NCBI RefSeq assembly: GCF_039962255.1
Contig: NZ_JAMPKY010000013.1
Location: forward strand, 1-64,000
Direction: 5' to 3'
DNA from: Leptolyngbya subtilissima AS-A7
GTDB taxonomy: Bacteria > Cyanobacteriota > Cyanobacteriia > Phormidesmidales > Phormidesmidaceae
DNA: 64,000 nt
Of the stretch, positions 1 through 64,000 are shown piece by piece. Position numbers and translations under genes: made by a program. The notes below the pieces were generated by a model. It was not told the origin of the DNA, did not search any database, and saw nothing but the letters and a program-made list of their open reading frames with translations. Position 1 is the first letter of the stretch. Every line of letters begins with the position of its first letter.

Positions 1-141
<141 letters not shown>

Positions 142-177
142 TCCTCGACGACTACCCCACTGATTGATTAGAACAAC

Positions 178-202
178 AGCGCTCCCGAAAGGGGGCGCTT
201 TT
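178..202 (+). terminator. Intrinsic terminator of psbA
   Basis: A 9-bp stem (178-186 with 191-199, one G-U wobble) closes on a GAAA tetraloop and is followed by a short T run. It lies 36 bases after the psbA stop codon, on the same strand. Confidence 0.85.
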
Positions 203-272
203 GCGTTGGTGTTGGCGATCGCTACACTCTAAAATAAGCAAGGCCCATCAGTAGGCAAAACCTAAACGAGAC

Positions 273-1346
273 ATGGCTTCCACAATGCAAGCACTTCGGG
301 ATTTACAGCAAAGCCAGGACGCGATTTTGTCGTCAGAGGGGATTCCCACTACGTTTAACAATGCTGCTGACTTAGAAACGGTTAAAGCTGGAGCCGTGCT
401 GTTTGATCGCAGCCATTGGGGAGTGCTTCAGATGTCTGGGGGCGATCGCCTGCGATTTATCCACAATCAGACTACCAACACGTTTACCCAGCGCCAGCCC
501 GGCGAAGGCTGCGATACCGTATTTGTTACCTCCACCGCTAGAACCATTGACCTGACCACTGTCTATGTGACCGATGAGGCGCTGCTAATTCTCACTTCCC
601 CTGGTCAGGATCAGCGCCTAATGGACTGGATGGATCGCTACATTTTTCCGGCCGATCAGGTATCGCTGGCTAACCTGACCGCAGATATAGCTGTTTTTTC
701 CCTCGTTGGCTCTAGCAGCGCTGCTGTACTCAAGAATTTGGGCATTGAGTTAGAGCCTAATTTGCCTACAGCCCACCATCGAAGCGTTGATCTCGGTGGT
801 GTTGCTCTACGCTTGGCTGTAGGTAGTGATTTGGCTCTGCCTGGGTACACCCTTTTGGTGCCGGTAGAAAGCGCAGCATCCGTATGGCAACAGCTTACCG
901 ATGCTGGAATCATCCCAGCAGGAGAACTGCTCTGGCAGCAGCTGAGGGTGCAGCAGGGGCGTCCTGCTCCAGAGCGCGAACTCACCGATGATTACAACCC
1001 TCTCGAAGCGGGGCTGTGGGACGCAATTGCCTTTGATAAGGGATGCTATATCGGTCAAGAGACTATTGCTCGATTAAACACCTACCGGGGGGTCAAGCAG
1101 CAGCTCTGGGGCCTTCAGCTTAGCGGTAAGGTTGATCCAGGGGAGGCTATTTTTGCTGGGGATGAAAAAGTTGGTTTACTCACTAGCGTAGTTGAAACTT
1201 CCGGTGGTTTAAGGGGTTTAGGCTATATTCGCACCAAAGCTGGTGGAGCAGGCTTGGCTGTCAGTATCGGTGCGGCTAATGGTGTGGTGGTTGATTTGCC
1301 CTATCTAGCTCGAGGGTACTTGACGGTAGATGATCTACCCGCTTAA
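273..1346 (+). CDS. ygfZ: YgfZ/GcvT-domain folate-binding protein
   Basis: The 357-aa product belongs to the YgfZ/CAF17 family of tetrahydrofolate-binding proteins related to glycine-cleavage T protein. Family members assist maturation or repair of certain Fe-S enzymes in the cytoplasm. The signature KGCYIGQE is present at about residues 256-263, with the conserved Cys used by the family. The N-terminal part (about 40-120) matches the folate-binding GcvT fold, including the RLRFIHNQTTN stretch. The gene stands alone between psbA and gmd on the same strand, separated from psbA by a terminator, so it probably has its own promoter. Length is normal for cyanobacterial members. The family call is secure; the exact target enzyme is unknown. 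Confidence 0.88.
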   Translation: MASTMQALRDLQQSQDAILSSEGIPTTFNNAADLETVKAGAVLFDRSHWGVLQMSGGDRLRFIHNQTTNTFTQRQPGEGCDTVFVTSTARTIDLTTVYVTDEALLILTSPGQDQRLMDWMDRYIFPADQVSLANLTADIAVFSLVGSSSAAVLKNLGIELEPNLPTAHHRSVDLGGVALRLAVGSDLALPGYTLLVPVESAASVWQQLTDAGIIPAGELLWQQLRVQQGRPAPERELTDDYNPLEAGLWDAIAFDKGCYIGQETIARLNTYRGVKQQLWGLQLSGKVDPGEAIFAGDEKVGLLTSVVETSGGLRGLGYIRTKAGGAGLAVSIGAANGVVVDLPYLARGYLTVDDLPA

Positions 1347-1452
1347 GCGGTAATTTGGGTATTCTTAGGTGGACTCACTTAATTGTATTTAAGTAACGCA
1401 CCGATTGTATTAAGCTTGGTCAGCCAAGCAATGCCGTACAGATTTTTACCCT

Positions 1453-2526
1453 ATGAGCCAACCTAGACGCGCCCTGATTACTGGTATTACCGGTCAGGAT
1501 GGATCTTATTTAGCAGAATTACTTCTAGATAAAGGCTACGAGGTTCACGGTATTATTCGCCGCACCTCTACATTCAATACTGACCGCATCGATCATGTTT
1601 ATGTTGATCCTCACAGTGCCGAAGCGCGTCTGTTTTTGCACTACGGCGATTTGACCGATGGCACCATGTTACGGCGGATTCTTGAACAGGTGCAGCCCCA
1701 GGAGGTTTATAACTTGGGTGCTCAGTCTCACGTGCGGGTGAGCTTTGATTCGCCCGAATACACCGTGGACTGTGTTGGCATGGGTACGCTGCGGATTCTC
1801 GAAGCCATTCGTGACTACCAGCAGCGCACAGGGCTAGAAGTGCGCTTTTACCAAGCTGGCTCCTCGGAAATGTTTGGCAAAGTGCAAGAAATTCCCCAAA
1901 CAGAAACCACGCCATTCTATCCCCGTAGCCCCTACGCCTGCGCCAAGGTTTTTGCCCACTGGCAAACGATTAACTACCGCGAGTCGTACGATCTGTTTGC
2001 CTGCAACGGCATTTTGTTTAACCACGAGTCGCCTCGTCGGGGCGAGACCTTTGTGACCCGCAAAATTACCCGAGCGGTAGCCCGCATTGTGGCCGGTCAG
2101 CAGAAAAAGCTGTATCTAGGCAATCTCGACGCTAAGCGCGACTGGGGCTATGCCAAAGACTATGTCAAGGCCATGTGGTTGATGCTGCAGCAAGACCAAC
2201 CCGATGACTACGTAGTAGCCACTAACGAAACCCACGCTATCAGCGAATTTTTAGACATTGCCTTTAACCACGTTAACCTTGACTGGCATGACTACGTGGA
2301 GTTTGACCCTCGCTACCTGCGGCCTGCCGAAGTGGAACTGCTGATTGGTGACTCAACCAAAGCCCGCCAGGCTTTAGGCTGGGAGCCTAGCGTCACCTTT
2401 GAGGAACTGGTGCACTTGATGGTGGAGAGCGACCTCGAGGCCATCGGCATCCGCCATGGCAATGGTGCTTCCTCCGATGTAGCGACTATTCGCAAAGAGA
2501 TGCTGCACTTGGCACCCCAGGGTTAA
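1453..2526 (+). CDS. gmd: GDP-mannose 4,6-dehydratase
   Basis: The enzyme converts GDP-mannose to GDP-4-keto-6-deoxy-mannose, the entry point to GDP-fucose, GDP-rhamnose or related sugars for surface polysaccharide. It is a cytoplasmic extended short-chain dehydrogenase. The NADP-binding motif [10 protein letters not shown] lies at residues 10-19, the catalytic SSEMFG stretch near 137, and the YxxxK pair is Y161/K165 (YACAK). Length, 357 aa, is typical. GDP-fucose synthase (fcl), a frequent neighbour, is not adjacent; the next gene is unrelated. A clear terminator closes the gene, so it is probably a single-gene transcript. Confidence 0.95.
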
Positions 2527-2548
2527 CTGCTAGAGTCGGTCGATGACC

Positions 2549-2588
2549 AAAAAACGGTGTCTGTCTTGGGGATGGATACCGTTTTTTT
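2549..2588 (+). terminator. Terminator downstream of gmd
   Basis: A 13-bp stem (A6 plus CGGTGTC against GATACCG plus T6, one G-U pair) with a 13-nt loop ends in seven T residues. The symmetrical A and T tracts would allow it to work in both directions, but only gmd reads into it. Confidence 0.85.
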
Positions 2589-2700
2589 GCCAGCAAAGCA
2601 TGCGTTTTAGGGGCCTTTCCTCTAGTATGGGAAAGAACAACTGGGAGAGCGACTCAATCCACTGAGCTTGCCCAGATTGCTGTTGTAGGTTTCCCTTTGT

Positions 2701-3282
2701 ATGGCTGACGAAAAGACCCCTCCAGTAGACTCTGCCCCCGCTGAGGATACCCCTGCTCCTCAGTTAGAGGCTCAAGCGGCAGATGCTGCGCCTCAGGCCA
2801 AGGCTAAAGCTGCCCCCAAGGCAGAGGCTGGTGCTGAACCCAAAACCCCACCCAAAGCCGCTCCTAAAAAGGAAAAGCCCCCGGCGCTAGAAGACAAGCC
2901 GTTCACTGAGTTTATTGAGCATCACTTTATTCCGACACTAGAGTCAGCGTTGAAGGATAAGGGCATTGACGATATTCAGCTCACCCTCGATCAGCGGCCC
3001 CTAGAGGTGTTTGGTATCAGTGATGATGAGCAGTATTGGCACGTAAAGGGGCAGTGGCAAAAGGGCGATGGCGAAGCCTCCCCTTCGGGGAATCGCCAGT
3101 TCAATATTGCCTTTACAAAAGAGAATATCTCTAGCCCCAAGCTGTTCTACTTTGCCGATAGAGGCTCTCAGCCCAGCACCATTGAGCAGTTCATGGGTGA
3201 CGAGCGCAAAATTACCCTAGACTTGCTGGTGCTGTTTACCCTACGTCGGCTCAACGGCCAAAAATGGTTGGCAAGAAATTGA
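2701..3282 (+). CDS. DUF2996 domain protein
   Basis: A 193-aa cyanobacterial conserved protein of unknown function. The first 60 residues are low-complexity, rich in Ala, Pro, Lys and Glu, and look disordered. The folded part begins around residue 63 with EDKPFTEFIEHHFIP and continues to the C-terminus with the pattern known from DUF2996 proteins of cyanobacteria and plastids. There is no signal peptide or membrane segment, so a cytoplasmic or membrane-associated location is likely. It lies downstream of gmd but beyond a terminator, so it is not an obvious operon partner. The family call comes from remembered sequence pattern; no function is claimed. Confidence 0.75.
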   Translation: MADEKTPPVDSAPAEDTPAPQLEAQAADAAPQAKAKAAPKAEAGAEPKTPPKAAPKKEKPPALEDKPFTEFIEHHFIPTLESALKDKGIDDIQLTLDQRPLEVFGISDDEQYWHVKGQWQKGDGEASPSGNRQFNIAFTKENISSPKLFYFADRGSQPSTIEQFMGDERKITLDLLVLFTLRRLNGQKWLARN

Positions 3283-3331
3283 GCTCTCCAGTGGGCAAGC
3301 GCTAGTGGGCAGGCAGAATACTCGGCCAGGG

Positions 3332-4231
3332 CTAGCTACTGTGGGTAGCAAGAAACTGCCGCAACAGACCAATCACCACAGCAGGATGCTCCACGTGGGG
3401 TAATACCCCAGAGTGGGGTATTTCTATCACCGTTTGAATGGCTTTGGGGTTGAGGCTGGCCAACCGTTTGACCATTGCTGGAGCGCTAAACCGCGACTCA
3501 GCTCCTAGCAAGATGGTGGTAGGGGTTTGCAGCTGGTGAATATAGCGCGACAGGTCAAAGCTGACCGCTCCATTGAGGGAGGCTAGGGCAGAATATTCAG
3601 CATTGGGTTGCTGAGTGCAGGCGAGATAGCCCTGTACCGTTTCTGGGGTAATGCGACGAGAGTCGGCAAAGAGAAAGGTGGAGAGGAACGATCGCACCGC
3701 CAGTTCGTTGGCGGCCCCTACCTGATACAGCAGTTTGTCTATGCCCGGTGTACTAGCGATAAGGGCAGGCAGGCTGGCTCTGTAGTCGCGGCCAAAGTCA
3801 CTGTTGCCCGAGGGTGAAACTAGAAATAGGCCTTTGAACAAATCAGGGCGCAGTCCCGCTAAGCGGATCACTACCCCAGCGGTAAGGGAGGTGGCCACTA
3901 CTAAGGCGGGGGGCTCAGCCACTAACTCCAGTAGGTGGGTGATCATGTAAAAGTAGTCTTCGGTCGAGTAATCGCGGGGCGGATGGGTTGATTGCCCCCA
4001 GCCAATTAAATCAGGGGCAATCACCCGATGGGTGGCACCAAAGGCGGCGTATACCTTAGACCATTCGAAGGCTGAGGAGCCGCCCCCAAGGCTGTGTAGA
4101 AAAACGAGGGGCGGACGGGTCGCGGGGCTATCCACTTGCCAAGGCCAGCCGCCGGGCGTGTAGTAGGCCATGACCCCCAGGTCGGTAGCGAGGGCCTGCT
4201 GAATAAAGCCCAGCGGCTGGAAGTTAAGCAT
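3332..4231 (-). CDS. Alpha/beta hydrolase family protein
   Basis: A predicted alpha/beta-fold hydrolase of 299 aa. The oxyanion-hole region reads PPLVFLHSLGGGSSAFEW, followed by APDLIGWGQS, both typical of the fold. The nucleophile elbow reads ATSLTAG, so the Ser is kept but the usual G-x-S-x-G is altered. A His near the C-terminus (HVEH) is available for the triad. Substrate is unknown. An upstream in-frame ATG at 4297 would add 22 residues that do not look like the family; the start at 4231 (MLNFQPLG) matches the usual cyanobacterial N-terminus and is preferred. The gene is divergent from the DUF790 gene. Confidence 0.72.
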   Translation of the reverse strand: MLNFQPLGFIQQALATDLGVMAYYTPGGWPWQVDSPATRPPLVFLHSLGGGSSAFEWSKVYAAFGATHRVIAPDLIGWGQSTHPPRDYSTEDYFYMITHLLELVAEPPALVVATSLTAGVVIRLAGLRPDLFKGLFLVSPSGNSDFGRDYRASLPALIASTPGIDKLLYQVGAANELAVRSFLSTFLFADSRRITPETVQGYLACTQQPNAEYSALASLNGAVSFDLSRYIHQLQTPTTILLGAESRFSAPAMVKRLASLNPKAIQTVIEIPHSGVLPHVEHPAVVIGLLRQFLATHSS

Positions 4232-4336
4232 GGTGATATTCGCTAAGATTCGTGGATGTGGGGCTATCCCTGGGCAGTGATTCAATCTTAAGGCCAATCT
4301 AAAGGCCTCTGCTGCCCATTTGAATTCTGCCTGGAG

Positions 4337-5560
4337 GTGAGGTCAACGTTACCGAGCGAGTTGTTAATTTATCGATTTCAGGGGGAGGGGCTACAGCCCA
4401 AACGGTTGGCGCTGGATGGGGTGAATCGGGCGATCGCAGCCGATCTCATTCAGCTCTTTCAGCAGCAGGTGGGCCTCACCCAAGGCGACCTCAACCGCCA
4501 GCTGCAAGATTTAGAGGGCGAAGACACTAACTACCGCATCAAGCGGGGGCTAGCCCACATTCTGCGCAATAGCTTTGCCACGTTTGATGTGGTAAGCCCG
4601 CTAGAGCCAATTGAGCTGCGGCGGCGAGTGTTTGCCCTGTCCGCCCAATCAATTCCATCTCCCAAAGCGGCCGAAGCTCATTTGACAGCCCTTGGTCAGC
4701 AGCTTTCTGAAGAACTAGATCGGGAAGTATCAGTGCCTGACCTGCGCCAGGGGCTCTACGCCGATCGCCAAGACAACCACATTCTGATTGAGTTTGACTC
4801 CCCCACTCCCGATGCCCTGCTCCATCGCTATAACCTGTCGCAGACCCAGGGGGTGTTTTATAAGGCCAGCGATCTGGTGATGCACCTGTACCGCAATGAC
4901 CCCGGCGAGTACAAGCTCATGTTTCGTTACCTAAAGCTGTTTCGGCTGATGACCTACATCGAGGGCGACGCCGATCAGGGGTTTACGATCACCATCGACG
5001 GCCCCGCCAGCTTGTTTAAACCCAGCACGCGCTATGGAATCGATATTGCCAAGCTGATTCCCGCTATTCTCCACGTCAGTAAGTGGCGGCTGACGGCAAC
5101 CTTGCAAATGAAGGACAACTTTACTCAACAGGTAAAACCCCGCCAGTTTACCCTCGATAGCGACTGTGGTTTGGTTACCCACTATCCCCCTGGCAAAACC
5201 TACGACAGCATGATTGAGGAGTCGTTCGTCAGCCGCTGGCCGGCCAAAACCCCCTGGCGGCTGGAGCGGGAGGTGGATCTGGTACCCCTGCCCGGCAGCG
5301 TGATGATCCCCGACTTCCGACTGGTTCACCCCGACGGGCGCGAGTTTTTGCTAGAGATTGTTGGCTACTGGCGGCCTGAATACCTGCGTAAGAAATTTGC
5401 TCAGGTGCGCAAGTCGGGGCGCAGTAACCTAATTTTGGCGGTTTCAGAACGGCTCAACCTGGAGAATGCCGGGGTAGATATTGCCAACGTTCCAGCCCAG
5501 GTGGTGTGGTTTAAGACGAAACTTCAGCCCAAGGTGGTGCTGGAGGTGCTGGGAGACTGA
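4337..5560 (+). CDS. DUF790 (Bax1-like) nuclease family protein
   Basis: About 405 aa, of the DUF790 family. Archaeal Bax1 is a member: it partners the XPB helicase and cuts DNA. The C-terminal third contains a restriction-endonuclease-like motif, VMIPDFRLVHPDG followed by EFLLEIVGYW, so PD...ExV residues for metal binding are present at roughly 324-345. A DNA repair role is inferred. The only ATG/GTG/TTG start near the conserved N-terminus is GTG at 4337, but this codon lies inside the Shine-Dalgarno-like GGAGG (4333-4337). Family proteins begin M-L-P-x-x-L-L, and the matching codon here is ACG at 4346, eight bases after GGAGG. Translation may therefore start at ACG. No XPB-type helicase gene is adjacent; recG follows on the other strand. 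Confidence 0.75.
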   Translation: MRSTLPSELLIYRFQGEGLQPKRLALDGVNRAIAADLIQLFQQQVGLTQGDLNRQLQDLEGEDTNYRIKRGLAHILRNSFATFDVVSPLEPIELRRRVFALSAQSIPSPKAAEAHLTALGQQLSEELDREVSVPDLRQGLYADRQDNHILIEFDSPTPDALLHRYNLSQTQGVFYKASDLVMHLYRNDPGEYKLMFRYLKLFRLMTYIEGDADQGFTITIDGPASLFKPSTRYGIDIAKLIPAILHVSKWRLTATLQMKDNFTQQVKPRQFTLDSDCGLVTHYPPGKTYDSMIEESFVSRWPAKTPWRLEREVDLVPLPGSVMIPDFRLVHPDGREFLLEIVGYWRPEYLRKKFAQVRKSGRSNLILAVSERLNLENAGVDIANVPAQVVWFKTKLQPKVVLEVLGD

Positions 5561-5627
5561 GGCCTTGGTGAGTATCCAGGTTTTCTTATAGCTATCGATA
5601 GGAAAACCTGAAGGCTGGACTCGTAGG

Positions 5628-8162
5628 CTAGGTCATGATTGTGCCGCCCATCAGTTTTTCGTAACGCCGCTGGAGTTCCTTCGCTAGTTTGGGCCAGCGG
5701 GCTAGGTCTGGGTCTTCTTTCAGCATGGCTTCTGCTGCCTCGCGGGCTAGCGTTAGTACGTCCTGGTCTTCGATCAAACTGGCTAGGGCGAAATCGGGCA
5801 GGCCCGACTGGCGGGTGCCTAGCACTTCTCCAGGGCCGCGAAAGCGCAGGTCCATTTCAGCAATAAAAAAACCGTCCTGGGATTGCTCTAGCACTTTGAG
5901 GCGCTGAATGGCGGTTTCGCTGCGGCTGCCGCTGAGCAATAGGCAAAATGATTGGGCGGCACCGCGCCCGACTCGGCCCCGCAGCTGGTGGAGCTGAGAG
6001 AGGCCAAACCGCTCGGCGTGCTCGATCAGCATTACCGAAGCGTTGGGCACATCGACGCCCACTTCCACCACGGTGGTCGATACCAAAATGTGGGATTCCT
6101 GGTTGCGGAAGGCGGTAATAGCGACGTCTTTCTCGGCGGAAGACATGCGTCCGTGAAGCAGACCGACGGTGAATTCTGGAAAAATGACCTCCGCTAGCCG
6201 CTGGTGCTCCTCCACGGCGGATTTGAGATCGAGCTTTTCGGATTCTTCGACCAGAGGAAGCACCACGTAGACCTGGCGACCCTGGGCAATTTCGCGCCGG
6301 ATGAGGTCGTAGGCGTGGGTGCGTTCTTTGTTTGTCAGCAGCGTGGTTTGAATTGCTTTGCGCCCCGGCGGCAGTTCGTCAATTTGGCTCACATCCAGGT
6401 CGCCGTGCATGGTTAGCGTCAGGGTGCGGGGAATGGGAGTAGCGGTGAGGGTGAGCACGTGGGGATTTGCGCCTTTTTGGGTGAGCCTGGCCCGCTGCTG
6501 CACGCCAAAGCGGTGCTGCTCGTCAATTACCACCAGGCCCAGATCGCGGAACTGCACCGGGTCTTCGATCAGGGCATGGGTGCCGACAAGAATGGGCAGT
6601 TCGCCAGTGGCCAGTTCGCCCAGCATTTTGCGACGTTTGGCAGCGCGGGTGGAGCCAGTGAGCAGTTCCACAGTGAGGTGCAGCTGGTTGAACCATTCCA
6701 CCAGCTTGCGGTAGTGCTGCTCGGCTAACACTTCGGTGGGAGCCATGATGGCGGCCTGATAGCCCGATTGAATTGCAGCGAGAGTAGCAACTACGGCAAC
6801 GACGGTTTTACCGGAGCCAACATCCCCCTGCACCAAGCGGTTCATGGGTACGGGCTTTTGCAGGTCAGAGAGGATGTCGTTGACCACCCGCTGCTGGGCA
6901 CCGGTAAGGCCAAAGGGAATTACGCCGTAGAACTGGTCGATCAGCTTCCCGGTGGGGGCGAGGGTGATGGCAGTTTGCTGAGCCTGCTGCTGTTGACGAC
7001 GGCGCAGGAGGCCCAGCTGGAGGTAGAGAAATTCGTCGAATACTAAGCGACGACGGGCTTTGGCTAGGTTTTCTTCGTCGTCGGGGAAGTGGATTTGGGC
7101 GATCGCATCCTCCACCTTCACCAACTCATAGCGCTGCCGCAGGTCCACCGGCAGGGGATCCTGAAGTTCGGGCACCGCTGGTAGGGCAGCCGCTACAGCT
7201 TTGCGCACCAAATCTGCTGGGACGCCCTCGGTAAGGGAATAGACCGGCACCATGCGGCCAATGGTGAGCGATTCGATGCGATCGCTCAAACTGTCCAACA
7301 CTTCTAGATGCGGATCTTCCAGCGTCACCCCAAACTTGCTGTCTTTGACCAAACCGGAGGCGGCAACGATCGCCCCCTGGGGATACTGGCGCTTTTGCTG
7401 CTGCTGCCAGCTTGGGGTGGCGTAGCGACCGCCGGGGTAGAAGCGGTTGAGCTTGAGGGTGCCGCTGCCGTCGGAGAGCTGAAGCTCAAAGATGGTGAGC
7501 TTTTTGTTGCGGGGGCTGGTGAAGCAGTTGACCCGCTTGACGGTGCCGACGATGGTGACGGTTTCGCCGGGTTCTAAATCACGAATTTTGACCTGCTGGG
7601 CGTAGTTGATGTGGTCGCGAGGATAGTAGTAGAGCACATCCTGCACGGTGAAGATGCCTAGCTTGGCCAAGCGCTCGCTGTTTTTAGGGCCGATGCCTTT
7701 CAGGTAAGTGACGGGCTGGTCAAGGCCAAAGCGAAAGCTGCCGGTGCCAGATGCCTCAGCTAGCTGGGTGGTTTTTGGGGCCTTGGCTGTTTTGGATGTT
7801 TTGGCCGCAGTTGATTTCTGAGCGTCTGTTGCGCTGCCTTCACGGGTGCGAAGGGATTTGGTCTCGGCAAATTTTTCCAGCAGGCGCTGGGTGCTGTAGA
7901 GAAAGCGGCGGGTTTCAGCTACCAAGTGCTGGCGCTGGGCAAAGCTGAGGTCGGTGTAGCCGTTGTACTTTTGGGCCAGGCTCTGCCACGACTGCTGCTG
8001 ATCGCCGGGGAGAACGGCCGGAGGCTGTTGCAGACTGTCGCGCAGAAATTCGTTGAAGCTCTGCTGTTTGCCCACCAGATTGTTGAAGCCGGTCTCGGCC
8101 TCGACCGAGAGGGCTCGCTGAAGCCGCACCCAGTCGGGTAGGGAGGTCTGTGCTTCTGTCAT
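5628..8162 (-). CDS. recG: ATP-dependent DNA helicase RecG
   Basis: RecG remodels stalled replication forks and branched DNA in the cytoplasm. The 844-aa product has a cyanobacterial N-terminal extension of about 150 residues, then the wedge domain with the YLKGIGPKNSERLAKLGI helix-hairpin motif at about 153-170. Helicase motifs follow: Walker A GDVGSGKT near 440, the DEQH box (DEQHRFGVQQR) near 545, TATPIPRTL, and the C-terminal QLRGRVGRG of motif VI. A conserved hypothetical gene ends only 18 bases upstream on the same strand, so the two are probably cotranscribed. All expected motifs are intact. Confidence 0.96.
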   Translation of the reverse strand: MTEAQTSLPDWVRLQRALSVEAETGFNNLVGKQQSFNEFLRDSLQQPPAVLPGDQQQSWQSLAQKYNGYTDLSFAQRQHLVAETRRFLYSTQRLLEKFAETKSLRTREGSATDAQKSTAAKTSKTAKAPKTTQLAEASGTGSFRFGLDQPVTYLKGIGPKNSERLAKLGIFTVQDVLYYYPRDHINYAQQVKIRDLEPGETVTIVGTVKRVNCFTSPRNKKLTIFELQLSDGSGTLKLNRFYPGGRYATPSWQQQQKRQYPQGAIVAASGLVKDSKFGVTLEDPHLEVLDSLSDRIESLTIGRMVPVYSLTEGVPADLVRKAVAAALPAVPELQDPLPVDLRQRYELVKVEDAIAQIHFPDDEENLAKARRRLVFDEFLYLQLGLLRRRQQQQAQQTAITLAPTGKLIDQFYGVIPFGLTGAQQRVVNDILSDLQKPVPMNRLVQGDVGSGKTVVAVVATLAAIQSGYQAAIMAPTEVLAEQHYRKLVEWFNQLHLTVELLTGSTRAAKRRKMLGELATGELPILVGTHALIEDPVQFRDLGLVVIDEQHRFGVQQRARLTQKGANPHVLTLTATPIPRTLTLTMHGDLDVSQIDELPPGRKAIQTTLLTNKERTHAYDLIRREIAQGRQVYVVLPLVEESEKLDLKSAVEEHQRLAEVIFPEFTVGLLHGRMSSAEKDVAITAFRNQESHILVSTTVVEVGVDVPNASVMLIEHAERFGLSQLHQLRGRVGRGAAQSFCLLLSGSRSETAIQRLKVLEQSQDGFFIAEMDLRFRGPGEVLGTRQSGLPDFALASLIEDQDVLTLAREAAEAMLKEDPDLARWPKLAKELQRRYEKLMGGTIMT

Positions 8163-8180
8163 GGATGCTTCCCCAGAGCC

Positions 8181-9422
8181 CTACCGGGATGAGTCGTCGT
8201 ACCAAACCGCTCGCCAAGCTTGCTCGGCTTGGGCGATCGCCAGCTCACGCTCGGCTCGCTGGTACTGTTTGCCCAGCTTGCGCAGCCGACCCACGGCGGT
8301 GCGCAGTTTGCTGCGCCATAGAGCAGTCTGCACATCCCCTAACTCTAGGTCGGCCAGACGCAGCTGAACAGCGGCTAAATGGGTCATGGTGCTTTCTAGG
8401 GCTTCTTCCTCGTCGTCTGATCCGTCGGCTTCTTCCTCATCGCGTTCGGTCTGTTGGCGGTCAAACTCAGCGGCTACATCCCCAGCCATGGCCACCAGCA
8501 CGTTGAGCACGTTGGGGACAGCGCGCCCCTTAGGAACTGCCATGTCCGCGTCGGAGGCAACCTCTAATACCGACTCGGGTAAGTCAGGAATCACCTGGGA
8601 CTTACGCAACAGCCGATTAGCTTTTTTAGAGACGCGCTGGAGTACGTCGCGGATTCTCTGCTCCAGAATTAGATGGTGTTTGGCGACTAAGGTAGGGGTC
8701 ATTGGGTCGCCGGTAAAAGGGCGATCGCGAAACACGTCTTCTATATCGCTGGAAATAGCCGCCATCAGGACAGACTGGATGAGCTGCTTGGGGTCGAGCG
8801 CCGAGGCCTCACTATCGGAGGAAGACTCGTTTGCTGAGGACGGCGACGAGGCTTCAACAGACTCTGGAGCCGAATTTTCATCGGAGTGCTCAGCACCGAA
8901 GTGTTCGGCGTCAGCATCTCTGGCACCAGAGTCTTCAGCAATTGTCCCCTCTATGGCTGCTTCTGCAGGCTCCGCGATCGCCCCAGAGTCGGTCTCATCA
9001 GCCTCTGTTTGATCAACCTGTTCCAAAACCTCGTCAGCAGGCGTCAAAACCGCCCCTGCCGAGGGCTGAGTTAAGGCCACCAGAGCAGTTTCTAGGCGAT
9101 TGAGGTCGTCGCGATCAAGATTGGGCTCAGCCGGAGATGGGTCGGGCTCCATAAGCTGCTGTAGCCAGCCTTGGGCCTTGCTACCCAGGGTTTGCATGCC
9201 TTGCTGCAGACGGCCGCGATCGCTCACGGATAGGGCCAAAAACTCTTCGGGGTAGACCTGGGTACAAAGGTGGTAAGTGGCCATCACGACCTGTCGCCGC
9301 ACCGTCTGCCCCAGCACCGTCAGATAGGTGGCATAAATTTGGCTAAACTCTTCGGCCAGGGTGGCGGTGGCACCCTCTAACCCATTGAGATCTTTGCGAA
9401 TGCTTTCAACTGGCCTTACCAT
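8181..9422 (-). CDS. Conserved hypothetical protein upstream of recG
   Basis: A 413-aa protein that I do not recognise. It has an alpha-helical N-terminal part (about 1-110), a central acidic, Ser/Glu/Asp-rich stretch (about 120-215) that is probably disordered, then a second helical domain with the QxxIRDVLQRVSKKANRLL segment, a short acidic linker (DEEEADGSDDEEEA), and a helical C-terminus. No membrane segment or catalytic motif is visible. The start at 9422 (MVRPVESIRK) is chosen because an AAGGCGG-like ribosome site precedes it; an ATG at 9479 would add 19 atypical residues. It lies 18 bases before recG, which hints at a chromosome-related role, but that is inference. Confidence 0.6.
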   Translation of the reverse strand: MVRPVESIRKDLNGLEGATATLAEEFSQIYATYLTVLGQTVRRQVVMATYHLCTQVYPEEFLALSVSDRGRLQQGMQTLGSKAQGWLQQLMEPDPSPAEPNLDRDDLNRLETALVALTQPSAGAVLTPADEVLEQVDQTEADETDSGAIAEPAEAAIEGTIAEDSGARDADAEHFGAEHSDENSAPESVEASSPSSANESSSDSEASALDPKQLIQSVLMAAISSDIEDVFRDRPFTGDPMTPTLVAKHHLILEQRIRDVLQRVSKKANRLLRKSQVIPDLPESVLEVASDADMAVPKGRAVPNVLNVLVAMAGDVAAEFDRQQTERDEEEADGSDDEEEALESTMTHLAAVQLRLADLELGDVQTALWRSKLRTAVGRLRKLGKQYQRAERELAIAQAEQAWRAVWYDDSSR

Positions 9423-9576
9423 ACCGCCTTGCCCACGCCATATCTGGATTATAGGGAAATATTGAAAGCGGGGACGCAATACTGGCGCCCCCGCTATTGG
9501 CGATGGCTAAGGGACGGCCTGTGACCATTGCTAACTTAACCGTTAGCCCCTAGCCTGAAGTTGGCTCATCCTAGCC

Positions 9577-10326
9577 TCACTTCTTCTTCTTGCCCTTTTC
9601 TTTCTTAGGCGCGGCTTCGGCCTTAGGCTCGGCTGCCGGTTCGGCTTCGGCTACGGGTTCTTCTTTCTTGTTGAGACCAGCCTGAGCCGCGACTTCCTCG
9701 GCAAAGTTGGTCTCTTCTTTCTCAATGCCCTCACCCAGCACAAACCGAGAAAAGCGCCGCACCTGGATATTTTCACCCAGTTTAGAAACTACCTGCTTAA
9801 TCAGCTCTTCTACAGAGATGTTCTGATCTTTGATAAAGGGCTGATCGACCAGGGAAAGCTCCTTGAGACGCTTTTGAATGCGGCCTTCAACGATCTTTTC
9901 CTGCATGGCGGCGGGCTTGTTGGCGATGTCGTCGCGGCCCATCTCAATAGACTTTTCTTTGGCGGCAACCTCGGCAGGAATATCACTGACGCGCACGTAC
10001 TCCACGTTGGGGCAGGCCGCAATCTGCATAGCAATGTCGCGCACCAGAGTCTTGAACTCATCGCGGCGGGCCACAAAGTCAGTTTCGCAGTTGACTTCTA
10101 CCAGCACACCTACCCGGCCGCCAGTGTGGATGTAGCTCTCTACTAAACCCTCAGCGGCTACCCGGCCTTCTTTCTTAGTGGCCGAAGCAATACCCTTCTG
10201 GCGCAGCCACTCGATCGACTTTTCGATGTCGCCATCGTTTTCTTTCAGGGCTTTTTTGCAATCCATCATGCCCGCGCCGGTCTTGTCGCGCAGGTCTTTA
10301 ACGAGCTTTGCAGAAATTTCTGCCAT
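9577..10326 (-). CDS. tsf: Translation elongation factor Ts
   Basis: EF-Ts exchanges GDP for GTP on EF-Tu. The 249-aa product starts [20 protein letters not shown] and has the conserved [12 protein letters not shown] motif, then [10 protein letters not shown]. It is the short cyanobacterial/plastid form with one core repeat. The C-terminus carries about 30 extra residues of Ala, Glu, Pro and Lys ending in KKEKGKKKK, which is low complexity. It follows rpsB in the usual order. The 191-base gap holds two hairpins that could attenuate read-through from rpsB. Confidence 0.96.
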
Positions 10327-10377
10327 GGTGATTTACCGTCCTAACGCGCTATCGTCAAACTCAATACAAACTCAGGG

Positions 10378-10411
10378 AAAAGGCCCTAGTTCAGCTTAAA
10401 CCCCTAGGGCC
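10378..10411 (-). terminator. Hairpin plus T run between rpsB and tsf (possible attenuator)
   Basis: Read on the minus strand, an 8-bp perfect stem GGCCCTAG/CTAGGGCC (10411-10404 with 10389-10382, 14-nt loop) is followed directly by TTTT. It lies about 50 bases before the tsf start codon, so it would act on transcripts coming from rpsB. Confidence 0.55.
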
Positions 10412-10430
10412 ACCTTCACTAAGGCAACTA

Positions 10431-10464
10431 TTGGGCAAAGGCAGAATATTCTGCCTTTGCCCAA
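10431..10464. repeat. Perfect 34-bp palindrome in the rpsB-tsf gap
   Basis: Two 17-bp arms (10431-10447 and 10448-10464) are exact reverse complements with no spacer. As RNA this makes a long hairpin between the rpsB stop and the tsf leader. It could be an RNA processing or 3'-end stabilising element. No T run follows on the minus strand. Confidence 0.8.
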
Positions 10465-10517
10465 CACACCTAGACTCCTAAATTCCTCTCCAGTAGGAGA
10501 ACAAAGCGAATTAAGGT

Positions 10518-11297
10518 CTAGTCGTCGCTATCGGCGGCGGGGGCGTCGTAGCCGTACTCGTCGTCTTCACCACCGTCATAGTCTTCGTAGTCGTCATCGT
10601 TGCCGCGAGCCTTGGCACCATTGGAGCCTTCGTAGATGGCGTCGGCCAGCTTGCCCAAAATCAGCTTGATGGAGCGAATAGCGTCATCGTTGCCGGGAAT
10701 GGGCACATCTACTAGATCGGGATCGCAGTTAGTATCTAGCAGCGAAATGATGGGAATGCCCAACTTGTGGCATTCCGACACCGCGTTGTATTCGCGCTTG
10801 ATGTCAACGATGATGGCGACATCGGGTACCTTGCGCATAGTTTTGATGCCACCCAGGTACTTTTGCAGCTTCTCTAGCTCGCGGCGCAGTACGGCGGCTT
10901 CTTTTTTGGGGCGCAGGTCAATGGCACCCAGTTCTTCCATACGCTCAAGCTCTTTGAGGCGGTTAGCGCGAGACTTGATGGTTTCCCAGTTGGTCAGCAT
11001 GCCGCCCAGCCAGCGCTGGTTGACGTAGTGAGAGCCGCAGCGGGCAGATTCTTGGGCCACAATGCCAGCCGCCTGGCGCTTGGTGCCAATGAACAGGAAC
11101 TTTTGCCCCTGCTCAGCCGCAGTGCGGACAAATCTGTAGGCTTCTTCCATCAGCTGGGCGGTCTGCACCAGGTCAATGATGTGAACGCCGTTGCGGGAGG
11201 TGAAGATGTACTGATCCATCTTGGGATTCCAGCGGCGAGTTTGGTGGCCGAAGTGAACCCCAGATTCTAGTAGCTCAGGGAGAGTAATAACGGGCAT
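10518..11297 (-). CDS. rpsB: 30S ribosomal protein S2
   Basis: S2 binds late to the 30S subunit and recruits S1. The 259-aa product begins [20 protein letters not shown] and contains GIHIIDLxxT-like and FIGTKRQA motifs, GGMLTNW, and [16 protein letters not shown], all diagnostic of S2. After the normal S2 end (about residue 230) there is an unusual acidic tail of about 27 residues rich in Asp, Glu and Tyr. The start has a good AAAGGAG site 11 bases upstream. The leader contains nested inverted repeats. The gene is first of the rpsB-tsf pair. Confidence 0.97.
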
Positions 11298-11307
11298 TTG
11301 ATTTTGA

Positions 11308-11371
11308 CTCCTTTCGGGTTAATCCTCCATTCGAACGTGCTTTCCATAGGAAAGACCCGAAAATTCGAATG
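11308..11371 (-). promoter_or_regulatory. Structured 5' leader of rpsB (possible autoregulatory element)
   Basis: The leader has an outer inverted repeat CATTCGAA/TTCGAATG (11371-11364 with 11335-11328) enclosing an inner stem CTTTCC-TAT-GGAAAG (11354-11340). A TTTCGGG segment inside it (minus strand, 11362-11356) is complementary to CCCGAAA (11317-11311), which overlaps the ribosome-binding AAAGGAG. The two pairings exclude each other, which is the arrangement expected of a translational switch. In E. coli S2 represses its own operon through the leader; a similar role here is inference. Confidence 0.45.
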
Positions 11372-11420
11372 TGTGGTTTTTTGACAACTTTTCTAGGTTA
11401 TCACAAAAGAGTGAGTACAA

Positions 11421-11474
11421 GGTTTAGGGGGTGTAGGGGAGTAGCCGTGCCTTAGACCCTACACCCCCTAAACC
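11421..11474 (-). terminator. Long inverted repeat after icd
   Basis: Perfect 18-bp arms (11421-11438 and 11457-11474) with an 18-nt loop begin seven bases beyond the icd stop codon. The sequence is G/C-rich, GGTTTAGGGGGTGTAGGG type. There is no strong T run, so termination or mRNA 3'-end protection is inferred from position and stem length. Confidence 0.6.
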
Positions 11475-11480
11475 TCTCAG

Positions 11481-12908
11481 CTAGTCGTCAAAGTGTTTGA
11501 CGATCGCCTCGGCAAACTCCGAGCACTTCAGCGGTGGATTGACCGGGGGCTCCATTAGGCGGGCCAGGTCGTAGGTAACTTCGCGGGAGGCGATCGCCCC
11601 CCCAATCCCTTTCTTGATTAAATCGGCCGCCTCTTGCCAGCCCATGTACTCCAGCATCATCACCCCAGAGAGAATGACGGAGCCGGGGTTGATCCGGTCC
11701 AGCCCAGCGTGCTTGGGGGCGGTGCCGTGGGTGGCTTCAAAGATGGCGCAGGTGTCGCCGATGTTGGCCCCTGGCCCCATACCCAACCCACCGACGATCG
11801 CCGCTGCCGCATCCGAGAGATAGTCGCCATTCAGGTTCATGGTGGCGAGAATCGAGTACTCATCGGGCCGGGTTTGAATCTGCTGAAAGATGCTGTCGGC
11901 GATGCGATCGTTCACCATGATTTTGTCTTTCCACTGGCCGTTGCCGTGGGTCTCCCAAATGGCGGCGAGAATGCCCTCGACTTCAGCATGGATAGCGGCC
12001 TTTTTTTCGGGGGTCAGGGCGTCGTATCCTGGCTCAATCTGGCGAGCGTTCTCTTCGGTAGAGAGGTCAGGATTGGCTTCTTTATTGCCCAGAATCCAGG
12101 ACTCGCGTTCAGTGACGCAGTCAGCGCGAAATTCTGAGGTAGCCAACTCATAGCCCCAGTCACGGAAGGCCCCTTCGGTATATTTCATAATGTTGCCCTT
12201 GTGCACCAGGGTGACCTGCTGCTTGTCTTTGGGCAGACGCAGGGCGTGCTTCATAGCGCGGCGCACCAAGCGCTGGCTGCCGGTTTTGCTGATCGGCTTG
12301 ATGCCAATGCCCGAGTCGAGGGGAATCTGCTTTTTGCCGTGCTCTGGGGTAGCCGGGATCAATTCAGTATTGAGGTATTTGATCAGCTGGTCGCCGATGG
12401 GGTCGCCCTGCTTCCACTCGATGCCCAGGTAAATATCTTCGGTGTTCTCTCTATAGATAATGACGTCGAGCTTTTCGGGGCTGCGGTGGGGAGAAGGAGT
12501 GCCAGCGTAGTACTTGCAGGGGCGCACGCAGGCGTAGAGGTCATTAATCTGCCGCAGGGCCACGTTGAGCGAGCGAATGCCGCCGCCGACTGGGGTGGTG
12601 AGAGGACCCTTGATTGCTACGCCGAACTCTTCAATGGCTTTGAGGGTGTCGTCGGGCAGGTATTGGTAGGTGCCGTACTGCTCACAGGCTTCGTCGCCAG
12701 CGTAGACCCGAAACCAGACAATCTCGCGCTTGCCGCCGTAGGCTGCGGCCACCGCCGCGTCAAACACCCGCTGGGCAGCGGGCCAAATGTCTACTCCCGT
12801 TCCATCACCACGGATGTAGGGAATGATAGGCGTATCTGGCACGACGGGTTCGCCATCTTTAAAGGTGATGCGATCGCCTACTGTCGGGGGAGTGATCCGT
12901 TCGTACAT
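11481..12908 (-). CDS. icd: NADP-dependent isocitrate dehydrogenase
   Basis: The enzyme oxidises isocitrate to 2-oxoglutarate, the carbon skeleton for ammonium assimilation in cyanobacteria. The 475-aa product has the phospho-acceptor/substrate loop [13 protein letters not shown], the [11 protein letters not shown] motif, and [16 protein letters not shown] near the C-terminus. The start at 12908 ([10 protein letters not shown]) matches cyanobacterial enzymes; an ATG at 12941 would add 11 residues with no family support. Cyanobacterial icd genes are often under NtcA control, but I see no GTA-N8-TAC site in the 240 bases upstream. Confidence 0.95.
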
Positions 12909-13154
12909 CGCAAATTGCCCGCAAACGACAAAACATCCCATAGTCTAATGCGCTTTAACCCACATTTTTGCTCGTTTAGCCACGATTTAAATCTGGGTGT
13001 GAACGTCTGGAGAGCCGCCAGCCCCTAAGTCTCTCTAGACATCGAGATAGCGATTGTTTGCTGCAGCCGTTGTGGTCAGTGGTGGCGGTGACGCTATAGA
13101 TTGCTAGCCTTTGCCCTCAGCCCTAGTCTGCTTTGCCGTTGAGACTTTAAATGT

Positions 13155-13796
13155 ATGAATACGGTTTTAATTGTTGACGACGATCCTATATTGCAAACGG
13201 CATTGACCCGGCACTTACAGGCTCAGGGGTTTGAGGTGATGAGCGCGACCTCAGGCCAAGAGGCACTAGATTTGTTGTGCAACCAACCTGCGGACGTGGT
13301 GGTGTCGGACGTGGTGATGCCGGGCATGAACGGGTTCGAGTTTTGCCATCACCTGCGCTCTAGCCCCGCCGGAGAAATGGTGCCGTTTATCTTTCTCTCT
13401 GGCCTGGGAGAGTTGACTAACCGGGTGCAGGGTCACATGCTCGGGGCTGATGACTATTTAGTTAAGCCCTTCTCGGCGCAGGAGCTGATTGCCAAAGTGA
13501 AGGGAGCGATCGCGCGATCGCAGCGTCTCCACAGCACTCTAAAGCGCATGCTTGAACAGTCTGCCCTCCAGCCCAGCCCCCTACCCCTCACCCCGGCCGA
13601 AGAGCGGGTGTTTTGGGAGGTGGTTCAAGGCTTTACCAACAAACAGATCGGCGAGCACCTCTTTCTCAGCCCCCGCACGGTGCAAACCCATCTCAGCAAT
13701 ATGCTGGCCAAGCTCAATCTTGAGAACCGCGCGCAGATCGTGCGCTTTGCCTTTGAGCACGGGTATCGGATGCCGGAGGAGTTGGAAAAGGGGTGA
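13155..13796 (+). CDS. NarL/FixJ-type response regulator
   Basis: A 213-aa two-component response regulator. The receiver domain (about 1-120) has the acidic pocket DDD at 8-10, the phospho-acceptor D52 (VVVSDVVMPGMNG) and the conserved Lys in LVKPF. The C-terminal LuxR-type helix-turn-helix (about 143-208) reads LTPAEERVFWEVVQGFTNKQ and SPRTVQTHLSNMLAKL. It resembles the Rre1/Ycf29 group of cyanobacteria and red-algal plastids, though this placement is tentative. No histidine kinase gene is nearby, so it is an orphan. It is followed by a mirrored minisatellite block. Confidence 0.88.
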   Translation: MNTVLIVDDDPILQTALTRHLQAQGFEVMSATSGQEALDLLCNQPADVVVSDVVMPGMNGFEFCHHLRSSPAGEMVPFIFLSGLGELTNRVQGHMLGADDYLVKPFSAQELIAKVKGAIARSQRLHSTLKRMLEQSALQPSPLPLTPAEERVFWEVVQGFTNKQIGEHLFLSPRTVQTHLSNMLAKLNLENRAQIVRFAFEHGYRMPEELEKG

Positions 13797-13978
13797 GGGA
13801 GTGGATGGGTAGGAGGGTGGATGAGTGATGGGTACATGAGTGGATGAGACCCGACTGCAAATCCTGAACTACACCCAGCGTTTCCAACCCTTTGGGAAGC
13901 CACCAGGCAAAAAACATTTGCTCCTCACCCTCTACCCATCCACCCTCCTACCCATCCACCCATCCACTCCCCCACTTC
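13797..13978. repeat. Mirrored TGGATGGG / CCCATCCA minisatellite block
   Basis: The plus strand carries a G-rich run of GTGGATGGG-like units (about 13795-13850) and, after a 70-base unrelated centre, a C-rich run of CCCATCCACCC-like units (about 13920-13975). The arms are partly complementary, so the transcript could fold into a long imperfect hairpin. The same family recurs in at least seven other gaps of this window. It sits between the response regulator and gun4. Confidence 0.75.
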
Positions 13979-14032
13979 ACCTGGCTACCCAACACGCCCT
14001 ATGATTGGAATGGGCTCTCTTGTGCGGTATCT

Positions 14033-14737
14033 ATGGTTTCGGACAGCGACACATTAGTGAATTTGCGCGCTCAGCTGCAGGGTGATTCGCTGAAGAAGCA
14101 GCTCTCGGCGGTGCATGAGCTGCTGGCCCTGGGGCAGGAGGGAGTTGAGGCGTTGACTGCAACTTTGGTGGGGCGCAAAGACGAGCCGCCAACGATTTTA
14201 GACGGCAAGATCTTTCAAGTGCTCTACGCTACGGAGCAGGAGAATCTGCGTCATTCTCTGGCGCAGCATTGGCCACAGGGGCGAATGCCGACGCCGTCGG
14301 AGCAGGGAGTTGACTACGGGCCGCTGCAAGCGCTGTTGATTCAGCAGGACTTTGAAGAGGCGGACCGGATGACACTGGCGAAGCTGTGCGAGCTGGCAGG
14401 GCCAACGGCGGTGAAGCGCAAGTGGGTCTATTTCACCGAGGTGGAGCAGTTTCCGGTGGAGGATTTGCGTACCATTGACCGGCTGTGGCTGATTTACTCT
14501 GAGGGTAAGTTTGGCTTCTCGGTGCAGCGCCGTCTCTGGCTCAGCCTCGGCCAAAATTGGGATAAGTTTTGGCCCCGCATTGCCTGGAAGGACGACAATA
14601 TCTGGACGCGCTACCCCGGCGGCTTTATTTGGGATTTGAGCGCTCCGGATGGCCATTTGCCCCTGTCGAACCAGCTGCGCGGTGTTCGCATGATGGCGGC
14701 TCTACTAGCGCACCCGGCTTGGAGTGAGGAGGGGTAA
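14033..14737 (+). CDS. gun4: Gun4, regulator of Mg-chelatase
   Basis: Gun4 binds protoporphyrin IX and Mg-protoporphyrin and activates Mg-chelatase (ChlH subunit), directing tetrapyrroles to chlorophyll. The 234-aa product has a helical N-terminal domain (about 1-85) and the GUN4 core with [35 protein letters not shown], and [20 protein letters not shown], then [11 protein letters not shown]. Length matches Synechocystis Gun4. The start at 14033 is preferred; an in-frame ATG at 13892 would translate through the minisatellite and give Pro/Ser/His-rich filler. A DUF2256 mini-gene begins two bases after the stop. Confidence 0.93.
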
Positions 14738-14739
14738 CG

Positions 14740-14892
14740 GTGCCGAAGCAGCGTGCCAAATCCGATCTACCTACCAAGGTTTGCCCGGTATGCCAGCGCC
14801 CGTTTACCTGGCGCAAAAAGTGGGCCGACTGCTGGGATGAGGTGAAATATTGCAGCGATCGCTGCCGTCGTCATCGCCAGCAGAGCCTCTGA
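14740..14892 (+). CDS. DUF2256 zinc-ribbon-like mini-protein
   Basis: A 50-aa product starting at GTG. It contains [14 protein letters not shown] and [10 protein letters not shown], the two Cys pairs and the Trp-rich spacer characteristic of DUF2256. The cysteines suggest a structural zinc site. Function is unknown. The GTG lies two bases after the gun4 stop (TAACG GTG), so the two are almost certainly cotranscribed and perhaps translationally coupled. Confidence 0.85.
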
Positions 14893-15067
14893 CCCAAAAC
14901 AAGGACATTTCGCCAGCCTAGTACGCTGCCTGTTGCCTCGGTGAGATTCTGGATAAAAATCTCAACCCAACAAGCTGAGTGAATTGGCTGGCGGTGCGAT
15001 CGCCCTCGCTACAGTTATCTAATAATCAACCCCTTAAGATAGGAAAGCATTTTTAAGGACGGCTGCC

Positions 15068-16021
15068 ATGACCCAGGCATTACCCAAGGTAATCATTCAC
15101 GGAGGAGCGGGTAGCTCAGTGGGCCACAAGGAAAGGCTGCTGACCCTGCGGGAAGATTTACACAGTATTGTCAACGAGGTGTATAGCAAAGCTGAGTCGG
15201 GGGCCCGCGCCCGCGATTGTGTCGTGCTGGGCTGCCAGCTGATGGAAGATTCGCCCCACTTTAACGCGGGCTATGGCTCAGTGCTGCAATCTGACGGCCA
15301 GGTGCGCATGAGTGCGGGCCTGATGGACGGTGAGGCTCAGCGATTTAGCGGTGTTATCAACGTGTCGCGGGTGCGGCATCCGATCGACCTGGCGGCTTAC
15401 CTGCAACCCGCCGCCGATCGCATCGTTTCGGACTATGGCGCGGCTGAGCTGGCCCGCGAGATGGGCCTGGTGCCCTTTGACCCGGTGACTGACCTCCGCT
15501 TGAAAGAATGGATGAGGGAGCGGGCCAGCAACTTTCAAAGCGCTATGGCTGGGGTGGTGGCAGAGACCGTAGATGTGCCTGCTGACTCTGAAAGTCGGCG
15601 GGGTACGATTGGGGTGATTGTGCTGGATGGGTCGGGGCACCTAGCCGTGGGCACTTCTACCGGCGGTAAGGGGCTAGAGCGGCTGGGGCGGGTGAGCGAC
15701 TCGGCTACCCCAGCTGGAACCTACGCCAACGCGTTGGCGGCGGTGAGTTGTACGGGCATTGGCGAAGATATTCTCGACGAATGCCTGGCGGCCCGCATTG
15801 TCGTGCGGGTGACCGATGGTATGGACATAGCGACGGCGTTTGAAAAATCCTTTGCGGAAGCGACGCACCACGGGCGGGATTTTGGGGCGATCGCTTTGAG
15901 CCAGTGGGGCCAAATCGCCTGGGGTAAAACCAGCGAGGTGCTGATATCGGCCTACCATACGGGCGATGGCGTGGGCGATACCCTAGAGCTAGACTCAGGT
16001 ACCTTGACCGGAGTGGTGTAA
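15068..16021 (+). CDS. Isoaspartyl peptidase / L-asparaginase (Ntn hydrolase)
   Basis: A 317-aa type-2 asparaginase. Family members cleave isoaspartyl dipeptides and asparagine, after autocatalytic splitting into alpha and beta chains. The N-terminus IIHGGAGS is diagnostic. The predicted processing site is before T180 in RRGTIGVIVLD, which becomes the nucleophile. Downstream TSTGGKGLERLGRVSDSA and the CTGIGED segment match substrate-binding regions. In cyanobacteria such enzymes help recycle protein damage and cyanophycin-derived isoaspartyl peptides; no cyanophycin genes are adjacent. A 46-aa membrane protein gene starts five bases downstream. Confidence 0.92.
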   Translation: MTQALPKVIIHGGAGSSVGHKERLLTLREDLHSIVNEVYSKAESGARARDCVVLGCQLMEDSPHFNAGYGSVLQSDGQVRMSAGLMDGEAQRFSGVINVSRVRHPIDLAAYLQPAADRIVSDYGAAELAREMGLVPFDPVTDLRLKEWMRERASNFQSAMAGVVAETVDVPADSESRRGTIGVIVLDGSGHLAVGTSTGGKGLERLGRVSDSATPAGTYANALAAVSCTGIGEDILDECLAARIVVRVTDGMDIATAFEKSFAEATHHGRDFGAIALSQWGQIAWGKTSEVLISAYHTGDGVGDTLELDSGTLTGVV

Positions 16022-16026
16022 CCGCT

Positions 16027-16167
16027 ATGACCGACCCCAATGCTTCCAAGCGCAATCCCTCGGCAACCGAGAAGAACGTGCTTAAAATCGATGTGCCCAC
16101 CCTGATGGTGATTTTGACCGGGCTGATTTTGCTGCCCCTGCTGGCCACAGGATTTATTTCTCAGTAA
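16027..16167 (+). CDS. Small single-pass membrane protein
   Basis: A 46-aa open frame, unrecognised. Residues 1-22 are polar (MTDPNASKRNPSATEKNV), and residues about 24-43 form one hydrophobic helix (PTLMVILTGLILLPLLATGF). It starts five bases after the isoaspartyl peptidase stop, on the same strand, which supports a real cotranscribed gene. Many photosystem and NDH-1 subunits in cyanobacteria look like this, but no specific match is recognised. Confidence 0.6.
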   Translation: MTDPNASKRNPSATEKNVLKIDVPTLMVILTGLILLPLLATGFISQ

Positions 16168-16265
16168 GCAAAGAGTAGTGGATCATCCGTAGGAAGAGGA
16201 GTGAGGGCGCCCCTTCCTACAAAGCAGGTGAGGGCTACCCTCTGCCTTTGCTTTTGGAATTTTTA

Positions 16266-17417
16266 CTAGAGCAGCGATCGGTCGTACCCGAGAGCTAATT
16301 GTCCAGAAAGCTTACGCTGGGCCTCATCTCGCAAGGGGTGAAACCGTACACCTTGGGCATCGCGGAAGAGTTTTTCTAAGCCAAAGGGGCGGTTAAAAGA
16401 ACGACCTCCAGCGATCTCCATGGCCATATCGACAACTCCAAGCACCGATCGCGCTACCAAGGCTCGACCCGTCATAATTTGGTTGGTGGTATCAAAACCA
16501 GGCTGGCTAGAGATGCTGGTTGAAATCATATGTTGCAGAGCAATTTTAGCCGCAGCTAGCTCATTGTCTAAGCCGCCAACTTGATAGTAAATATGCTCGT
16601 CGTCGCGGTTTTTGCTAACTTGCTGAACGACTAAATCTCTAGCCGCTTCGGCCACTCCAACATAGACCGAATAAATAATGGGGAAGGCAACCATGGTGAT
16701 CAAATGGAATGCCGGGTGCCATTTGTCGGCCGGACGACGCAGGGCGATCGCCTGATCGGATACAAAAACATTAGCCAGCACAATGTCGTGGGAGCCGGTG
16801 CCGCGCATGCCCATGGCTTGCCAGGTAGGCACAATTGAAACACCAGGGGTCTGCATAGGCAGGGCAAAGTGCAGTACCGTTTTTCCTTCGGCAGGGTCGT
16901 CATAGACGGCGCTAGTCATGAGCAAATCGCCGGCTGGGGCACCGCTAGCAAAGGCTTTGCGCGCCGTAATTAGGAAACCACCTTCGGTGCGAGTCGCGGT
17001 GCCAGAGCCGGGTAGCCAATCGCCGCCGCCACTGCTAAGCAGAATAATTTTCTCTTGGGCAATGCGTTTGAGTAACCCATCTACCGGAGCGTTTTGGTGC
17101 TGCCATTTCCAAGCCGGTACCATGACCTGGTGGGTGTGCATCGAAAAGGCCAGGGCGGTCGAACTACAGTGGCGAGCTAAGGTTTTTAAAGTTTCACAAA
17201 CCTCTGTATAGCTAGCACCTCCCCCACCAAATTCTTGGGGAACACCCATGGCCGATAGCCCCGACTGTCGTAGTATTTCAAAATTTTCGGCGACAAAGGT
17301 ATCGTTGGCATCGGCGGCCTGTTCGCTGGGGGAAAACTGTTGACCTAGAGATTGGGCAAGGGCTAGCCAGTCGCGATTTTGCTGTTGATGGGTGGGTTGA
17401 TTAAGAAGTTCAAGCAT
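16266..17417 (-). CDS. Acyl-CoA dehydrogenase-like flavoprotein
   Basis: A 383-aa protein of the acyl-CoA dehydrogenase fold. The N-terminal helical domain (about 1-110), the middle beta domain with SSGGGDWLPGSGTATRTEGG and GMRGTGSHDIVL, and the C-terminal helical domain with EIAGGRSFNRPFGLEKLFRD are all visible. The usual catalytic YEGT-type segment near the C-terminus is absent, which suggests an enzyme closer to flavin-dependent monooxygenases such as DszC/SfnC than to beta-oxidation; this is inference. The start at 17417 has an AAGGAG site; a longer frame to 17645 reads through the regulator promoter. It is divergent from the HxlR gene across a 105-base gap with a palindrome. Confidence 0.8.
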   Translation of the reverse strand: MLELLNQPTHQQQNRDWLALAQSLGQQFSPSEQAADANDTFVAENFEILRQSGLSAMGVPQEFGGGGASYTEVCETLKTLARHCSSTALAFSMHTHQVMVPAWKWQHQNAPVDGLLKRIAQEKIILLSSGGGDWLPGSGTATRTEGGFLITARKAFASGAPAGDLLMTSAVYDDPAEGKTVLHFALPMQTPGVSIVPTWQAMGMRGTGSHDIVLANVFVSDQAIALRRPADKWHPAFHLITMVAFPIIYSVYVGVAEAARDLVVQQVSKNRDDEHIYYQVGGLDNELAAAKIALQHMISTSISSQPGFDTTNQIMTGRALVARSVLGVVDMAMEIAGGRSFNRPFGLEKLFRDAQGVRFHPLRDEAQRKLSGQLALGYDRSLL

Positions 17418-17488
17418 GGGGGCTCCTTGAAAACTGAAATCGTTGGATGGGTCTATTCTGTTGTTGAAGCCCCTGGGGTACAAGATCA

Positions 17489-17513
17489 CAATCTGTACTT
17501 CCGTTACAGATTG
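17489..17513. promoter_or_regulatory. Palindromic operator candidate between flavoprotein and HxlR genes
   Basis: Perfect 9-bp arms CAATCTGTA and TACAGATTG are separated by CTTCCGT. It lies ten bases before the HxlR start codon and about 70 bases before the divergent flavoprotein start. Position and symmetry fit a dimeric repressor site, most likely for the adjacent HxlR protein. Confidence 0.65.
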
Positions 17514-17522
17514 AAATAACCG

Positions 17523-18260
17523 ATGAGGATGGTTGCCATGGGAAAGGGATATGGACAGTACTGCCCTATTTCTAGGGCGGCGGAAATTATTTGTGAGCGC
17601 TGGACACCCCTGATTTTGAGGGAGCTGATGTCTGGCAGTCACCACTTCAACGAGATCAGCTATGGAGTGCCGCTGATGTCGAGGGCGCTGCTAATTAAGC
17701 GCCTCAAAGAGTTAGAACTGGCCGGCATTATTACTCGCCAGGAAAAAACGACCGGGCCAGGATCGGTTTATTTGCTCACCCCGGCGGGGGAAGCGCTGCG
17801 TCCTCTAATTGACCAAATGGGGGTTTGGGCCTCACATTGGACCCGCGATCGCCTCTCCCCTGATCAGCTGGACGACCGACTGCTGATGTGGGCCATGCGG
17901 CGGGGCATTAATCTTGGGGCGTTTCCACCGGCCAAAGTAGTGCTGCAATTTGACCTGCGCGGTCTGACCAAGGGAAAACAGAAGGAACGCAGCTATTGGA
18001 TGGTAGTTGAGTCAGAACGGGTTGATGTTTGTTTCCAAAACCCAGGCTTTGGGGTAGATGTCGTTATCTTTGCCGATCTCAGTGTCTTTACCCATGTCGT
18101 TATGGGCTACGAAAGCCTGGAGCAAGCACTCAAGACGGGGAGCATTGCCTTTGATGGGCCGAGTGATTATGTAAAACAATTGCCGACTTGGCTCTACCTG
18201 CAGCGCGAACGCCGTCACCTGTCAGGGATAGCACCTGTTGTGCTGGGCAAGATGGCATAG
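17523..18260 (+). CDS. HxlR-family transcriptional regulator
   Basis: A 245-aa DNA-binding protein. Residues about 10-105 form the HxlR winged helix: YGQYCPISRAAEIICERWTP, ILRELMSGSHHFNEI, and LIKRLKELELAGIITRQE. The Cys in QYCPIS is at the position used for redox or electrophile sensing in several HxlR proteins. The C-terminal half (about 140-225) is a second domain resembling an SCP2-like ligand pocket. Starts at 17523, 17529 and 17538 are possible; GAGGA before 17538 could be its ribosome site. It is divergent from the flavoprotein it probably controls. Confidence 0.87.
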   Translation: MRMVAMGKGYGQYCPISRAAEIICERWTPLILRELMSGSHHFNEISYGVPLMSRALLIKRLKELELAGIITRQEKTTGPGSVYLLTPAGEALRPLIDQMGVWASHWTRDRLSPDQLDDRLLMWAMRRGINLGAFPPAKVVLQFDLRGLTKGKQKERSYWMVVESERVDVCFQNPGFGVDVVIFADLSVFTHVVMGYESLEQALKTGSIAFDGPSDYVKQLPTWLYLQRERRHLSGIAPVVLGKMA

Positions 18261-18284
18261 ATTGGGGGCATGCTTCTGCGATCG

Positions 18285-19268
18285 CTACCGATTGACTAAC
18301 GTTGTCACCGGAGCCTTCAGATATTCTAAATCTGGTCCAGAGGGAATAATGCCGCCTGGATTGAGCGGAAACAGGTTGCCGTAGTAGTCGCGCTTGACCG
18401 CTTCAATATCGCAGGTCTCCGCTACGCCGGGTAGTTGATACAGACGCCGTAGGTAAGGACCCAGGTGGGCATAGTCTTGAATGCGGCGGCGGTTGCACTT
18501 AAACAAGCTGTGGTAGACCACATCGAAGCGAAACAGCGTGGTAAACAGCCGCACATCGGCCAGGGTCACCCTATCGCCGCAGAGGTAGGGGCGATCACCC
18601 AAAGCCTGATCGATCGCATCCAGTGCATCAAATAGCTCGGTAACGGCGCGATCGTAGGCGGCCTGGGTTTGGGCAAAGCCACAGCGGTAGACGCCATTGT
18701 TAACGGCTTGGTAGGTGCGATCGTTCCACTGGTCAACCTCGGCTTTTAGGGTATTTGGGTAAAGGTCAACCTCTGGTCGAGTGGCCCATTCATTGAACGC
18801 CTCATTCAAAATAACGATGATGTCGGCACTTTCATTATTGACAATGCTGGCCTTCTGCCGATCCCACAGCACCGGTACCGTCGCCCGCCCCTGATAGCCT
18901 GGCTTGACTTGACGGTAGAATTCTGGCAGCGTGCGACAGCCGCGAAAGGGCGTTTCAAACACCCAGCAGCCCTCGTCAGGAGAAGGGATAACGGGCAGAA
19001 CTGAAACGGCTTCTTCCAATCCCTTTAAGGCTCGCGTCACCAAAGTCCGATGTGCCCACGGACAGCCCATACCAACGATTAGCTGATAGCGATTCGCCTC
19101 AGGTAGATAGCCTCCATCGGAGGTAACCCATTGGCGAAACGCGCTCTCAGGCCGCTGGTAGTCACCGCCTTTGCTGCTGGGAGCCATCTGACCCATCATG
19201 GTTTGCCACAGTGTCGTCCAAACCTGCTTAGCCGTGCGAATCAGCAAACCTGGCGGGAGACCAGCCAT
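18285..19268 (-). CDS. Glutathione S-transferase family, glutathionyl-hydroquinone reductase type
   Basis: A 327-aa GST of the Xi/ECM4/YqjG class, whose members remove glutathione from glutathionyl-hydroquinones with a catalytic Cys. The active site GMGCPWAHR has C69. The C-terminal helical domain carries YRCGFAQTQAAYDRAV and RPYLCGDRVTLADVRLFTTL, both typical. The start at 19268 gives a length like E. coli YqjG; a longer frame to 19376 lacks support. The upstream gap holds several hairpins. Confidence 0.87.
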   Translation of the reverse strand: MAGLPPGLLIRTAKQVWTTLWQTMMGQMAPSSKGGDYQRPESAFRQWVTSDGGYLPEANRYQLIVGMGCPWAHRTLVTRALKGLEEAVSVLPVIPSPDEGCWVFETPFRGCRTLPEFYRQVKPGYQGRATVPVLWDRQKASIVNNESADIIVILNEAFNEWATRPEVDLYPNTLKAEVDQWNDRTYQAVNNGVYRCGFAQTQAAYDRAVTELFDALDAIDQALGDRPYLCGDRVTLADVRLFTTLFRFDVVYHSLFKCNRRRIQDYAHLGPYLRRLYQLPGVAETCDIEAVKRDYYGNLFPLNPGGIIPSGPDLEYLKAPVTTLVNR

Positions 19269-19375
19269 AGGAACCTTGCGTGAGGAGATGTTTCTACTAT
19301 AAAGAATGTTTGGTGGTGCATCGCTGCGCGGATGCACCCTACAAATCCCATGGCTCAGGCTCCTTGGATTGACCA

Positions 19376-19491
19376 ATAGGTTGATTGGCAGAACAGAGGT
19401 TTAAACCAATGATCAACCTATCCTTTCCGTGAGGTGAAGGACGACGGAACGTCCTTCTCGACGGGGGTCTGGGGCCTGCGAAATGGCCCCA
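19376..19491. ncRNA. Candidate structured RNA or leader (three stem-loops)
   Basis: Three successive inverted repeats: ATAGGTTGAT/ATCAACCTAT (10 bp, 26-nt loop, 19376-19421), GAAGGACG/CGTCCTTC (8 bp, 6-nt loop, 19436-19457) and TGGGGCC/GGCCCCA (7 bp, 8-nt loop, 19470-19491). Such density in a non-coding gap is suggestive. Strand is unknown; minus would make it a leader of the GST gene. No known RNA family is recognised. Confidence 0.3.
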
Positions 19492-19631
19492 GCGGCAGAT
19501 CTGGTTTGTACCCCAACCTGCGCGCCGCCACAACCCAAGCTCCCACAAAACAAACAGGCTGACGCAGCAACATCTAACCTGAGCAAAGCCGTAGATATTG
19601 TATCGGGCGAATAACCAATCGCTCCTACGAC

Positions 19632-19665
19632 AAAAAAAGCCGCCGACCCGCAAGGGATCGACGGC
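19632..19665 (-). terminator. Terminator of gnd
   Basis: On the minus strand an 11-bp stem with wobble pairs (19665-19655 with 19649-19639, 5-nt loop) is followed by seven T residues. It lies 37 bases after the gnd stop codon. Confidence 0.85.
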
Positions 19666-19702
19666 AGCTTATGTGATGAGGTGATCTAGTGCAAAGAACG
19701 AT

Positions 19703-21127
19703 TTACACCCGCGCCGGAGCCTTTGTCCACTCCGTGTGGAACGTGCCCTCCTTATCAACCCGTAGGTACGTATGCGCCCCAAAGTAATCACGCTGCGCCT
19801 GGGTCAGATTCTGCGGCAGGCGATCGCGCCGGTAGCTGTCAAAGTAATCCAGCGACGCACTAAACGCCGGCACCGGAATGCCAAACGTCGCCGCCATGGC
19901 GATTACTTCCCGCCAAGCCGTCTGGCGATCGAGAATCGTCTGCTTAAACTCAGGAGCCAGCAGCAGGTTAGGCAAGCTGGGGTTTTCGTCATAGGCATGC
20001 TTGATCTTATTCAAGAAGCCCGCCCGAATAATGCAGCCCCCCTTCCAAATCCGAGCCGTTTCGCCCAGGTTGACATCGTACTCGTAGGCCTTAGAGGCCG
20101 CGCCAATCAGCGCCATACCCTGGGCGTAGGAGCAAATCTTTGAGCAATACAGCGCATCGCGAATTTTGTTCACCACCGCTTTGACATCGCCGTCAAAAGT
20201 AGCCGTGGGGCCGCTCAGCTCCTTAGACGCCGCTACCCGCTCCTCTTTAATCGACGACATAATCCGCGCGTTCACCGCGGCGGTAATGGTGGGAATGCCC
20301 ACGCCTAGCTCTAGGGCGCTCATCACCGTCCAGCGGCCTGTGCCCTTTTGTCCCGCCGCATCCAGAATCAGTTCAGCTAAAGGCTCACCGGTTTCGGCAT
20401 CAATGTTGGTAAAGATGTCGGCGGTGATTTCGATCAAAAAGGAATTCAGCTCATCGGTGAGATTCCACTCCGCGAACACGTCGAAGAGCTGGTTGTGGTT
20501 GAGGCCCAATACGCTCTTCATCAGGTCGTAGGCTTCGGCAATCAGCTGCATATCGCCGTACTCGATGCCGTTGTGCACCATTTTGACGTAGTGACCCGCG
20601 CCGCGAGGGCCGATGTAGGTAACACAGGGGCCATCATCGACCTGAGCCGCAATTTTTTTAACGATGGGCTCGATCGAGTCGTAGGCTGCGCGGGTGCCGC
20701 CGGGCATCAGGCTAGGGCCGAGCAGCGCCCCCTCTTCACCACCGCTGACCCCCATACCGATAAACCGCAGCCCAGTGGATTCCAAATCCTTCGTGCGGCG
20801 CTCGGTGTCTTCGTAGAGGGAGTTGCCACCGTCCATAATCATGTCGCCGTCATCCAGCAGGGGGCGCAGCTGGTCGATAACGGCATCTACCGGAGCTCCG
20901 GCTTTAACCATGACCAAAATGCGACGAGGCCGCTCTAGCGACTGCACGAACTCTTCAAGGCTGTAGGTGGCCTTAACATTTTTGCCCTGGGCACGCTTTT
21001 CCATAAAACGTTCGGTCACGGCGGCAGTGCGGTTGTACACGGCTACCGGAAAGCCCTTACTCTCGACGTTAAGCGCCAGGTTCTCGCCCATAACGGCGAG
21101 CCCAATTACACCAAAACTCTGTGCCAT
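19703..21127 (-). CDS. gnd: 6-phosphogluconate dehydrogenase (decarboxylating)
   Basis: The enzyme converts 6-phosphogluconate to ribulose 5-phosphate with NADPH and CO2, in the oxidative pentose phosphate pathway that cyanobacteria use in the dark. The 474-aa product has the Rossmann motif GLAVMGENLALN (7-18), YNRT for NADP specificity, MVKAGAPVD, GMGVSGGEEGALLGPSLMPG, the catalytic YVKMVHNGIEYGDMQ, and GTGRWT. Length is standard for the long form. It has its own terminator. Confidence 0.97.
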   Translation of the reverse strand: MAQSFGVIGLAVMGENLALNVESKGFPVAVYNRTAAVTERFMEKRAQGKNVKATYSLEEFVQSLERPRRILVMVKAGAPVDAVIDQLRPLLDDGDMIMDGGNSLYEDTERRTKDLESTGLRFIGMGVSGGEEGALLGPSLMPGGTRAAYDSIEPIVKKIAAQVDDGPCVTYIGPRGAGHYVKMVHNGIEYGDMQLIAEAYDLMKSVLGLNHNQLFDVFAEWNLTDELNSFLIEITADIFTNIDAETGEPLAELILDAAGQKGTGRWTVMSALELGVGIPTITAAVNARIMSSIKEERVAASKELSGPTATFDGDVKAVVNKIRDALYCSKICSYAQGMALIGAASKAYEYDVNLGETARIWKGGCIIRAGFLNKIKHAYDENPSLPNLLLAPEFKQTILDRQTAWREVIAMAATFGIPVPAFSASLDYFDSYRRDRLPQNLTQAQRDYFGAHTYLRVDKEGTFHTEWTKAPARV

Positions 21128-21593
21128 ATCAATACTCTCGGTAACGGTTCGGTCGGAGGTCTAAAACGGATTTCTACGGAAAACTGTAGGGTGGGCGGGT
21201 AGTGGGACGTTAACGGAATGCCACAAAGAATGCTACTGGCATCAAAACTGTCAACAGCCTAAACAACTTTTTCGGGATGGCCATGCTCCCAAAGGTTTTC
21301 TTTAGGTGTGAAGCTCAAAAGCCAGGAAGTCTTGACCTCCAGAGATCGGTATTCACTTCAGGTACAGAGTTTCGTCTACTCAACCCTTGCTTGTGATTAG
21401 TCTGTAGGGAAAGGCGGTCAGCGGAGCTGCAATCAATCTTCAACCCTAGCCCCTCAACGCTTTCTCGCCTACCCTCCCCATCTCCCCACTGCCTGCCGTG
21501 ATTTTTCTGAGATTCTGTAGCCCCTGAAGCTGTGAAATTGAGCAAGTGCCGCAACAATGGCGTTACGTTGTGGCGTTCTCTCTCCATCTGGCT
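21128..21593. other. 466-base gap, no gene seen
   Basis: Between the gnd start and a small exported protein gene. On the minus strand a TTGACA hexamer (21252-21247) about 120 bases upstream of gnd could be a -35 box, but no good -10 is seen. No RNA gene or convincing hairpin with a T run was found. Confidence 0.4.
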
Positions 21594-21977
21594 ATGAAAC
21601 TTCTCTCTCGTTCTGCCTTGGCGGCTTCTATAGCGACGGTTGGTCTTGTAATCACTGTCGGCTCTGGAACTGCGTATTCTGGCTGTGCCCTGTCTAACTG
21701 GGGTAATGCTGAGCTCTCGACAGCGAACGATGGGCCTAACGGCTTTTTGGTGGCTTCGCCTGACACTAATGCTCTGGGGATGGCCCTTGGTGGATTGGGA
21801 GCGATCGCCGCTCTGCTATCCGGTGGCACTCTGCTAACGCGCCAGCGCTGGCAAGCCCAAACGGCGGCCGCCTTAAAGACTGAGGTTGACCCAAGCCCAA
21901 CAATTCAGATTGAAACGGTTTTGGTGTCTGAGCCAGCTGAGATTGAGAGTGAGGTAGCTTTGGCCTACCGGCGTTAG
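21594..21977 (+). CDS. Small exported or membrane-anchored protein, unrecognised
   Basis: A 127-aa product. Residues 1-31 look like a signal peptide (MKLLSRSALAASIATVGLVI core). Two Cys or polar residues follow, then a second hydrophobic segment around residues 62-82 rich in Gly, Ala and Leu, and a polar C-terminal tail with several Glu residues. An earlier in-frame start at 21546 would place 16 residues before the signal peptide, so 21594 is preferred. It may be a thylakoid or plasma-membrane protein with a short lumenal/periplasmic loop. No family is recognised. Confidence 0.55.
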   Translation: MKLLSRSALAASIATVGLVITVGSGTAYSGCALSNWGNAELSTANDGPNGFLVASPDTNALGMALGGLGAIAALLSGGTLLTRQRWQAQTAAALKTEVDPSPTIQIETVLVSEPAEIESEVALAYRR

Positions 21978-22050
21978 ATTGACTTGACTGTGTTTGCAAA
22001 TCTCCTTGAGTAGCTGAAGGGCTGGTTGTTGACCGGTCCTTTTTTTGCTT

Positions 22051-22377
22051 TCAGGACGGCTGCACCTGGGCCTGGAGCCAGCTCAAGTAGTCAGGCAAAC
22101 CAGCCACAATCGGTAGAGCGATAATCTCGGGCACCTCATAGCTGTGGTGCTGGGTGATGGCCTGGGCGATCGCATCAAACTGGCTGAGGTCGGCTTTGAC
22201 GATCAGCTGCCACTCGGGCTCGGTGTGGATTTTGCCCTGCCAACGGTAAACAGAACGGATCGACAGCACGCTAACGCAGGCCGCTAGATGGGCCTCCACC
22301 AAATGGCGGGCCAAGCTCTCGGCCTCGGCCTCAGAGCCAGCGGTGACCAAAACGACTCCTAGGGATGGGGGCGACAT
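22051..22377 (-). CDS. cutA: CutA1 divalent-cation tolerance protein
   Basis: A 108-aa trimeric CutA1-type protein; the family has a conserved ferredoxin-like fold and a debated metal role. The stretches ARHLVEAHLAACVSVL, YRWQGKIHTEPEWQLIVK, and HSYEVPEIIALPI are diagnostic. The start ATG at 22377 overlaps the stop codon of the upstream pentapeptide gene as TGATG, so translation is probably coupled. A longer frame beginning at 22446 lies inside that gene and is rejected. Confidence 0.93.
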   Translation of the reverse strand: MSPPSLGVVLVTAGSEAEAESLARHLVEAHLAACVSVLSIRSVYRWQGKIHTEPEWQLIVKADLSQFDAIAQAITQHHSYEVPEIIALPIVAGLPDYLSWLQAQVQPS

Positions 22378-23312
22378 CACTGCTGGGGAATGCGATCGAC
22401 AAACTGCGACTGGTTCAAAGTTTCCCGGGCTGGACGGTGGGTCCAACGGGTTTCCCCTTGCACTGTTTCGTAGAGGTAGGTGCGAGCTTCTTCCGGCAGC
22501 ACCGACTCGGTGAACTCAGTGCCCACCACCACGGCGGCTTTAAGAGACGCCTCCCCCAAGTGGGCACGGGTGAGGTCAGCCCGCGATAGATCTACGCCGT
22601 CAAGCATGCCGTTCCACAATACGGCCCCGGTCAGATCAGAGCCGCTGAGGTCGGCCCCTAATAAACTCACCCCGCGCATGGTGGTGTGGGTAAGATTGGC
22701 CGAGCTGAGGTTGGCGTGGTCGAGGTTGGCCCCGTTGAGTTTGGCCTCTTTGAGGTTGGCCCCGGCCAAATTCATGCCGTGTAGGTCGACGCCGTTGAGC
22801 CAGGCTCCTTCCAGGTTGACAGCATCCATGCAGGTGCGCTCTAGGTCGGCCCCACTGAGTCGGGCCCCGGTGAGATGCGCCCAGGATAGGTTGGCCCCGC
22901 TCAGGTTCGCGCCGCGCAAATTGGCCCCGGTCAGGTTAGCGCCGCAGAGATTGGCCTCCCGCAAATCGGCATTGCGCAGGTTGGCATGGCACAGGTCGCA
23001 GCCGCTGAGTTTGGCATTGCGCAGGTCAGCTCGCACTAAGAAGGAGCCACGCAGGTTGGCCTTGGTGAGGTCAGCCTGGTTCAGGTGAGTCTCGCTCATT
23101 TTGGCAAAGCTCAGGTTCGCCCAGTTGAGGGTGGCGTAGTCGAGGTTGGCCTGGGTGAGAAAGGAGCGGCTAAGGTTGGCACCTTTGAGATTGGCGCGGC
23201 TGAGGTCCACGTCTACCAAAATGTGATGGCTAAAGTCACCACCGGCCAGGCTAATGCCAGTGAAGTCACGATAGCCAGCTTCGTAAAGCTCGAGGAAATA
23301 TTTAATGTGCAT
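22377..23312 (-). CDS. Pentapeptide-repeat protein
   Basis: A 311-aa protein dominated by A(N/D)Lxx repeats from about residue 25 to 250, such as ANLSGANLSWAHL and ADLSGSDLTGAVL. This pattern folds as a right-handed quadrilateral beta-helix. No signal peptide or membrane helix is seen. A short non-repeat N-terminus (MHIKYFLELYEAGYRDFTGI) is common in cyanobacterial members, which supports the start at 23312 over 23393. Function is unknown; some members mimic DNA, most are unassigned. It is cotranscribed with cutA. Confidence 0.88.
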   Translation of the reverse strand: MHIKYFLELYEAGYRDFTGISLAGGDFSHHILVDVDLSRANLKGANLSRSFLTQANLDYATLNWANLSFAKMSETHLNQADLTKANLRGSFLVRADLRNAKLSGCDLCHANLRNADLREANLCGANLTGANLRGANLSGANLSWAHLTGARLSGADLERTCMDAVNLEGAWLNGVDLHGMNLAGANLKEAKLNGANLDHANLSSANLTHTTMRGVSLLGADLSGSDLTGAVLWNGMLDGVDLSRADLTRAHLGEASLKAAVVVGTEFTESVLPEEARTYLYETVQGETRWTHRPARETLNQSQFVDRIPQQ

Positions 23313-23635
23313 AATGCTTCTATGGCGAGTCGGGGAAGCGCCAGACTCACGGGGGGCGACTAATGGCACGGCAGGTTCCCAAAACTGGGGCATACAGATT
23401 GTGAAGGGGTATGAAAAGCGACCTTAAAAATGAGATTTATGAGTAAGGTTAACGCTTCTTTAACTAAGACTCAGGAACATAAATTTACAGTTCAAAATGT
23501 GTTTAATTATTTTTTTACAATTGCTACACACGGGGGCTGTGTGGCTTGGATACAGCTTATTTGCTTTCTTCTAGGCTGACAGACTTCGTTGCTTTTGTTT
23601 GATAATTTGGTGAGAAACTTAGCACTCGACAAGTC
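23313..23635. other. 323-base AT-rich divergent promoter region
   Basis: Lies between the divergent pentapeptide gene and a membrane-protein gene. The centre (about 23430-23530) is AT-rich and probably carries promoters. A short stem ACACA/TGTGT occurs near 23527-23543. No gene is seen. Confidence 0.4.
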
Positions 23636-24295
23636 ATGAATCGATTGATTTTTTGGGGCGTTTGGCTTGGGTTTATTCTGTATGCATTTATACTTGCTCC
23701 TCCCAATCGCCCCGACACCGCTGAACTGATCTTAAAACTTTCCACAGGCGCGTGGGAGGGCATTAACCCTACCGTCATAGCCCTGTTTAACGCTATGGGA
23801 ATTTGGCCAATGGTCTACGCTGCGGTGGCTTTGGTAGACGGCCACGGACAAAAGCAGCGGGCCTGGCCCTTTGTGGTGGTGTCGTTTGCGGTGGGGGCTT
23901 TTGCGCTGCTGCCCTACTTAGCTCTGCGACAGCCTAACCCCAGCTTTAACGGCCCCAAGAGCGCTCTGCTGCGCCTGTTGGAATCTCGCTGGCTGGGAGC
24001 GGCCCTGGCAGCTGGGGCGATCGCCCTAGCCGCCTTTGCATTACTTAAAGGTGACTGGCCTGATTTTTGGCAGCAGTGGCAGACCAGCCGCTTCATCCAC
24101 GTGATGTCGCTGGACTTTGTTGCCCTGTGGCTGTTGTTTCCGGTGCTGCTGCGCGACGACATGGCCCGCCGGGGCATGAGTCAGCCCTGGGTGGTAGCGG
24201 CGGTGCTGGCCCTGCCGTTGATAGGCGCTTGTTTATATCTAGCGCTGAGGCCGGCTATTGAGGAGAGTCCGGTAGCAGAGGGCGTGGGAGCGTGA
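23636..24295 (+). CDS. Multi-pass membrane protein, function unknown
   Basis: A 219-aa integral membrane protein. Hydrophobic segments are visible at about residues 3-21, 47-66, 77-95, 117-136, 154-173 and 181-203, so five or six helices. The loop LRQPNPSFNGPKS (about 99-111) recalls a conserved motif in cyanobacterial and plastid DUF-type proteins, but I cannot name the family with confidence. No enzyme or transporter signature is seen. A mirrored minisatellite block follows the stop codon. Confidence 0.65.
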   Translation: MNRLIFWGVWLGFILYAFILAPPNRPDTAELILKLSTGAWEGINPTVIALFNAMGIWPMVYAAVALVDGHGQKQRAWPFVVVSFAVGAFALLPYLALRQPNPSFNGPKSALLRLLESRWLGAALAAGAIALAAFALLKGDWPDFWQQWQTSRFIHVMSLDFVALWLLFPVLLRDDMARRGMSQPWVVAAVLALPLIGACLYLALRPAIEESPVAEGVGA

Positions 24296-24418
24296 GGGGA
24301 GTGGGAGAGTAGCGGGTGGATGAGTGGATGGGTAAAGAGTAGATGGGGGGGATAAGGGAGATCAGAGTTGCTTCCCCACCTTCCTTACCTTTCTCATCCC
24401 CTTCTCTCCCTCATCCCC
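24296..24418. repeat. Mirrored G-rich / C-rich repeat block
   Basis: A purine-rich arm with GTGGATGAGTGGATGGG units (about 24290-24355) is followed by a pyrimidine-rich arm (CTTCCCCACC... about 24370-24418). It lies exactly between convergent genes and could fold as a shared 3' hairpin. Confidence 0.65.
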
Positions 24419-26755
24419 CTACGCTGTCATACTCTGCAACCGGCTCAGGGTGCGCTGCACGGAGGAGAGACCCTGGCGATCGCCTTGGGCCTCGAGATAG
24501 GCACTGGCTCGCTCCAGGTCGGCGATCGCCCTGGCCTGATCGCCCTGGCTCTGGTAGGCAGCGCTACGGTAGCAGTAGGGCAGCGCAATGGGGTCGCCGC
24601 AGGCAATGGCGTCGCTGTAGTCGCGCACCGCGCCTTTGAAGTCGCCCAGCTTGTGCAGGGCACTGCCCCGGTATACATAGGCCATAGGCAGGTGGGGCTT
24701 GAGAGTCACCGCTTGGGTAAAGTCAGCGATCGCTGCGGCGTAGCGGCGCTGCTCTAGGCGCAGCCAGCCCCGGTTGCAGTGGGGAGCAAACAGCTTGCCG
24801 TTTTGCAGAATCGCCTCACTGAGGTCAGCCTCGGCGGCCTCGACCTGGTTGAGTTCGAGCTGGGCCACCCCGCGGTTGTTGAGGGCAATGGCGTGGTCGG
24901 GCTGGAGGTTAATTACCTGGCTATAGTCGCTAATCGCCCCAGGTTGGTCGCGCAGGTCGTGGCGGGTGGTGCCTCGGTTAAAGAAGGCCACAGTGTCCCC
25001 AGGGGGAATGGCCGGGTCGTGGAAGCGCTGCATGAGGGCTTGGACGACAGCGGGTTCGGCGGTGCGCAGCTTGGCGTCTAGATCGGGGATGGCAGCGCTC
25101 TGGGTAGGCAGCGCCTTGAGGCTGACTACGGCGTAGGTGTTCCCCATGGCGTCAGAGGGGGCGCTGCTGCCGCTGTCGCAGACCAGATAGCTCTCGGCGG
25201 TGCCCATAATTCTGAACTTGAAGCGCTCGGGGTAGTTTTCTCGCAGGGGCAAGAGTTGATTGAGGGAGGCCTTGAGCAACTGTAGCTGGCTTGACTCGGT
25301 GCCCCAGCGCTGGCTGATGCGCCACGCCAGGCGGCCATCGTGCTGGTCGCCTCGGTGGCACCAGCCAATCTCGAGCTGGCCACCGCGATCGAGCAGCTGG
25401 CGAAATTGCTCTAGCAGGCCGTCGTCAATGGTGACGTAGCTCGCCCAGGGCCACACCAGCAGCACCCGCCGCGTGGCGGTTTTAAGGGCAGTCTCAAGAG
25501 CCTGGCGGCTGGCCATGGCTTGGGGTTCGACGGCGTTGGCCACGGGGAAGTCAATGATCCAGTCGGGCTGGGGTAAGGGCAGCGGTTTGGCTATGGCTAC
25601 GGGCTCTTGGCGCGAGGTTTTAAGCTCGGTTTCGGTCTGCTGCACCCGCCGGGCTAGCTGCATTAGGGCTTTGCGGTTGGCGGTGTCGTCGGGGGCGGTG
25701 ACCAGCTGGCTAGTGAACTGCTGCTGCCGTTCGGAGAGCGATCGCGTTACTCCCTCCAGCTGGGCCACCTGGGCCTTCACCTGTCCCAGGTATTGCGACA
25801 CCACCTGCTGCACCTGTTCCTGGGTGTGGCCAGCGGTTTCCTGGCGGCTGACCTGCTGCTGCAAATGCTGCACCTCAGCGGTCAGGCGCTCTAGCTCGGC
25901 GGTGCTGGGCGGTGTCGCCGGCAACCCGTTTACCGTGCCCACCGGAATTTTGGTGAGGGCTTGCTCTAGGCGGGTTTGCTGGCGAGTCAATTCTTTAACG
26001 TGATCCACTAGCCGACTAAATTCTGACTGGGGCACCAGGGCAGCCATGGCCTTGACCACCTCCCCCATTCCGGCCCGGTATTGGCCAGGGGCATTGGTCT
26101 GGGGAAACTCCTGCCAGCGGCGATCGATTTGCCCCAAGGCGTCTTGCAGGTTGGTGACTAGAATGCGGGTTTCTGAACGCAGGTTCTCAAGACTTACCCG
26201 CGTCTGCATCAGGTCGGTTTTGACTTGGGAGAGCTTGTTTTCAGCGGCCTCTACTCGAGGCGCGGTAGCCAGCCGCTGTATGTAGGTGTTGAGGTTTTCG
26301 AAGCTCACCTGGGCCGCAGCCGACTGCTCCTGGAGCTGGGTAATCTGCTGGTTGATGTCGGCTAGGTCAGGAACGGGCAGCGCCTCAAGTCGCTGGTCAA
26401 CGTGGGCTTTGAGGCCGTTGATTTGCTTAGCAAAGCGGATGAAGGAGTGGTTGTTGCGATCCATCACCGCCCGCTGAAAGTTGGTCAGCGCCTCGGGCGA
26501 AGGCATAGCCGTCACCTGTTTTGTCAGGTTGGTGAGGCGGTGCCCGGTCTGGCGGTGCTGGCGGGCGAGCTTTTCCTGGGCTTCTTCAAGCTGCTGCTCA
26601 ACGCGGGTGCGGTTGAGTAGCCCAACCGCTGCCAGCACCGTGAGCGGTGCCGAGGCCAGAGCAATGTTTTGGGCAGCAATCGACGCTACGGCACCGACGC
26701 CAGACCCTACAACCAGAGCGCGTTCGGCCCTTGTCAACCAATGATTATCGGCCAC
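24419..26755 (-). CDS. Large coiled-coil and TPR-repeat protein
   Basis: A 778-aa protein. Residues about 12-48 are hydrophobic and may form a membrane hairpin. A long Gln/Glu/Leu-rich coiled-coil follows (about 50-380). The central domain (about 405-560) begins with ALKTATRRVLLVWPWAS and contains LDRGGQLEIGWCHRGD, a pattern recalling phospholipase-D-like folds, but no HxK motif is visible. The C-terminus has about five TPR units, such as FNRGTTRHDLRDQPGAISDY and NNRGVAQLELNQVEAAEADL. It is probably a membrane-tethered scaffold. The domain order is seen in the sequence; function is unknown. Confidence 0.7.
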   Translation of the reverse strand: MADNHWLTRAERALVVGSGVGAVASIAAQNIALASAPLTVLAAVGLLNRTRVEQQLEEAQEKLARQHRQTGHRLTNLTKQVTAMPSPEALTNFQRAVMDRNNHSFIRFAKQINGLKAHVDQRLEALPVPDLADINQQITQLQEQSAAAQVSFENLNTYIQRLATAPRVEAAENKLSQVKTDLMQTRVSLENLRSETRILVTNLQDALGQIDRRWQEFPQTNAPGQYRAGMGEVVKAMAALVPQSEFSRLVDHVKELTRQQTRLEQALTKIPVGTVNGLPATPPSTAELERLTAEVQHLQQQVSRQETAGHTQEQVQQVVSQYLGQVKAQVAQLEGVTRSLSERQQQFTSQLVTAPDDTANRKALMQLARRVQQTETELKTSRQEPVAIAKPLPLPQPDWIIDFPVANAVEPQAMASRQALETALKTATRRVLLVWPWASYVTIDDGLLEQFRQLLDRGGQLEIGWCHRGDQHDGRLAWRISQRWGTESSQLQLLKASLNQLLPLRENYPERFKFRIMGTAESYLVCDSGSSAPSDAMGNTYAVVSLKALPTQSAAIPDLDAKLRTAEPAVVQALMQRFHDPAIPPGDTVAFFNRGTTRHDLRDQPGAISDYSQVINLQPDHAIALNNRGVAQLELNQVEAAEADLSEAILQNGKLFAPHCNRGWLRLEQRRYAAAIADFTQAVTLKPHLPMAYVYRGSALHKLGDFKGAVRDYSDAIACGDPIALPYCYRSAAYQSQGDQARAIADLERASAYLEAQGDRQGLSSVQRTLSRLQSMTA

Positions 26756-26913
26756 GTTGTTTCCCCTGATGACTAAAACCGCTAAGGCGTGGCGATGCCT
26801 GAGGGGGCGTCAGGGGGGCTTCATCGCTACTAATTTACTTTTCGGGAAGCGATCACAACGTCAGGATGTTTTTGTGAAAAGCTGGGGGAAGTGGGGGGAA
26901 ACGAACAAGCATT

Positions 26914-26929
26914 ATTGAATTTTATCAAT
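26914..26929. promoter_or_regulatory. LysR-type box 1 upstream of ndhF3
   Basis: ATTGA-N6-TCAAT inverted repeat. It has the same half-sites and spacing as box 2. LysR regulators NdhR/CcmR and CmpR control inducible CO2/bicarbonate uptake genes in cyanobacteria, and published sites for NdhR use TCAAT-type half-sites. Confidence 0.5.
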
Positions 26930-27037
26930 CAGGAACAAAAATCAAATAGCATTTAATCAATTTACCCCTTTCTTTTTGGGACAGGCATTGGCTAAACTCT
27001 ATTGAAAATAGCCTCAAGTCTATTCAGATAGCGATTT

Positions 27038-27055
27038 GATTGACAAAGATCAATC
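27038..27055. promoter_or_regulatory. LysR-type box 2 upstream of ndhF3
   Basis: Perfect GATTGA-N6-TCAATC inverted repeat, 93 bases before the ndhF3 start. It matches box 1 in half-site and spacing. An NdhR/CcmR-like site is inferred. Confidence 0.55.
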
Positions 27056-27147
27056 TTGATCTAAGCACTCAGTGCTTACGCTAAAACCGCCGCCAATCCC
27101 TGCCAGGTAATGCTTTCGCTGTCCTTTTGCCCGAGGATGCCTCGTCT

Positions 27148-29001
27148 ATGACTCCAATTATTGCCCAAACCAGCTGGCTGATTCCTCTATATCCCCTAAT
27201 GGGAGCGCTGCTGACTATTCCCTGGTCACCGGCCTTTATTCGTAGCACTGGGCCGCGCCCGGCAGGGTACATCAACATTGTGATGACGGCCCTTGCTCTG
27301 GTTCACAGCCTGCTGGCGTTCTTAGCCCTTTGGGGAAAGTCGTCGCCCCAGTTTTTCTTCGCCTCCTGGCTGGATGTGGCGGGACTAAATTTGGCCATTC
27401 CCCTAGAGGCCTCGCTGATTACCCTAGGGGCCTGTGTACTGATTACCACGCTGAATCTGCTGTCGCAAATTTACGCTGTGGGCTACCTAGAGATGGATTG
27501 GGGCTGGGGCCGCTTTTTCGCCATGATGGCGCTGTTTGAGGCAGGTATGTGCGCCCTGGTGCTATGCAACTCGCTGCTGTTTGCCTACATGCTGCTGGAG
27601 ATTTTGACCCTGGGCACCTACCTGCTGGTGGGCTTTTGGTACAACCAATCCCTAGTGGTGACCGGGGCGCGCGACGCATTTTTGACCAAGCGAGTCGGCG
27701 ACCTAATACTTCTGATGGCGGTGCTGGCCATCTATCCCCTCGCCCACACCTGGGACTTTCGAGAGCTGGCGGCCTGGGCTCAAACCGCAAATGTGGATCC
27801 TGGGTTGATCACGCTCATTGGTATTGGCTTGATTGCTGGCCCGATGAGCAAATGCGCCCAGTTCCCTCTGCACCTGTGGCTGGATGAAGCGATGGAAGGC
27901 CCGCTGCCCAGCACCATTCTGCGCAATTCGGTGGTGGTGACGACCGGCATCTGGGTGCTGGTGGAGATGGAGCCTGTGATTGCCCTGTCGTCGACGGCCT
28001 CGGCTTTTGCTATTGCGGTCGGGGCGGTGACGGCGATCGGCGCGACGCTGATCTCTGCGGCTCAAATTGACATTAAGCGGGTGCTTTCGTACCTCAGCAG
28101 TGCCTACATGGGGCTGATGTTTATCGCCCTCGGCGCCCACCAACCCGGTGCCGCCCTGCTGCTGGCCCTGATCTACGCCCTGGGCATGGCGGCTCTGGTC
28201 ATGGGCGCAGGCTCGATCATTATTAATATCACCACCCAAGACCTGACCCAAATGGGCGGATTGTGGGGCCGCCGCCCCGTGACCGCGATCGCCATGATTA
28301 CGGGTGCTGCTAGCCTAGTGGCCCTGCCTCCCCTCGGTGGGTTTTGGGCCATGCTCTCGCTGGTGTCTGGCCTCTGGCACAGCGATCGCGGTCTGTTGGT
28401 AGCAATCGTGCTGCTGGTGAACTGGCTGATGGCCTTTAGCCTAGCCCGGCTGCTGGGTCTGATCTTTGCGGGCAAGACCCAGCAGATGACGATGCGATCG
28501 CCCGAGCCGATCTGGTTCATTGTGCTGCCGCTGGCGATCGTCGCTGGTTTCGCCCTGCACCTGCCGTTGGTCATGGCCCAGTTCAACCTGCTGCCCACTT
28601 GGGCTGAGATTAGCCAAGACATGGCTCTGCTGCTCACCTGGTCCAGCATTCTTGGGGCGGCGATCGGCACCCTGCTCTACGTCAACCGTATGGTTGAAGA
28701 CCCAGGCAAGCTAATTCAAAAGCCCCTGCAAAACCTGCTGGCCTACGACTTTTACACCCCTAAGCTCTACCGCAACACCTTTGTGTTGGGTGTGGATGTG
28801 CTGTCGCGCATGACCGACTGGCTCGATCGCTACGTGGTCGATGGCCTAGTCAATGCCGTGGGCCTAGCCTCGCTCTTTAGCGGCGAAACCCTCAAATATG
28901 GCAACACTGGGCAGCTTCAGTTCTATGTGCTCACCATTGCCCTCGGCGTCGCCGGACTCGGGATTTTGATGAACTGGCAGGCGCTATCGGCGCTGTTTTA
29001 G
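27148..29001 (+). CDS. ndhF3: NDH-1MS subunit NdhF3 (inducible CO2 uptake)
   Basis: A 617-aa antiporter-like subunit of the NDH-1MS complex in the thylakoid membrane, which couples cyclic electron flow to CO2 hydration. It has about 14-16 hydrophobic helices. Diagnostic segments are GPMSKCAQFPLHLWLDEAME and PLPSTILRNS, the proton-channel region of NdhF/NuoL, and AQIDIKRVLSYLSSAYMG. The assignment to F3 rather than the housekeeping F1 or constitutive F4 rests on the downstream order ndhD-cupA-fasciclin. ATG at 27148 is preferred over a TTG at 27127. Two LysR boxes lie upstream. Confidence 0.9.
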   Translation: MTPIIAQTSWLIPLYPLMGALLTIPWSPAFIRSTGPRPAGYINIVMTALALVHSLLAFLALWGKSSPQFFFASWLDVAGLNLAIPLEASLITLGACVLITTLNLLSQIYAVGYLEMDWGWGRFFAMMALFEAGMCALVLCNSLLFAYMLLEILTLGTYLLVGFWYNQSLVVTGARDAFLTKRVGDLILLMAVLAIYPLAHTWDFRELAAWAQTANVDPGLITLIGIGLIAGPMSKCAQFPLHLWLDEAMEGPLPSTILRNSVVVTTGIWVLVEMEPVIALSSTASAFAIAVGAVTAIGATLISAAQIDIKRVLSYLSSAYMGLMFIALGAHQPGAALLLALIYALGMAALVMGAGSIIINITTQDLTQMGGLWGRRPVTAIAMITGAASLVALPPLGGFWAMLSLVSGLWHSDRGLLVAIVLLVNWLMAFSLARLLGLIFAGKTQQMTMRSPEPIWFIVLPLAIVAGFALHLPLVMAQFNLLPTWAEISQDMALLLTWSSILGAAIGTLLYVNRMVEDPGKLIQKPLQNLLAYDFYTPKLYRNTFVLGVDVLSRMTDWLDRYVVDGLVNAVGLASLFSGETLKYGNTGQLQFYVLTIALGVAGLGILMNWQALSALF

Positions 29002-29112
29002 ACAGCTGTGGAGTAGGGGAGTCAGGAAGTTGGGGAGTTAATCCCCCGTCACCCATCACCCCATCACTCCATCACCCCCTACCCATCCACCCCCTACCCA
29101 TCCACCCACACC
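29002..29112. repeat. C-rich tandem repeat before ndhD3
   Basis: From about 29046 the spacer is a run of CACCCATCACCCC and CCCCTACCCATCCAC units that ends at the bases just before the ndhD3 ATG. A short G-rich arm (GGAGTAGGGGAGT) lies at 29010-29040. No Shine-Dalgarno sequence is present before the ATG. Confidence 0.75.
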
Positions 29113-30672
29113 ATGCTCACCCCCCTCCTCCTAATCCCCCTCCTCGGCGCGATCGCTATCTCCCTTTGGCCGGGCCTCCCCAGCCAGCAGGCCCGCAATG
29201 GTGCCCTGATTGCCTCCGGGGCCGCCCTGCTGTGGACTCTTTATCTATTCACCCAGTTTGATCTGGCCTTTGGCGGCTTTCAGTTCCACGAATTTCTACC
29301 CTGGCTGCCCGCCCTAGGGCTCAACTACGAACTCAGTCTGGACGGCCTCTCGCTGCTGATGGTGGCGCTGAACAGCCTGATCACCTGGATCGCGATTTGG
29401 AGCAGTAACCCACAAATTGAGCGGCCTCGGCTCTTTTACAGTCTGATGCTGCTGGTGAGCAGCGGGGTGGCGGGGGCCTTTGTGGCTCAAAACCTGATGC
29501 TGTTCTTCTTGCTCTACGAAATCGAGCTGGTGCCCCTGTATCTGCTGATTGCCATCTGGGGCGGCGAGAAGAAAGCTTATGCGGCCACCAAGTTTTTGCT
29601 CTACACGGCGCTGTCTGGCGCGCTCATGTTGGCCGGGTTCCTCGGTACCGTCTGGCTCAGCGGCGCTAAAGACTTTACCTACTACGCGGTGATGGGCCAC
29701 GATCTGCCGATGGTGTGGCAGGGAGTGCTGCTAGGGCTGCTGCTGGTAGCCTTTGGCATCAAAATTCCCCTGGTGCCGTTTCACACTTGGCTGCCCGATA
29801 CCTATGTGTCGGCTTCGACTCCGGTGGCGATGATGCTGGGCGGGGTGCTGGCTAAGCTGGGCACCTACGGTCTATTTCGCTTTGGTCTGGGGCTGTTCCC
29901 CGATGCCTGGGCTCAGTTTTCGCCCTACTTGGCGGGGTGGGCAGCGGTGAGCGTGCTTTATGGAGCGGTGACGGCGATCGCCCAAAAAGACATCAAGCGC
30001 ATGGTGGCCTACAGCTCCATCGGCCACATGGGCTACGTGCTGTTGGGCGGCGCGGCGATGACCGACCTGGCACTAACCGGGGCTGTCAGCCAAATGGTTT
30101 CTCACGGCATTATTCTGGCTATTCTGTTTCACCTAGTCGGGGTGATTGAGACTAAAGTTGGCACCCGCGAACTGGACGTGCTGAACGGGCTGATGAACCC
30201 GGTGCGAGGGCTGCCCATGGTCAGCGCGCTACTGGTGCTGGGGGGCATGGCCAGCGCCGGCATCCCCGGACTGGTGGGGTTTGTGACGGAGTTTCTGGTG
30301 TTCCAAGGCAGCTATGCCGCCTATCCGGTGCAGACCCTGCTGGGGGTAATTGGCACGGGCCTGACGGCGGTCTACTTCGTGATCTTGCTCAACCGCACCT
30401 GCTTTGGTCGGCTAGACAATGCGATCGCCTACTTCCCCAAGGTCACCTTTTCTGAAAAACTGCCCGCCTATATTCTCGCTGGGCTAATTCTCTTCCTCGG
30501 CATTCAGCCCAACTGGCTAGTGAAGTGGGGCGAACCGACCGCCAGCCTAATGGTGTCTAACATCCCTATCTTCACCACTGAGGTCGTCGCCGATGAAGTA
30601 ATTCAGGAGATCGAGATGCAGCCCGATGGGGCGATCGCTCTCCCCATCGCCACCCTCCCCACCCTGCCCTGA
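29113..30672 (+). CDS. ndhD3: NDH-1MS subunit NdhD3
   Basis: A 519-aa antiporter-like membrane subunit of the same complex, with about 13-14 helices. Segments typical of NdhD/NuoM include FFLLYEIELVPLYLLIAIWG, with the conserved Glu, KIPLVPFHTWLPDTYVSA, and AQKDIKRMVAYSSIGHMGYV. It sits 111 bases after ndhF3 on the same strand, with repeat DNA between. The pairing with ndhF3 and cupA identifies the inducible, high-affinity CO2-uptake module. Confidence 0.92.
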   Translation: MLTPLLLIPLLGAIAISLWPGLPSQQARNGALIASGAALLWTLYLFTQFDLAFGGFQFHEFLPWLPALGLNYELSLDGLSLLMVALNSLITWIAIWSSNPQIERPRLFYSLMLLVSSGVAGAFVAQNLMLFFLLYEIELVPLYLLIAIWGGEKKAYAATKFLLYTALSGALMLAGFLGTVWLSGAKDFTYYAVMGHDLPMVWQGVLLGLLLVAFGIKIPLVPFHTWLPDTYVSASTPVAMMLGGVLAKLGTYGLFRFGLGLFPDAWAQFSPYLAGWAAVSVLYGAVTAIAQKDIKRMVAYSSIGHMGYVLLGGAAMTDLALTGAVSQMVSHGIILAILFHLVGVIETKVGTRELDVLNGLMNPVRGLPMVSALLVLGGMASAGIPGLVGFVTEFLVFQGSYAAYPVQTLLGVIGTGLTAVYFVILLNRTCFGRLDNAIAYFPKVTFSEKLPAYILAGLILFLGIQPNWLVKWGEPTASLMVSNIPIFTTEVVADEVIQEIEMQPDGAIALPIATLPTLP

Positions 30673-30680
30673 CCCCCAAC

Positions 30681-30822
30681 CCCGTAGGGTGCATTCGCGA
30701 AGCAATGCACCATCCCATAACGCGATATACCCAAGGTATAAATTTCCGCGATGGTGCATTACGGCCAAAGCAAAATGGTTCGGTAAAAGCGAGAGGGTCT
30801 ACGGCCTAATGCACCCTACGGG
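30681..30822. mobile_element. 142-bp MITE-like element with 15-bp terminal inverted repeats
   Basis: Perfect 15-bp termini (30681-30695 and 30808-30822, CCCGTAGGGTGCATT type) enclose an inner inverted repeat AATGCACCAT/ATGGTGCATT (30704-30713 and 30751-30760). There is no coding capacity. Related fragments occur at 19311-19342 and 44590-44600. Mobility is inferred from structure. It lies between ndhD3 and the antisense Nudix gene. Confidence 0.7.
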
Positions 30823-30835
30823 CGATCGGTGGGAC

Positions 30836-31264
30836 TTAGAGGAAATCCCAAATTTGTTCGGGAACTAGCCGGTGAGGGCCATCGCGGAGGTCGGCGGGCG
30901 ATCGCCAAACCGCCTTAAACTGCCGCTTCCCCTCCACCACATCTAGGCTCTCCTGCCCGTAGAGCGACTCATCCACAAACCGCCCATCGTAAACAAACAC
31001 AATCTCGTGTCCCGGCTCGCCCTCGTAGACAAAGATGTTTTCCACGATGCCCAACAGCTCCACCTCGGTAATGGCGGCCCCCAGCTCCTCCTTGATTTCG
31101 CGAATCGCCGCCTCGGCACTGGTTTCTCCGAAGTCAATGCCGCCCCCTAGAGGGCGGGCAAAGCCCCGCTCTTTCACCGAGTCGTAGGCTTCGTGGACAA
31201 GAATCTCGTCCCCCCGCCGCAGCAAACAGATCGAAATTGACCGAATTCGCGCTTTTTTACCCAT
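30836..31264 (-). CDS. Nudix hydrolase
   Basis: A 142-aa Nudix-superfamily pyrophosphohydrolase. The Nudix box reads GGGIDFGETSAEAAIREIKE then ELGA, matching Gx5Ex7REUxEExGU. The N-terminus ARIRSISICLLRRGDEILVH is the usual first strand. Substrate cannot be predicted. It is on the strand opposite to the ndhF3-ndhD3-cupA-cupS genes and sits between ndhD3 and cupA, so it interrupts the operon and may be an insertion accompanying the adjacent MITE. Confidence 0.92.
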   Translation of the reverse strand: MGKKARIRSISICLLRRGDEILVHEAYDSVKERGFARPLGGGIDFGETSAEAAIREIKEELGAAITEVELLGIVENIFVYEGEPGHEIVFVYDGRFVDESLYGQESLDVVEGKRQFKAVWRSPADLRDGPHRLVPEQIWDFL

Positions 31265-31378
31265 GCCAAAAGTTTTGAGTGTTGAGTTTTAAGTTCTTCC
31301 CGAAACAAATCTAATTCAAAACTCAAAACTAAACATTCACAACTCTCCCACCTATCCACCCCCTACCCATCCACCCCT
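31265..31378. repeat. TTTTGAG/CTCAAAA repeats and C-rich units before cupA
   Basis: The first part (31268-31335) carries heptamer-like TTTTGAGTGTTGAGTTTT against AATTCAAAACTCAAAAC, an imperfect inverted repeat. The last part (about 31345-31378) is CCTATCCACCCCCTACCCAT type and ends at the cupA ATG. It is a shared divergent upstream region for the Nudix and cupA genes. Confidence 0.65.
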
Positions 31379-32674
31379 ATGCCCACCCTCACCCAACCTC
31401 AAACCCTCATCCCTCCCTCCACCCACCCCCACGCCGACGTGATTCACCGGCTAGAGGCAGGCGGCTCGATGCTGCCCGACACGCCAGAAAACCTGATGCA
31501 GATCATCGGCATCTACAAGGCCTACGCCGTGCCGATGGATTTCTATTGGCGCGACCTACTCTATATCGCCGAGCGGGTGTTTTTGAACCCCATACCCGCC
31601 TTTAAGTATTTTTTGCCCCAGGAGTACCTTGACCTGCCCAACCACTACGCGGGCGACACCGCCGATCTGCGAATTTGGCGGGGCGAGGCCACGGCCCATC
31701 CAGAGCTGCTGGAATTTATGGAGAAGGGCGAGCTGAAGCGCAAGCTGCCTAAGCTGTTCCACCACCTGTGGCACGATCGCGTCAACATGGAGTTTGCCGA
31801 AGCCTGCATGCGGGCCATGCTCTGGCACCAAGATATGGGCGGCCGGTTCAACGACTATTTGTATACCGAGGAGTATAAGGGGGCGTGCGATCGCGCCATT
31901 CGCGCCTACTTCAAAGGCAACCCCGCCATGCTGGGGCTGCACAAACTTTTCCCCGAAATGTTCTACGAAAAGTGCCGCGAACTCTCCTACTACTCTAACC
32001 TAGGCCTGTTTTGGGAAGTGATGGCCCCGGTCTTTTTCGAGATGAGCGATATCTACGACGAAGGCGGCTTTTCAGGCGTGCCCGCCGCCATGGACTTTTT
32101 GGTCAACGGCATCTTTGCTGTGGCCGGTCGGCCCATTTACCACCACGTCTATGTGGGCGACGAATGCTTCGAGCTGATCCCCAAATCCTGCGGGTTCACC
32201 TGGCTGTATGAAGCGGCCTTACCCTACGTGGAAGCCGTGTTCTACCGCACCGCCCCCTTCCGAGGCACCAAATCCTACAACGCCCAAGCTGGTCAGGTGC
32301 CGCAGGATCAAAACGACTTTCACTACGGCATTCTCTACGCCGACGTCTTCCCTGTGGGCAGCGCGGGCATTCCCCCGACTCTGCTAATGCAGGACATGCT
32401 CCACTTCCTGCCGCCCTACCTGTTGGAGTATTACCAGCAGCACTGTCGCGGCGAGGACGACATGCTGATCCAGCTAGGGATCACCTTTCAGCGATCGATG
32501 TACAACGTCACCTCAGCGGTGATTCAGGCTCTGCGGGCGGCACTGCTCTACCCCCTCGATGACCAAAACCCTCGCCACCTAATGGCCAACCGCCAATTCT
32601 TCGAAGCCCAAATGGATCGCTTTGTGCGCCCGGAAGCCCGACTGCGCGATGTTCAGCGGCAGGACTACCGGTAG
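31379..32674 (+). CDS. cupA: CO2 hydration protein CupA (ChpY)
   Basis: A 431-aa subunit of NDH-1MS that catalyses energised CO2-to-bicarbonate conversion on the cytoplasmic face of the complex. The sequence is typical of the CupA/CupB (ChpY/ChpX) family, for example FFYxLxxIAERVFLNPIPxF-like YIAERVFLNPIPAFKYFLP, WHDRVNMEFAEACMRAMLWH, HHVYVGDECFELIPKSCGFT, and LPPTLL-like GIPPTLLMQDMLHFLP. The first 18 residues are Thr/Pro-rich. Assignment to CupA rather than CupB follows from the ndhF3/ndhD3 and fasciclin context. The gene is separated from ndhD3 by a MITE and an antisense Nudix gene. Confidence 0.92.
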   Translation: MPTLTQPQTLIPPSTHPHADVIHRLEAGGSMLPDTPENLMQIIGIYKAYAVPMDFYWRDLLYIAERVFLNPIPAFKYFLPQEYLDLPNHYAGDTADLRIWRGEATAHPELLEFMEKGELKRKLPKLFHHLWHDRVNMEFAEACMRAMLWHQDMGGRFNDYLYTEEYKGACDRAIRAYFKGNPAMLGLHKLFPEMFYEKCRELSYYSNLGLFWEVMAPVFFEMSDIYDEGGFSGVPAAMDFLVNGIFAVAGRPIYHHVYVGDECFELIPKSCGFTWLYEAALPYVEAVFYRTAPFRGTKSYNAQAGQVPQDQNDFHYGILYADVFPVGSAGIPPTLLMQDMLHFLPPYLLEYYQQHCRGEDDMLIQLGITFQRSMYNVTSAVIQALRAALLYPLDDQNPRHLMANRQFFEAQMDRFVRPEARLRDVQRQDYR

Positions 32675-32784
32675 ATGGGTAAATGGGTGGATGAGTAGAT
32701 GAGTCAGCGTCTTGATCACCCAGTCACCCATCCACCCCCCACCCATCCACCCCCTACCCATCCACCCCCTACCCATCCACTCCC
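32675..32784. repeat. 15-bp tandem repeats directly before cupS
   Basis: A G-rich arm (GTGGATGAGTAGATGAG, about 32676-32705) is followed by three to four copies of a CCCCCTACCCATCCA unit (about 32728-32782). The last copy touches the cupS ATG, so no Shine-Dalgarno sequence is available. Confidence 0.8.
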
Positions 32785-33195
32785 ATGCCTACCATCGTCG
32801 ATATCGCTGTCAATACCGAAGGCTTCTCCACCCTAGTCGCCGCCGTTCAGGCGGCGGGGTTGGTTGAAGCACTGCAAAGCCCCGGGCCGTTTACGGTCTT
32901 TGCGCCGAATGATGCCGCTTTTGCAAAGCTGCCTCCCGGCACGGTGCAAACCCTGGTGCAAAATCCACCCCAGCTGGGGCGTATCCTCAAGTTTCATGTG
33001 GTGGCGGGCAAATACACCAAGGATGAACTGATCAAACTCGGTACGGTGGGTTCCCTTGAAGGTGCGACCATACCCATTCATAACCTCTCTGATGATGAGG
33101 CGTTCGAGGTGAAAAATGCCACGGTGCTCGCTGCCGACATCGAAGCCGATAATGGCATCATTCACGTGCTGGATACTGTCATGTTGATGGGGTAA
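32785..33195 (+). CDS. cupS: Fasciclin-domain subunit CupS of NDH-1MS
   Basis: A 136-aa single FAS1 domain without signal peptide, as expected for CupS, the small subunit associated with CupA. The FAS1 H1 and H2 regions are visible: [20 protein letters not shown] and the C-terminal [14 protein letters not shown]. Order ndhF3-ndhD3-cupA-cupS equals that of Synechocystis sll1732-sll1735, which supports the name. Many other FAS1 proteins are secreted; this one appears cytoplasmic. Confidence 0.88.
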
Positions 33196-33340
33196 ACCTT
33201 GGGCTGAGGAAGCGATCGCGGTCTCTTTGTCTAGCTAGATTGAGTGCGTTCTTGCCTGAACTGCATCACTGGGATAGGTATCCTTGGTATAGAGGGTGAC
33301 ATTCTCTGTGAAACTAGCGATCGCATAACTGGCCCCAACA

Positions 33341-34195
33341 ATGCCCCTAACCCGAAGTCGATATGTGACGGCCCTGATTGAGGGGTTGTCTAGTTTGGGA
33401 CTGCTCGTCTTGCTCTCTGGTTGCTCGGCTTTGCCTGAGATAGGGGCTGTTGGTGCCCAACCTAGAGAGCAAGAGATTGCCGAGGCTTCAACCCGTGAGC
33501 AAGATTCTTTAGCAGTCGTCACTGATCAAGCTGCAAACCAAGCTGCTGTTAAAACCTTACCCACTGCAACCGTAGTGTCTGTGGGCGACGGCGATACGCT
33601 GCGTGTGCAGGGGCAGGATGGCCCAATCACCGTTCGTGTGGCCTGTGTGGATGCGCCCGAGAGTAACCAGGCCTTTGGCCCCGAGGCAACGCTGCGGCTG
33701 CGGCAGTTGCTCTCGACTGGGCAGCCGGTGGAAGTGCGGGCGATCGAGCGCGATCGCTACGGCAGAACCGTGGCTGAAATCTACAGCGGCGGCCAATCGG
33801 TTGGCCTACAGCTGGTGGGTGAAGGCTACGCCGTCGTTTACGAACAGTACATTTCTGGCTGCGCTGCCACCGCTGACGACTACCGCCAGGCCGAATCTGC
33901 GGCCCGCAACGCTCGCCGCAACTTTTGGAGCCAGCCCAACCCCACCATGCCCTGGGATTTTCGTCGGGGCGGGACATCCCCCACCCCAACGGATCCACCA
34001 CCGGCTGTTGTGCCAGCTCCCGTTAACCCGCCTTCAGCGACTCCGACCAATTTGCCCGCCTGTGTGTCTGGCGATTGCGACTGTGGCGACTTTGCCACCT
34101 GGGAACAAGCTCAGGCTGTGCTTAACGCCACCCCTGGTGACCCTCACCGTCTCGATGGCGATAGCGACGGTGTTGCCTGCGAAAGCTTGCGCTAA
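33341..34195 (+). CDS. Staphylococcal-nuclease-like lipoprotein with excalibur domain
   Basis: A 284-aa predicted lipoprotein nuclease. The signal peptide ends in a lipobox LLSGC with lipidated C28. The thermonuclease domain (about 68-205) has [27 protein letters not shown], and [13 protein letters not shown], keeping the Asp, Arg and Glu positions of the active site. A Pro/Thr-rich linker leads to a C-terminal excalibur calcium-binding motif ([12 protein letters not shown]). It probably acts outside the plasma membrane on nucleic acid. It is 146 bases after cupS on the same strand. Confidence 0.9.
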
Positions 34196-34252
34196 GGCTG
34201 TAGTCGAAAATCCGAGTCCCTACAGGGGCCAACACCGTTTGCCCCTACCTGT

Positions 34253-35659
34253 TTACAGCCGCCGTCGCCGCGATCGCCGCCAGTTAAACCAGTTCTCGGC
34301 CCAGTCTCGTCGCCAAGTGCCGTGCCGCCAGCGCTGCCGCTGCCACTCGCTCACCATTAAGGGAATGATCTCCGCTTGGCTGAGAGATAGCGTTGGCACC
34401 TGATCGAGCCGCGGCAGCGAAATATTCTGGTCGATCGCCAGCGCTACCGTGTGCATGAGTTCGCTGGCTCCAGGGCCGCAAATTTGGGCACCGAGCAGCT
34501 GCCCATCGGCGCGCACTATCCACCGGCAAAAGCCCGTGATGTCGTTACCGTAGTGGGTCTTAAGAACTTGGCCGAAAGCTACTTGTACCACAGTTGCTTC
34601 GCTGCCGTACCAGTGACGGGCTTGATCAGCGGTGAGCCCAATCCGCGCATATTCTGGCCCGGTGTGGAGTAGGGCAGGGCGGTTGAGAAAGGAAACCTTT
34701 CGCAGCGGCAGGTAGAGCGCATTGTGCAGGGCGATCGCCACCTCTTGGCGATCGGTTGATTCGGCCCAGTAACCCCCCAGGGCCGGGCCGCAGGCAAACA
34801 CTCGGGGATGGGCAGTGGCGAGGCGATCGTCCACCGATAAAGCGGTGGCGACGCCGTGAACTATTTGAGGCTGAATGCCGATGCTGCTGAGGTTGAGCGG
34901 CCCCAAGGCAGGGTGGGAAGCGGTAGCTAGTACCAGGGTTTGAGCCTTGAGTAAGTCACCACTGGCCAATGAGACTTCAACGCTATCTTTGTAATGGATC
35001 CCGTCTAAGCGAGTGTTGAGCTTGAGGGTTACTCCTGCCGCCTCCAGCAGCGCTTCTACAAAAGCAGATATATCAGGGTCTTCGGTAGCGAGGAGGGTGT
35101 CGCCTCGGGTGACTAGGGTGGTGTGGCAACCGAGTTGAGCCAGGGCTTGGGCCAGGGCGATCGCCGCTGCACTCCGCCCCAGCACGATCGCCGACTCGGG
35201 CAGCGCCGCTAAGTCTAGCAGCGTGTCGAGAGTCAGGTAGGGGGTTTCGGCTAGCCCAGGAATATCGGGGATGGCAACGGCGGTACTGGGGGTGAGGAGG
35301 TAGCTGCGCGATCGCAGTCGCCGCGTCAACGTTGTCACTGCCAGATTTGGCCGAGGGCTAAACTGGCCCGGTTCCAGCACTACATCCACACCGCTAGTGG
35401 CCAAGCTATCAAGATTCAGGTGGGGGTAGGCGATCGCCTCTAGCGCTCTGACCTGAGATTTCAGCGACTCCCAGGTTGGGCCTTGAGAAGCTCCAGCTTG
35501 AGCTAGGGTGGTAAGCACAATCTGCCGACGAACCTGCCGCTCCACCTCGCCCGGAGGCTCAACCAGGGCTACCCGCGCACCCTCTCGCACCGCCAAGGCC
35601 GCTGCCTCACGCCCCTGCACCGTGCCGCCGAGAATCACTGCGTCGTAGTCAACGGTCAT
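34253..35659 (-). CDS. FAD-dependent pyridine-nucleotide oxidoreductase lacking the disulfide pair
   Basis: A 468-aa protein with the domain order of dihydrolipoamide dehydrogenase and mercuric reductase. The FAD motif is GGTVQGREAA (11-20), the NAD motif VLGRSAAAIALAQALAQLG (about 160-178), and a C-terminal dimer domain begins near 340. The redox-active CxxxxC expected around residue 40-50 is absent; no Cys occurs in the first 150 residues. The C-terminal HPTxSE-type catalytic His is also replaced (VPTLSLSQAE). It therefore cannot use the normal dithiol mechanism, though FAD and NAD(P) binding are plausible. Confidence 0.82.
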   Translation of the reverse strand: MTVDYDAVILGGTVQGREAAALAVREGARVALVEPPGEVERQVRRQIVLTTLAQAGASQGPTWESLKSQVRALEAIAYPHLNLDSLATSGVDVVLEPGQFSPRPNLAVTTLTRRLRSRSYLLTPSTAVAIPDIPGLAETPYLTLDTLLDLAALPESAIVLGRSAAAIALAQALAQLGCHTTLVTRGDTLLATEDPDISAFVEALLEAAGVTLKLNTRLDGIHYKDSVEVSLASGDLLKAQTLVLATASHPALGPLNLSSIGIQPQIVHGVATALSVDDRLATAHPRVFACGPALGGYWAESTDRQEVAIALHNALYLPLRKVSFLNRPALLHTGPEYARIGLTADQARHWYGSEATVVQVAFGQVLKTHYGNDITGFCRWIVRADGQLLGAQICGPGASELMHTVALAIDQNISLPRLDQVPTLSLSQAEIIPLMVSEWQRQRWRHGTWRRDWAENWFNWRRSRRRRL

Positions 35660-35694
35660 GGTCTCTCCACGTGTGTCCCCATGAGTTTAGCGCC

Positions 35695-35855
35695 AGCGTC
35701 AGCAGGGGGATCGGGGCGATGGGGAAGGTGAGGGAGATGAGGAAGGTGAGGGCGTGGGGGGTTAAGGGGTGAGAGGTAAGGGTTTCTGTGGATCTCTCTA
35801 GCTCCCCATCTTCCCTATCTCCCTTATCTTTCCTATTCCCTCCAACTCCCTTCCT
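35695..35855. repeat. Mirrored purine/pyrimidine block upstream of ppx
   Basis: A G/A-rich arm (GGGGAAGGTGAGGGAGATGAGG type, 35705-35780) precedes a C/T-rich arm (CTCCCCATCTTCCCTATCTCCC type, 35795-35855). The arms are roughly complementary. It is a relative of the TGGATGGG family, without clear ATCCACCC units. Confidence 0.55.
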
Positions 35856-35945
35856 AGTTTATTTAGTCTGAGTAAAGTTTATTCCTGGTCCTGATGGGGT
35901 GCAGCGGGCCAGGTAAGATTTGAAACAAACGCAGCATGGGCGACT

Positions 35946-37598
35946 ATGACAGGCACTATTTCGACCCGCGAGTTCGCATCGATTACCGATTTTTCTGACT
36001 TTGCCCCGCCAGAAATTACTAGCGATCGCGTTTTGGCGGCCATCGATGTGGGCACTAACTCGATTCACATGGTGGTTGTCAAAATTCAGCCTGATCTACC
36101 CGCCTTTACCATTGTCGATCGCGAGAAAGAGACCGTGCGCCTAGGCGACTTCAATGCAGCCACGGGGGGGCTGTCGGAGGCCGCTATGGAGCGGGCGATC
36201 AAGGCGCTAAAACGCTGCTGTGCGATCGCCTCTAGCCTTCAGGCCGAAGATATTGTGGCGGTAGCCACCAGCGCTGTGCGGGAGGCCAGCAACGGCCAAG
36301 AATTTGTTGAGCGGGTTTACACAGAAGTTGGCCTGGCCCTCAACCTGATTTCGGGCACCGAAGAAGCGCGGCGCATCTACCTGGGCGTGCTCTCGGGCGT
36401 AGAGTTTAATGGCCAGCCCCACACCATCATCGACATTGGCGGCGGCTCCACCGAGTTAATTTTGGGCACCGGCGAACCCCATCGCTTTCTCAGCAGCACC
36501 AAGGTGGGGGCGGTGCGGCTCACGGCCCAGTTTATTTCCACTGACCCCATTTCAGATGCCGAGTTTAGCTCTCTGCGAGCCTACGTGCGGGGCATGATAG
36601 AACCCAATACCACCAAGCTTAAGCACCATCTCCAAGACGGAGAGCCGATGCAGCTGATGGGTACCTCGGGCACCATTGAGTGTCTAGCCGCAGTCATCGC
36701 TGCCGAGCGACTGGGCCTGGTGCCCAATCCCCTTAACGGGTTTCAGATGAGCTACGACGAGATCTCGCGGCTGGTCGAAACCCTGCGCCACGCCACCTAC
36801 GCCGAACGGCTAGCCCTGCCCGAAATGTCGCCGCGCCGCGCCGAGATTGTCGTAGCGGGAGCGGTGATTTTGCATGAAACTATGGGGCTCCTCAATGCTG
36901 AGAGCATTACCATCTGCGAGCGTGCCCTGCGGGAGGGGGTCGTCGTTGACTGGATGCTCACCCACGGTCTGATCGAAGACCGGATGCAGTTTCAAAAGTC
37001 GGTACGGCAGCGCAACATTCTCAAAACCGCGAAGAAATATAAGGTGCACTTCGACCGCTCAAAGCGGGTGGCTGAGTTTGCGATGGATCTGTTTGAGCAA
37101 ACCCGAGGCAGCCTGCACACCTGGGGCAATCTAGAAAAAGAACTGCTCTGGGCCGCCGCCATCCTGCACAACTGCGGCCATTTTGTCAGCCACTCGTCGC
37201 ACCATAAGCATTCTTACTATCTGATCCGCCATGGCGAGCTGCTGGGCTATACCGAAACCGAGCTGGAGGTGATCGCTAACATCGCTCGCTATCACCGTAA
37301 GAGCGCCCCTAAAAAGAAGCACGATAACTATCGCAATCTGCCCACCCGCTACCACCGACAGATGATTACTCACCTCAGCGCCCTGCTGCGCCTGGCGGTG
37401 GCTCTCGATCGCCGTGGAATTGGGGCCGTTGAGAGCATTCACTGCAACTTCGATGCTGACGCCCACCTGCTGTCCATAGAGGTGCGGGCCGCCAACCCCA
37501 ATGACGACTGCGCCTCAGAACTGTGGAATCTAGACTATAAAAAGGCCTACTTTGAGCAGGTGTTTGAGGTAAAGCTGGCGGCTCGGCTGGTGGGTTAA
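35946..37598 (+). CDS. ppx: Exopolyphosphatase, Ppx/GppA family
   Basis: A 550-aa enzyme that removes terminal phosphate from polyphosphate (or from pppGpp). The actin-like ATPase fold is marked by AAIDVGTNSIHMVVV (about 31-45) and IIDIGGGSTELILGTG (about 159-175). The conserved Glu in GTEEARRIYLGVL is present. A C-terminal HD-like region (about 370-500) contains HNCGHFVSHSSHHKHSYYLI. The length and HD-type tail fit cyanobacterial Ppx. It is convergent with the next gene, 21 bases apart. Confidence 0.92.
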   Translation: MTGTISTREFASITDFSDFAPPEITSDRVLAAIDVGTNSIHMVVVKIQPDLPAFTIVDREKETVRLGDFNAATGGLSEAAMERAIKALKRCCAIASSLQAEDIVAVATSAVREASNGQEFVERVYTEVGLALNLISGTEEARRIYLGVLSGVEFNGQPHTIIDIGGGSTELILGTGEPHRFLSSTKVGAVRLTAQFISTDPISDAEFSSLRAYVRGMIEPNTTKLKHHLQDGEPMQLMGTSGTIECLAAVIAAERLGLVPNPLNGFQMSYDEISRLVETLRHATYAERLALPEMSPRRAEIVVAGAVILHETMGLLNAESITICERALREGVVVDWMLTHGLIEDRMQFQKSVRQRNILKTAKKYKVHFDRSKRVAEFAMDLFEQTRGSLHTWGNLEKELLWAAAILHNCGHFVSHSSHHKHSYYLIRHGELLGYTETELEVIANIARYHRKSAPKKKHDNYRNLPTRYHRQMITHLSALLRLAVALDRRGIGAVESIHCNFDADAHLLSIEVRAANPNDDCASELWNLDYKKAYFEQVFEVKLAARLVG

Positions 37599-37619
37599 AG
37601 CATTTAACAGCCGAAGCCC

Positions 37620-38318
37620 CTAGTCTCGCTCGGCGCTGGGGTGGTGCTGGGTTTGCTGGGTCGACCGACTGGGCAATAGCTCGGAAGAGTCGGCGGTGGG
37701 AATGGTCTCTAGCCCAGCCTCGGGGAGCGCGTGAAGGGTGGTTTCTTCGAGCTGAGGAAGCGGGGCATCAAGGTTACCGGGAAGGATGCGATTTTCCTCC
37801 AGGGAGGCCGCGCCATCGCTCTGGTTTTCCCTGTGGCTGTCCTCAAGCTCCAGCGGTCGTGGGGTGGGGATGGGGGCGCGATCGCCAGGCTGAATGGTGG
37901 GTTGGTGTGTCTGGGCTGATTTGGCGGGGCGGCGGGGCGGTGGCTGAGGCGACGAATTCTTCGTCCAGGCTTGCCAGGCAGCGCGGGCTCCGGCCATAAA
38001 AGTCTTGGTGCCAGTGTTTAGGCGCTTAGCTCCGGTCTGGGCAGTGGAAATACTCTGGTTGACCTGCTGCACCACCTGCCCAGCACTCTGCACGCCCTCG
38101 GTGACGTCGTCGGTGAGCTCCACAATTTCTAACCCGGTGAGACGAATGGCCTCTAGGGTGGGGGGCAGCTCGCGACCCAGAGTATCAAAGAATTTTTCGG
38201 CACTGCGGGCGGCACGACCCAGCTCGCGCATAGCCGGTATGGCCACCATCAGCACCGCTGTCAGACTGATGACAACCAGCAAAAACGATAGAGCTAGCCA
38301 AAACAGCGGGTCGGCCAA
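37620..38318 (-). CDS. DUF948-like membrane-anchored protein
   Basis: A 232-aa protein with one N-terminal membrane helix (about 8-30), then an amphipathic alpha-helical region (about 33-120) resembling DUF948 proteins, and a Pro/Gln/Glu-rich disordered C-terminal half. It starts 11 bases after the YtxH gene stop and forms a three-gene run with it and the next. Such trios of DUF948 and YtxH proteins are frequent stress or envelope genes in many bacteria. Function is unknown. Confidence 0.7.
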   Translation of the reverse strand: MADPLFWLALSFLLVVISLTAVLMVAIPAMRELGRAARSAEKFFDTLGRELPPTLEAIRLTGLEIVELTDDVTEGVQSAGQVVQQVNQSISTAQTGAKRLNTGTKTFMAGARAAWQAWTKNSSPQPPPRRPAKSAQTHQPTIQPGDRAPIPTPRPLELEDSHRENQSDGAASLEENRILPGNLDAPLPQLEETTLHALPEAGLETIPTADSSELLPSRSTQQTQHHPSAERD

Positions 38319-38329
38319 AATGGGTGCTC

Positions 38330-38665
38330 CTACTCCTGGGTAGACCCGTTACTGACCACGGGTGCGGACTGGCGAAGCTGCTCATATTCCTGACGGCTGG
38401 CCTCTTGACCGGCGGCGATCGCCGCCCGCAGCCGAGTCAGCGTGTGGTCCCAGTTGACTAGGGCGGTTTCCGATAGGCGATCGGCCTGAAGATTGACGCT
38501 GGTGGCTAAGTCTTCGACCAGCTCAGGCAAGGCATCAGCTGATTTTTTGAGAATGCGACGGGTTTCGCGCCCGGTACGGGGAGCCACCAGCAGCCCTGCC
38601 ACTGCGCCTATAGCGGCTCCTAGCAGCACTCCGCCAACAAACCCCCCTGACTGTTTCTCGCTCAT
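38330..38665 (-). CDS. YtxH-domain protein
   Basis: A 111-aa protein with the YtxH pattern GGFVGGVLLGAAIGAVAGLL then APRTGRETRR (about 7-36): one Gly-rich membrane helix followed by Lys/Arg and a helical tail. Family members are general-stress proteins of unknown mechanism. It lies 11 bases upstream of the DUF948-like gene. Confidence 0.85.
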   Translation of the reverse strand: MSEKQSGGFVGGVLLGAAIGAVAGLLVAPRTGRETRRILKKSADALPELVEDLATSVNLQADRLSETALVNWDHTLTRLRAAIAAGQEASRQEYEQLRQSAPVVSNGSTQE

Positions 38666-38743
38666 AATGTCTTTATCCTGTGCTTGCCAAACCGTTGCCC
38701 CGACCTCTGCCCAATCCCTTAACCGGCTAGAGCTAAGGCAATC

Positions 38744-39094
38744 CTACCGCCTTTTAGCAGAAGCCACGTTGGCCCTGGGGCTGAACCGGCGACTCATTCC
38801 TAGCCAACGGCTGGCCTGGGGCAGCAGACCCACCATAGCCATGAGCTGTTGAAGGCGTTGAAGCTGGAGCTGAAGTAGGCTGTAGCGTTGTCTAAGGTAG
38901 GCTGTGCCTGCTTGGCCGCGCAAAATAGCGGGAGGAATAACAACGGGATTGAGAGTGTTGTGGGTGTTGCGCTCCCAAGTCGTCAGCGCGTCGGCCACGG
39001 CTCCGAGGCTTTTGCTCAACTGCCATACCTGCCAGGCCACATAAAAGCAAAACAGCGCAATCACTAGATTTAGGCTAACGGCAACCGCAATCAC
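38744..39094 (-). CDS. Small membrane protein of the YtxH cluster
   Basis: A 116-aa protein with an N-terminal hydrophobic helix (IAVAVSLNLVIALFCFYVAW, residues 2-21) and a basic helical C-terminus. It is 78 bases upstream of ytxH on the same strand and probably cotranscribed. It is unrecognised; the similar layout of one helix plus amphipathic tail suggests it works with the two downstream proteins. Confidence 0.65.
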   Translation of the reverse strand: MIAVAVSLNLVIALFCFYVAWQVWQLSKSLGAVADALTTWERNTHNTLNPVVIPPAILRGQAGTAYLRQRYSLLQLQLQRLQQLMAMVGLLPQASRWLGMSRRFSPRANVASAKRR

Positions 39095-39200
39095 AACTTT
39101 CGCCCTATCCTTTTAACTGGCTTAATCATAACGGTATTCTGGCATAGCGACATTCTGAGCCAACCGCCGCATTTCCTGCTGCCGTTAGGAGATCTACCCG

Positions 39201-41360
39201 TTGGACACTATAGCTAAAACCCTTGATGTGGATCCCAACCGCGGGATTGATGAACCTTCGGGCCGTCCCCACCTGCCCTACAAAACCCTGACGATTGCCC
39301 TTGGTGCGGCCCAGACCAACACGCTGATCAAGCTCGCCCCCGGCACCTACAGCGCTGCTACAGGCGAACGCTTCCCCATCACCGTGCCGGACGGCGTGAT
39401 AATCGCGGGCCAGGAATCGACCCAAGGCCAGGGGATTGCGATCGCAGGTGGCGGCCCAGGGCCAGGGGCGATTTCAGTGGGGTTAATTATTCAAGGCCAG
39501 GGCCAGCTGCGGGGGGTGACGGTGCAAAACCCTCAGGGCGTTGGCATCTTGATTGGCTTGGGCGCGCCCTTAGTGCGCGCCTGTCGCCTCAACCAGTGCA
39601 AGGTGGGGCTTCAGGTAGCGGGGGCCAGCCGTCCCCTGGTGGCCAAAACGGGGGTAGATGATTGCAGCGATCGCGGCCTCAGCTTTGTCGACCAAGCTCG
39701 GGGCGAGGTGCAGGACTGCACCGTAGAGCGCTGCGGTACCGGCATTTACCTAGGGCAAAACGCTGCGCCGCTGATTCGCAGCTGCCAGTGCTCAAACAAT
39801 CAAGTGGGGGTGCAGGTGGCTGGGGCCGCTAATCCGGTGCTGCGGCACAATCGGCTAGTGCAAAACCAAACCGCTGGCCTAGTGGTGCAAGACACCGGTC
39901 GCCCCGATCTGGGCCAGCCCGACGACCCAGCGGGCAACATTTTGCGCTACAACCGCCAAGCCGATCTGCGCAACGACACCCAACCGGCGCTAACGCTGGT
40001 CGGCAACGACGTGATTCCCACAGGGCTGGTGGGGACAGTCAATCTATTGGCAAGCCAGTGGCCCGACCCCGCCGCCGTACCGCCGGTGCTGCTCGATCGC
40101 CCCACCGTATCCCCTGCGCCCTCCGCACCTACGCTCCTCCCCCCGTCGGACAAGCCGCTGACTCCAGCTACTCCGGTGCCTAGCCGCTTTACCGACCTGG
40201 GGAGCCACTGGGCCACTCCCTACATTGAGGCTCTGGCCGATCGCGGCCTGGTGAAGGGCTACGGCAATGGCACCTATCGCCCTCAGGAGACTATCAATCG
40301 GGGCCAGTTTGCAGCTATGGTGGCCGCCAGCTACAGCAACTTCGACCCGGTGCGGGGAGCCATCACCTTTGTGGACGTGCCGCCGACCCACTGGGCCGCC
40401 AGCGCTATCGACCAGGCCCAGCGCAAGGGCTTTTTGGGCGGCTACCCCGACCAGACCTTTCGTCCTAACCAGGGCATGGTGCGAGTGCAGGCGATCGTGG
40501 CGGTGGCCACGGGACTGAAGTTGCCCCCGGCCCCAGCAAGCGGGCTGGGGGTGTACTGCGATCGTGCCCAGATTCCTAGCTATGCGATCGATGCTCTGGC
40601 CAGCGCCACTCAGGCGGGCTTGGTGATCAACCATCCCGACCCAGAGCAGCTGCGGCCCCTAGAAACCATGACCCGCGCCGAGGTTGCCGTGCTGATTTAC
40701 CAGGGGCTGGTAGCCCAAGGCAAGGCCCCTCCCTTAACTACTGTCGCTACTCCCCCTGCTGCCATGGCTCAAGGATCGTTTCCCGATATTCAAACCCATT
40801 GGGCGCTGGACTTTATTCAGGGCTTACTCAACCTCGGCCTAGTGCAGGGGGATGACGCGGGCCGCTTTAACCCCGCTCAGCCCATGACCCGCGCCCAGTT
40901 TGCTGCCCTAGTCAGTCGCGCCTTTGCCCCCGCGCCGCGCCGTCCGGCCCAGCTGTTTCGCGATGTGCCCGCGGGCTACTGGGGGGCCAGCGCCATTCAA
41001 ACCGCCTACCGGGGTGGGTTTCTCTCGGGGTTTCCCGATCAAACCTTTGGGCCAGAAAATCCTTTGTTGCGAGCCCAGGTGTGGGTAGCGTTGATCTCAG
41101 GGCTGGCGCTGCTGCCCAATCAGCCCGGCAACCTGAGACTGCTGGAGCGTTACCGCGATCGCGCCACCATTCCCGACTATGCGGTGAATGCGGTCGCTAA
41201 GGCCACGCAACTCGGTCTGGTGGTCAACGTGCCCGACATTGCTCAGCTCCACCCCAACCGGGTAGCCAGCCGCGCCGATGTCTGTGCGGCGGTGTATCAG
41301 GCGCTAGTGCTACAGCTGCGGGCGTCGAGGATTGATAATCCGTTTATTGTGAGGCCGTAG
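39201..41360 (+). CDS. DUF1565 beta-helix protein with six SLH repeats
   Basis: A 719-aa protein. Residues about 1-290 form a DUF1565/pectate-lyase-like right-handed beta-helix (SGRPHLPYKTLTIAL, KLAPGTYSAATGERFPITVP, many short turns). A Pro/Thr-rich linker (290-325) leads to two triplets of S-layer-homology repeats at about 330, 390, 453 (degenerate), 527, 588 and 650 (degenerate); clear cores are FTDLGSHWATPYIEALADRG and FPDIQTHWALDFIQGL. SLH domains bind secondary cell-wall polymer. The start is TTG with AGGAG nine bases upstream; an in-frame TAG at 39186 rules out an earlier start. No signal peptide is visible, odd for an SLH protein. Confidence 0.85.
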   Translation: MDTIAKTLDVDPNRGIDEPSGRPHLPYKTLTIALGAAQTNTLIKLAPGTYSAATGERFPITVPDGVIIAGQESTQGQGIAIAGGGPGPGAISVGLIIQGQGQLRGVTVQNPQGVGILIGLGAPLVRACRLNQCKVGLQVAGASRPLVAKTGVDDCSDRGLSFVDQARGEVQDCTVERCGTGIYLGQNAAPLIRSCQCSNNQVGVQVAGAANPVLRHNRLVQNQTAGLVVQDTGRPDLGQPDDPAGNILRYNRQADLRNDTQPALTLVGNDVIPTGLVGTVNLLASQWPDPAAVPPVLLDRPTVSPAPSAPTLLPPSDKPLTPATPVPSRFTDLGSHWATPYIEALADRGLVKGYGNGTYRPQETINRGQFAAMVAASYSNFDPVRGAITFVDVPPTHWAASAIDQAQRKGFLGGYPDQTFRPNQGMVRVQAIVAVATGLKLPPAPASGLGVYCDRAQIPSYAIDALASATQAGLVINHPDPEQLRPLETMTRAEVAVLIYQGLVAQGKAPPLTTVATPPAAMAQGSFPDIQTHWALDFIQGLLNLGLVQGDDAGRFNPAQPMTRAQFAALVSRAFAPAPRRPAQLFRDVPAGYWGASAIQTAYRGGFLSGFPDQTFGPENPLLRAQVWVALISGLALLPNQPGNLRLLERYRDRATIPDYAVNAVAKATQLGLVVNVPDIAQLHPNRVASRADVCAAVYQALVLQLRASRIDNPFIVRP

Positions 41361-41416
41361 GGGAGTGGACAGTGGATGGGTAGGCGGGTGGATGGGTGGG
41401 TGAGTGGGCGGGTAGT
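41361..41416. repeat. Short TGGATGGG repeat block
   Basis: Seven or so imperfect units of GGATGGGTAGGCGGGTGGATGGG type between convergent genes. It is a G-rich arm only; no C-rich partner follows. Confidence 0.7.
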
Positions 41417-42214
41417 TTAGGTGACTTTTTCTAAAACCACGAGTAGGCGGGTGGCGAAGAGTTGGGGGAGGTGGTCGCAGAGGCGATCGATCGCTGTCAT
41501 CAGCGGTAGCCACAAGGTGGGGTAGAGCTGGGGTTTCGAGTAGCCGCCGGAGGCGACGTAGGAGATGGCGGCGTAGCGCTGGGTGGTCACGACTCGAAAT
41601 CTGTTCAAATCTTGGGGGATGTTGGTTTTGAGAAACAGGCGGCTGGCGTTGCCTTGGGCGGCATAGTAATCAATTTGGCTCGGATTCCACGCGGGGGGCG
41701 CGTGCCACTGAATTGGTTGGTTGAGGGCCAGGGGTTCGGGGTGGAGGGCACCGTAGACCAGCAGGCCTAGTAGGCTGACGCAGGGCTCAAACAAAATCAC
41801 CCGGCCACCGGGGGCCAGCACGCGATCGAACTCCTGGAGGGCGGTGCCGGGATAGCGCAGGTGGTGAAACACGTCAAAGAGCACCAAGTTTGACAGGCTG
41901 CCGGGGGCAAAGGAGAGGGCGTAGGCATTCTCAACTCGATCAATCCAGGGATTAGGGAAGATGTCGGTGCGAATACAGCCGGGGATCACCCGCTGAATAT
42001 CGGCGACTCCAGAGCCTAGCTCGACGATGGGCTGGGGCAGCGGAGCTAGGTAGTTGGCGATGGCTTGGTGAAACGTTTTGTAGATTGCCCGCAGAGCCGG
42101 CTTCTGGTGCCAGGCGTCGGCATTTTTGAGAATTTCTTGGTTGTGTCGATCGATGCTTTCCAACGCCATTCTTTCGCTTGCCTCTCCCTTGAGTTTGGGC
42201 CTAGGCACCATCAT
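41417..42214 (-). CDS. SAM-dependent methyltransferase, class I
   Basis: A 265-aa methyltransferase. Motif I reads IVELGSGVADIQRV (about 65-78), motif II NLVLFDVFHHLRYPG, and motif III LAPGGRVILFEPCVS. The N-terminal 50 residues are helical. Substrate is unknown; it neighbours a GT39-like glycosyltransferase in divergent orientation, so a surface-glycan or lipid role is possible. An alternative start at 42169 (MALESIDRHN) has a better GAGG-type ribosome site. A 12-bp palindrome TTCTCGCGAGAA lies at 42224-42235 in the shared upstream region. Confidence 0.83.
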   Translation of the reverse strand: MMVPRPKLKGEASERMALESIDRHNQEILKNADAWHQKPALRAIYKTFHQAIANYLAPLPQPIVELGSGVADIQRVIPGCIRTDIFPNPWIDRVENAYALSFAPGSLSNLVLFDVFHHLRYPGTALQEFDRVLAPGGRVILFEPCVSLLGLLVYGALHPEPLALNQPIQWHAPPAWNPSQIDYYAAQGNASRLFLKTNIPQDLNRFRVVTTQRYAAISYVASGGYSKPQLYPTLWLPLMTAIDRLCDHLPQLFATRLLVVLEKVT

Positions 42215-42326
42215 AGGTGGTCATTCTCGCGAGAAAGCAGATGGCTATCGGCAGACCCCGGCTCCTGCCATGCCTCCGTCTATAGTAGGGTGATGAAATT
42301 GACTGAGCCCTAGGTCGAAACTCTCC

Positions 42327-43952
42327 ATGCCCTTGTCATCCAGCCTGACCACCCAGCGATTTAGCCTTGGCAAATCTTCCCTAGCACCTTACCTGGTGCT
42401 AAGTCTGTGGGTAGGCCTATTGCTGCTATTGCGCAGCCCGATGCAAAGCCTGATGCCCCATGACGAGGGCTGGTACGCTCAGCAGGCTCGGTGGATTGTG
42501 GAAACGGGGGACTGGGTTACCCAGCAGTGGTGGGGTGCCCCGGTGCACGATCGCATGATGGGTATTCAGTGGCTGATTGCGGCTTCCTACAAACTGTTTG
42601 GGGTGAGTGAATGGTCGGCGCGGCTGCCGGGGGCGATCGCCAGCTGGGGGGCGGTGATGCTGACCTACGGGATCGGCCTGCGGTGTTTGACGCCCCAGAT
42701 TGCTCTTTGGGGCGCAGCGATTCTCGCGGCCACCCCGATCTGGATGCAGGCCTCGCGGCTGGCCACTCAAGACGTGCCGCTGACCGCGCTGGAACTGCTT
42801 GGGATCTGGGCTTTACTTCAGTCGGAAGCGCAGCCTCAGCGTCGGTGGGGCTGGGGGCTATTGGCCGGCAGCACCGTGGGCCTGGGCTTTATGCTCAAAA
42901 GCATCATGGTGATTCTGGTGGTGATGGCCCTGGTGCCCTACCTGCTGCTTGACCATCGCCGCCACCGCCATCTGCTGAACCCAGGAATCTACCTGGGCCT
43001 AGTGGTGGGAATGGTGCCCGCGATCGCCTGGCTGGCTCTCAGCGTGCAGCGCTACGGCTCGCTGCCCCTCGAACGCACCTTTGGCCTGCTGGCCAACCTG
43101 GCCCAGGAAGACTTTCACAACGTCGGCCCGCTCTACTATTTCTGGAATATTCCTCTTAATGCTTTTCCTTGGCCGCTGCTGGCGGTGCCCGGGGTGTGGC
43201 TGGGATGGCAGTCGTCCTACCCGCGTAAAGCGTTGTGGCTAGGCTATCCGCTGGTGCTGTTTACCCTGCTGGCCCTGTTTAAAACCCGCACCTGGTATTA
43301 CCCGCTCCAGCTGTTGCCCTTCGTCGCCCTGCTGGCGGCGCTGACCCTGACTACCCTGGGAACCCTTTACCGATCGCATCGACGTTCTCGCCTGGTGACA
43401 GGTTTAACCGTTCTCCTAGCGAGTATTGGGGCTGTGCTGATCCTCGCGGGGGGTGTGGCCCTGCTGCAACCCCAGCGATTTCCGGTGGAGGGGCTGTGGC
43501 GCTACGGCCTGGTGGCGATCGCGGCGGGGCTGGGGTGGCTAGTGCCGCTGGCTGTTTCCTGGCGCCCCGCTCGCCACCAGCGCGGTGAGTCCACCGCCCT
43601 TTGGCAGGGGGGGTGGCTGCTGGGGCCATGGGGGGCGATCGCCCTGCTCTACGCCACTGGCCTGTGGGGCAACTACAACCCTGACATTAAGCTGACGCTG
43701 GCCACTCCACCCCTCCAAGAGATTGTGGCCCAAAACCCTGTCCACGCCATTGTCAACAGCATCGGCCTGGGTGACGAGGATGCGGTGTTGCTCACCTTCT
43801 ACACGCCCCAGCCCGGCACCGCTACCGACGCCTGGCAGACCCTATCTCCAGGCAGCTATGCCTGGGTCGCTGTCCCAGACTTGGGTGCGCTACCTGCCGA
43901 GACGGTGCGCTTAGGCCAGGTGCGCGATTGGGTGTTGGTGCAGCTTCCTTAA
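42327..43952 (+). CDS. Glycosyltransferase family 39-like (ArnT-like) membrane protein
   Basis: A 541-aa integral membrane glycosyltransferase of the GT-C fold with about 11-12 helices. The first periplasmic loop has PHDEGWYAQQARWIVETGDW, the DE-type acidic motif used by PMT/ArnT enzymes with polyprenyl-phosphate sugar donors. The segment WSARLPGAIASWGAVMLTYG is also typical. A hydrophilic C-terminal domain begins around residue 440. Acceptor is unknown. The gene is divergent from a methyltransferase. Confidence 0.85.
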   Translation: MPLSSSLTTQRFSLGKSSLAPYLVLSLWVGLLLLLRSPMQSLMPHDEGWYAQQARWIVETGDWVTQQWWGAPVHDRMMGIQWLIAASYKLFGVSEWSARLPGAIASWGAVMLTYGIGLRCLTPQIALWGAAILAATPIWMQASRLATQDVPLTALELLGIWALLQSEAQPQRRWGWGLLAGSTVGLGFMLKSIMVILVVMALVPYLLLDHRRHRHLLNPGIYLGLVVGMVPAIAWLALSVQRYGSLPLERTFGLLANLAQEDFHNVGPLYYFWNIPLNAFPWPLLAVPGVWLGWQSSYPRKALWLGYPLVLFTLLALFKTRTWYYPLQLLPFVALLAALTLTTLGTLYRSHRRSRLVTGLTVLLASIGAVLILAGGVALLQPQRFPVEGLWRYGLVAIAAGLGWLVPLAVSWRPARHQRGESTALWQGGWLLGPWGAIALLYATGLWGNYNPDIKLTLATPPLQEIVAQNPVHAIVNSIGLGDEDAVLLTFYTPQPGTATDAWQTLSPGSYAWVAVPDLGALPAETVRLGQVRDWVLVQLP

Positions 43953-44089
43953 ACATTGGTAAAGTCTCCGTAGAGCTGGCAAAACTTGGTGTGGTAATAG
44001 ATACCGCTAGAGGCAGTCTAGGGGTAAGGTCAATCGCTGGTCACGGACCGGGCGTTGGCCTCATTTTTATCAACCTCGGAGCATTGAAT

Positions 44090-44455
44090 ATGACTAAGTT
44101 TGGAGTGAAGATGACGGCAACGGTGGCGTTAGGGGCGATCGCGATTGCAACCACAGCAACGATTGCCCAGGCTCAGTCTCGCTCAGATTGGCTCAGCACT
44201 GGCGAAACCATTACCTACGAAGGCTACTTGCTGGCGGATGAGGCTGTGTTCGCCAGCTGCGATGACGACTGTAGCGATCTTGACATGTTTCTCTACGACG
44301 CTCAGTCGGGTGAACTGGTAGCCTCAGATACGCTGGTTGACGCTGTGCCTGGAGTAGTTGCTCCCTACGAGGGCAACTTCTTGATTGAGCTGGTGATGGC
44401 TAGCTGCAGCGTTGAACCCTGCGCCACCTGGACCGAATCGGATGCTGGCTTTTAG
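44090..44455 (+). CDS. Small exported protein, unrecognised
   Basis: A 121-aa protein with a clean signal peptide: MTKFGVKMTATVALGAIAIA followed by an AQA cleavage site near residue 28. The mature part is acidic, about 90 residues, with four Cys (SCDDDC and SCSVEPC), which could form two disulfides, and the segment DLDMFLYDAQSGELVASD, similar to bacterial pre-peptidase C-terminal (PPC-like) domains. Start 44090 has a CGGAG ribosome site; the frame extends upstream to 43928 but that part overlaps the previous gene. Function unknown. Confidence 0.65.
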   Translation: MTKFGVKMTATVALGAIAIATTATIAQAQSRSDWLSTGETITYEGYLLADEAVFASCDDDCSDLDMFLYDAQSGELVASDTLVDAVPGVVAPYEGNFLIELVMASCSVEPCATWTESDAGF

Positions 44456-44501
44456 GTAAAAGTAGAGGTCAAATTTCTAGGAGAGTATCTGGAGAAATTA
44501 T

Positions 44502-44531
44502 AGAGGGCAGGGGCGATCGCCCCTGCCCTCT
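44502..44531. terminator. 30-bp perfect palindrome centred on a HIP1 site
   Basis: Exact 15-bp arms meet at GCGATCGC. It lies 46 bases after the small exported protein stop and 57 bases beyond the convergent SnoaL-like stop, so it may be a shared bidirectional terminator. No strong T run follows. It illustrates how HIP1 can form a hairpin core. Confidence 0.5.
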
Positions 44532-44587
44532 CGCTTTGGGGAATCCCCATTGAATCCTTCATGCACGAGTGGTGCCTCTATCCCCTG

Positions 44588-44950
44588 TTAGGGTGCATCT
44601 GGCAGGGGCAAGCCGTTGAGCCGCAAAAATGTCAGCTTGTCCCAATAACCGCGCTGAAAGACAATTTTGCCGTCCAGAATATGAAAAAAACCGCAGCCTC
44701 GCAGCCCCAAAGGATCGCGCCATTCGAGAATAGCCCACTCTCCATCCTGAAAAATTTGCTCGACGATGCAGACCATGTCGGCCTGGGCAAACGCGGCCGC
44801 AAACATGGCTCGAATGGCGTGGCGACCGATGACGGGCGCATCGGCCACTTGATGGTTAATGGCATCGTCGCTGTAGAAGGCTACTAGGCCTTCCACATCG
44901 CGGCGGTTGAATGTATCAACCCAAGCCTTGAGAAGATCTCGCGGTTCCAT
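44588..44950 (-). CDS. SnoaL-like / NTF2-fold protein
   Basis: A 120-aa protein with the NTF2-like fold: helix LLKAWVDTFNRRDVEGLVAF, then YSDDAINHQVADAPVIGRHA, and C-terminal strands IVFQRGYWDKLTFLR. The family includes polyketide cyclases and many uncharacterised small-molecule enzymes. No specific catalytic residue can be assigned. It sits 40 bases upstream of nothing on its strand except the uvrA end; its start is close to the uvrA stop, 39 bases away, so read-through from uvrA is possible. Confidence 0.85.
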   Translation of the reverse strand: MEPRDLLKAWVDTFNRRDVEGLVAFYSDDAINHQVADAPVIGRHAIRAMFAAAFAQADMVCIVEQIFQDGEWAILEWRDPLGLRGCGFFHILDGKIVFQRGYWDKLTFLRLNGLPLPDAP

Positions 44951-44989
44951 AATTGTCTACATATGCAAGTAGTTTCGAATTGGCAATAC

Positions 44990-47900
44990 CTAAGAGACCG
45001 ATGCCGCCTTATTTACGACGGGGTGCTGCTCCAGCACCTTGGCTAGGTAGTTGCCCGTGTAGGAGCCTTGCACCTTAGCAACTTCCTCTGGAGTGCCCAC
45101 CGCGATCAGCTCACCGCCGCGATCGCCCCCCTCCGGTCCCAGGTCCACAATCCAGTCGGCGCAGCGAATCACATCTAAGTTGTGCTCGATCATCAGCACC
45201 GAGTTGCCCTTGTCGACTAGGCGCTGCACCACATCCAGCAGCTTGTGCACGTCGTAGAATGACAGGCCCGTAGTCGGCTCGTCAATCAGGTACAGGGTTT
45301 TGCCCGTCGAGCGGCGAGCCAGCTCCGAGGCAAGCTTCATCCGCTGGGCTTCCCCACCGGAGAGGGTAGGGGCCGTCTGCCCCAGGCGAATGTAGCCCAG
45401 ACCCACATCCACCATCGTTTGCAGGCGGCTGGCGGCTTGGGGAATATTCTCGAAGAAACCTAGAGCCTCTTCGGCGGTCATATTCAGCACGTCGGAGATG
45501 TTTTTGCCCTTGTAGGTGACTTGCAGGGTGTCGCGGTTGTAGCGCGCCCCCTTGCAGACCTCGCACTGTACATACACGTCGGGCAGAAAATTCATCTCAA
45601 TCACGTTCACCCCCTGGCCGCCGCAGGCTTCGCAGCGCCCGCCCTTGACGTTAAAGGAGAACTGCCCCGCCTTGTAGCCCCGCGCTTTGGCCTCGATGGT
45701 TTCGGTGAACAGGTTGCGGATTACGTCGAACACGCCGGTATAAGTGGCGGGGTTAGAGCGGGGCGTGCGCCCGATGGGCGACTGGTCGATGACAATCACC
45801 TTATCCAGCGCCTTGAGCCCGTCCAGCTTGTCCATGTGCTTGGGAAAGGGCACCTTGCTGCCAAAGTGGTGCTGGAGGGCCGGGTAGAGCAGCTCATTCA
45901 CCAGGGTCGATTTGCCCGAGCCTGAGACGCCGGTGATGCACACCAGCGCCCCCAGGGGCAGTTCGACATCCAAATGCTTGAGGTTGTTGCGGCGAGCATT
46001 TTTCAGGGTGAGCGATCGCCCATTCCCCGGCCGCCGCTCTGCCGGAGTGGGGATCGACATCCGCCCCGACAGATAGGCTCCGGTGAGGGAATCCTTCGCG
46101 GTCATCAGGGTTTTGAGATCGCCCTCGGCGACGATCGCTCCACCGTGCACCCCAGCCCCAGGGCCAATATCGACTAAGTAGTCGGCGGCGCGGATTGTGT
46201 CCTCGTCGTGCTCCACCACAATGAGCGTGTTGCCCAAATCGCGCAGGCGGTGCAGGGTATTGAGCAGGCGATCGTTGTCGCGCTGGTGCAGGCCAATGCT
46301 GGGCTCATCCAGCACGTAGAGCACGCCAGTGAGGCCCGAGCCAATTTGAGTGGCCAGGCGAATGCGCTGGGCCTCGCCCCCAGACAGAGTCATGGCGGTG
46401 CGGTGCAGGGTCAGGTAGTCTAAGCCCACATCCATCATGAACTGGAGCCGGGCGCGAATCTCGCGCAGCACCAGCGCCCCGATCTGGAGCTGCCGGGCCG
46501 AGAGCTTGGGGGCCTCACCTTCTTCGCCCACCAGGTTGCGAATGCGGCTGAGACATTCGCGAATGGAGACGTTGGTGAGGTCGCTAATCGAGTGGGGGCC
46601 AATCCGCACCGCGTTCGACTCGGGCTTGAGGCGGGTGCCGTGGCAGACCTCGCAGGGCTGGTCGATCAGGTACTTTTCGAGCTTTTGCTTGTGCAGCTCA
46701 GAGGTGGCGTCTTTATACTGCCGGTCGAGAATGGGCAGCACCCCCTCATACTGGCGCTGATAGCCCTTGCGCTCGCGGTAGCGCGAGTCTGACTCGATGT
46801 AAATTTTCTCGTCGCTGCCGTGGAGCACGATGTGCTGCTGCTCAGGGGTGAGCTGATCCCACCGGCTCTGAATCTCAAAGCCAAAGGCCTGGCCGACGCT
46901 GTAGAGCAGCGAGAAGTAGTAGGTGTTGTCTTTTTCTGACCAGGGGGCGATCGCGGCGTAGACCGGCAGAGTAGGATCCGGTACCACCAGCTCTGCCGAG
47001 AAGGTCCGTAGGCTACCTAACCCGTGGCAGTGGGGGCAGGCTCCGTAGGGCGAGTTAAACGAGAATAGTCGGGGCGACAGCTCCTCCATCACCGCGCCGT
47101 GCTCGGGGCAGGCGAAGTTTTCGGAGAAAACTAGTTCCTTGGGCTGGCCGTAGCTGCCTTCGGCCTCTGCCGCCTGGGGCAGGCGATCGGTTAGAGACAC
47201 GACGTTGCTGCCCGGCTCCGGGTTGGCGGTTTCCTGGGGCTTCTCCGCCAGAATGTCGATCACCGCGATCCCCTCCGATCGCTTCAGGCAGGTGCGCAAT
47301 GAATCAGCCAGGCGATCTTGCAGGCCATCCTTTTTCACCAGGCGATCGACCACCACCTCAATGTTGTGGCTGTAGTTTTTGTCGAGTTCGATGTTGTCGG
47401 TCAGTTCGCGCAGTTCGCCGTTGACCCGCACCCGCACAAACCCCTCGGAGGCGAGGCTAGAGAGCAGCTTCTTGTGGGTGCCTTTTTTGCCCCGCACCAC
47501 GGGGGCGAGAATCTGGAAGCGGGTGCGCTCGGGCAGGGCCATGACCCGATCGATCATCTGATCGATGGATTGCGGGGAGATGCTGCGATCGCAGTGGGGA
47601 CAGTGGGGATCGCCCGCCCGCCCATAGAGCAGGCGCAGGTAGTCGTAAATTTCGGTAACCGTGCCCACAGTCGAGCGCGGGTTGTGGGAGGTCGACTTTT
47701 GGTCAATAGAGATGGCCGGGCTCAGCCCCTCGATCGCGTCCACATCGGGCTTGTCAACCTGGCCCAAAAACTGGCGAGCGTAGGCGCTGAGGGACTCCAC
47801 ATAGCGACGCTGGCCTTCGGCAAAAATCGTGTCAAAGGCCAGGGACGACTTGCCTGAACCAGAAACCCCCGTAAACACAATCAGCTTGTTGCGGGGAATC

Positions 47901-48070
47901 TCTAGGTCCAGATTCTTTAGGTTGTGCTGCCGAGCTCCCCGAATGCGAATGACGTTGTCGTCAATGGCGGCGTGGTGGTGGGCGAGGCCGGTGTGCTGGT
48001 TGCCATTGGTGGACGCTCGGCCTTTGCTAGAGGCAGCGGTTTTCTTAGCGGAAGCGTCCGATTTGGGCAT
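44990..48070 (-). CDS. uvrA: Excinuclease ABC subunit A
   Basis: UvrA recognises DNA lesions and loads UvrB in nucleotide excision repair. The 1026-aa product has two ABC ATPase modules: Walker A GVSGSGKSSLAFD (about 70) and GVSGSGKSTLVNE (about 715), with LSGGEAQRIRLATQIG and LSGGEAQRMKLASELA signatures. Zinc-binding Cys clusters are present (CPHCDRS, CEVCHGTRL, and CEACGGQG to CEVCKGARYN). A 40-residue Ser/Lys/Ala/His-rich N-terminal extension precedes the usual start near IRIRGARQHNLKNLDL. The upstream region has a 16-bp tandem duplication. Confidence 0.97.
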   Translation of the reverse strand: MPKSDASAKKTAASSKGRASTNGNQHTGLAHHHAAIDDNVIRIRGARQHNLKNLDLEIPRNKLIVFTGVSGSGKSSLAFDTIFAEGQRRYVESLSAYARQFLGQVDKPDVDAIEGLSPAISIDQKSTSHNPRSTVGTVTEIYDYLRLLYGRAGDPHCPHCDRSISPQSIDQMIDRVMALPERTRFQILAPVVRGKKGTHKKLLSSLASEGFVRVRVNGELRELTDNIELDKNYSHNIEVVVDRLVKKDGLQDRLADSLRTCLKRSEGIAVIDILAEKPQETANPEPGSNVVSLTDRLPQAAEAEGSYGQPKELVFSENFACPEHGAVMEELSPRLFSFNSPYGACPHCHGLGSLRTFSAELVVPDPTLPVYAAIAPWSEKDNTYYFSLLYSVGQAFGFEIQSRWDQLTPEQQHIVLHGSDEKIYIESDSRYRERKGYQRQYEGVLPILDRQYKDATSELHKQKLEKYLIDQPCEVCHGTRLKPESNAVRIGPHSISDLTNVSIRECLSRIRNLVGEEGEAPKLSARQLQIGALVLREIRARLQFMMDVGLDYLTLHRTAMTLSGGEAQRIRLATQIGSGLTGVLYVLDEPSIGLHQRDNDRLLNTLHRLRDLGNTLIVVEHDEDTIRAADYLVDIGPGAGVHGGAIVAEGDLKTLMTAKDSLTGAYLSGRMSIPTPAERRPGNGRSLTLKNARRNNLKHLDVELPLGALVCITGVSGSGKSTLVNELLYPALQHHFGSKVPFPKHMDKLDGLKALDKVIVIDQSPIGRTPRSNPATYTGVFDVIRNLFTETIEAKARGYKAGQFSFNVKGGRCEACGGQGVNVIEMNFLPDVYVQCEVCKGARYNRDTLQVTYKGKNISDVLNMTAEEALGFFENIPQAASRLQTMVDVGLGYIRLGQTAPTLSGGEAQRMKLASELARRSTGKTLYLIDEPTTGLSFYDVHKLLDVVQRLVDKGNSVLMIEHNLDVIRCADWIVDLGPEGGDRGGELIAVGTPEEVAKVQGSYTGNYLAKVLEQHPVVNKAASVS

Positions 48071-48090
48071 ATCTGGGGGCTTATTGAAAA

Positions 48091-48142
48091 CGCTTTATCA
48101 ATTTAACGCTTTATCAATTTAACATTTATAAACACTTGTCAA
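48091..48142 (-). promoter_or_regulatory. uvrA: uvrA upstream region: TTGACA and a 16-bp tandem duplication
   Basis: Two exact copies of CGCTTTATCAATTTAA (48091-48106 and 48107-48122) lie just upstream of uvrA. On the minus strand a TTGACA hexamer at 48142-48137 is 15 bases from TAAATT, which lies in the first-transcribed repeat copy and recurs in the second. A sigma-70-type promoter is inferred, with duplicated -10 candidates. Confidence 0.4.
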
Positions 48143-49165
48143 GGTTGTCACCACGGGGGACGGGGCGCCAGCACCGGGCAGAGTTCCGTAGATGGATCAA
48201 GCCACGCTACAGGCTTGGCAGATGTTCTGCGCCATTAATGTTGGCTGCCTGGCTACAACCCTTGAATTGTAGAAGTGGTGGGTGGCCTCTGTATGGGCAA
48301 GCGCTTCCCAATGAGTCTGGCGGACAGTACAGCCTCAGCAGGGCATCGTATCGGTTGAGGCGATCGCTAGCCGCTTGGCTAAGGAACTAGCCCACAGTGG
48401 TGACAGTCCGACTGGTTCCATTCAAAATAATCGCTCTTAAAGGCGAGCATCAGAGCCTTGGGGGAAGGTACTAAAAATGCGGTATACAGCAGAGCACTTT
48501 GCTAGTCGATATTGACGTAAGCTAAAGCCCTACAATTTGGCACTATAAGAAAGCTCAACGCCGCCAACCGCTGAGGTTACTGTTAGAAGGGTGGGTAACC
48601 TTATGGTTAACATTCCCTTAAAGTTTGCTGCTCAATGGTGAAGGAACCATATAGCTAGGGTTTGTAGGCACTAATATGGAGGCGATCGCCAGTAAAAATT
48701 GATTTGGCCTGCCAACTTCACAGAGCACTGATTAAGTTCTATTTCTTTAAATCACCTCAAGTCCTGAAATTCTTCATCCTGACAGTGGCATCTATAGGCT
48801 TCACTGATTTGTTGCAGGATGTTAATCAACACAGAACTCAATTCACTAGATCACCCATCAACTAATGAAAGCAAAGGCAGTCGTTGCGGTTACCCGACTT
48901 GAGTTGTAGACTTGGCACAGCTCTAGTGCAGCACTCATATTTCTTTTAGAGGCATGGGTGGTGCATACAAAAGACCTCTGAACAAAGTCTAAGCCGTCAA
49001 GATACAACTAAAGTTACGGACTATTTCATCAAAACTTTAGAGTATATAACTCTGACGATTGTAAAATCGGCTGTAAAAACTTTTATGTCTAGTGATCTTT
49101 GCGCTCTAGAGAGCGAAAGCCAACTTTTTTAAGTCTGTTAAGTTTTATTAGAAAGAGAGCCAGGT
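48123..49165. other. 1-kb gene-free stretch
   Basis: No convincing gene on either strand. The first part (48200-48420) has GC similar to the chromosome and several short perfect stems, for example CAAGCC/GGCTTG, CTACAA/TTGTAG and GGCTA/TAGCC. From about 48440 to 49165 the DNA is AT-richer. A terminator-like hairpin lies at 49097-49130. It may hold an RNA gene, decayed DNA, or the edge of an acquired segment. Confidence 0.5.
49097..49130 (+). terminator. Terminator-like hairpin before the GT61 gene
   Basis: A stem CTTT(G)CGCTC/GAGCGAAAG with one bulge and TAGA loop (49097-49119) is followed after five bases by six T residues. It stands 36 bases before the glycosyltransferase start, so it would end an upstream transcript or act as a leader attenuator. 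Confidence 0.5.
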
Positions 49166-50290
49166 ATGGGGTTGTCGTTTGTTGAAGTTCTGCCTGAGAT
49201 AAAAATTCCTGCTTCAATGATTTTTTCTCATCCCACGGCGCTAGGAGATACATTACGTCCTGCAATTGAAAGAATATTTCTGCCTGAGGAGTATTTACAT
49301 CCTTTACAGGTCAAAATAGACGTCAAAACTGGTCAGACTGGCCCTAGAAAACCGGGTTCTCAACGCTCTAAACTCTATAAAGCACTTTGCAATGTTGTAA
49401 AGGGAACTCAAGTATTAGACTATCCTGAAAAATTTTTATTTGATGGCCGGCAAGAGCTAGATACCAACATAGGGCATGTCATTGAAAACTTGGCGGCTCC
49501 GGCTCTGCTGGCAAAGCAAATGCTGAGTAAGCGTTTGGGTCAAGATGTAGATGTTCACGTAGTTCTTAGAGAACGAGCACCAAATCTGGCTCGCGAAGTC
49601 TTTGCAACATTGGGTATTCCGGTAATTTACACCGATGATAGTGTTTATGGCGAAGTGATTTCTATGTCAGTCGCTCGCCCTACTACAGCAACTAGCACGG
49701 AAGCACCCCAGTTTTTTCCAATTATAAATCAGCACCTAGTTGCCGAGATTGATTCAAAGCTTTACAACCTTCATGCAGCCTTGTTCAATGAGGCTGAGTT
49801 TGCGGGCTGTGAGCCTTTAGGGGTAGAGAAAGTTTTTATCCCTCGCAGGGGAAATCGCTGTTTAATCAACAATGGCGAAGTAGTCCAGTTTCTCGAAGGA
49901 AAGGGCTTCAAAACCTATTATTTCGAGGACTTAACCTGTGCTCAAAAATGGTCAATTACTCGCGATGTTAAGGTCGTGGTAGCTGTTCATGGTGCTGCCC
50001 TTAGCCATATGGCTTTTAATCGCTTGGGGCTGCAAAATCCTGAACTGCCCAATAGCGGAGTTAAAGTAGTCGAGCTTTACTCTCCGGGGTGGTCAAGTCG
50101 CTGGGCTCATCGCCGCCATATTAGTGGGCTGAATGGGCAGTGGTGTGGTGTTCGTGGTCAGGTTACCCCAGAGTTTTTAAAGACCATAGACTTCCCTAAA
50201 CTGCCTAACGGCATTATTCGACCATCGCCAAATTCCTTTAAGATTGACTGTGCATCTCTTCAAATGGCGCTTGACTATTTAGATGCTTAA
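49166..50290 (+). CDS. Glycosyltransferase family 61 (DUF563) protein
   Basis: A 374-aa predicted glycosyltransferase. The C-terminal half carries the GT61 pattern: IPRRGNRCLINNGEVVQFLE, then TYYFEDLTCAQKW, and VVVAVHGAALSHMAFNRLG, with the HGA motif. The N-terminal 200 residues are poorly conserved. Codon use is visibly AT-richer than in neighbours: 25 of 60 bases are G or C in 49201-49260, against 37 of 60 in uvrA at 46081-46140. HIP1 octamers are absent from the gene. With the 1-kb empty stretch upstream this suggests horizontal acquisition. Role in surface glycan is inferred. Confidence 0.82.
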   Translation: MGLSFVEVLPEIKIPASMIFSHPTALGDTLRPAIERIFLPEEYLHPLQVKIDVKTGQTGPRKPGSQRSKLYKALCNVVKGTQVLDYPEKFLFDGRQELDTNIGHVIENLAAPALLAKQMLSKRLGQDVDVHVVLRERAPNLAREVFATLGIPVIYTDDSVYGEVISMSVARPTTATSTEAPQFFPIINQHLVAEIDSKLYNLHAALFNEAEFAGCEPLGVEKVFIPRRGNRCLINNGEVVQFLEGKGFKTYYFEDLTCAQKWSITRDVKVVVAVHGAALSHMAFNRLGLQNPELPNSGVKVVELYSPGWSSRWAHRRHISGLNGQWCGVRGQVTPEFLKTIDFPKLPNGIIRPSPNSFKIDCASLQMALDYLDA

Positions 50291-50421
50291 TCACCAATCT
50301 CTGGTAAATTTTTGCGGGTTAGGTTAGCTCTGTCACTGTTTTAGTAATTGGCTTGGCAGAACACGAATCGCTTATCGGTGATCTGCCAACGACCGTGAAT
50401 CTAGATAGAGTCCGGGGATAG

Positions 50422-51954
50422 CTACCGTGCTGCTACAAACCTTTCCCGGGCCGTGGTTCGCAGCTGCTGGATATCCTCTCGACGGGTCACAGAGAGGGGC
50501 ACCGTGCGTTTGATCTCTTCGATCAGCAGGGTGGTGTCGGCGGGTCGATTTTCGTAGAGGGCGCGGTAGTGGGCGGTGATGATGGCCTGTTCAATTTCGG
50601 CTCCGCTGAAGCCTTCGGTGGCAGTTACCAATTCGCTGAGATCAAAGTTTTCGATGCCCTGCTGCCGTCGCCCTAGGTGAATTTGCAGGATGGTGTGGCG
50701 TTCGTCGGCCTCGGGCAGGTCGACAAAGAAGATTTCGTCAAAGCGGCCTTTGCGCAGCAGTTCTGGCGGAATAGCTGAGAGGTCATTGGCGGTGGCTACT
50801 ACAAAAATTTCTTGGGATTTTTCTTGCAGCCAGGTGAGGAAGTAGCCGAACAGGCGACGGCTCAGCCCGCCATCGGATTCGCTGCTGGTTTGCCCCATGC
50901 TCTTTTCGATCTCGTCGATCCACAGAATGCAGGGGGCCATGGTCTCGGCCATGGTGACGGCGCGGCGGAAGTTTTTGTCGGACTCGCCGATGTACTTGTC
51001 GTAGAGGCGGCCAGCGTCGAGTTTAAGGAGGGGGAGGTTCCACTGGCGGGCAATGGTTTTGGCGGCCAGCGACTTGCCGCAGCCCTGAATGCCCACAATC
51101 AAAATGCCTTTGGGAGCGGGCAGGTTATATTGACGAGCCTGGGGCGTGAAGCCCACTTTGGCGTAGGCGAGCCAGCGCTTGAGCCCCTCAAACCCACCTA
51201 GCTCGGCCAGGTTGGTTTCGGGCGGAAAGTAGTCCAGTAGACCCTCTTCGTGGATGACTCGGGCCTTGCGCTCTAGTACCCACTTCACATCACCGACGTC
51301 GAGTTTGCCGTCATGCCGAGCTGCATAGGACACAACTTTTCGAGCTTGGTGTAGGGTCATGCCTTGGAGAGCTGACACCAGGGCGCGAACATCATCTGGA
51401 TTTAAATTAATTGTGACTTGACCTTGGAGGGTCTTCACTGTCTCGGAAATGGCTCTATAGAGTTCTTCGGGTTCGGGCAGCTTGATATCTAAATAGACGG
51501 CATTCTGCGCAATGGTTGGTGGTAGAGCATAGCCGCTGCCGCTGAGAACCAGCGTTGAGCTGTTGAAAGAAAACTGTTGGGATACTTCTCGAAACTGACG
51601 GGCAACCACCGGATCTTTGAGGTGTTCAGCAAAGTCTTTGAGCCAAAAGACGGCCTTGAAGCTCATGTCTTGAATGTGGCGCAGCATGTCGAGGGGTTCA
51701 TTGGTTTTGGGCAGGGCCTGGCCACGCTTGCTACCGGGGGGAACATACTCATTTTGCCAGCGATGGTCGGGGCTGTCGGGCGATTGCATCAATCCCTGGG
51801 CAACACTCCACTCGAATACGGCCATCTGCATGTCAGCACAGGCGGCCCTGATCAGCCCCTGTACCCGTTCTTCTTCCACCGTGTCGATTACTATGACCGG
51901 GTGAAAAGAGGTCACCAGGTTTTGAAAGTGCTTGACACTGGTTTTAAAAGACAT
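50422..51954 (-). CDS. AAA family ATPase, Ycf46-like
   Basis: A 510-aa AAA protein. The N-terminal 240 residues form a domain seen in Ycf46 proteins of cyanobacteria and plastids. The ATPase module has Walker A GIQGCGKS (about 285-292), Walker [13 protein letters not shown], sensor [20 protein letters not shown] and the Arg finger region. The C-terminal lid follows ([20 protein letters not shown]). In cyanobacteria Ycf46-type proteins have been linked to CO2 use and photosynthesis regulation; here that is inference. A DUF1361 gene lies 110 bases upstream on the same strand. Confidence 0.87.
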
Positions 51955-52064
51955 GACTGCCTAAAGTAACGCTAGGGCTAAGGTGCCCGCTTCTGCCCAC
52001 AGTTGCTGCACAGCGGATTTTGGAGGCTGAGGCGATTCGCGCAGCAATCCCTTCAGGAATCGCC

Positions 52065-52919
52065 CTAGTCGAGCGCATCTATGCCCTGGCAAGCGTAGCG
52101 AATGCGCAGCTTCAGCCCCAGGGTGATTTGTTTCATCACCCAGTAAAGGCTGGCCAAAATAACAAATGTGACGAAGATAACGGCCGCTGGTTGCTTTGAG
52201 GTCAGGGCATCGAGGGTATAGGCGATGACGCCAGTGGGGTCAGTGACCAGATCCCAGCTGTTAAAGCGCAGAAATCGGCCTAGGTAGATGCCCACCGCGC
52301 TGAGCGCGTGAATGGTTAGCTCGAGGGGCAAGATCATTGCTTTGGCCCCGTGCTGCTTGAGATAGGCAGCCAGGTTGAGAATCGAGACGACGTAGGCTTC
52401 GAACCCCAGCAAAATGGCGGCTGCGTGCAGGGGAATGAACACCAGAGCCACAACCAAAATGCGAATCTGGCCCGAGCTGGTGCCTCGAATCAAATGAATA
52501 ATATCGGTGAGGACATAAGGAGCATTGGGTAGAAAGATCAAGAACACCACCAGCCCCACCCACCACAGCCAGCCCTTGGGATCTTGCTTGGTCTTAAAAA
52601 TTTTCAGACTGAGGAGACCGGCAAAGGCCGTAACCGCCAGTAGCCACAGCAGCTCAAACCAGGAGAACGGACTGGAGTTGTCTTGGCGTAGGTTGTAGAG
52701 TCCTTGCACAGCACGAGGGATGCGAGGCCCCAGCCCTAGCACGCCAATTATCCCCACCAGTACACAGGCCGCCAAAAACCATCGGTTGGACAGACTCTGG
52801 CGGCGAAACAAACTAAAGCTCAGCAGCAGCGGAATCGCCGCCAAAAACAAGTTCCATAAAATCCAGCCACTGTAGACGTTATCAAAGGCGCTGATAATGT
52901 TGGGCAGGAGCCATCTCAT
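52065..52919 (-). CDS. DUF1361 membrane protein
   Basis: A 284-aa integral membrane protein with about seven hydrophobic helices. The segment VFLIFLPNAPYVLTDIIHLI is the DUF1361 signature. An additional RFLRFNSWDL motif is conserved in the family. No function is known. It precedes the AAA gene and may be cotranscribed with it. Confidence 0.83.
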   Translation of the reverse strand: MRWLLPNIISAFDNVYSGWILWNLFLAAIPLLLSFSLFRRQSLSNRWFLAACVLVGIIGVLGLGPRIPRAVQGLYNLRQDNSSPFSWFELLWLLAVTAFAGLLSLKIFKTKQDPKGWLWWVGLVVFLIFLPNAPYVLTDIIHLIRGTSSGQIRILVVALVFIPLHAAAILLGFEAYVVSILNLAAYLKQHGAKAMILPLELTIHALSAVGIYLGRFLRFNSWDLVTDPTGVIAYTLDALTSKQPAAVIFVTFVILASLYWVMKQITLGLKLRIRYACQGIDALD

Positions 52920-53089
52920 TGGGTCTCAACTCCTAAGGCAGATTTGGCTTAACCCAATTTAATCGCTAGCGAGTCAAGTGTCTGCTCTTGTGGAGGGGGA
53001 TGCGATCGCATCCCCTCCACTAGAGCAGCGCCTATTCTGAAGGCGACCGCCCGCGCTATAACAAGTAGAGTCTTCAACCCCGCATCTCC

Positions 53090-54565
53090 ATGCCAGATCA
53101 CACCCAACGTCAGGGCAACACCTCCGAGCACATGCTGGGTGACCAGGCCTACACCGCTTCAGCCCAGTGGCAAACCCTCTACGAACACGACAAGCCCGTG
53201 GCGGAGCTGTTCCACGTGGCCTACACCGTTGCCGACCAAGACCTGGCTCAGCGGCCCATTACCTTTGTGTTTAACGGCGGACCAGGGGCGGCATCGGCCT
53301 ACCTGCATGTGGGGGCGCTAGGTCCGCGACGGGTGGTGTTTAACTCCGACGGCAGCCTGCCGCGTCCGCCGGTAGAGGTGGCCGACAACAGCGAAAGCTG
53401 GCTGAGCTTCACCGACTTAGTCTTTATTGACCCCGTGGGCACGGGCTTCAGCCGGGTTTTGCCCAAGGACGATACTAAAGGTGAGAAATCCGACGACAAG
53501 CCCGACGACAAAGGGGAGGGTAAACCCGACGAAAAGGCCAAAAAATTCTGGACGGTCGATCGCGATCTCAACGCCCTGGGCGAGTTTATTCAGGGCTATC
53601 TCTCGGCTCACCACCGCTGGCTGTCGCCGGTATTTATTGCCGGAGAGAGCTACGGTGGCTTTCGAGTGGCAAAGCTTTGTCGCAAGCTTCAGCAAGACTA
53701 TGGCGTTGGCCTATGCGGGGCGATTCTGATTTCGCCGGTGATGGAGTTTATGCTGCTGGAGGGCAACGACTACAGCCTTAGCGGCTGGGCGACGGTGATT
53801 CCTTCGATGGCGGCTACGGCGGTGTATCATGGGCAGGTTGACACCACTGATAGCCCGGCTGCCCACGGAGCCAAGGCCGCCGACTTTGCCCGCAAGTCCC
53901 TTATTCCTTTGCTGGCCCTAGGCAGTACTGCCTCTGGCGAAGACCAACAGCGGGTGTTTGGTCAGCTAGCTCATCTGATTGGCCTGCCGCCGGAGGTGGT
54001 GCAGCGCCACCGAGGCCGCGTCGACATTGTGATATTTGCCCGCGAGCTGCTGCGCCATCAGCAGCGCATTTTGGGTCTCTATGATGGCTCAGTCACCGCG
54101 ATCGACCCCTTCCCCGATCGCCTGATGCATGAGGGAACTGACCCCACCCTAGAGGGTATCGATCGCCTGTTTACCGGAGCTATCAACAGCCACCTGCGCT
54201 CGACGTTGGGTGTGAACACCACTCTGACCTACAACTTGCTCAGCTTTGAGGTGTTCAAAGCCTGGGAGTTTTTGCCTGAGAGCGAGTACCGCCAGGGCTT
54301 TGTCGGCTCGGTGGATGACCTGCGGGTGGGCATGGCCCTCAACCCCTACCTCCAGGTCTACATTACCCACGGCATTTACGATCTGGTGACGCCCTACTTC
54401 TCGTCAGAGCACTTGAGGGATTTGATGAATCTCAATCCGGAGCTCCAGCCAAACCTCACCCTGCGGCATTTTCAGGGAGGCCACATGTTCTATACCTGGG
54501 ATGAGTCGCGGCAGCTCTGGTTTGAGGACATGCAGCGGTTCTACCACCAGGCGTCGGGTAAGTAG
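53090..54565 (+). CDS. Peptidase S10, serine carboxypeptidase family
   Basis: A 491-aa serine carboxypeptidase-like protein. The oxyanion region reads FVFNGGPGAASAYLH (about 63-77). The nucleophile is S187 in GESYGG. The acidic residue lies in THGIYDLVTPYF (about 424-435) and the His in FQGGHMFYTWDE (about 462-473), completing the triad. An Asp/Lys/Gly-rich insert (DDTKGEKSDDKPDDKGEGKP) occurs near residue 125-145. No signal peptide is visible, so it may be cytoplasmic, unlike the vacuolar/secreted eukaryotic members. Substrate unknown. Confidence 0.88.
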   Translation: MPDHTQRQGNTSEHMLGDQAYTASAQWQTLYEHDKPVAELFHVAYTVADQDLAQRPITFVFNGGPGAASAYLHVGALGPRRVVFNSDGSLPRPPVEVADNSESWLSFTDLVFIDPVGTGFSRVLPKDDTKGEKSDDKPDDKGEGKPDEKAKKFWTVDRDLNALGEFIQGYLSAHHRWLSPVFIAGESYGGFRVAKLCRKLQQDYGVGLCGAILISPVMEFMLLEGNDYSLSGWATVIPSMAATAVYHGQVDTTDSPAAHGAKAADFARKSLIPLLALGSTASGEDQQRVFGQLAHLIGLPPEVVQRHRGRVDIVIFARELLRHQQRILGLYDGSVTAIDPFPDRLMHEGTDPTLEGIDRLFTGAINSHLRSTLGVNTTLTYNLLSFEVFKAWEFLPESEYRQGFVGSVDDLRVGMALNPYLQVYITHGIYDLVTPYFSSEHLRDLMNLNPELQPNLTLRHFQGGHMFYTWDESRQLWFEDMQRFYHQASGK

Positions 54566-54878
54566 TGGCAAAAAAAACCGACAGTCCCTTGCGGGCTTGC
54601 CGGTTGGTTGTGTGTTCCCTGTAGATGACTCGGCTAAAGTTGAGTCAATTTCAGTATCCCTGGAAGGTTCCTGAAAACCTAGCGGATTTATCACGGCCAA
54701 AGGTGAGTTTGATCACAAAGTTCCGTATTTTGGCGGATGCCACGCAAAGGACTAGGGGGTCAGCGATAAAGGCACCTCTCAGGTAAAGACTCCTCACAAC
54801 AGGATTGCGCCGCATCGGCTTTAGGGCAAAAATAGGGGCACATAGGGCTTCGTGCCCAGAATACCAGGGAAAATCGCC
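54566..54878. other. 313-base gap with a Yfr1-like core motif
   Basis: No gene is seen. Apart from the hairpin after the S10 peptidase gene, it contains a stem ACCT/AGGT (54774-54784), the single-stranded candidate ACTCCTCACAAC (54789-54800) and a second stem GCCG/CGGC (54809-54819) followed by TTT. This recalls the cyanobacterial Yfr1 RNA architecture, but the core differs from ACTCCTCACAC. Confidence 0.3.
54570..54606 (-). terminator. Hairpin with T run downstream of the S10 peptidase gene
   Basis: An imperfect stem (54578-54590 with 54594-54606) has eight T residues on its minus-strand 3' side. For the plus-strand peptidase gene it offers the hairpin without a T run, so direction is uncertain. 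Confidence 0.45.
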
Positions 54879-55289
54879 ATGACCGAGTCATCTATGGGCA
54901 CCGCAGAGGCGCTGGCCAGCATTGCGCTAGTGGCGATCGCCGCCGACGGCTATTTGGCCGACCAGGAGGGTCAGGATATGACCATGCTGCTGTCGCGCAT
55001 GGCGTTGTTTAGCAGCTACTCCAAAGATGCCGTGCATCACCTGTTTGATCTGTTGCTGACGCGCCTCAAGACTGAGGGGCCGGGGGCAATGGTTGACCAG
55101 GCCAAGGCCGTTTTGCCCCAAGATTTACGGGAGACGGCTTTTGCGGTTGCCACCGATCTGGTGTTGTCTGACCGCACCGTTACCCCTCAGGAGCAAGCAT
55201 TCTTAGAAGACCTGTACCGAATTTTAGAGATTCCCAGCCCACTAGCCCAGCAGATTGTGCAGGTGATGACGATCAAGAATCGGGGCTAG
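54879..55289 (+). CDS. TerB-like helical protein
   Basis: A 136-aa protein of the TerB/DjlA-like helical family. It contains two related halves: ALASIALVAIAADGYLADQE (about 9-28) and ETAFAVATDLVLSDRTVTPQ (about 86-105), each with the acidic D-G/R...E pattern that can bind metal. Start 54879 (MTESSMG) is preferred over GTG at 54852. TerB proteins take part in tellurite resistance or membrane stress; here the cellular role is unknown. Confidence 0.83.
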   Translation: MTESSMGTAEALASIALVAIAADGYLADQEGQDMTMLLSRMALFSSYSKDAVHHLFDLLLTRLKTEGPGAMVDQAKAVLPQDLRETAFAVATDLVLSDRTVTPQEQAFLEDLYRILEIPSPLAQQIVQVMTIKNRG

Positions 55290-55435
55290 ATGTGGCTGAT
55301 CAAGATGGCGGGTGGCGATCGCTCCAGATAGATTTCTGGGGCTATTCTCAGGCACTTTGCCTCAGCTGGCTCCGTTGATGGGTGCCCCTGTAAGTCAGGT
55401 ATAGTGAGGCTTTACAGCTGCCAGGAGGCCGGGAC

Positions 55436-55981
55436 ATGAATACAAGCAGCAACGTGGTCAAGATTTTATCGGCGGAGGAAATGCGCCGCACGCTAAACCG
55501 GCTGGCGTCGGAGGTGGTGGAGCGGGGCGGAGATCTGAGCCGTCTGGTGCTGCTGGGCATTTATACCCGAGGCGTGCCCCTGGCCCATCTGCTGGCCCAG
55601 CAAATTCAGCGGTTAGAGGGGGTAGAGCTGCCGGTGGGGGCGATCGACATTACCCTGTATCGCGATGACCTGGATAAAATCAGCACGCGCACCCCCGCCC
55701 GTACCGAGATCCCCTTTGACATCAGCGATCGCGTCGTCGTGCTAGTGGACGATGTGATTTTTAGCGGCCGCACCATTCGGGCGGCCCTCAATGCGGTGAT
55801 TGACTATGGCCGGCCCAGCGCCATTCGCTTAGCAGTGTTAATTGACCGGGGCCATCGAGAGCTGCCCGTGCGCCCTGACTTTGTCGGTAAAACCCTGCCG
55901 ACGGCGAAGGATGAGTCGGTGAAGGTGTTTTTGCAGGATACGGACGGGCGAGATGGGGTGGAGTTGTTGAAACGGGCCTAG
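55436..55981 (+). CDS. pyrR: PyrR, bifunctional uracil phosphoribosyltransferase / pyr regulator
   Basis: A 181-aa PyrR protein. The PRPP loop reads [20 protein letters not shown] (about 101-120), and [18 protein letters not shown] is the PyrR-specific region. It makes UMP from uracil and PRPP, and in Firmicutes binds pyr mRNA leaders; whether cyanobacterial PyrR regulates is unsettled. AGGAGG lies nine bases before the ATG. No pyr biosynthetic gene is adjacent. Confidence 0.93.
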
Positions 55982-56069
55982 GGGGTAGGGTGTTACGTCT
56001 GGTGTGCGATCGCGTCAAAAACGCTCCGATTTTTTCTAGGATAGAGGGCGTTGTTTTTGCAAAAACCCT

Positions 56070-57113
56070 GTGACTCTACTGCCTGTCGCCCATGAGACCC
56101 AGACCCGCAAGGCCGACCACCTGCGCATTTGCCTGGAGGGGCCGGTGCAGTGTGCCGAAGTAACCACAGGGCTAGAGCGCTATCGGTTTACCCACTGCTG
56201 TCTACCGGAGCTTGACTACCAAGACATCGACCTGAGCACGGTGTTTTTGGGGCATCGGCTGGGGGCACCGCTGCTGATTTCGTCCATGACTGGGGGCACC
56301 GAGGCGGCGCATCAGATCAACCGGCGGCTGGCGGTGGTGGCCCAGCGCTATGGGTTGGCGATGGGGGTCGGCTCCCAACGGGTCGGGGTCGAAAATCCTG
56401 ACGTGATGGAAACGTTTGCGGTGCGATCGGAGGCTCCCGATATTCTGCTGTTGGCGAATCTGGGGGCGGTGCAGCTCAACTATGGTTATGGTCTCGACCA
56501 CTGCCGCCGCGTAGTAGATAAGCTGGCGGCTGACGCGCTGATCTTGCACCTCAATCCATTGCAGGAGGCGGTGCAGACCGGTGGCGACACCAACTTTAAA
56601 GGCTTGCTGGTCAAGATTGAGCAGCTCTGCGCGGTGCTGCCGGTGCCGGTGATCGCCAAGGAGGTCGGCAACGGCATTTCGGCCCCCATGGTACGGCGGC
56701 TGGTGGAGACCGGGGTCGCAGCCGTGGATGTGGCCGGAGCTGGGGGCACATCCTGGGCCAGGGTAGAAAGCGAGCGGGCGGTGGATGCTCACCAGCGGCG
56801 GCTGGGGCAGACCTTTGGGGAATGGGGTTTGCCCACGGCAGACTGCATTTTGCAAGCGCGGCGAGTGGCCCCGACCCTGCCGCTGATTGCCTCCGGCGGG
56901 CTGCGCCACGGGCTGGATGTAGCAAAAACCCTGGCTCTGGGAGCTGACCTGGCGGGGCTGGCGATGCCGTTTTTGCAGGCGGCAAGTGAGTCAGAGGAGG
57001 CCGTGGCGGCCCTAGCGGAGGTGCTAATGGCCGAGATTAGGACAGTGCTGTTTTGCACCGGGCAAGAAAATTTGGCTGGGCTTCGCCAAGCGGGAGTGCT
57101 AGAGCGAGACTAG
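56070..57113 (+). CDS. fni: Isopentenyl-diphosphate delta-isomerase, type 2
   Basis: A 347-aa FMN-dependent enzyme that interconverts isopentenyl and dimethylallyl diphosphate for carotenoids, phytol and quinones. The FMN barrel motifs are present: [15 protein letters not shown] at the N-terminus, [67 protein letters not shown], and the C-terminal [20 protein letters not shown]. Start is GTG. Cyanobacteria use this type-2 form. It is convergent with the mannitol dehydrogenase-like gene. Confidence 0.96.
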
Positions 57114-57166
57114 GCCAGGTTCGTCGGTTGTGTTGCAAATACCCACTGGGTTGGGACCAGTTTGAC

Positions 57167-57195
57167 GTAGGGGCATTGCACTGCAATGCCCCTAC
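57167..57195. terminator. 29-nt hairpin between convergent genes
   Basis: Perfect 14-bp arms (57167-57180 and 57182-57195) with a one-base centre, GTAGGGGCATTGCA type. It is placed between the convergent fni and mannitol dehydrogenase-like genes and may end both transcripts, or be a REP-like repeat. Confidence 0.55.
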
Positions 57196-57228
57196 CAGAA
57201 GGTTCTTACTCTATTTAGCTGTAATCAC

Positions 57229-58722
57229 TTAGAGCAGCTTAGCCAGGGTAGCTTCGGTACCTAATTCATGGAGCTGGTGCAGGTACTGGGTCACCGCCTC
57301 CACGAATCGTGACGACTGGGAGAGGTCGCCAAACACCTCTGTCAAATTCAGCAGCGGCATGGGGTCAGTGCCGCCCAACTTCGCCCGTTCCGTCAGCGTA
57401 TCCGCCATCGGGTCGTCGATCGGCATGTCGTGGCCTTGATCGTCTTTGCCGTTGAGGTAGCGGAACCAGGCGGCGATGGTGAGACTGAGATAGTCGATCG
57501 CGCCGTTTTGCTCCAGCTTGTCGCGCAGGGAACCGAGCGCCCACTTAGGGATCTTGGCTGAGCTGTTGAGGCAGAGCCGGGGCAGCTGGTCGCGAATTTT
57601 CGGGTTCGAGAACCGTTCCACTAGGGTCTGCTTGTATTGAGTGACGTCGATACCAGGGACGGGGTGCAGGGTGGGGGTGACTTCATCCATCAGGTGCTCG
57701 ACAGCCTGGCGAATTTGGGCATTGGCCATGGCTTCGTGAACGTAGCTGTAGCCTTTGAGCGAGCCGAGATAGCCAATCAGCTGGTGGCTGGTGTTGAGCA
57801 GCCGGATCTTCATCATCTCGTAGGGGTGGACGTCGTCGGTCATCTGCACGCCGACGCTTTCCCAGTCGGGGCGTCCGGCACTGAAGCGATCTTCAACCAC
57901 CCACTGCAAGAAGGGCTCGGCCACCACGGGCCAGGCGTCGTCAATGTCGAATTGGTCGGCCACCATTTGCAGGTCGCCGGGGGCGGTGGCGGGGGTAATG
58001 CGATCGACCATGCAGTTGGGGAAGGCGACGTTCTCTCTGATCCACTCGCCCATGTCGGGGTTTTGCAGCTCGGCGAAGGTGGTCAACATTCTGCCCACCA
58101 TATCGCCGTTACCCTGGATGTTGTCGCAGGAGAGCACGGTAAAGGGTGCGATGCCCCGTTGCTGCCGCCGGGCCAGGGCGGCGGTGAGAAAGCCGTAGAC
58201 TCCCTGGGGCTGGTCAGGGTTTTGCAGGTCGTGCTGAATGGTGGGATGGTTGGCGTCGAATTCGCCCGTGCCCTCGACGACGTAGTAGCCGCCTTCGGTG
58301 ATAGTCAGGGTGACGATGCGGCACTGGGGGTTGGCCAGGACTTCGATGACAGCCTCGCGGTCGGCGGGGGCGAATAGGTATTGGGTGATCGAGCCGATGA
58401 CGCGGGCGTCGTCACCGGCTGGCGATCGCTCCACCAGGGTATACAAACAATCCTGAGACTCCAGGGCATCGCGCATTCTCTGGTCAAACTCCAGCAGACC
58501 GACACCGCAGATGGCCCAGTCGCTGCCGGGGTTTTGCTCCAGGTAGTTGTCTAGATAGAGCGCCTGGTGGGCGCGGTGAAAGCCGCCGACCCCGATGTGG
58601 ACAATGCCGGGGGTGACGGCGCTGCGATCGTACCGGGGCACGCGCACGCGATCGCTCAGCTGGCCGAGCGATCGCTCATTCAGCTTGACGAGGGACTTCG
58701 TGGTGTTGGATGGGCTGTTCAT
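57229..58722 (-). CDS. Mannitol dehydrogenase family protein (long-chain polyol dehydrogenase)
   Basis: A 497-aa polyol-specific long-chain dehydrogenase, oxidising mannitol, arabitol or a related polyol to the ketose with NAD. The N-terminal Rossmann region reads IVHIGVGGFHRAHQALYLDN. The catalytic K-x4-N-x2-H motif of this family is intact as KIRLLNTSH. LDH-like TLTITEGGYYV is also typical. The ATG at 58722 lies inside the 3' end of the upstream ABC ATPase gene (47-base overlap); a longer frame to 58848 is rejected. It closes the transporter operon and probably uses the imported substrate. Confidence 0.9.
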   Translation of the reverse strand: MNSPSNTTKSLVKLNERSLGQLSDRVRVPRYDRSAVTPGIVHIGVGGFHRAHQALYLDNYLEQNPGSDWAICGVGLLEFDQRMRDALESQDCLYTLVERSPAGDDARVIGSITQYLFAPADREAVIEVLANPQCRIVTLTITEGGYYVVEGTGEFDANHPTIQHDLQNPDQPQGVYGFLTAALARRQQRGIAPFTVLSCDNIQGNGDMVGRMLTTFAELQNPDMGEWIRENVAFPNCMVDRITPATAPGDLQMVADQFDIDDAWPVVAEPFLQWVVEDRFSAGRPDWESVGVQMTDDVHPYEMMKIRLLNTSHQLIGYLGSLKGYSYVHEAMANAQIRQAVEHLMDEVTPTLHPVPGIDVTQYKQTLVERFSNPKIRDQLPRLCLNSSAKIPKWALGSLRDKLEQNGAIDYLSLTIAAWFRYLNGKDDQGHDMPIDDPMADTLTERAKLGGTDPMPLLNLTEVFGDLSQSSRFVEAVTQYLHQLHELGTEATLAKLL

Positions 58723-59878
58723 AGGTCTGCTCTCGCGGGGCTTTGGTTTGTAGCGGGACTTCGGGATGGCGGGTGAGGCTGAGGGGATGGCGCTCGGCTT
58801 TGGGAATGGCTTGGCCTTCGCCATCGAACAGGTGGCAAAGGTGGCCATCGATGGTGACGGGAACGCGATCGCGCACCTTGGCCCGGCTGTTGCCGTCGGT
58901 CTGCACGATAAAGGTGTCGCCGCCAGCGACCTTGACGTAGAGGTAGGTTTCGCCGCCCAGACGCTCCACCACCAAGACTTCGCCCATCAGGGTGGGGTTA
59001 GTGGCATCGATCCGCAGGTGCTCGGGGCGAATGCCCAGGGTGGCGCGATCGCCCGCCATCAAAGTTCTCGGCTGCACCGGAATGGTAATGGTGGCATCGC
59101 CCGGCAGGCGCACGGTGGTGCCAGAATCTTGCACCCCGGTGGTTTGCACCGAGAGAAAGTTCATCTTGGGCGAGCCGATGAACCCGGCCACAAACAGGTT
59201 GCGGGGATGATGGTATAGCTCTAGCGGCGAACCGACCTGCTCGACTACGCCGCCCTGGAGCACCACAATCTTGTCGGCCAGGGTCATAGCTTCGATCTGG
59301 TCGTGGGTGACGTAGATCATGGTGGATTGCAGGCTTTCGTGCAGCCCCGACAGCTCAATGCGCATCTGCACCCGCAGCGAGGCATCCAGGTTCGACAGGG
59401 GCTCATCAAACAAAAACACCTTGGGGTTGCGCACCAGGGCTCGGCCAATGGCGACCCGCTGCCGCTGCCCTCCCGAGAGCTTGCCCGGCTTGCGATCGAG
59501 CAATGGCTCCAGCTGCAAGATCCGCGCCACATCCCGTGCCCGCTCCATACGCCGCTCCTTAGAAACCCCGGCTAGGCGCAGGCTAAAGGCCATATTCTCG
59601 GCCACGGTCATGTGGGGGTACAGGGCGTAGGTTTGGAACACCATCGCCAGCCCTCGTTGGTCGGGCGGCACATCGTTCATGCGCTCGCCATCGACGAGCA
59701 GGTCGCCGGAGGTGATGTCTTCTAAACCGGCGATCATGCGCAGCAGGGTCGATTTGCCGCAGCCGGAGGGGCCGACAAAGACGACAAATTCTTGGTCATG
59801 AATGTCGAGATTGACGCCTTTAATAACTTCGTTGTCGACGTAAGTTTTATGGATATCTCGTAACGTGACGGTTGACAT
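58676..59878 (-). CDS. Sugar/polyol ABC transporter ATPase (MalK/UgpC/SmoK type)
   Basis: A 400-aa ATPase of the carbohydrate-importer CUT1 class. Walker A GPSGCGKSTLLRM (about 38-50), signature LSGGQRQRVAIGRALVRNPK, Walker B VFLFDEPLSNLDASLR and the H-loop YVTHDQIEAMTL are intact. The C-terminal TOBE/regulatory domain (about 240-360) has MLAGDRATLGIRPEHL-like GDRATLGIRPEHLRID. The last 45 residues are extra and overlap the dehydrogenase start. In cyanobacteria one such ATPase often serves several importers. It is separated from the permease genes by repeat DNA. Confidence 0.92.
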   Translation of the reverse strand: MSTVTLRDIHKTYVDNEVIKGVNLDIHDQEFVVFVGPSGCGKSTLLRMIAGLEDITSGDLLVDGERMNDVPPDQRGLAMVFQTYALYPHMTVAENMAFSLRLAGVSKERRMERARDVARILQLEPLLDRKPGKLSGGQRQRVAIGRALVRNPKVFLFDEPLSNLDASLRVQMRIELSGLHESLQSTMIYVTHDQIEAMTLADKIVVLQGGVVEQVGSPLELYHHPRNLFVAGFIGSPKMNFLSVQTTGVQDSGTTVRLPGDATITIPVQPRTLMAGDRATLGIRPEHLRIDATNPTLMGEVLVVERLGGETYLYVKVAGGDTFIVQTDGNSRAKVRDRVPVTIDGHLCHLFDGEGQAIPKAERHPLSLTRHPEVPLQTKAPREQTYEQPIQHHEVPRQAE

Positions 59879-59973
59879 AGGTGGCTCACCTTATTAAGTG
59901 AAAAGTTAAACAATTGTGGTTTTGCTGAGAGGTCTTTTGGGAAAATTATCTGTCATAGCAATAGGGCCTTGCT

Positions 59974-60050
59974 GGTCCTCCCCTGCCCCCCTTAAAAAGG
60001 GGGGAGTGCTGTTCAAATTCCCCCTTTTTAAGGGGGAATTAGGGGGATCT
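59974..60050. mobile_element. MITE-like CCCCTTAAAAAGGGG element
   Basis: Two nested CCCCCTTAAAAAGGGGG-type hairpins arranged as imperfect terminal inverted repeats (about 59974-60008 and 60016-60050). It has no coding capacity. The pattern is a common small repeat in cyanobacterial genomes. It separates the permease and ATPase genes of the polyol operon. Confidence 0.65.
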
Positions 60051-60100
60051 CCACCTTCGCTACAGGAAACAGAAATTTGCGAACAACCTCCAAACAATTT

Positions 60101-60922
60101 CTACTTGACGGCCCCAAAGGTGAGACCTCGCACCAGCTGCCGCTGGCTGACCCAGCCAAAGATCAAAATGGGGGCGATCGCCATGCTAGAAGCCGCCGAT
60201 AGCTTTGCCCAAAACAAACCCTGGGGGCTAGAAAATGACGCAATAAACGCCGTCAATGGAGCCGCATCAAAGGTGGTCAAATTGAGGCTCCAGAAGGCTT
60301 CATTCCACGACAAAATAATCGAGAGCAGAGCAGTGGAGAAAATTCCTGGCAGGGCTAGGGGCAGCAGCACATGCACCAGTTCCTGATAGGTAGAAGCGCC
60401 ATCCATGCGATCGGCTTCGAGAATTTCCTTTGGCACTTCTTTGAAGAAGCTGTAGATCATCCACACCACAATTGGCAGGTTAATCAACGTGTAAATGATG
60501 ATTAAACCGATGCGGGTGTCTAGCAGACCCGTTTCTCGTGCCAAGATGTAGATCGGCACCAGCACGCCCACGGCGGGCAGCATTTTGGTCGACAGCATCC
60601 ACAGCAGGGTGCTCTTGGTGCGCTTGGTGGGGAAAAACGACATGGCGTAGGCTGCCGGAATCGCCAACAGCAGCGACAAAATCGTCGCCCCCAGGGAAAT
60701 CACCACGCTGTTCAAGGCAAAGTTAAAGTACGAGGCTCGAGTCTGCACCGCCACGTAGTTTTCTAGGGTGGGCCGAAAGAACAGCTGGGGCGGCGTGGCG
60801 ACCGCCGCCACCTCGGTCTTAAAGCTGGTGATAAACATCCAGAAAATCGGGAAGAACAGCAGGCAGGCCACCAGCCAGCCCAGCAGGGGAATCCACCAGC
60901 GGTAGGATTGCTTAGTTGCCAT
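60101..60922 (-). CDS. Sugar/polyol ABC permease, second subunit (MalG/SmoG type)
   Basis: A 273-aa permease with six predicted helices. The EAA loop, which contacts the ATPase, reads EILEADRMDGASTYQELVHV and continues LLPLALPG (about 170-197). Start 60922 (MATKQSYRWW) is preferred over 60949. The gene starts one base after the stop codon of the first permease gene, so the two are translationally coupled. Confidence 0.92.
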   Translation of the reverse strand: MATKQSYRWWIPLLGWLVACLLFFPIFWMFITSFKTEVAAVATPPQLFFRPTLENYVAVQTRASYFNFALNSVVISLGATILSLLLAIPAAYAMSFFPTKRTKSTLLWMLSTKMLPAVGVLVPIYILARETGLLDTRIGLIIIYTLINLPIVVWMIYSFFKEVPKEILEADRMDGASTYQELVHVLLPLALPGIFSTALLSIILSWNEAFWSLNLTTFDAAPLTAFIASFSSPQGLFWAKLSAASSMAIAPILIFGWVSQRQLVRGLTFGAVK

Positions 60923-60923
60923 A

Positions 60924-61841
60924 TCAAGAGTCCAAATTACGAGCAACACTGCGCATCAGGAAAATCGCCACGATGTTGGCCAGCACGACGGCAATTAAAC
61001 CGCCCGCCGAGGCTCCACCGACGTCAAATTCCAGCAGCGCTTTGAGGTAGATGTAGTAGGCCAGGTTGGTGGTGGCGAGGCCAGGGCCGCCCCCGGTGGT
61101 AACGAAAATTTCGGCAAAGATGGTGAGAAAGAAAATCGTCTCGATCATGGCGACCACGGCGATCGCCCGATTGAGGTGAGGCAGCACCACAAAGCGGAAC
61201 AGCTGCATGGCACTGGCACCATCCATGCGGGCCGCCTCCATCTGGTCAGTATCGAGGGACTGAATTGCCGTCAGCAAAATCAGCAGGGCAAAGGGCAGCC
61301 ACTGCCAAGCCACGATGATGATGATCGCCAGCAGCGGAAAGTCGGCAAACCAGTCGATCGCACCCAGGCCGAGCCCCCGCGTGATCTGGGCAAACAGCCC
61401 GTTCACCGGGTGCATCAGCATGTTTTTCCAGATCAGGGCGCTGACCGTGGGCATGACAAAAAATGGCGAAATTGCCAGCACCCGCGCCACGCCGCGACCG
61501 GGAAACTCCTGGTTGAACAGCACCGCCAGCACGGTGCCGAGGCCAATCGTAATTGCCAGCACCGACACTACCAGCACCATCGTGATGCCGATCGAAATCC
61601 ACAGAGTCGGGTCGGTGAGAATGTAGGCAAAGTTAGCGAAGCCGACAAACTCGCGATTGTCGGGAATCAGCAGGTTGTAGCGCTGGAAGGCAAACCAGAT
61701 GGCCATCGCCAGCGGCACCACCATCCAGAGCACCAGCAGAATCACCGACGGTGCCACCAGCAGCCGAGCGGGAATCGAGCGGTGCGATCGCGCCCGCGCG
61801 GGCGGCGGCGAGTGGGTAGGGGTTGCGATAGATGAGGTCAT
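60924..61841 (-). CDS. Sugar/polyol ABC permease, first subunit (MalF/SmoF type)
   Basis: A 305-aa permease with six or seven predicted helices. The first 25 residues are Ser/Pro/Arg-rich. The EAA loop is DTDQMEAARMDGASAMQLFR and continues FVVLPHLNR (about 200-228). It pairs with the MalG-type subunit to form the channel in the plasma membrane. A repeat block separates it from the binding-protein gene. Confidence 0.92.
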   Translation of the reverse strand: MTSSIATPTHSPPPARARSHRSIPARLLVAPSVILLVLWMVVPLAMAIWFAFQRYNLLIPDNREFVGFANFAYILTDPTLWISIGITMVLVVSVLAITIGLGTVLAVLFNQEFPGRGVARVLAISPFFVMPTVSALIWKNMLMHPVNGLFAQITRGLGLGAIDWFADFPLLAIIIIVAWQWLPFALLILLTAIQSLDTDQMEAARMDGASAMQLFRFVVLPHLNRAIAVVAMIETIFFLTIFAEIFVTTGGGPGLATTNLAYYIYLKALLEFDVGGASAGGLIAVVLANIVAIFLMRSVARNLDS

Positions 61842-62013
61842 GGGGAAGGGGTGGATAGGTGGATGAGTGGGAGGGTGGGGGAGTAGGCGAGTGGGAGGGT
61901 GGGAGGGTGGATGAGTGGGGAGTGTTGGGTTATTGGATGTTGGGTATCAGGTATCAGGTATTGGGAAAAAGCAACTACCCATCCACCCGCCTACCCTCCC
62001 ACCCCCTACCCGT
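61842..62013. repeat. Mirrored TGGATGAG / CCCATCCACC repeat block
   Basis: A G-rich arm (GGTGGATGAGTGGGAGGGTGG units, 61850-61925) and a C-rich arm (CTACCCATCCACCCGCCTAC units, 61975-62015) flank a central GGGTATCAGGTATCAGGTATTGGG stretch. It lies between binding-protein and permease genes of one operon. Confidence 0.75.
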
Positions 62014-63363
62014 CTACTCGATATAGCCGGTATGACGCATGAACCGTTCAGCGACGGTTTGCGACTGGGCGATCGCTTGGTCAACCGAGACCTGATCAGC
62101 TAGGGCTGAGGCCATGCGCTGGCCGACTTGGGTGCCGATTGCCTGAAACTCAGGGATATCGACGTACTGCACGCCTTTGTAGGGGGTGGGCAGTGGGGAT
62201 GGGTTGGTGATATCAGCTGCCTGGATGGAATCCAGCACGATTTTTGCAAAGGGGGCGGCTGCTTGATAGTCAGGGTTCTCGTAGGTGGAGGTGCGGGTGC
62301 CGGGGGGTACTGAGACCCAGCCGTATTCGTCCGCTACCAGCTGCACGTACTCCTTGGAGGTGGCCCAGGCGACGAAGCGCTCGGCGGCCTCGGGCGACTG
62401 GGATGTGGCTGGAATTGCTAGCGCCCAAGACCACAACCAGTTAGAGCCGTTGGGGTAAGACTCGACTGGGGCGCGGGCAAAGCCGAGGCGATCGGCCACC
62501 TGCGACTGCTCAGGGTTCGAGAGCAGCCCGGCAGCGACGGTGGCATCGATCCACATGCCGCACTTGCCGGTGGAGAACAGGGCCAAGTTTTCGTTAAAGC
62601 CGTTGGAACTGGCTCCGGGCGGCCCGTACTGGTTCATCACATCAACGTAATAATTGACGGCGTTTTGCCACTCGGGGCTGTCGATGGTGGGCTGCCAGTC
62701 CATGTCGAACCAGCGGCCGCCGAAGGTGTTGACCAGGGTGGTGAGAAAGGCCATATTCTCGCCCCAGCCCGGCTTGCCCCGCAGGCAAATGCCGTAGACG
62801 CCGTTGGTTGGGTCGTGCACCTGGCTGGCCCACTCGCCCACCTGGGCATAGGTGGGGTTGGGGGGCACCGTAATGCCCGCCTTGTCAAACAGGTCGGTGC
62901 GGTAGTAAAGCATCGAGCTTTCGCCGTAGAAGGGCACCGCATAGAGGTTGTCTTCGTAGGAAAGCCCGGTGCGAATCGGGTCGATCAGGTCGTCAACGTC
63001 GTACTCGGCGGGCAGCCCGTCGAGCGATCGCAGCCAGCCCCGCCTGGCCCAGATTGGCGTTTCGTAGGACCCAATCGTCAATACATCGAACTGACCGCCC
63101 TGGCTGGCCACATCGGTGGTGGTGCGCTGGCGCAGAATGTTTTCCTCTAGCACCACCCAGCGCAGCTCGATATCGGGGTTGTCGGCTTCGAAATGGCTCG
63201 ACAGGTCTTGCATCACCACCATGTCGCCGTTGTTGACGGTGGCGATGGTTAGACGAGTGCGGTCCCCGGCCTGGGGGCCTGCTGAACAGGCATTGACCAG
63301 CTGCACCAGCAGCAGGCCAATGAGGAATGCTGCCAGCATTCGGGCTCGGCGAAATAAGCGCAT
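62014..63363 (-). CDS. Sugar/polyol-binding lipoprotein of an ABC importer
   Basis: A 449-aa extracellular solute-binding protein, family 1. The signal peptide ends at C26 (LVNAC), so it is lipid-anchored at the outer face of the plasma membrane. Segments ATDVASQGGQFDVLTIGSYE, YAVPFYGESSMLYYRTDLFD, and LFSTGKCGMWIDATVAAGLL are typical of CUT1 binding proteins for mannitol/sorbitol (SmoE/MtlE). It is the first gene of the importer operon, divergent from an SDR gene across 166 bases. Confidence 0.9.
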   Translation of the reverse strand: MRLFRRARMLAAFLIGLLLVQLVNACSAGPQAGDRTRLTIATVNNGDMVVMQDLSSHFEADNPDIELRWVVLEENILRQRTTTDVASQGGQFDVLTIGSYETPIWARRGWLRSLDGLPAEYDVDDLIDPIRTGLSYEDNLYAVPFYGESSMLYYRTDLFDKAGITVPPNPTYAQVGEWASQVHDPTNGVYGICLRGKPGWGENMAFLTTLVNTFGGRWFDMDWQPTIDSPEWQNAVNYYVDVMNQYGPPGASSNGFNENLALFSTGKCGMWIDATVAAGLLSNPEQSQVADRLGFARAPVESYPNGSNWLWSWALAIPATSQSPEAAERFVAWATSKEYVQLVADEYGWVSVPPGTRTSTYENPDYQAAAPFAKIVLDSIQAADITNPSPLPTPYKGVQYVDIPEFQAIGTQVGQRMASALADQVSVDQAIAQSQTVAERFMRHTGYIE

Positions 63364-63529
63364 CGCACGGCTCCTCGAATTGCTAAAAAATAAACTAAAT
63401 TGAACTTATGCTCTAGTCATGGGCAAAAGCCCAATAATGGAATCATACTGATGTCGCTTCCCAGGGGCGAGGCGTTCAGTAGTATTCGCAACAATTCTTG
63501 ATTGCAGTTCTAATCTTGAGGCCACCTGT
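63364..63529. promoter_or_regulatory. Divergent control region of the polyol cluster
   Basis: 166 bases between the binding-protein gene and the SDR gene. It contains a stem TGGGC-AAAA-GCCCA (63420-63433 region), an AT-rich stretch near 63380-63405 and an inverted CAAT-N5-ATTG near 63493-63505. These are possible operator or promoter elements; no specific regulator is adjacent. Confidence 0.35.
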
Positions 63530-64000
63530 ATGAGCGCGACGGCAACCTACGATTTCCAGGGCAAAACCATTCTGATTACTGGTGGGGCGGGGGAAATTGG
63601 CAAAGCTACCGCTCACCGATTTGCCGCCAACGGAGCAACAATTGTGTTGCTAGATATTAACGAGATGAGGCTGGCCGAGGTCGCCCAGGGGCTAAAAGAC
63701 TATGGCAATCCTGTGTACACCGTTCGCTGCGATGTCACCGATGCCCAGGAGGTGGCCGACATGATTGCGATCGCCGTTGAGCAGGTGGGTCAGCTCGACT
63801 ATGTGTTTAACAATGCCGGCTACCAGGGTGCGTTTGCCAAGACCGATGAATATCCTGAGGAAGACTTCCAGAAGGTGATCGACATCAACGTGGTCGGTGT
63901 GTTTCACATTCTCAAGGCCGCTGCCCAGCACTTGCGGAAGGCGGGCGGGGCGATCGTCAACATGGCTAGCCACGCCGGGGTAGATGGGCCGCCCAACATG
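63530..64000 (+). CDS. Short-chain dehydrogenase/reductase (partial), possible polyol dehydrogenase
   Basis: The first 157 codons are present; the gene runs off the right edge. The NAD(P) motif is TGGAGEIGKA (17-26) and the NNAG motif is at about 92-95. The catalytic Ser region is visible as VNMASHAGVDG; the YxxxK lies beyond the window. The Asp after the second strand (LLDIN) favours NAD. A GAGG site stands nine bases before the ATG. It is divergent from the polyol importer operon and is probably a SmoS-like sorbitol or related dehydrogenase. Confidence 0.85.
   Translation, partial: MSATATYDFQGKTILITGGAGEIGKATAHRFAANGATIVLLDINEMRLAEVAQGLKDYGNPVYTVRCDVTDAQEVADMIAIAVEQVGQLDYVFNNAGYQGAFAKTDEYPEEDFQKVIDINVVGVFHILKAAAQHLRKAGGAIVNMASHAGVDGPPNM

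Follow-up and report, generated by a model that had tools for sequence, protein, structure and literature searches.

Do tandem repeats that lead up to the start codons of a CO2-uptake locus regulate that locus, or do they belong to something more general? The question arises in a 64,000-nucleotide stretch of Leptolyngbya subtilissima AS-A7 (contig NZ_JAMPKY010000013.1; hereafter the window), where pyrimidine-rich tandem units of 15 nt (ACCCATCCACCCCCT type) precede ndhD3, cupA and cupS. A preliminary description had proposed that these units touch all three start codons, replace the Shine-Dalgarno sequence and tune translation of the CO2-uptake complex within one operon. Short repeats in cyanobacterial spacers, such as the STRR heptamers and small dispersed repeats, form the general background here.

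The spacers of ndhD3, cupA and cupS

The basic repeat unit is approximately ACYCNYCY, of 7-8 nt, and the units measure 8/15 nt, ACCCATCC-ACCCCCT. With up to one mismatch allowed, the window holds 36 copies of CCCATCCACC where 6.2 would be expected, a count reached in 0 of 100 shuffles. The contact with the start codon holds for cupS, while the arrays of ndhD3 and cupA stop a few nucleotides short (Table 1). The presence of repeats and the absence of a Shine-Dalgarno sequence were borne out: an SD-like 4-mer is missing from all three leaders (for cupA by direct reading). The same is true of the expectation that these pyrimidine-rich leaders are unstructured, the predicted local MFE (-40..+40) being -0.4 kcal/mol for ndhD3, 0.0 for cupA and -5.8 for cupS against a median of -15.2 kcal/mol for 642 other leaders.

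A G-rich copy for pairing, which the preliminary description had named as an exception to the lack of structure, exists before cupS, where positions 32670-32689 and 32717-32736 are 85% complementary; in the ndhF3-ndhD3 spacer no inverted repeat of at least 12 nt was found, and the cupA array has no G-rich partner. When the whole cupS spacer is folded, C-arm and G-arm come together (mean unpaired probability 0.49), and by this pairing the cupS AUG may be closed. Read directly, the complement of the cupS array contains more than four GGG runs. An Rfam scan of 26700-33400 gave no match at the gathering score; four miRNA models appeared, all far below it.

The idea of one operon is weakened. A simple operon is doubtful because an antisense Nudix-like gene lies between ndhD3 and cupA. 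Of 20 relatives compared, 15 show both ndhD3 and cupA, and 13 of these have the gene in that position.

Table 1. Genes, arrays and further family members in the window (array distances are from the 3' end to the ATG).
Feature	Position	Strand	Remarks
ndhD3 (NADH-quinone oxidoreductase subunit M family)	29113..30672	+	NF005611, 783.6 bits (cut-off 764)
Nudix-like hydrolase gene, antisense, in the ndhD3-cupA gap	30836..31264	-	weak Nudix matches, all under cut-offs
cupA (CO2 hydration protein, ChpX/Y family)	31379..32674	+	TIGR01964, 760.7 bits (cut-off 293.7)
cupS	32785..33195	+	named after the preliminary description; without an NCBIfam match; relatives share the start
G-rich C-poor stretch (GTGGAGTAGGGGAGTCAGGAAGTTGGGGAGTT) 3' of the ndhF3 stop	29010..29041	+	possible weak partner arm; read directly
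C-rich tandem array before ndhD3	29044..29107	+	8-nt units, then 15-nt; 5 nt to ATG (29113)
TTTTGAG / CTCAAAA inverted repeat, second repeat family	31275..31333	+	upstream of cupA array; arms 31275-31295 and 31313-31333, 81% complementary
C-rich tandem array before cupA	31347..31376	+	two 15-nt units; 2 nt to ATG (31379)
C-less G-rich arm	32670..32704	+	includes the cupA stop codon TAG
G-poor C-rich arm before cupS	32717..32784	+	four 15-nt units (32725-32784); 0 nt to ATG (32785)
Further family member	13796..13973		G-arm begins at 13796, right by a stop; C-arm to 13973
Further family member, G-rich arm	24295..24333	-	at stop of 23636-24295; convergent spacer
Further family member	41374..41413	-	between convergent stops (41360, 41417)
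Further family member	61861..62015		lies between two minus-strand genes; arms 61861-61923 and 61977-62015 pair at 88% over their best 26 nt

A dispersed family and its strand polarity

The repeats of the cup genes belong to a dispersed family that fills the gaps between many unrelated genes. Four other sites in the window carry units of the same kind, and a 25-nt dimer of the exact type matches the genome 36 times (control 0), with overlaps among some of these matches inside a single array. A strict octamer pattern finds 74 arrays in 1.264 Mb, 66 of them intergenic, although its specificity is low, with reversed-sequence controls of 32 here, 26 against 28 in the congener G054 and 2 against 9 in the congener G039. 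Over the first 1.2 Mb it gives 63 arrays, compared with 25 for the reversed sequence and 1 in one shuffle. Spacers make up 282,540 of 1,264,000 bases, and the arrays are over-represented in non-coding DNA. With genes taken from our own ORF calling, whose start positions are approximate, arrays occupy 50 of the 492 co-directional spacers sampled (about 10%), 12 of 142 convergent and 3 of 174 divergent ones. G-less C-rich leaders precede genes for an acetyl-CoA acyltransferase, the pyruvate dehydrogenase beta subunit, ABC transporter ATPases, a response regulator and uracil phosphoribosyltransferase. The placement had been thought peculiar to the CO2-uptake operon, a view to be given up if repeats stood equally often before random genes; inside this genome that is largely the case.

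The strand facing start codons is nearly always the G-less one, and the C-less one sets in at stop codons. In co-directional spacers 18 of 25 G-arrays start 0-2 nt from the stop, and 19 of 34 C-arrays finish no more than 10 nt from the start. Family-blind tests, which are independent of the strict octamer pattern, agree: near starts, G-less runs of at least 30 nt occur in 22 of 435 cases and C-less runs in none (shuffled 3 and 0); near stops, 20 C-less runs face 4 G-less ones (shuffled 1 and 3); at convergent ends the figures are 13 and 1 of 232. Among tandem arrays in general, 7 G-poor and 1 C-poor lie before starts (8/796), and 9 C-poor and 1 G-poor after stops (10/681). Spacers with a single detected arm obey the same polarity, the C-arm lying in the 3' half in 32 and the 5' half in 17, the G-arm in the 5' half in 25 and the 3' half in 3. 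Wrong polarity was seen in 10 genes with strongly C-rich tails and 3 with strongly G-rich leaders. The polarity after stops extends to convergent spacers, where a start-codon constraint offers no explanation and an intrinsic polarity of a palindromic unit would.

Sequence and polarity behave differently across genomes. Orthologous cup spacers of different species differ in repeat family, array sequence is replaced among close relatives, and G000, G031 and G035 have each homogenised their cupS units in a different way; to judge from these comparisons, the repeat sequence of the cup spacers is not conserved between species. The polarity recurs in G054 (before starts 10 against 0 of 155, after stops 5 against 1) and is scarcely present in G039 (before starts 1 G-less and 0 C-less of 150, after stops none of either kind). 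Six distant cyanobacterial genomes with other repeats have 12 G-poor and 3 C-poor arrays before starts and 18 C-poor and 0 G-poor after stops, cup genes included. AT-rich families whose two strands both lack GGG runs (ACCAATT, CAACAAA) show the polarity too.

At the level of the message, array-led start regions are predicted to be hyper-open, in line with known SD-independent initiation. Their median predicted local MFE is -3.4 kcal/mol and would be -25.1 with the leader reversed, low folding being partly an automatic consequence of a G-less composition. A 60-nt leader contains 0.45 NTG codons as found and 2.44 in other genes; reversed, it would hold 5.52, a 12-fold excess of start codons over the natural orientation. 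No gene with an array within 15 nt has a Shine-Dalgarno sequence (0/15, against 195/651 overall), and only 3 of 31 G-less leaders contain an SD-like 4-mer. Misassigned starts as the source of the close contact were considered and rejected: 15 of the 31 starts behind G-less leaders are supported (12 and ndhD3 by N-terminal NCBIfam alignment, cupA and cupS by orthologues, with 28 of the 31 genes and the cup genes scanned), and the other 16 follow the same trend.

The skew also spills about ten codons into the flanking genes at both ends. In codons 2-11 behind G-less C-rich leaders G changes by a factor of 0.63 and C by 1.27, and in the final ten codons ahead of a G-rich tail the factors are 1.19 for G and 0.75 for C. 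Selection of early codons for openness was at first favoured, on the G depletion and C enrichment of codons 2-11 and since a gene's own coding sequence with its leader is less folded than a swapped one in 17 of 18 cases. That reading was cut back: synonymous recoding affects folding about equally in array genes (15/18) and other genes (95/120), the effect is mirrored before stops, and C-rich tails of wrong polarity spill as well (n=10). We therefore read it as local skew spill and not as proof of initiation selection; spill at both ends points to a process at the DNA level rather than to initiation selection alone.

Competing explanations

We consider it probable that dispersed, fast-evolving and often inverted repeats fill co-directional and convergent spacers from edge to edge and keep one polarity. 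The G-rich C-less arm starts at the upstream stop and the C-rich G-less arm ends at the downstream start codon. We infer that an array arises and is homogenised by slippage or hairpin-templated repair, which would also skew about ten flanking codons. Polarity would be kept because the C-rich strand is silent for initiation, with few NTG codons, no Shine-Dalgarno sequence and no structure, while a G-rich strand before the ATG would bring false starts and strong folds. Ribosomes would begin on array-led genes by an SD-independent, open-AUG route, so that the array would be a tolerated runway and not a CO2-specific regulator.

A second reading is CO2-specific tuning by the arrays. That they set the NdhD3:CupA:CupS ratio in response to CO2 would suit their presence before all three genes and the frequency of tandem arrays in cup leaders across cyanobacteria (42/169) compared with other leaders of six repeat-rich genomes (16/154), but Nodosilinea-like genomes are abundant in the cup set, the baseline and cupB genomes were chosen for having arrays in cup leaders, and the baseline mixes all spacer contexts, of which arrays favour the co-directional. 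One of the 16 baseline leaders is itself a cupB leader, and 4 of the 9 readable cupB leaders (of 14) carry arrays. A hotspot at the cup locus, which looked decisive at 42/169 against 8/796 in this genome, is suggestive beside these counts. At least three array spacers among four consecutive ones are seen 5 times, where permutation gives a mean of 1.13 and attains this number in 15 of 1000 runs; the test includes the window itself, and adjacent pairs show no enrichment (7, with a permuted mean of 4.7; 171 of 1000 permutations). Cup leaders are still more often array-bearing; given the arrays before cupB and unrelated genes and the replacement of cup sequence between species, such tuning appears very improbable. 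A pathway need not be under the control of repeats that lie beside its genes.

A purely neutral origin, in which palindromic units with an intrinsic G-first polarity spread and slip with no translational meaning, is a real possibility, if somewhat short of an even chance. It overlaps with the edge-to-edge filling we favour, and the two likelihoods are not exclusive. It accords with the polarity in convergent spacers, with the skew spill at both gene ends and at wrong-polarity tails, and with homogenised units, and exclusion by promoters could account for the scarcity of arrays in divergent spacers; but one-arm spacers keep the polarity, and the start codons of reversed leaders would be expected to invite selection if such leaders arose. 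An intercistronic hairpin is rather unlikely. Its arms would pair after the upstream stop and stabilise or terminate the message, or couple cupA to cupS translation, a ribosome finishing cupA melting the G-arm and freeing the cupS leader. The cupA-cupS spacer folds at z<-3 in 13 of 17 genomes against mononucleotide shuffles and 11 of 17 against dinucleotide shuffles, with sequences that differ between species, the G-array begins at the stop codon, and no Rho match in the genome exceeds the family cut-off. The ndhF3-ndhD3 spacer, however, does so in only 7 of 15 and 3 of 15 (dinucleotide z of -0.93 in this genome), relatives are not independent samples, cupA lacks a partner arm, both arms lie in the expected halves in 8 of 50 co-directional array spacers by the pattern used, and array spacers are only modestly more folded (z<-3 in 10/34 against 37/237 others). 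G-quadruplexes, by analogy with the repeats of Rehm et al. 2015, would fit the similar placement rule in that paper and the GGG runs opposite the cupS array, but would not cover the AT-rich families of like polarity, and a role in gene regulation was not identifiable there; we deem them improbable. C-rich leaders as Rho sites were rejected on the absence of Rho matches over the cut-off in this genome, with two weak ones below it.

Comparison with known systems

No description of the unit ACYCNYCY was found in the open literature searched, subscription journals lying outside its scope. Comparable in position are the TAACTGA repeats of marine Beggiatoaceae (MacGregor 2015, PMC4679880), which end within nucleotides of starts, mostly without a Shine-Dalgarno sequence. 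Like ours they are tandem, lack a ribosome-binding site in most cases and precede genes of all functions. Their unit is a different one; it contains G, only 12 of 170 sets point to a stop codon, and a repeat-binding regulator was proposed there, whereas the cup-type sequence turns over freely.

Scharff et al. 2011 (PMC3121790) described starts that lack a Shine-Dalgarno sequence and fold minimally around the AUG, in cyanobacteria among others. There the phenomenon is general and not repeat-based, whereas openness here comes from C-rich G-less arrays. Array-led genes combine a missing Shine-Dalgarno sequence with predicted minimal folding at the start, but SD-less genes of this genome overall are not less folded than those with one (local MFE -15.3 and -15.1), unlike the published trend.

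In Xanthomonas and Nostoc PCC 7120, Rehm et al. 2015 (PMC4692102) described G-rich intergenic repeats of the types GGGNATC and GGGGA(C/T)T. These too are dispersed, tandem and mostly intergenic, lie between aligned ORFs, are under-represented between divergent ones and form inverted pairs, few in Nostoc. Their placement rule, with the G strand non-coding before starts and coding after stops within 50 bp, also holds here, as do the non-coding excess and the position between aligned ORFs. The unit differs, being 8/15 nt (ACYCNYCY) and not GGGNATC, arrays here often reach the codons to the base, and the polarity extends to families without GGG runs. Of the known kinds these G-rich intergenic repeats come nearest, and the array family is a variant of them, with a polarity that does without quadruplex-forming sequence. 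Tentatively, one might propose a sequence-independent spacer grammar of cyanobacteria, in which any tandem repeat that a lineage has is kept as a G-less runway at starts and a C-less run-off at stops, giving open, false-start-free initiation without a Shine-Dalgarno sequence; it is likewise conjectural that operons such as ndhF3-ndhD3-cupA-cupS have been refilled repeatedly under it with new repeats in the same polarity. If wide, the polarity rule would offer a testable account of start openness in SD-less GC-rich cyanobacterial genes, and would explain the placement of G4-type heptamers and of some start-touching repeats without quadruplexes or binding proteins.

Tandem arrays at the cup genes and across the genome

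The host, a cyanobacterium of the Nodosilinea clade with a genome of 5.66 Mb, carries C-rich tandem repeats before its CO2-uptake genes ndhD3, cupA and cupS, as the preliminary description had stated. Its further statement that they touch the ATG holds for cupS, while the other two arrays stop just short. The basic unit is approximately ACYCNYCY (7-8 nt) and is frequently doubled to 15 nt. The closest named CupA loci among the matches listed are those of Nodosilinea sp. FACHB-131 and Leptolyngbya sp. FACHB-60 (99%). That the three genes form one operon is doubtful, because an antisense Nudix-like gene intervenes between ndhD3 and cupA, here and in 13 of the 15 relatives showing both genes (20 fetched); it was not found in G039 and G007.

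Features at the cup genes (window coordinates)
Feature	Position	Orientation	Relation to genes
C-rich tandem array before ndhD3	29044-29107		ends 5 nt before ATG
Nudix-like gene	30836-31264	antisense	between ndhD3 and cupA
C-rich tandem array before cupA	31347-31376		ends 2 nt before ATG
G-rich arm before cupS	32670-32704		begins at cupA stop codon; complementary to beginning of C-array
C-rich tandem array before cupS	32717-32784		ends 0 nt before ATG

Directly 3' of ndhD3 lies a 15-nt perfect inverted repeat (CCCGTAGGGTGCATT / AATGCACCCTACGGG; window 30681-30822) with arms 112 nt apart. At the cupS inverted repeat (window 32666-32769, minus strand), the matches to Rfam miRNA models lie far below gathering score, and we take them as chance hits on a hairpin.

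The repeat family is widely dispersed. A 25-nt dimer of two units, at up to 2 mismatches, gave 36 genome matches, some overlapping within one array (control 0), and is present in 17 of 20 genomes of the host's genus, the window's own counted, and in 25 of 57 of its family. In a sample of 1.264 Mb, made up of the window and 60 stretches of 20 kb at even spacing, a two-unit pattern recovered 74 arrays, 66 of them intergenic, and is only moderately specific since the reversed-sequence control yields 32; found and control counts were 28 and 26 in the congener G054, 9 and 2 in the congener G039. Arrays occur in 50/492 co-directional, 12/142 convergent and 3/174 divergent spacers. Runs of array-bearing spacers recur in two other stretches of this sample; over the sample as a whole, adjacent pairs are not enriched. 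G-less C-rich leaders also precede genes for acetyl-CoA acyltransferase, pyruvate dehydrogenase beta subunit, ABC transporter ATPases, a response regulator and uracil phosphoribosyltransferase. Octamer arrays within called genes of two stretches (L061, ~4534-4624; L082, 3739-3770) may lie in spacers wrongly called as genes or may be coding repeats.

Whether the cup locus stands out was judged on named cyanobacterial loci, calling an array where the 60 nt before the start scored 13 or more. Arrays precede ndhD3 in 10/43, cupA in 17/73 and cupS in 15/53 cases; the loci being the best 80 of 577 CupA matches, this set leans to Nodosilinea-like genomes. The arrays belong to several unrelated repeat families, and 37 of 42 are G-poor, none C-poor. 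Inner cupA windows gave 0/1095 and shuffled leaders 0.5%, other leaders 8/796 in this genome and 16/154 in six repeat-rich genomes; cup leaders against the latter give a Fisher p of 0.0008, but with genomes related and spacer context unmatched. Leaders of cupB, too, bear arrays in 4 of 9 readable cases out of 14. The evidence that the cup locus is specially array-rich is thus suggestive rather than conclusive.

Polarity at starts and stops

The arrays mostly keep one orientation, G-less strand toward start codons and C-less strand from stop codons. In co-directional spacers of the 1.264 Mb sample, 18 of 25 G-arrays start 0-2 nt past the stop codon, and 19 of 34 C-arrays stop no more than 10 nt short of the start. 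A repeat-blind search of this genome for G-less or C-less runs of 30 nt or longer close to gene ends found 22/435 G-less and 0 C-less near starts, 20/435 C-less and 4 G-less near stops, and 13 versus 1 of 232 in favor of the rule at convergent ends; at a 20-nt threshold, spacers with both arms were correctly oriented in 7 cases and reversed in 0. Tandem arrays of any sequence behave similarly, with 7 G-poor versus 1 C-poor among 8/796 before starts and 9 C-poor versus 1 G-poor among 10/681 after stops. G054 repeats the polarity (10 versus 0 of 155 before starts, 5 versus 1 after stops); G039, without the dimer, scarcely shows it (1 versus 0 of 150 before starts). Other repeats, many AT-rich, obey it in six other genomes (Microseira, Planktothricoides, one Oscillatoriales MAG, two UBA MAGs and Roseofilum; cup loci included): 12 G-poor versus 3 C-poor before starts (5 neither or both), 18 C-poor versus 0 G-poor after stops (10 neither or both).

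Start regions and neighboring codons

SD-like 4-mers precede 195/651 ATG genes (shuffled 61) but none of the 15 genes whose array lies no more than 15 nt from the start. From -40 to +40, the 31 G-less C-rich leaders have a median predicted folding energy of -3.4 kcal/mol, versus -15.2 for 642 others (G054: -3.8 for 14 versus -16.5 for 193), with -0.4 for ndhD3, 0.0 for cupA and -5.8 for cupS. Reversing the 31 leaders in silico brings -25.1 kcal/mol and raises NTG codons from 0.45 to 5.52 per 60 nt. When the whole spacer is folded, unpaired probability is 0.82 for ndhD3, 0.90 for cupA and 0.49 for the partly paired cupS. Weak predicted structure without SD at array-led starts fits the SD-independent mechanism described in Scharff 2011 (PMC3121790), although SD and SD-less genes of this genome do not differ in predicted folding energy (-15.1 versus -15.3).

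The skew extends into codons. Synonymous use in codons 2-11 behind G-less leaders is x0.63 for G and x1.27 for C, versus x0.91 and x0.94 in other genes; G054 gives x0.68 and x1.17 versus x0.87 and x0.92, and 15 genes with starts judged verified x0.60 and x1.33. Such a bias could be taken as proof of selection at initiation, but it has a mirror image in the ten final codons of genes with G-rich tails (G x1.19, C x0.75, 46 genes; 673 other genes x0.99, x0.94), and C-rich tails of the wrong polarity spill too (G x0.76, C x1.21, 10 genes). We therefore do not take it as such proof and read the codon skew as local skew at the DNA level.

At L046:1420-2103 (minus strand) the first codons of a biuret-amidohydrolase-like gene (MPLPAQPYPYPLPTT) resemble the C-rich array, as if it had run into the gene. 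In an Oscillatoriales MAG (L186) a CAACAAA/CAACCAT array reaches the cupA ATG (locus position ~392) and apparently extends into the gene's first codons (AACCAACAACCATC).

Turnover among relatives and known repeat systems

Orthologous cup spacers of relatives have had their sequence replaced, not kept, being filled with CCACCCATC units, TTTTGAG/CTCAAAA units, GGAAGGTGA/CCCCATCT units or a plain hairpin. Even in G031, whose CupS is 100% identical, homogenisation of the units before cupS has settled on CCCCTC, versus CCCCCT here; G035 has CCCTGTT. Regardless of sequence, through repeat arms or plain palindromes, the cupA-cupS spacer folds strongly (window 32675-32784, loci L121-L140), with z<-3 in 13/17 genomes against mononucleotide and 11/17 against dinucleotide shuffles, the genomes being relatives and not independent samples. 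The ndhF3-ndhD3 spacer does so in 7/15 and 3/15, respectively, and the mononucleotide baseline in this genome is 47/271 co-directional spacers. The predicted fold after the cupA stop is a possible attenuator, terminator or stabiliser.

A search of the open-access literature, with subscription journals outside it, found no description of an ACYCNYCY-type unit. The placement rule itself is known from GGGNATC-type heptamers of two xanthomonads and Nostoc, as parts of Rehm 2015 (PMC4692102) describe; the repeats of the other genomes show that the rule can hold without GGG-bearing sequence. Repeats touching start codons, mostly without SD, are reported for Beggiatoaceae in sections of MacGregor 2015 (PMC4679880). 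Compared with the heptamers and the Beggiatoaceae repeats as presented there, the array family described here has another unit and is often base-exact to the codons.
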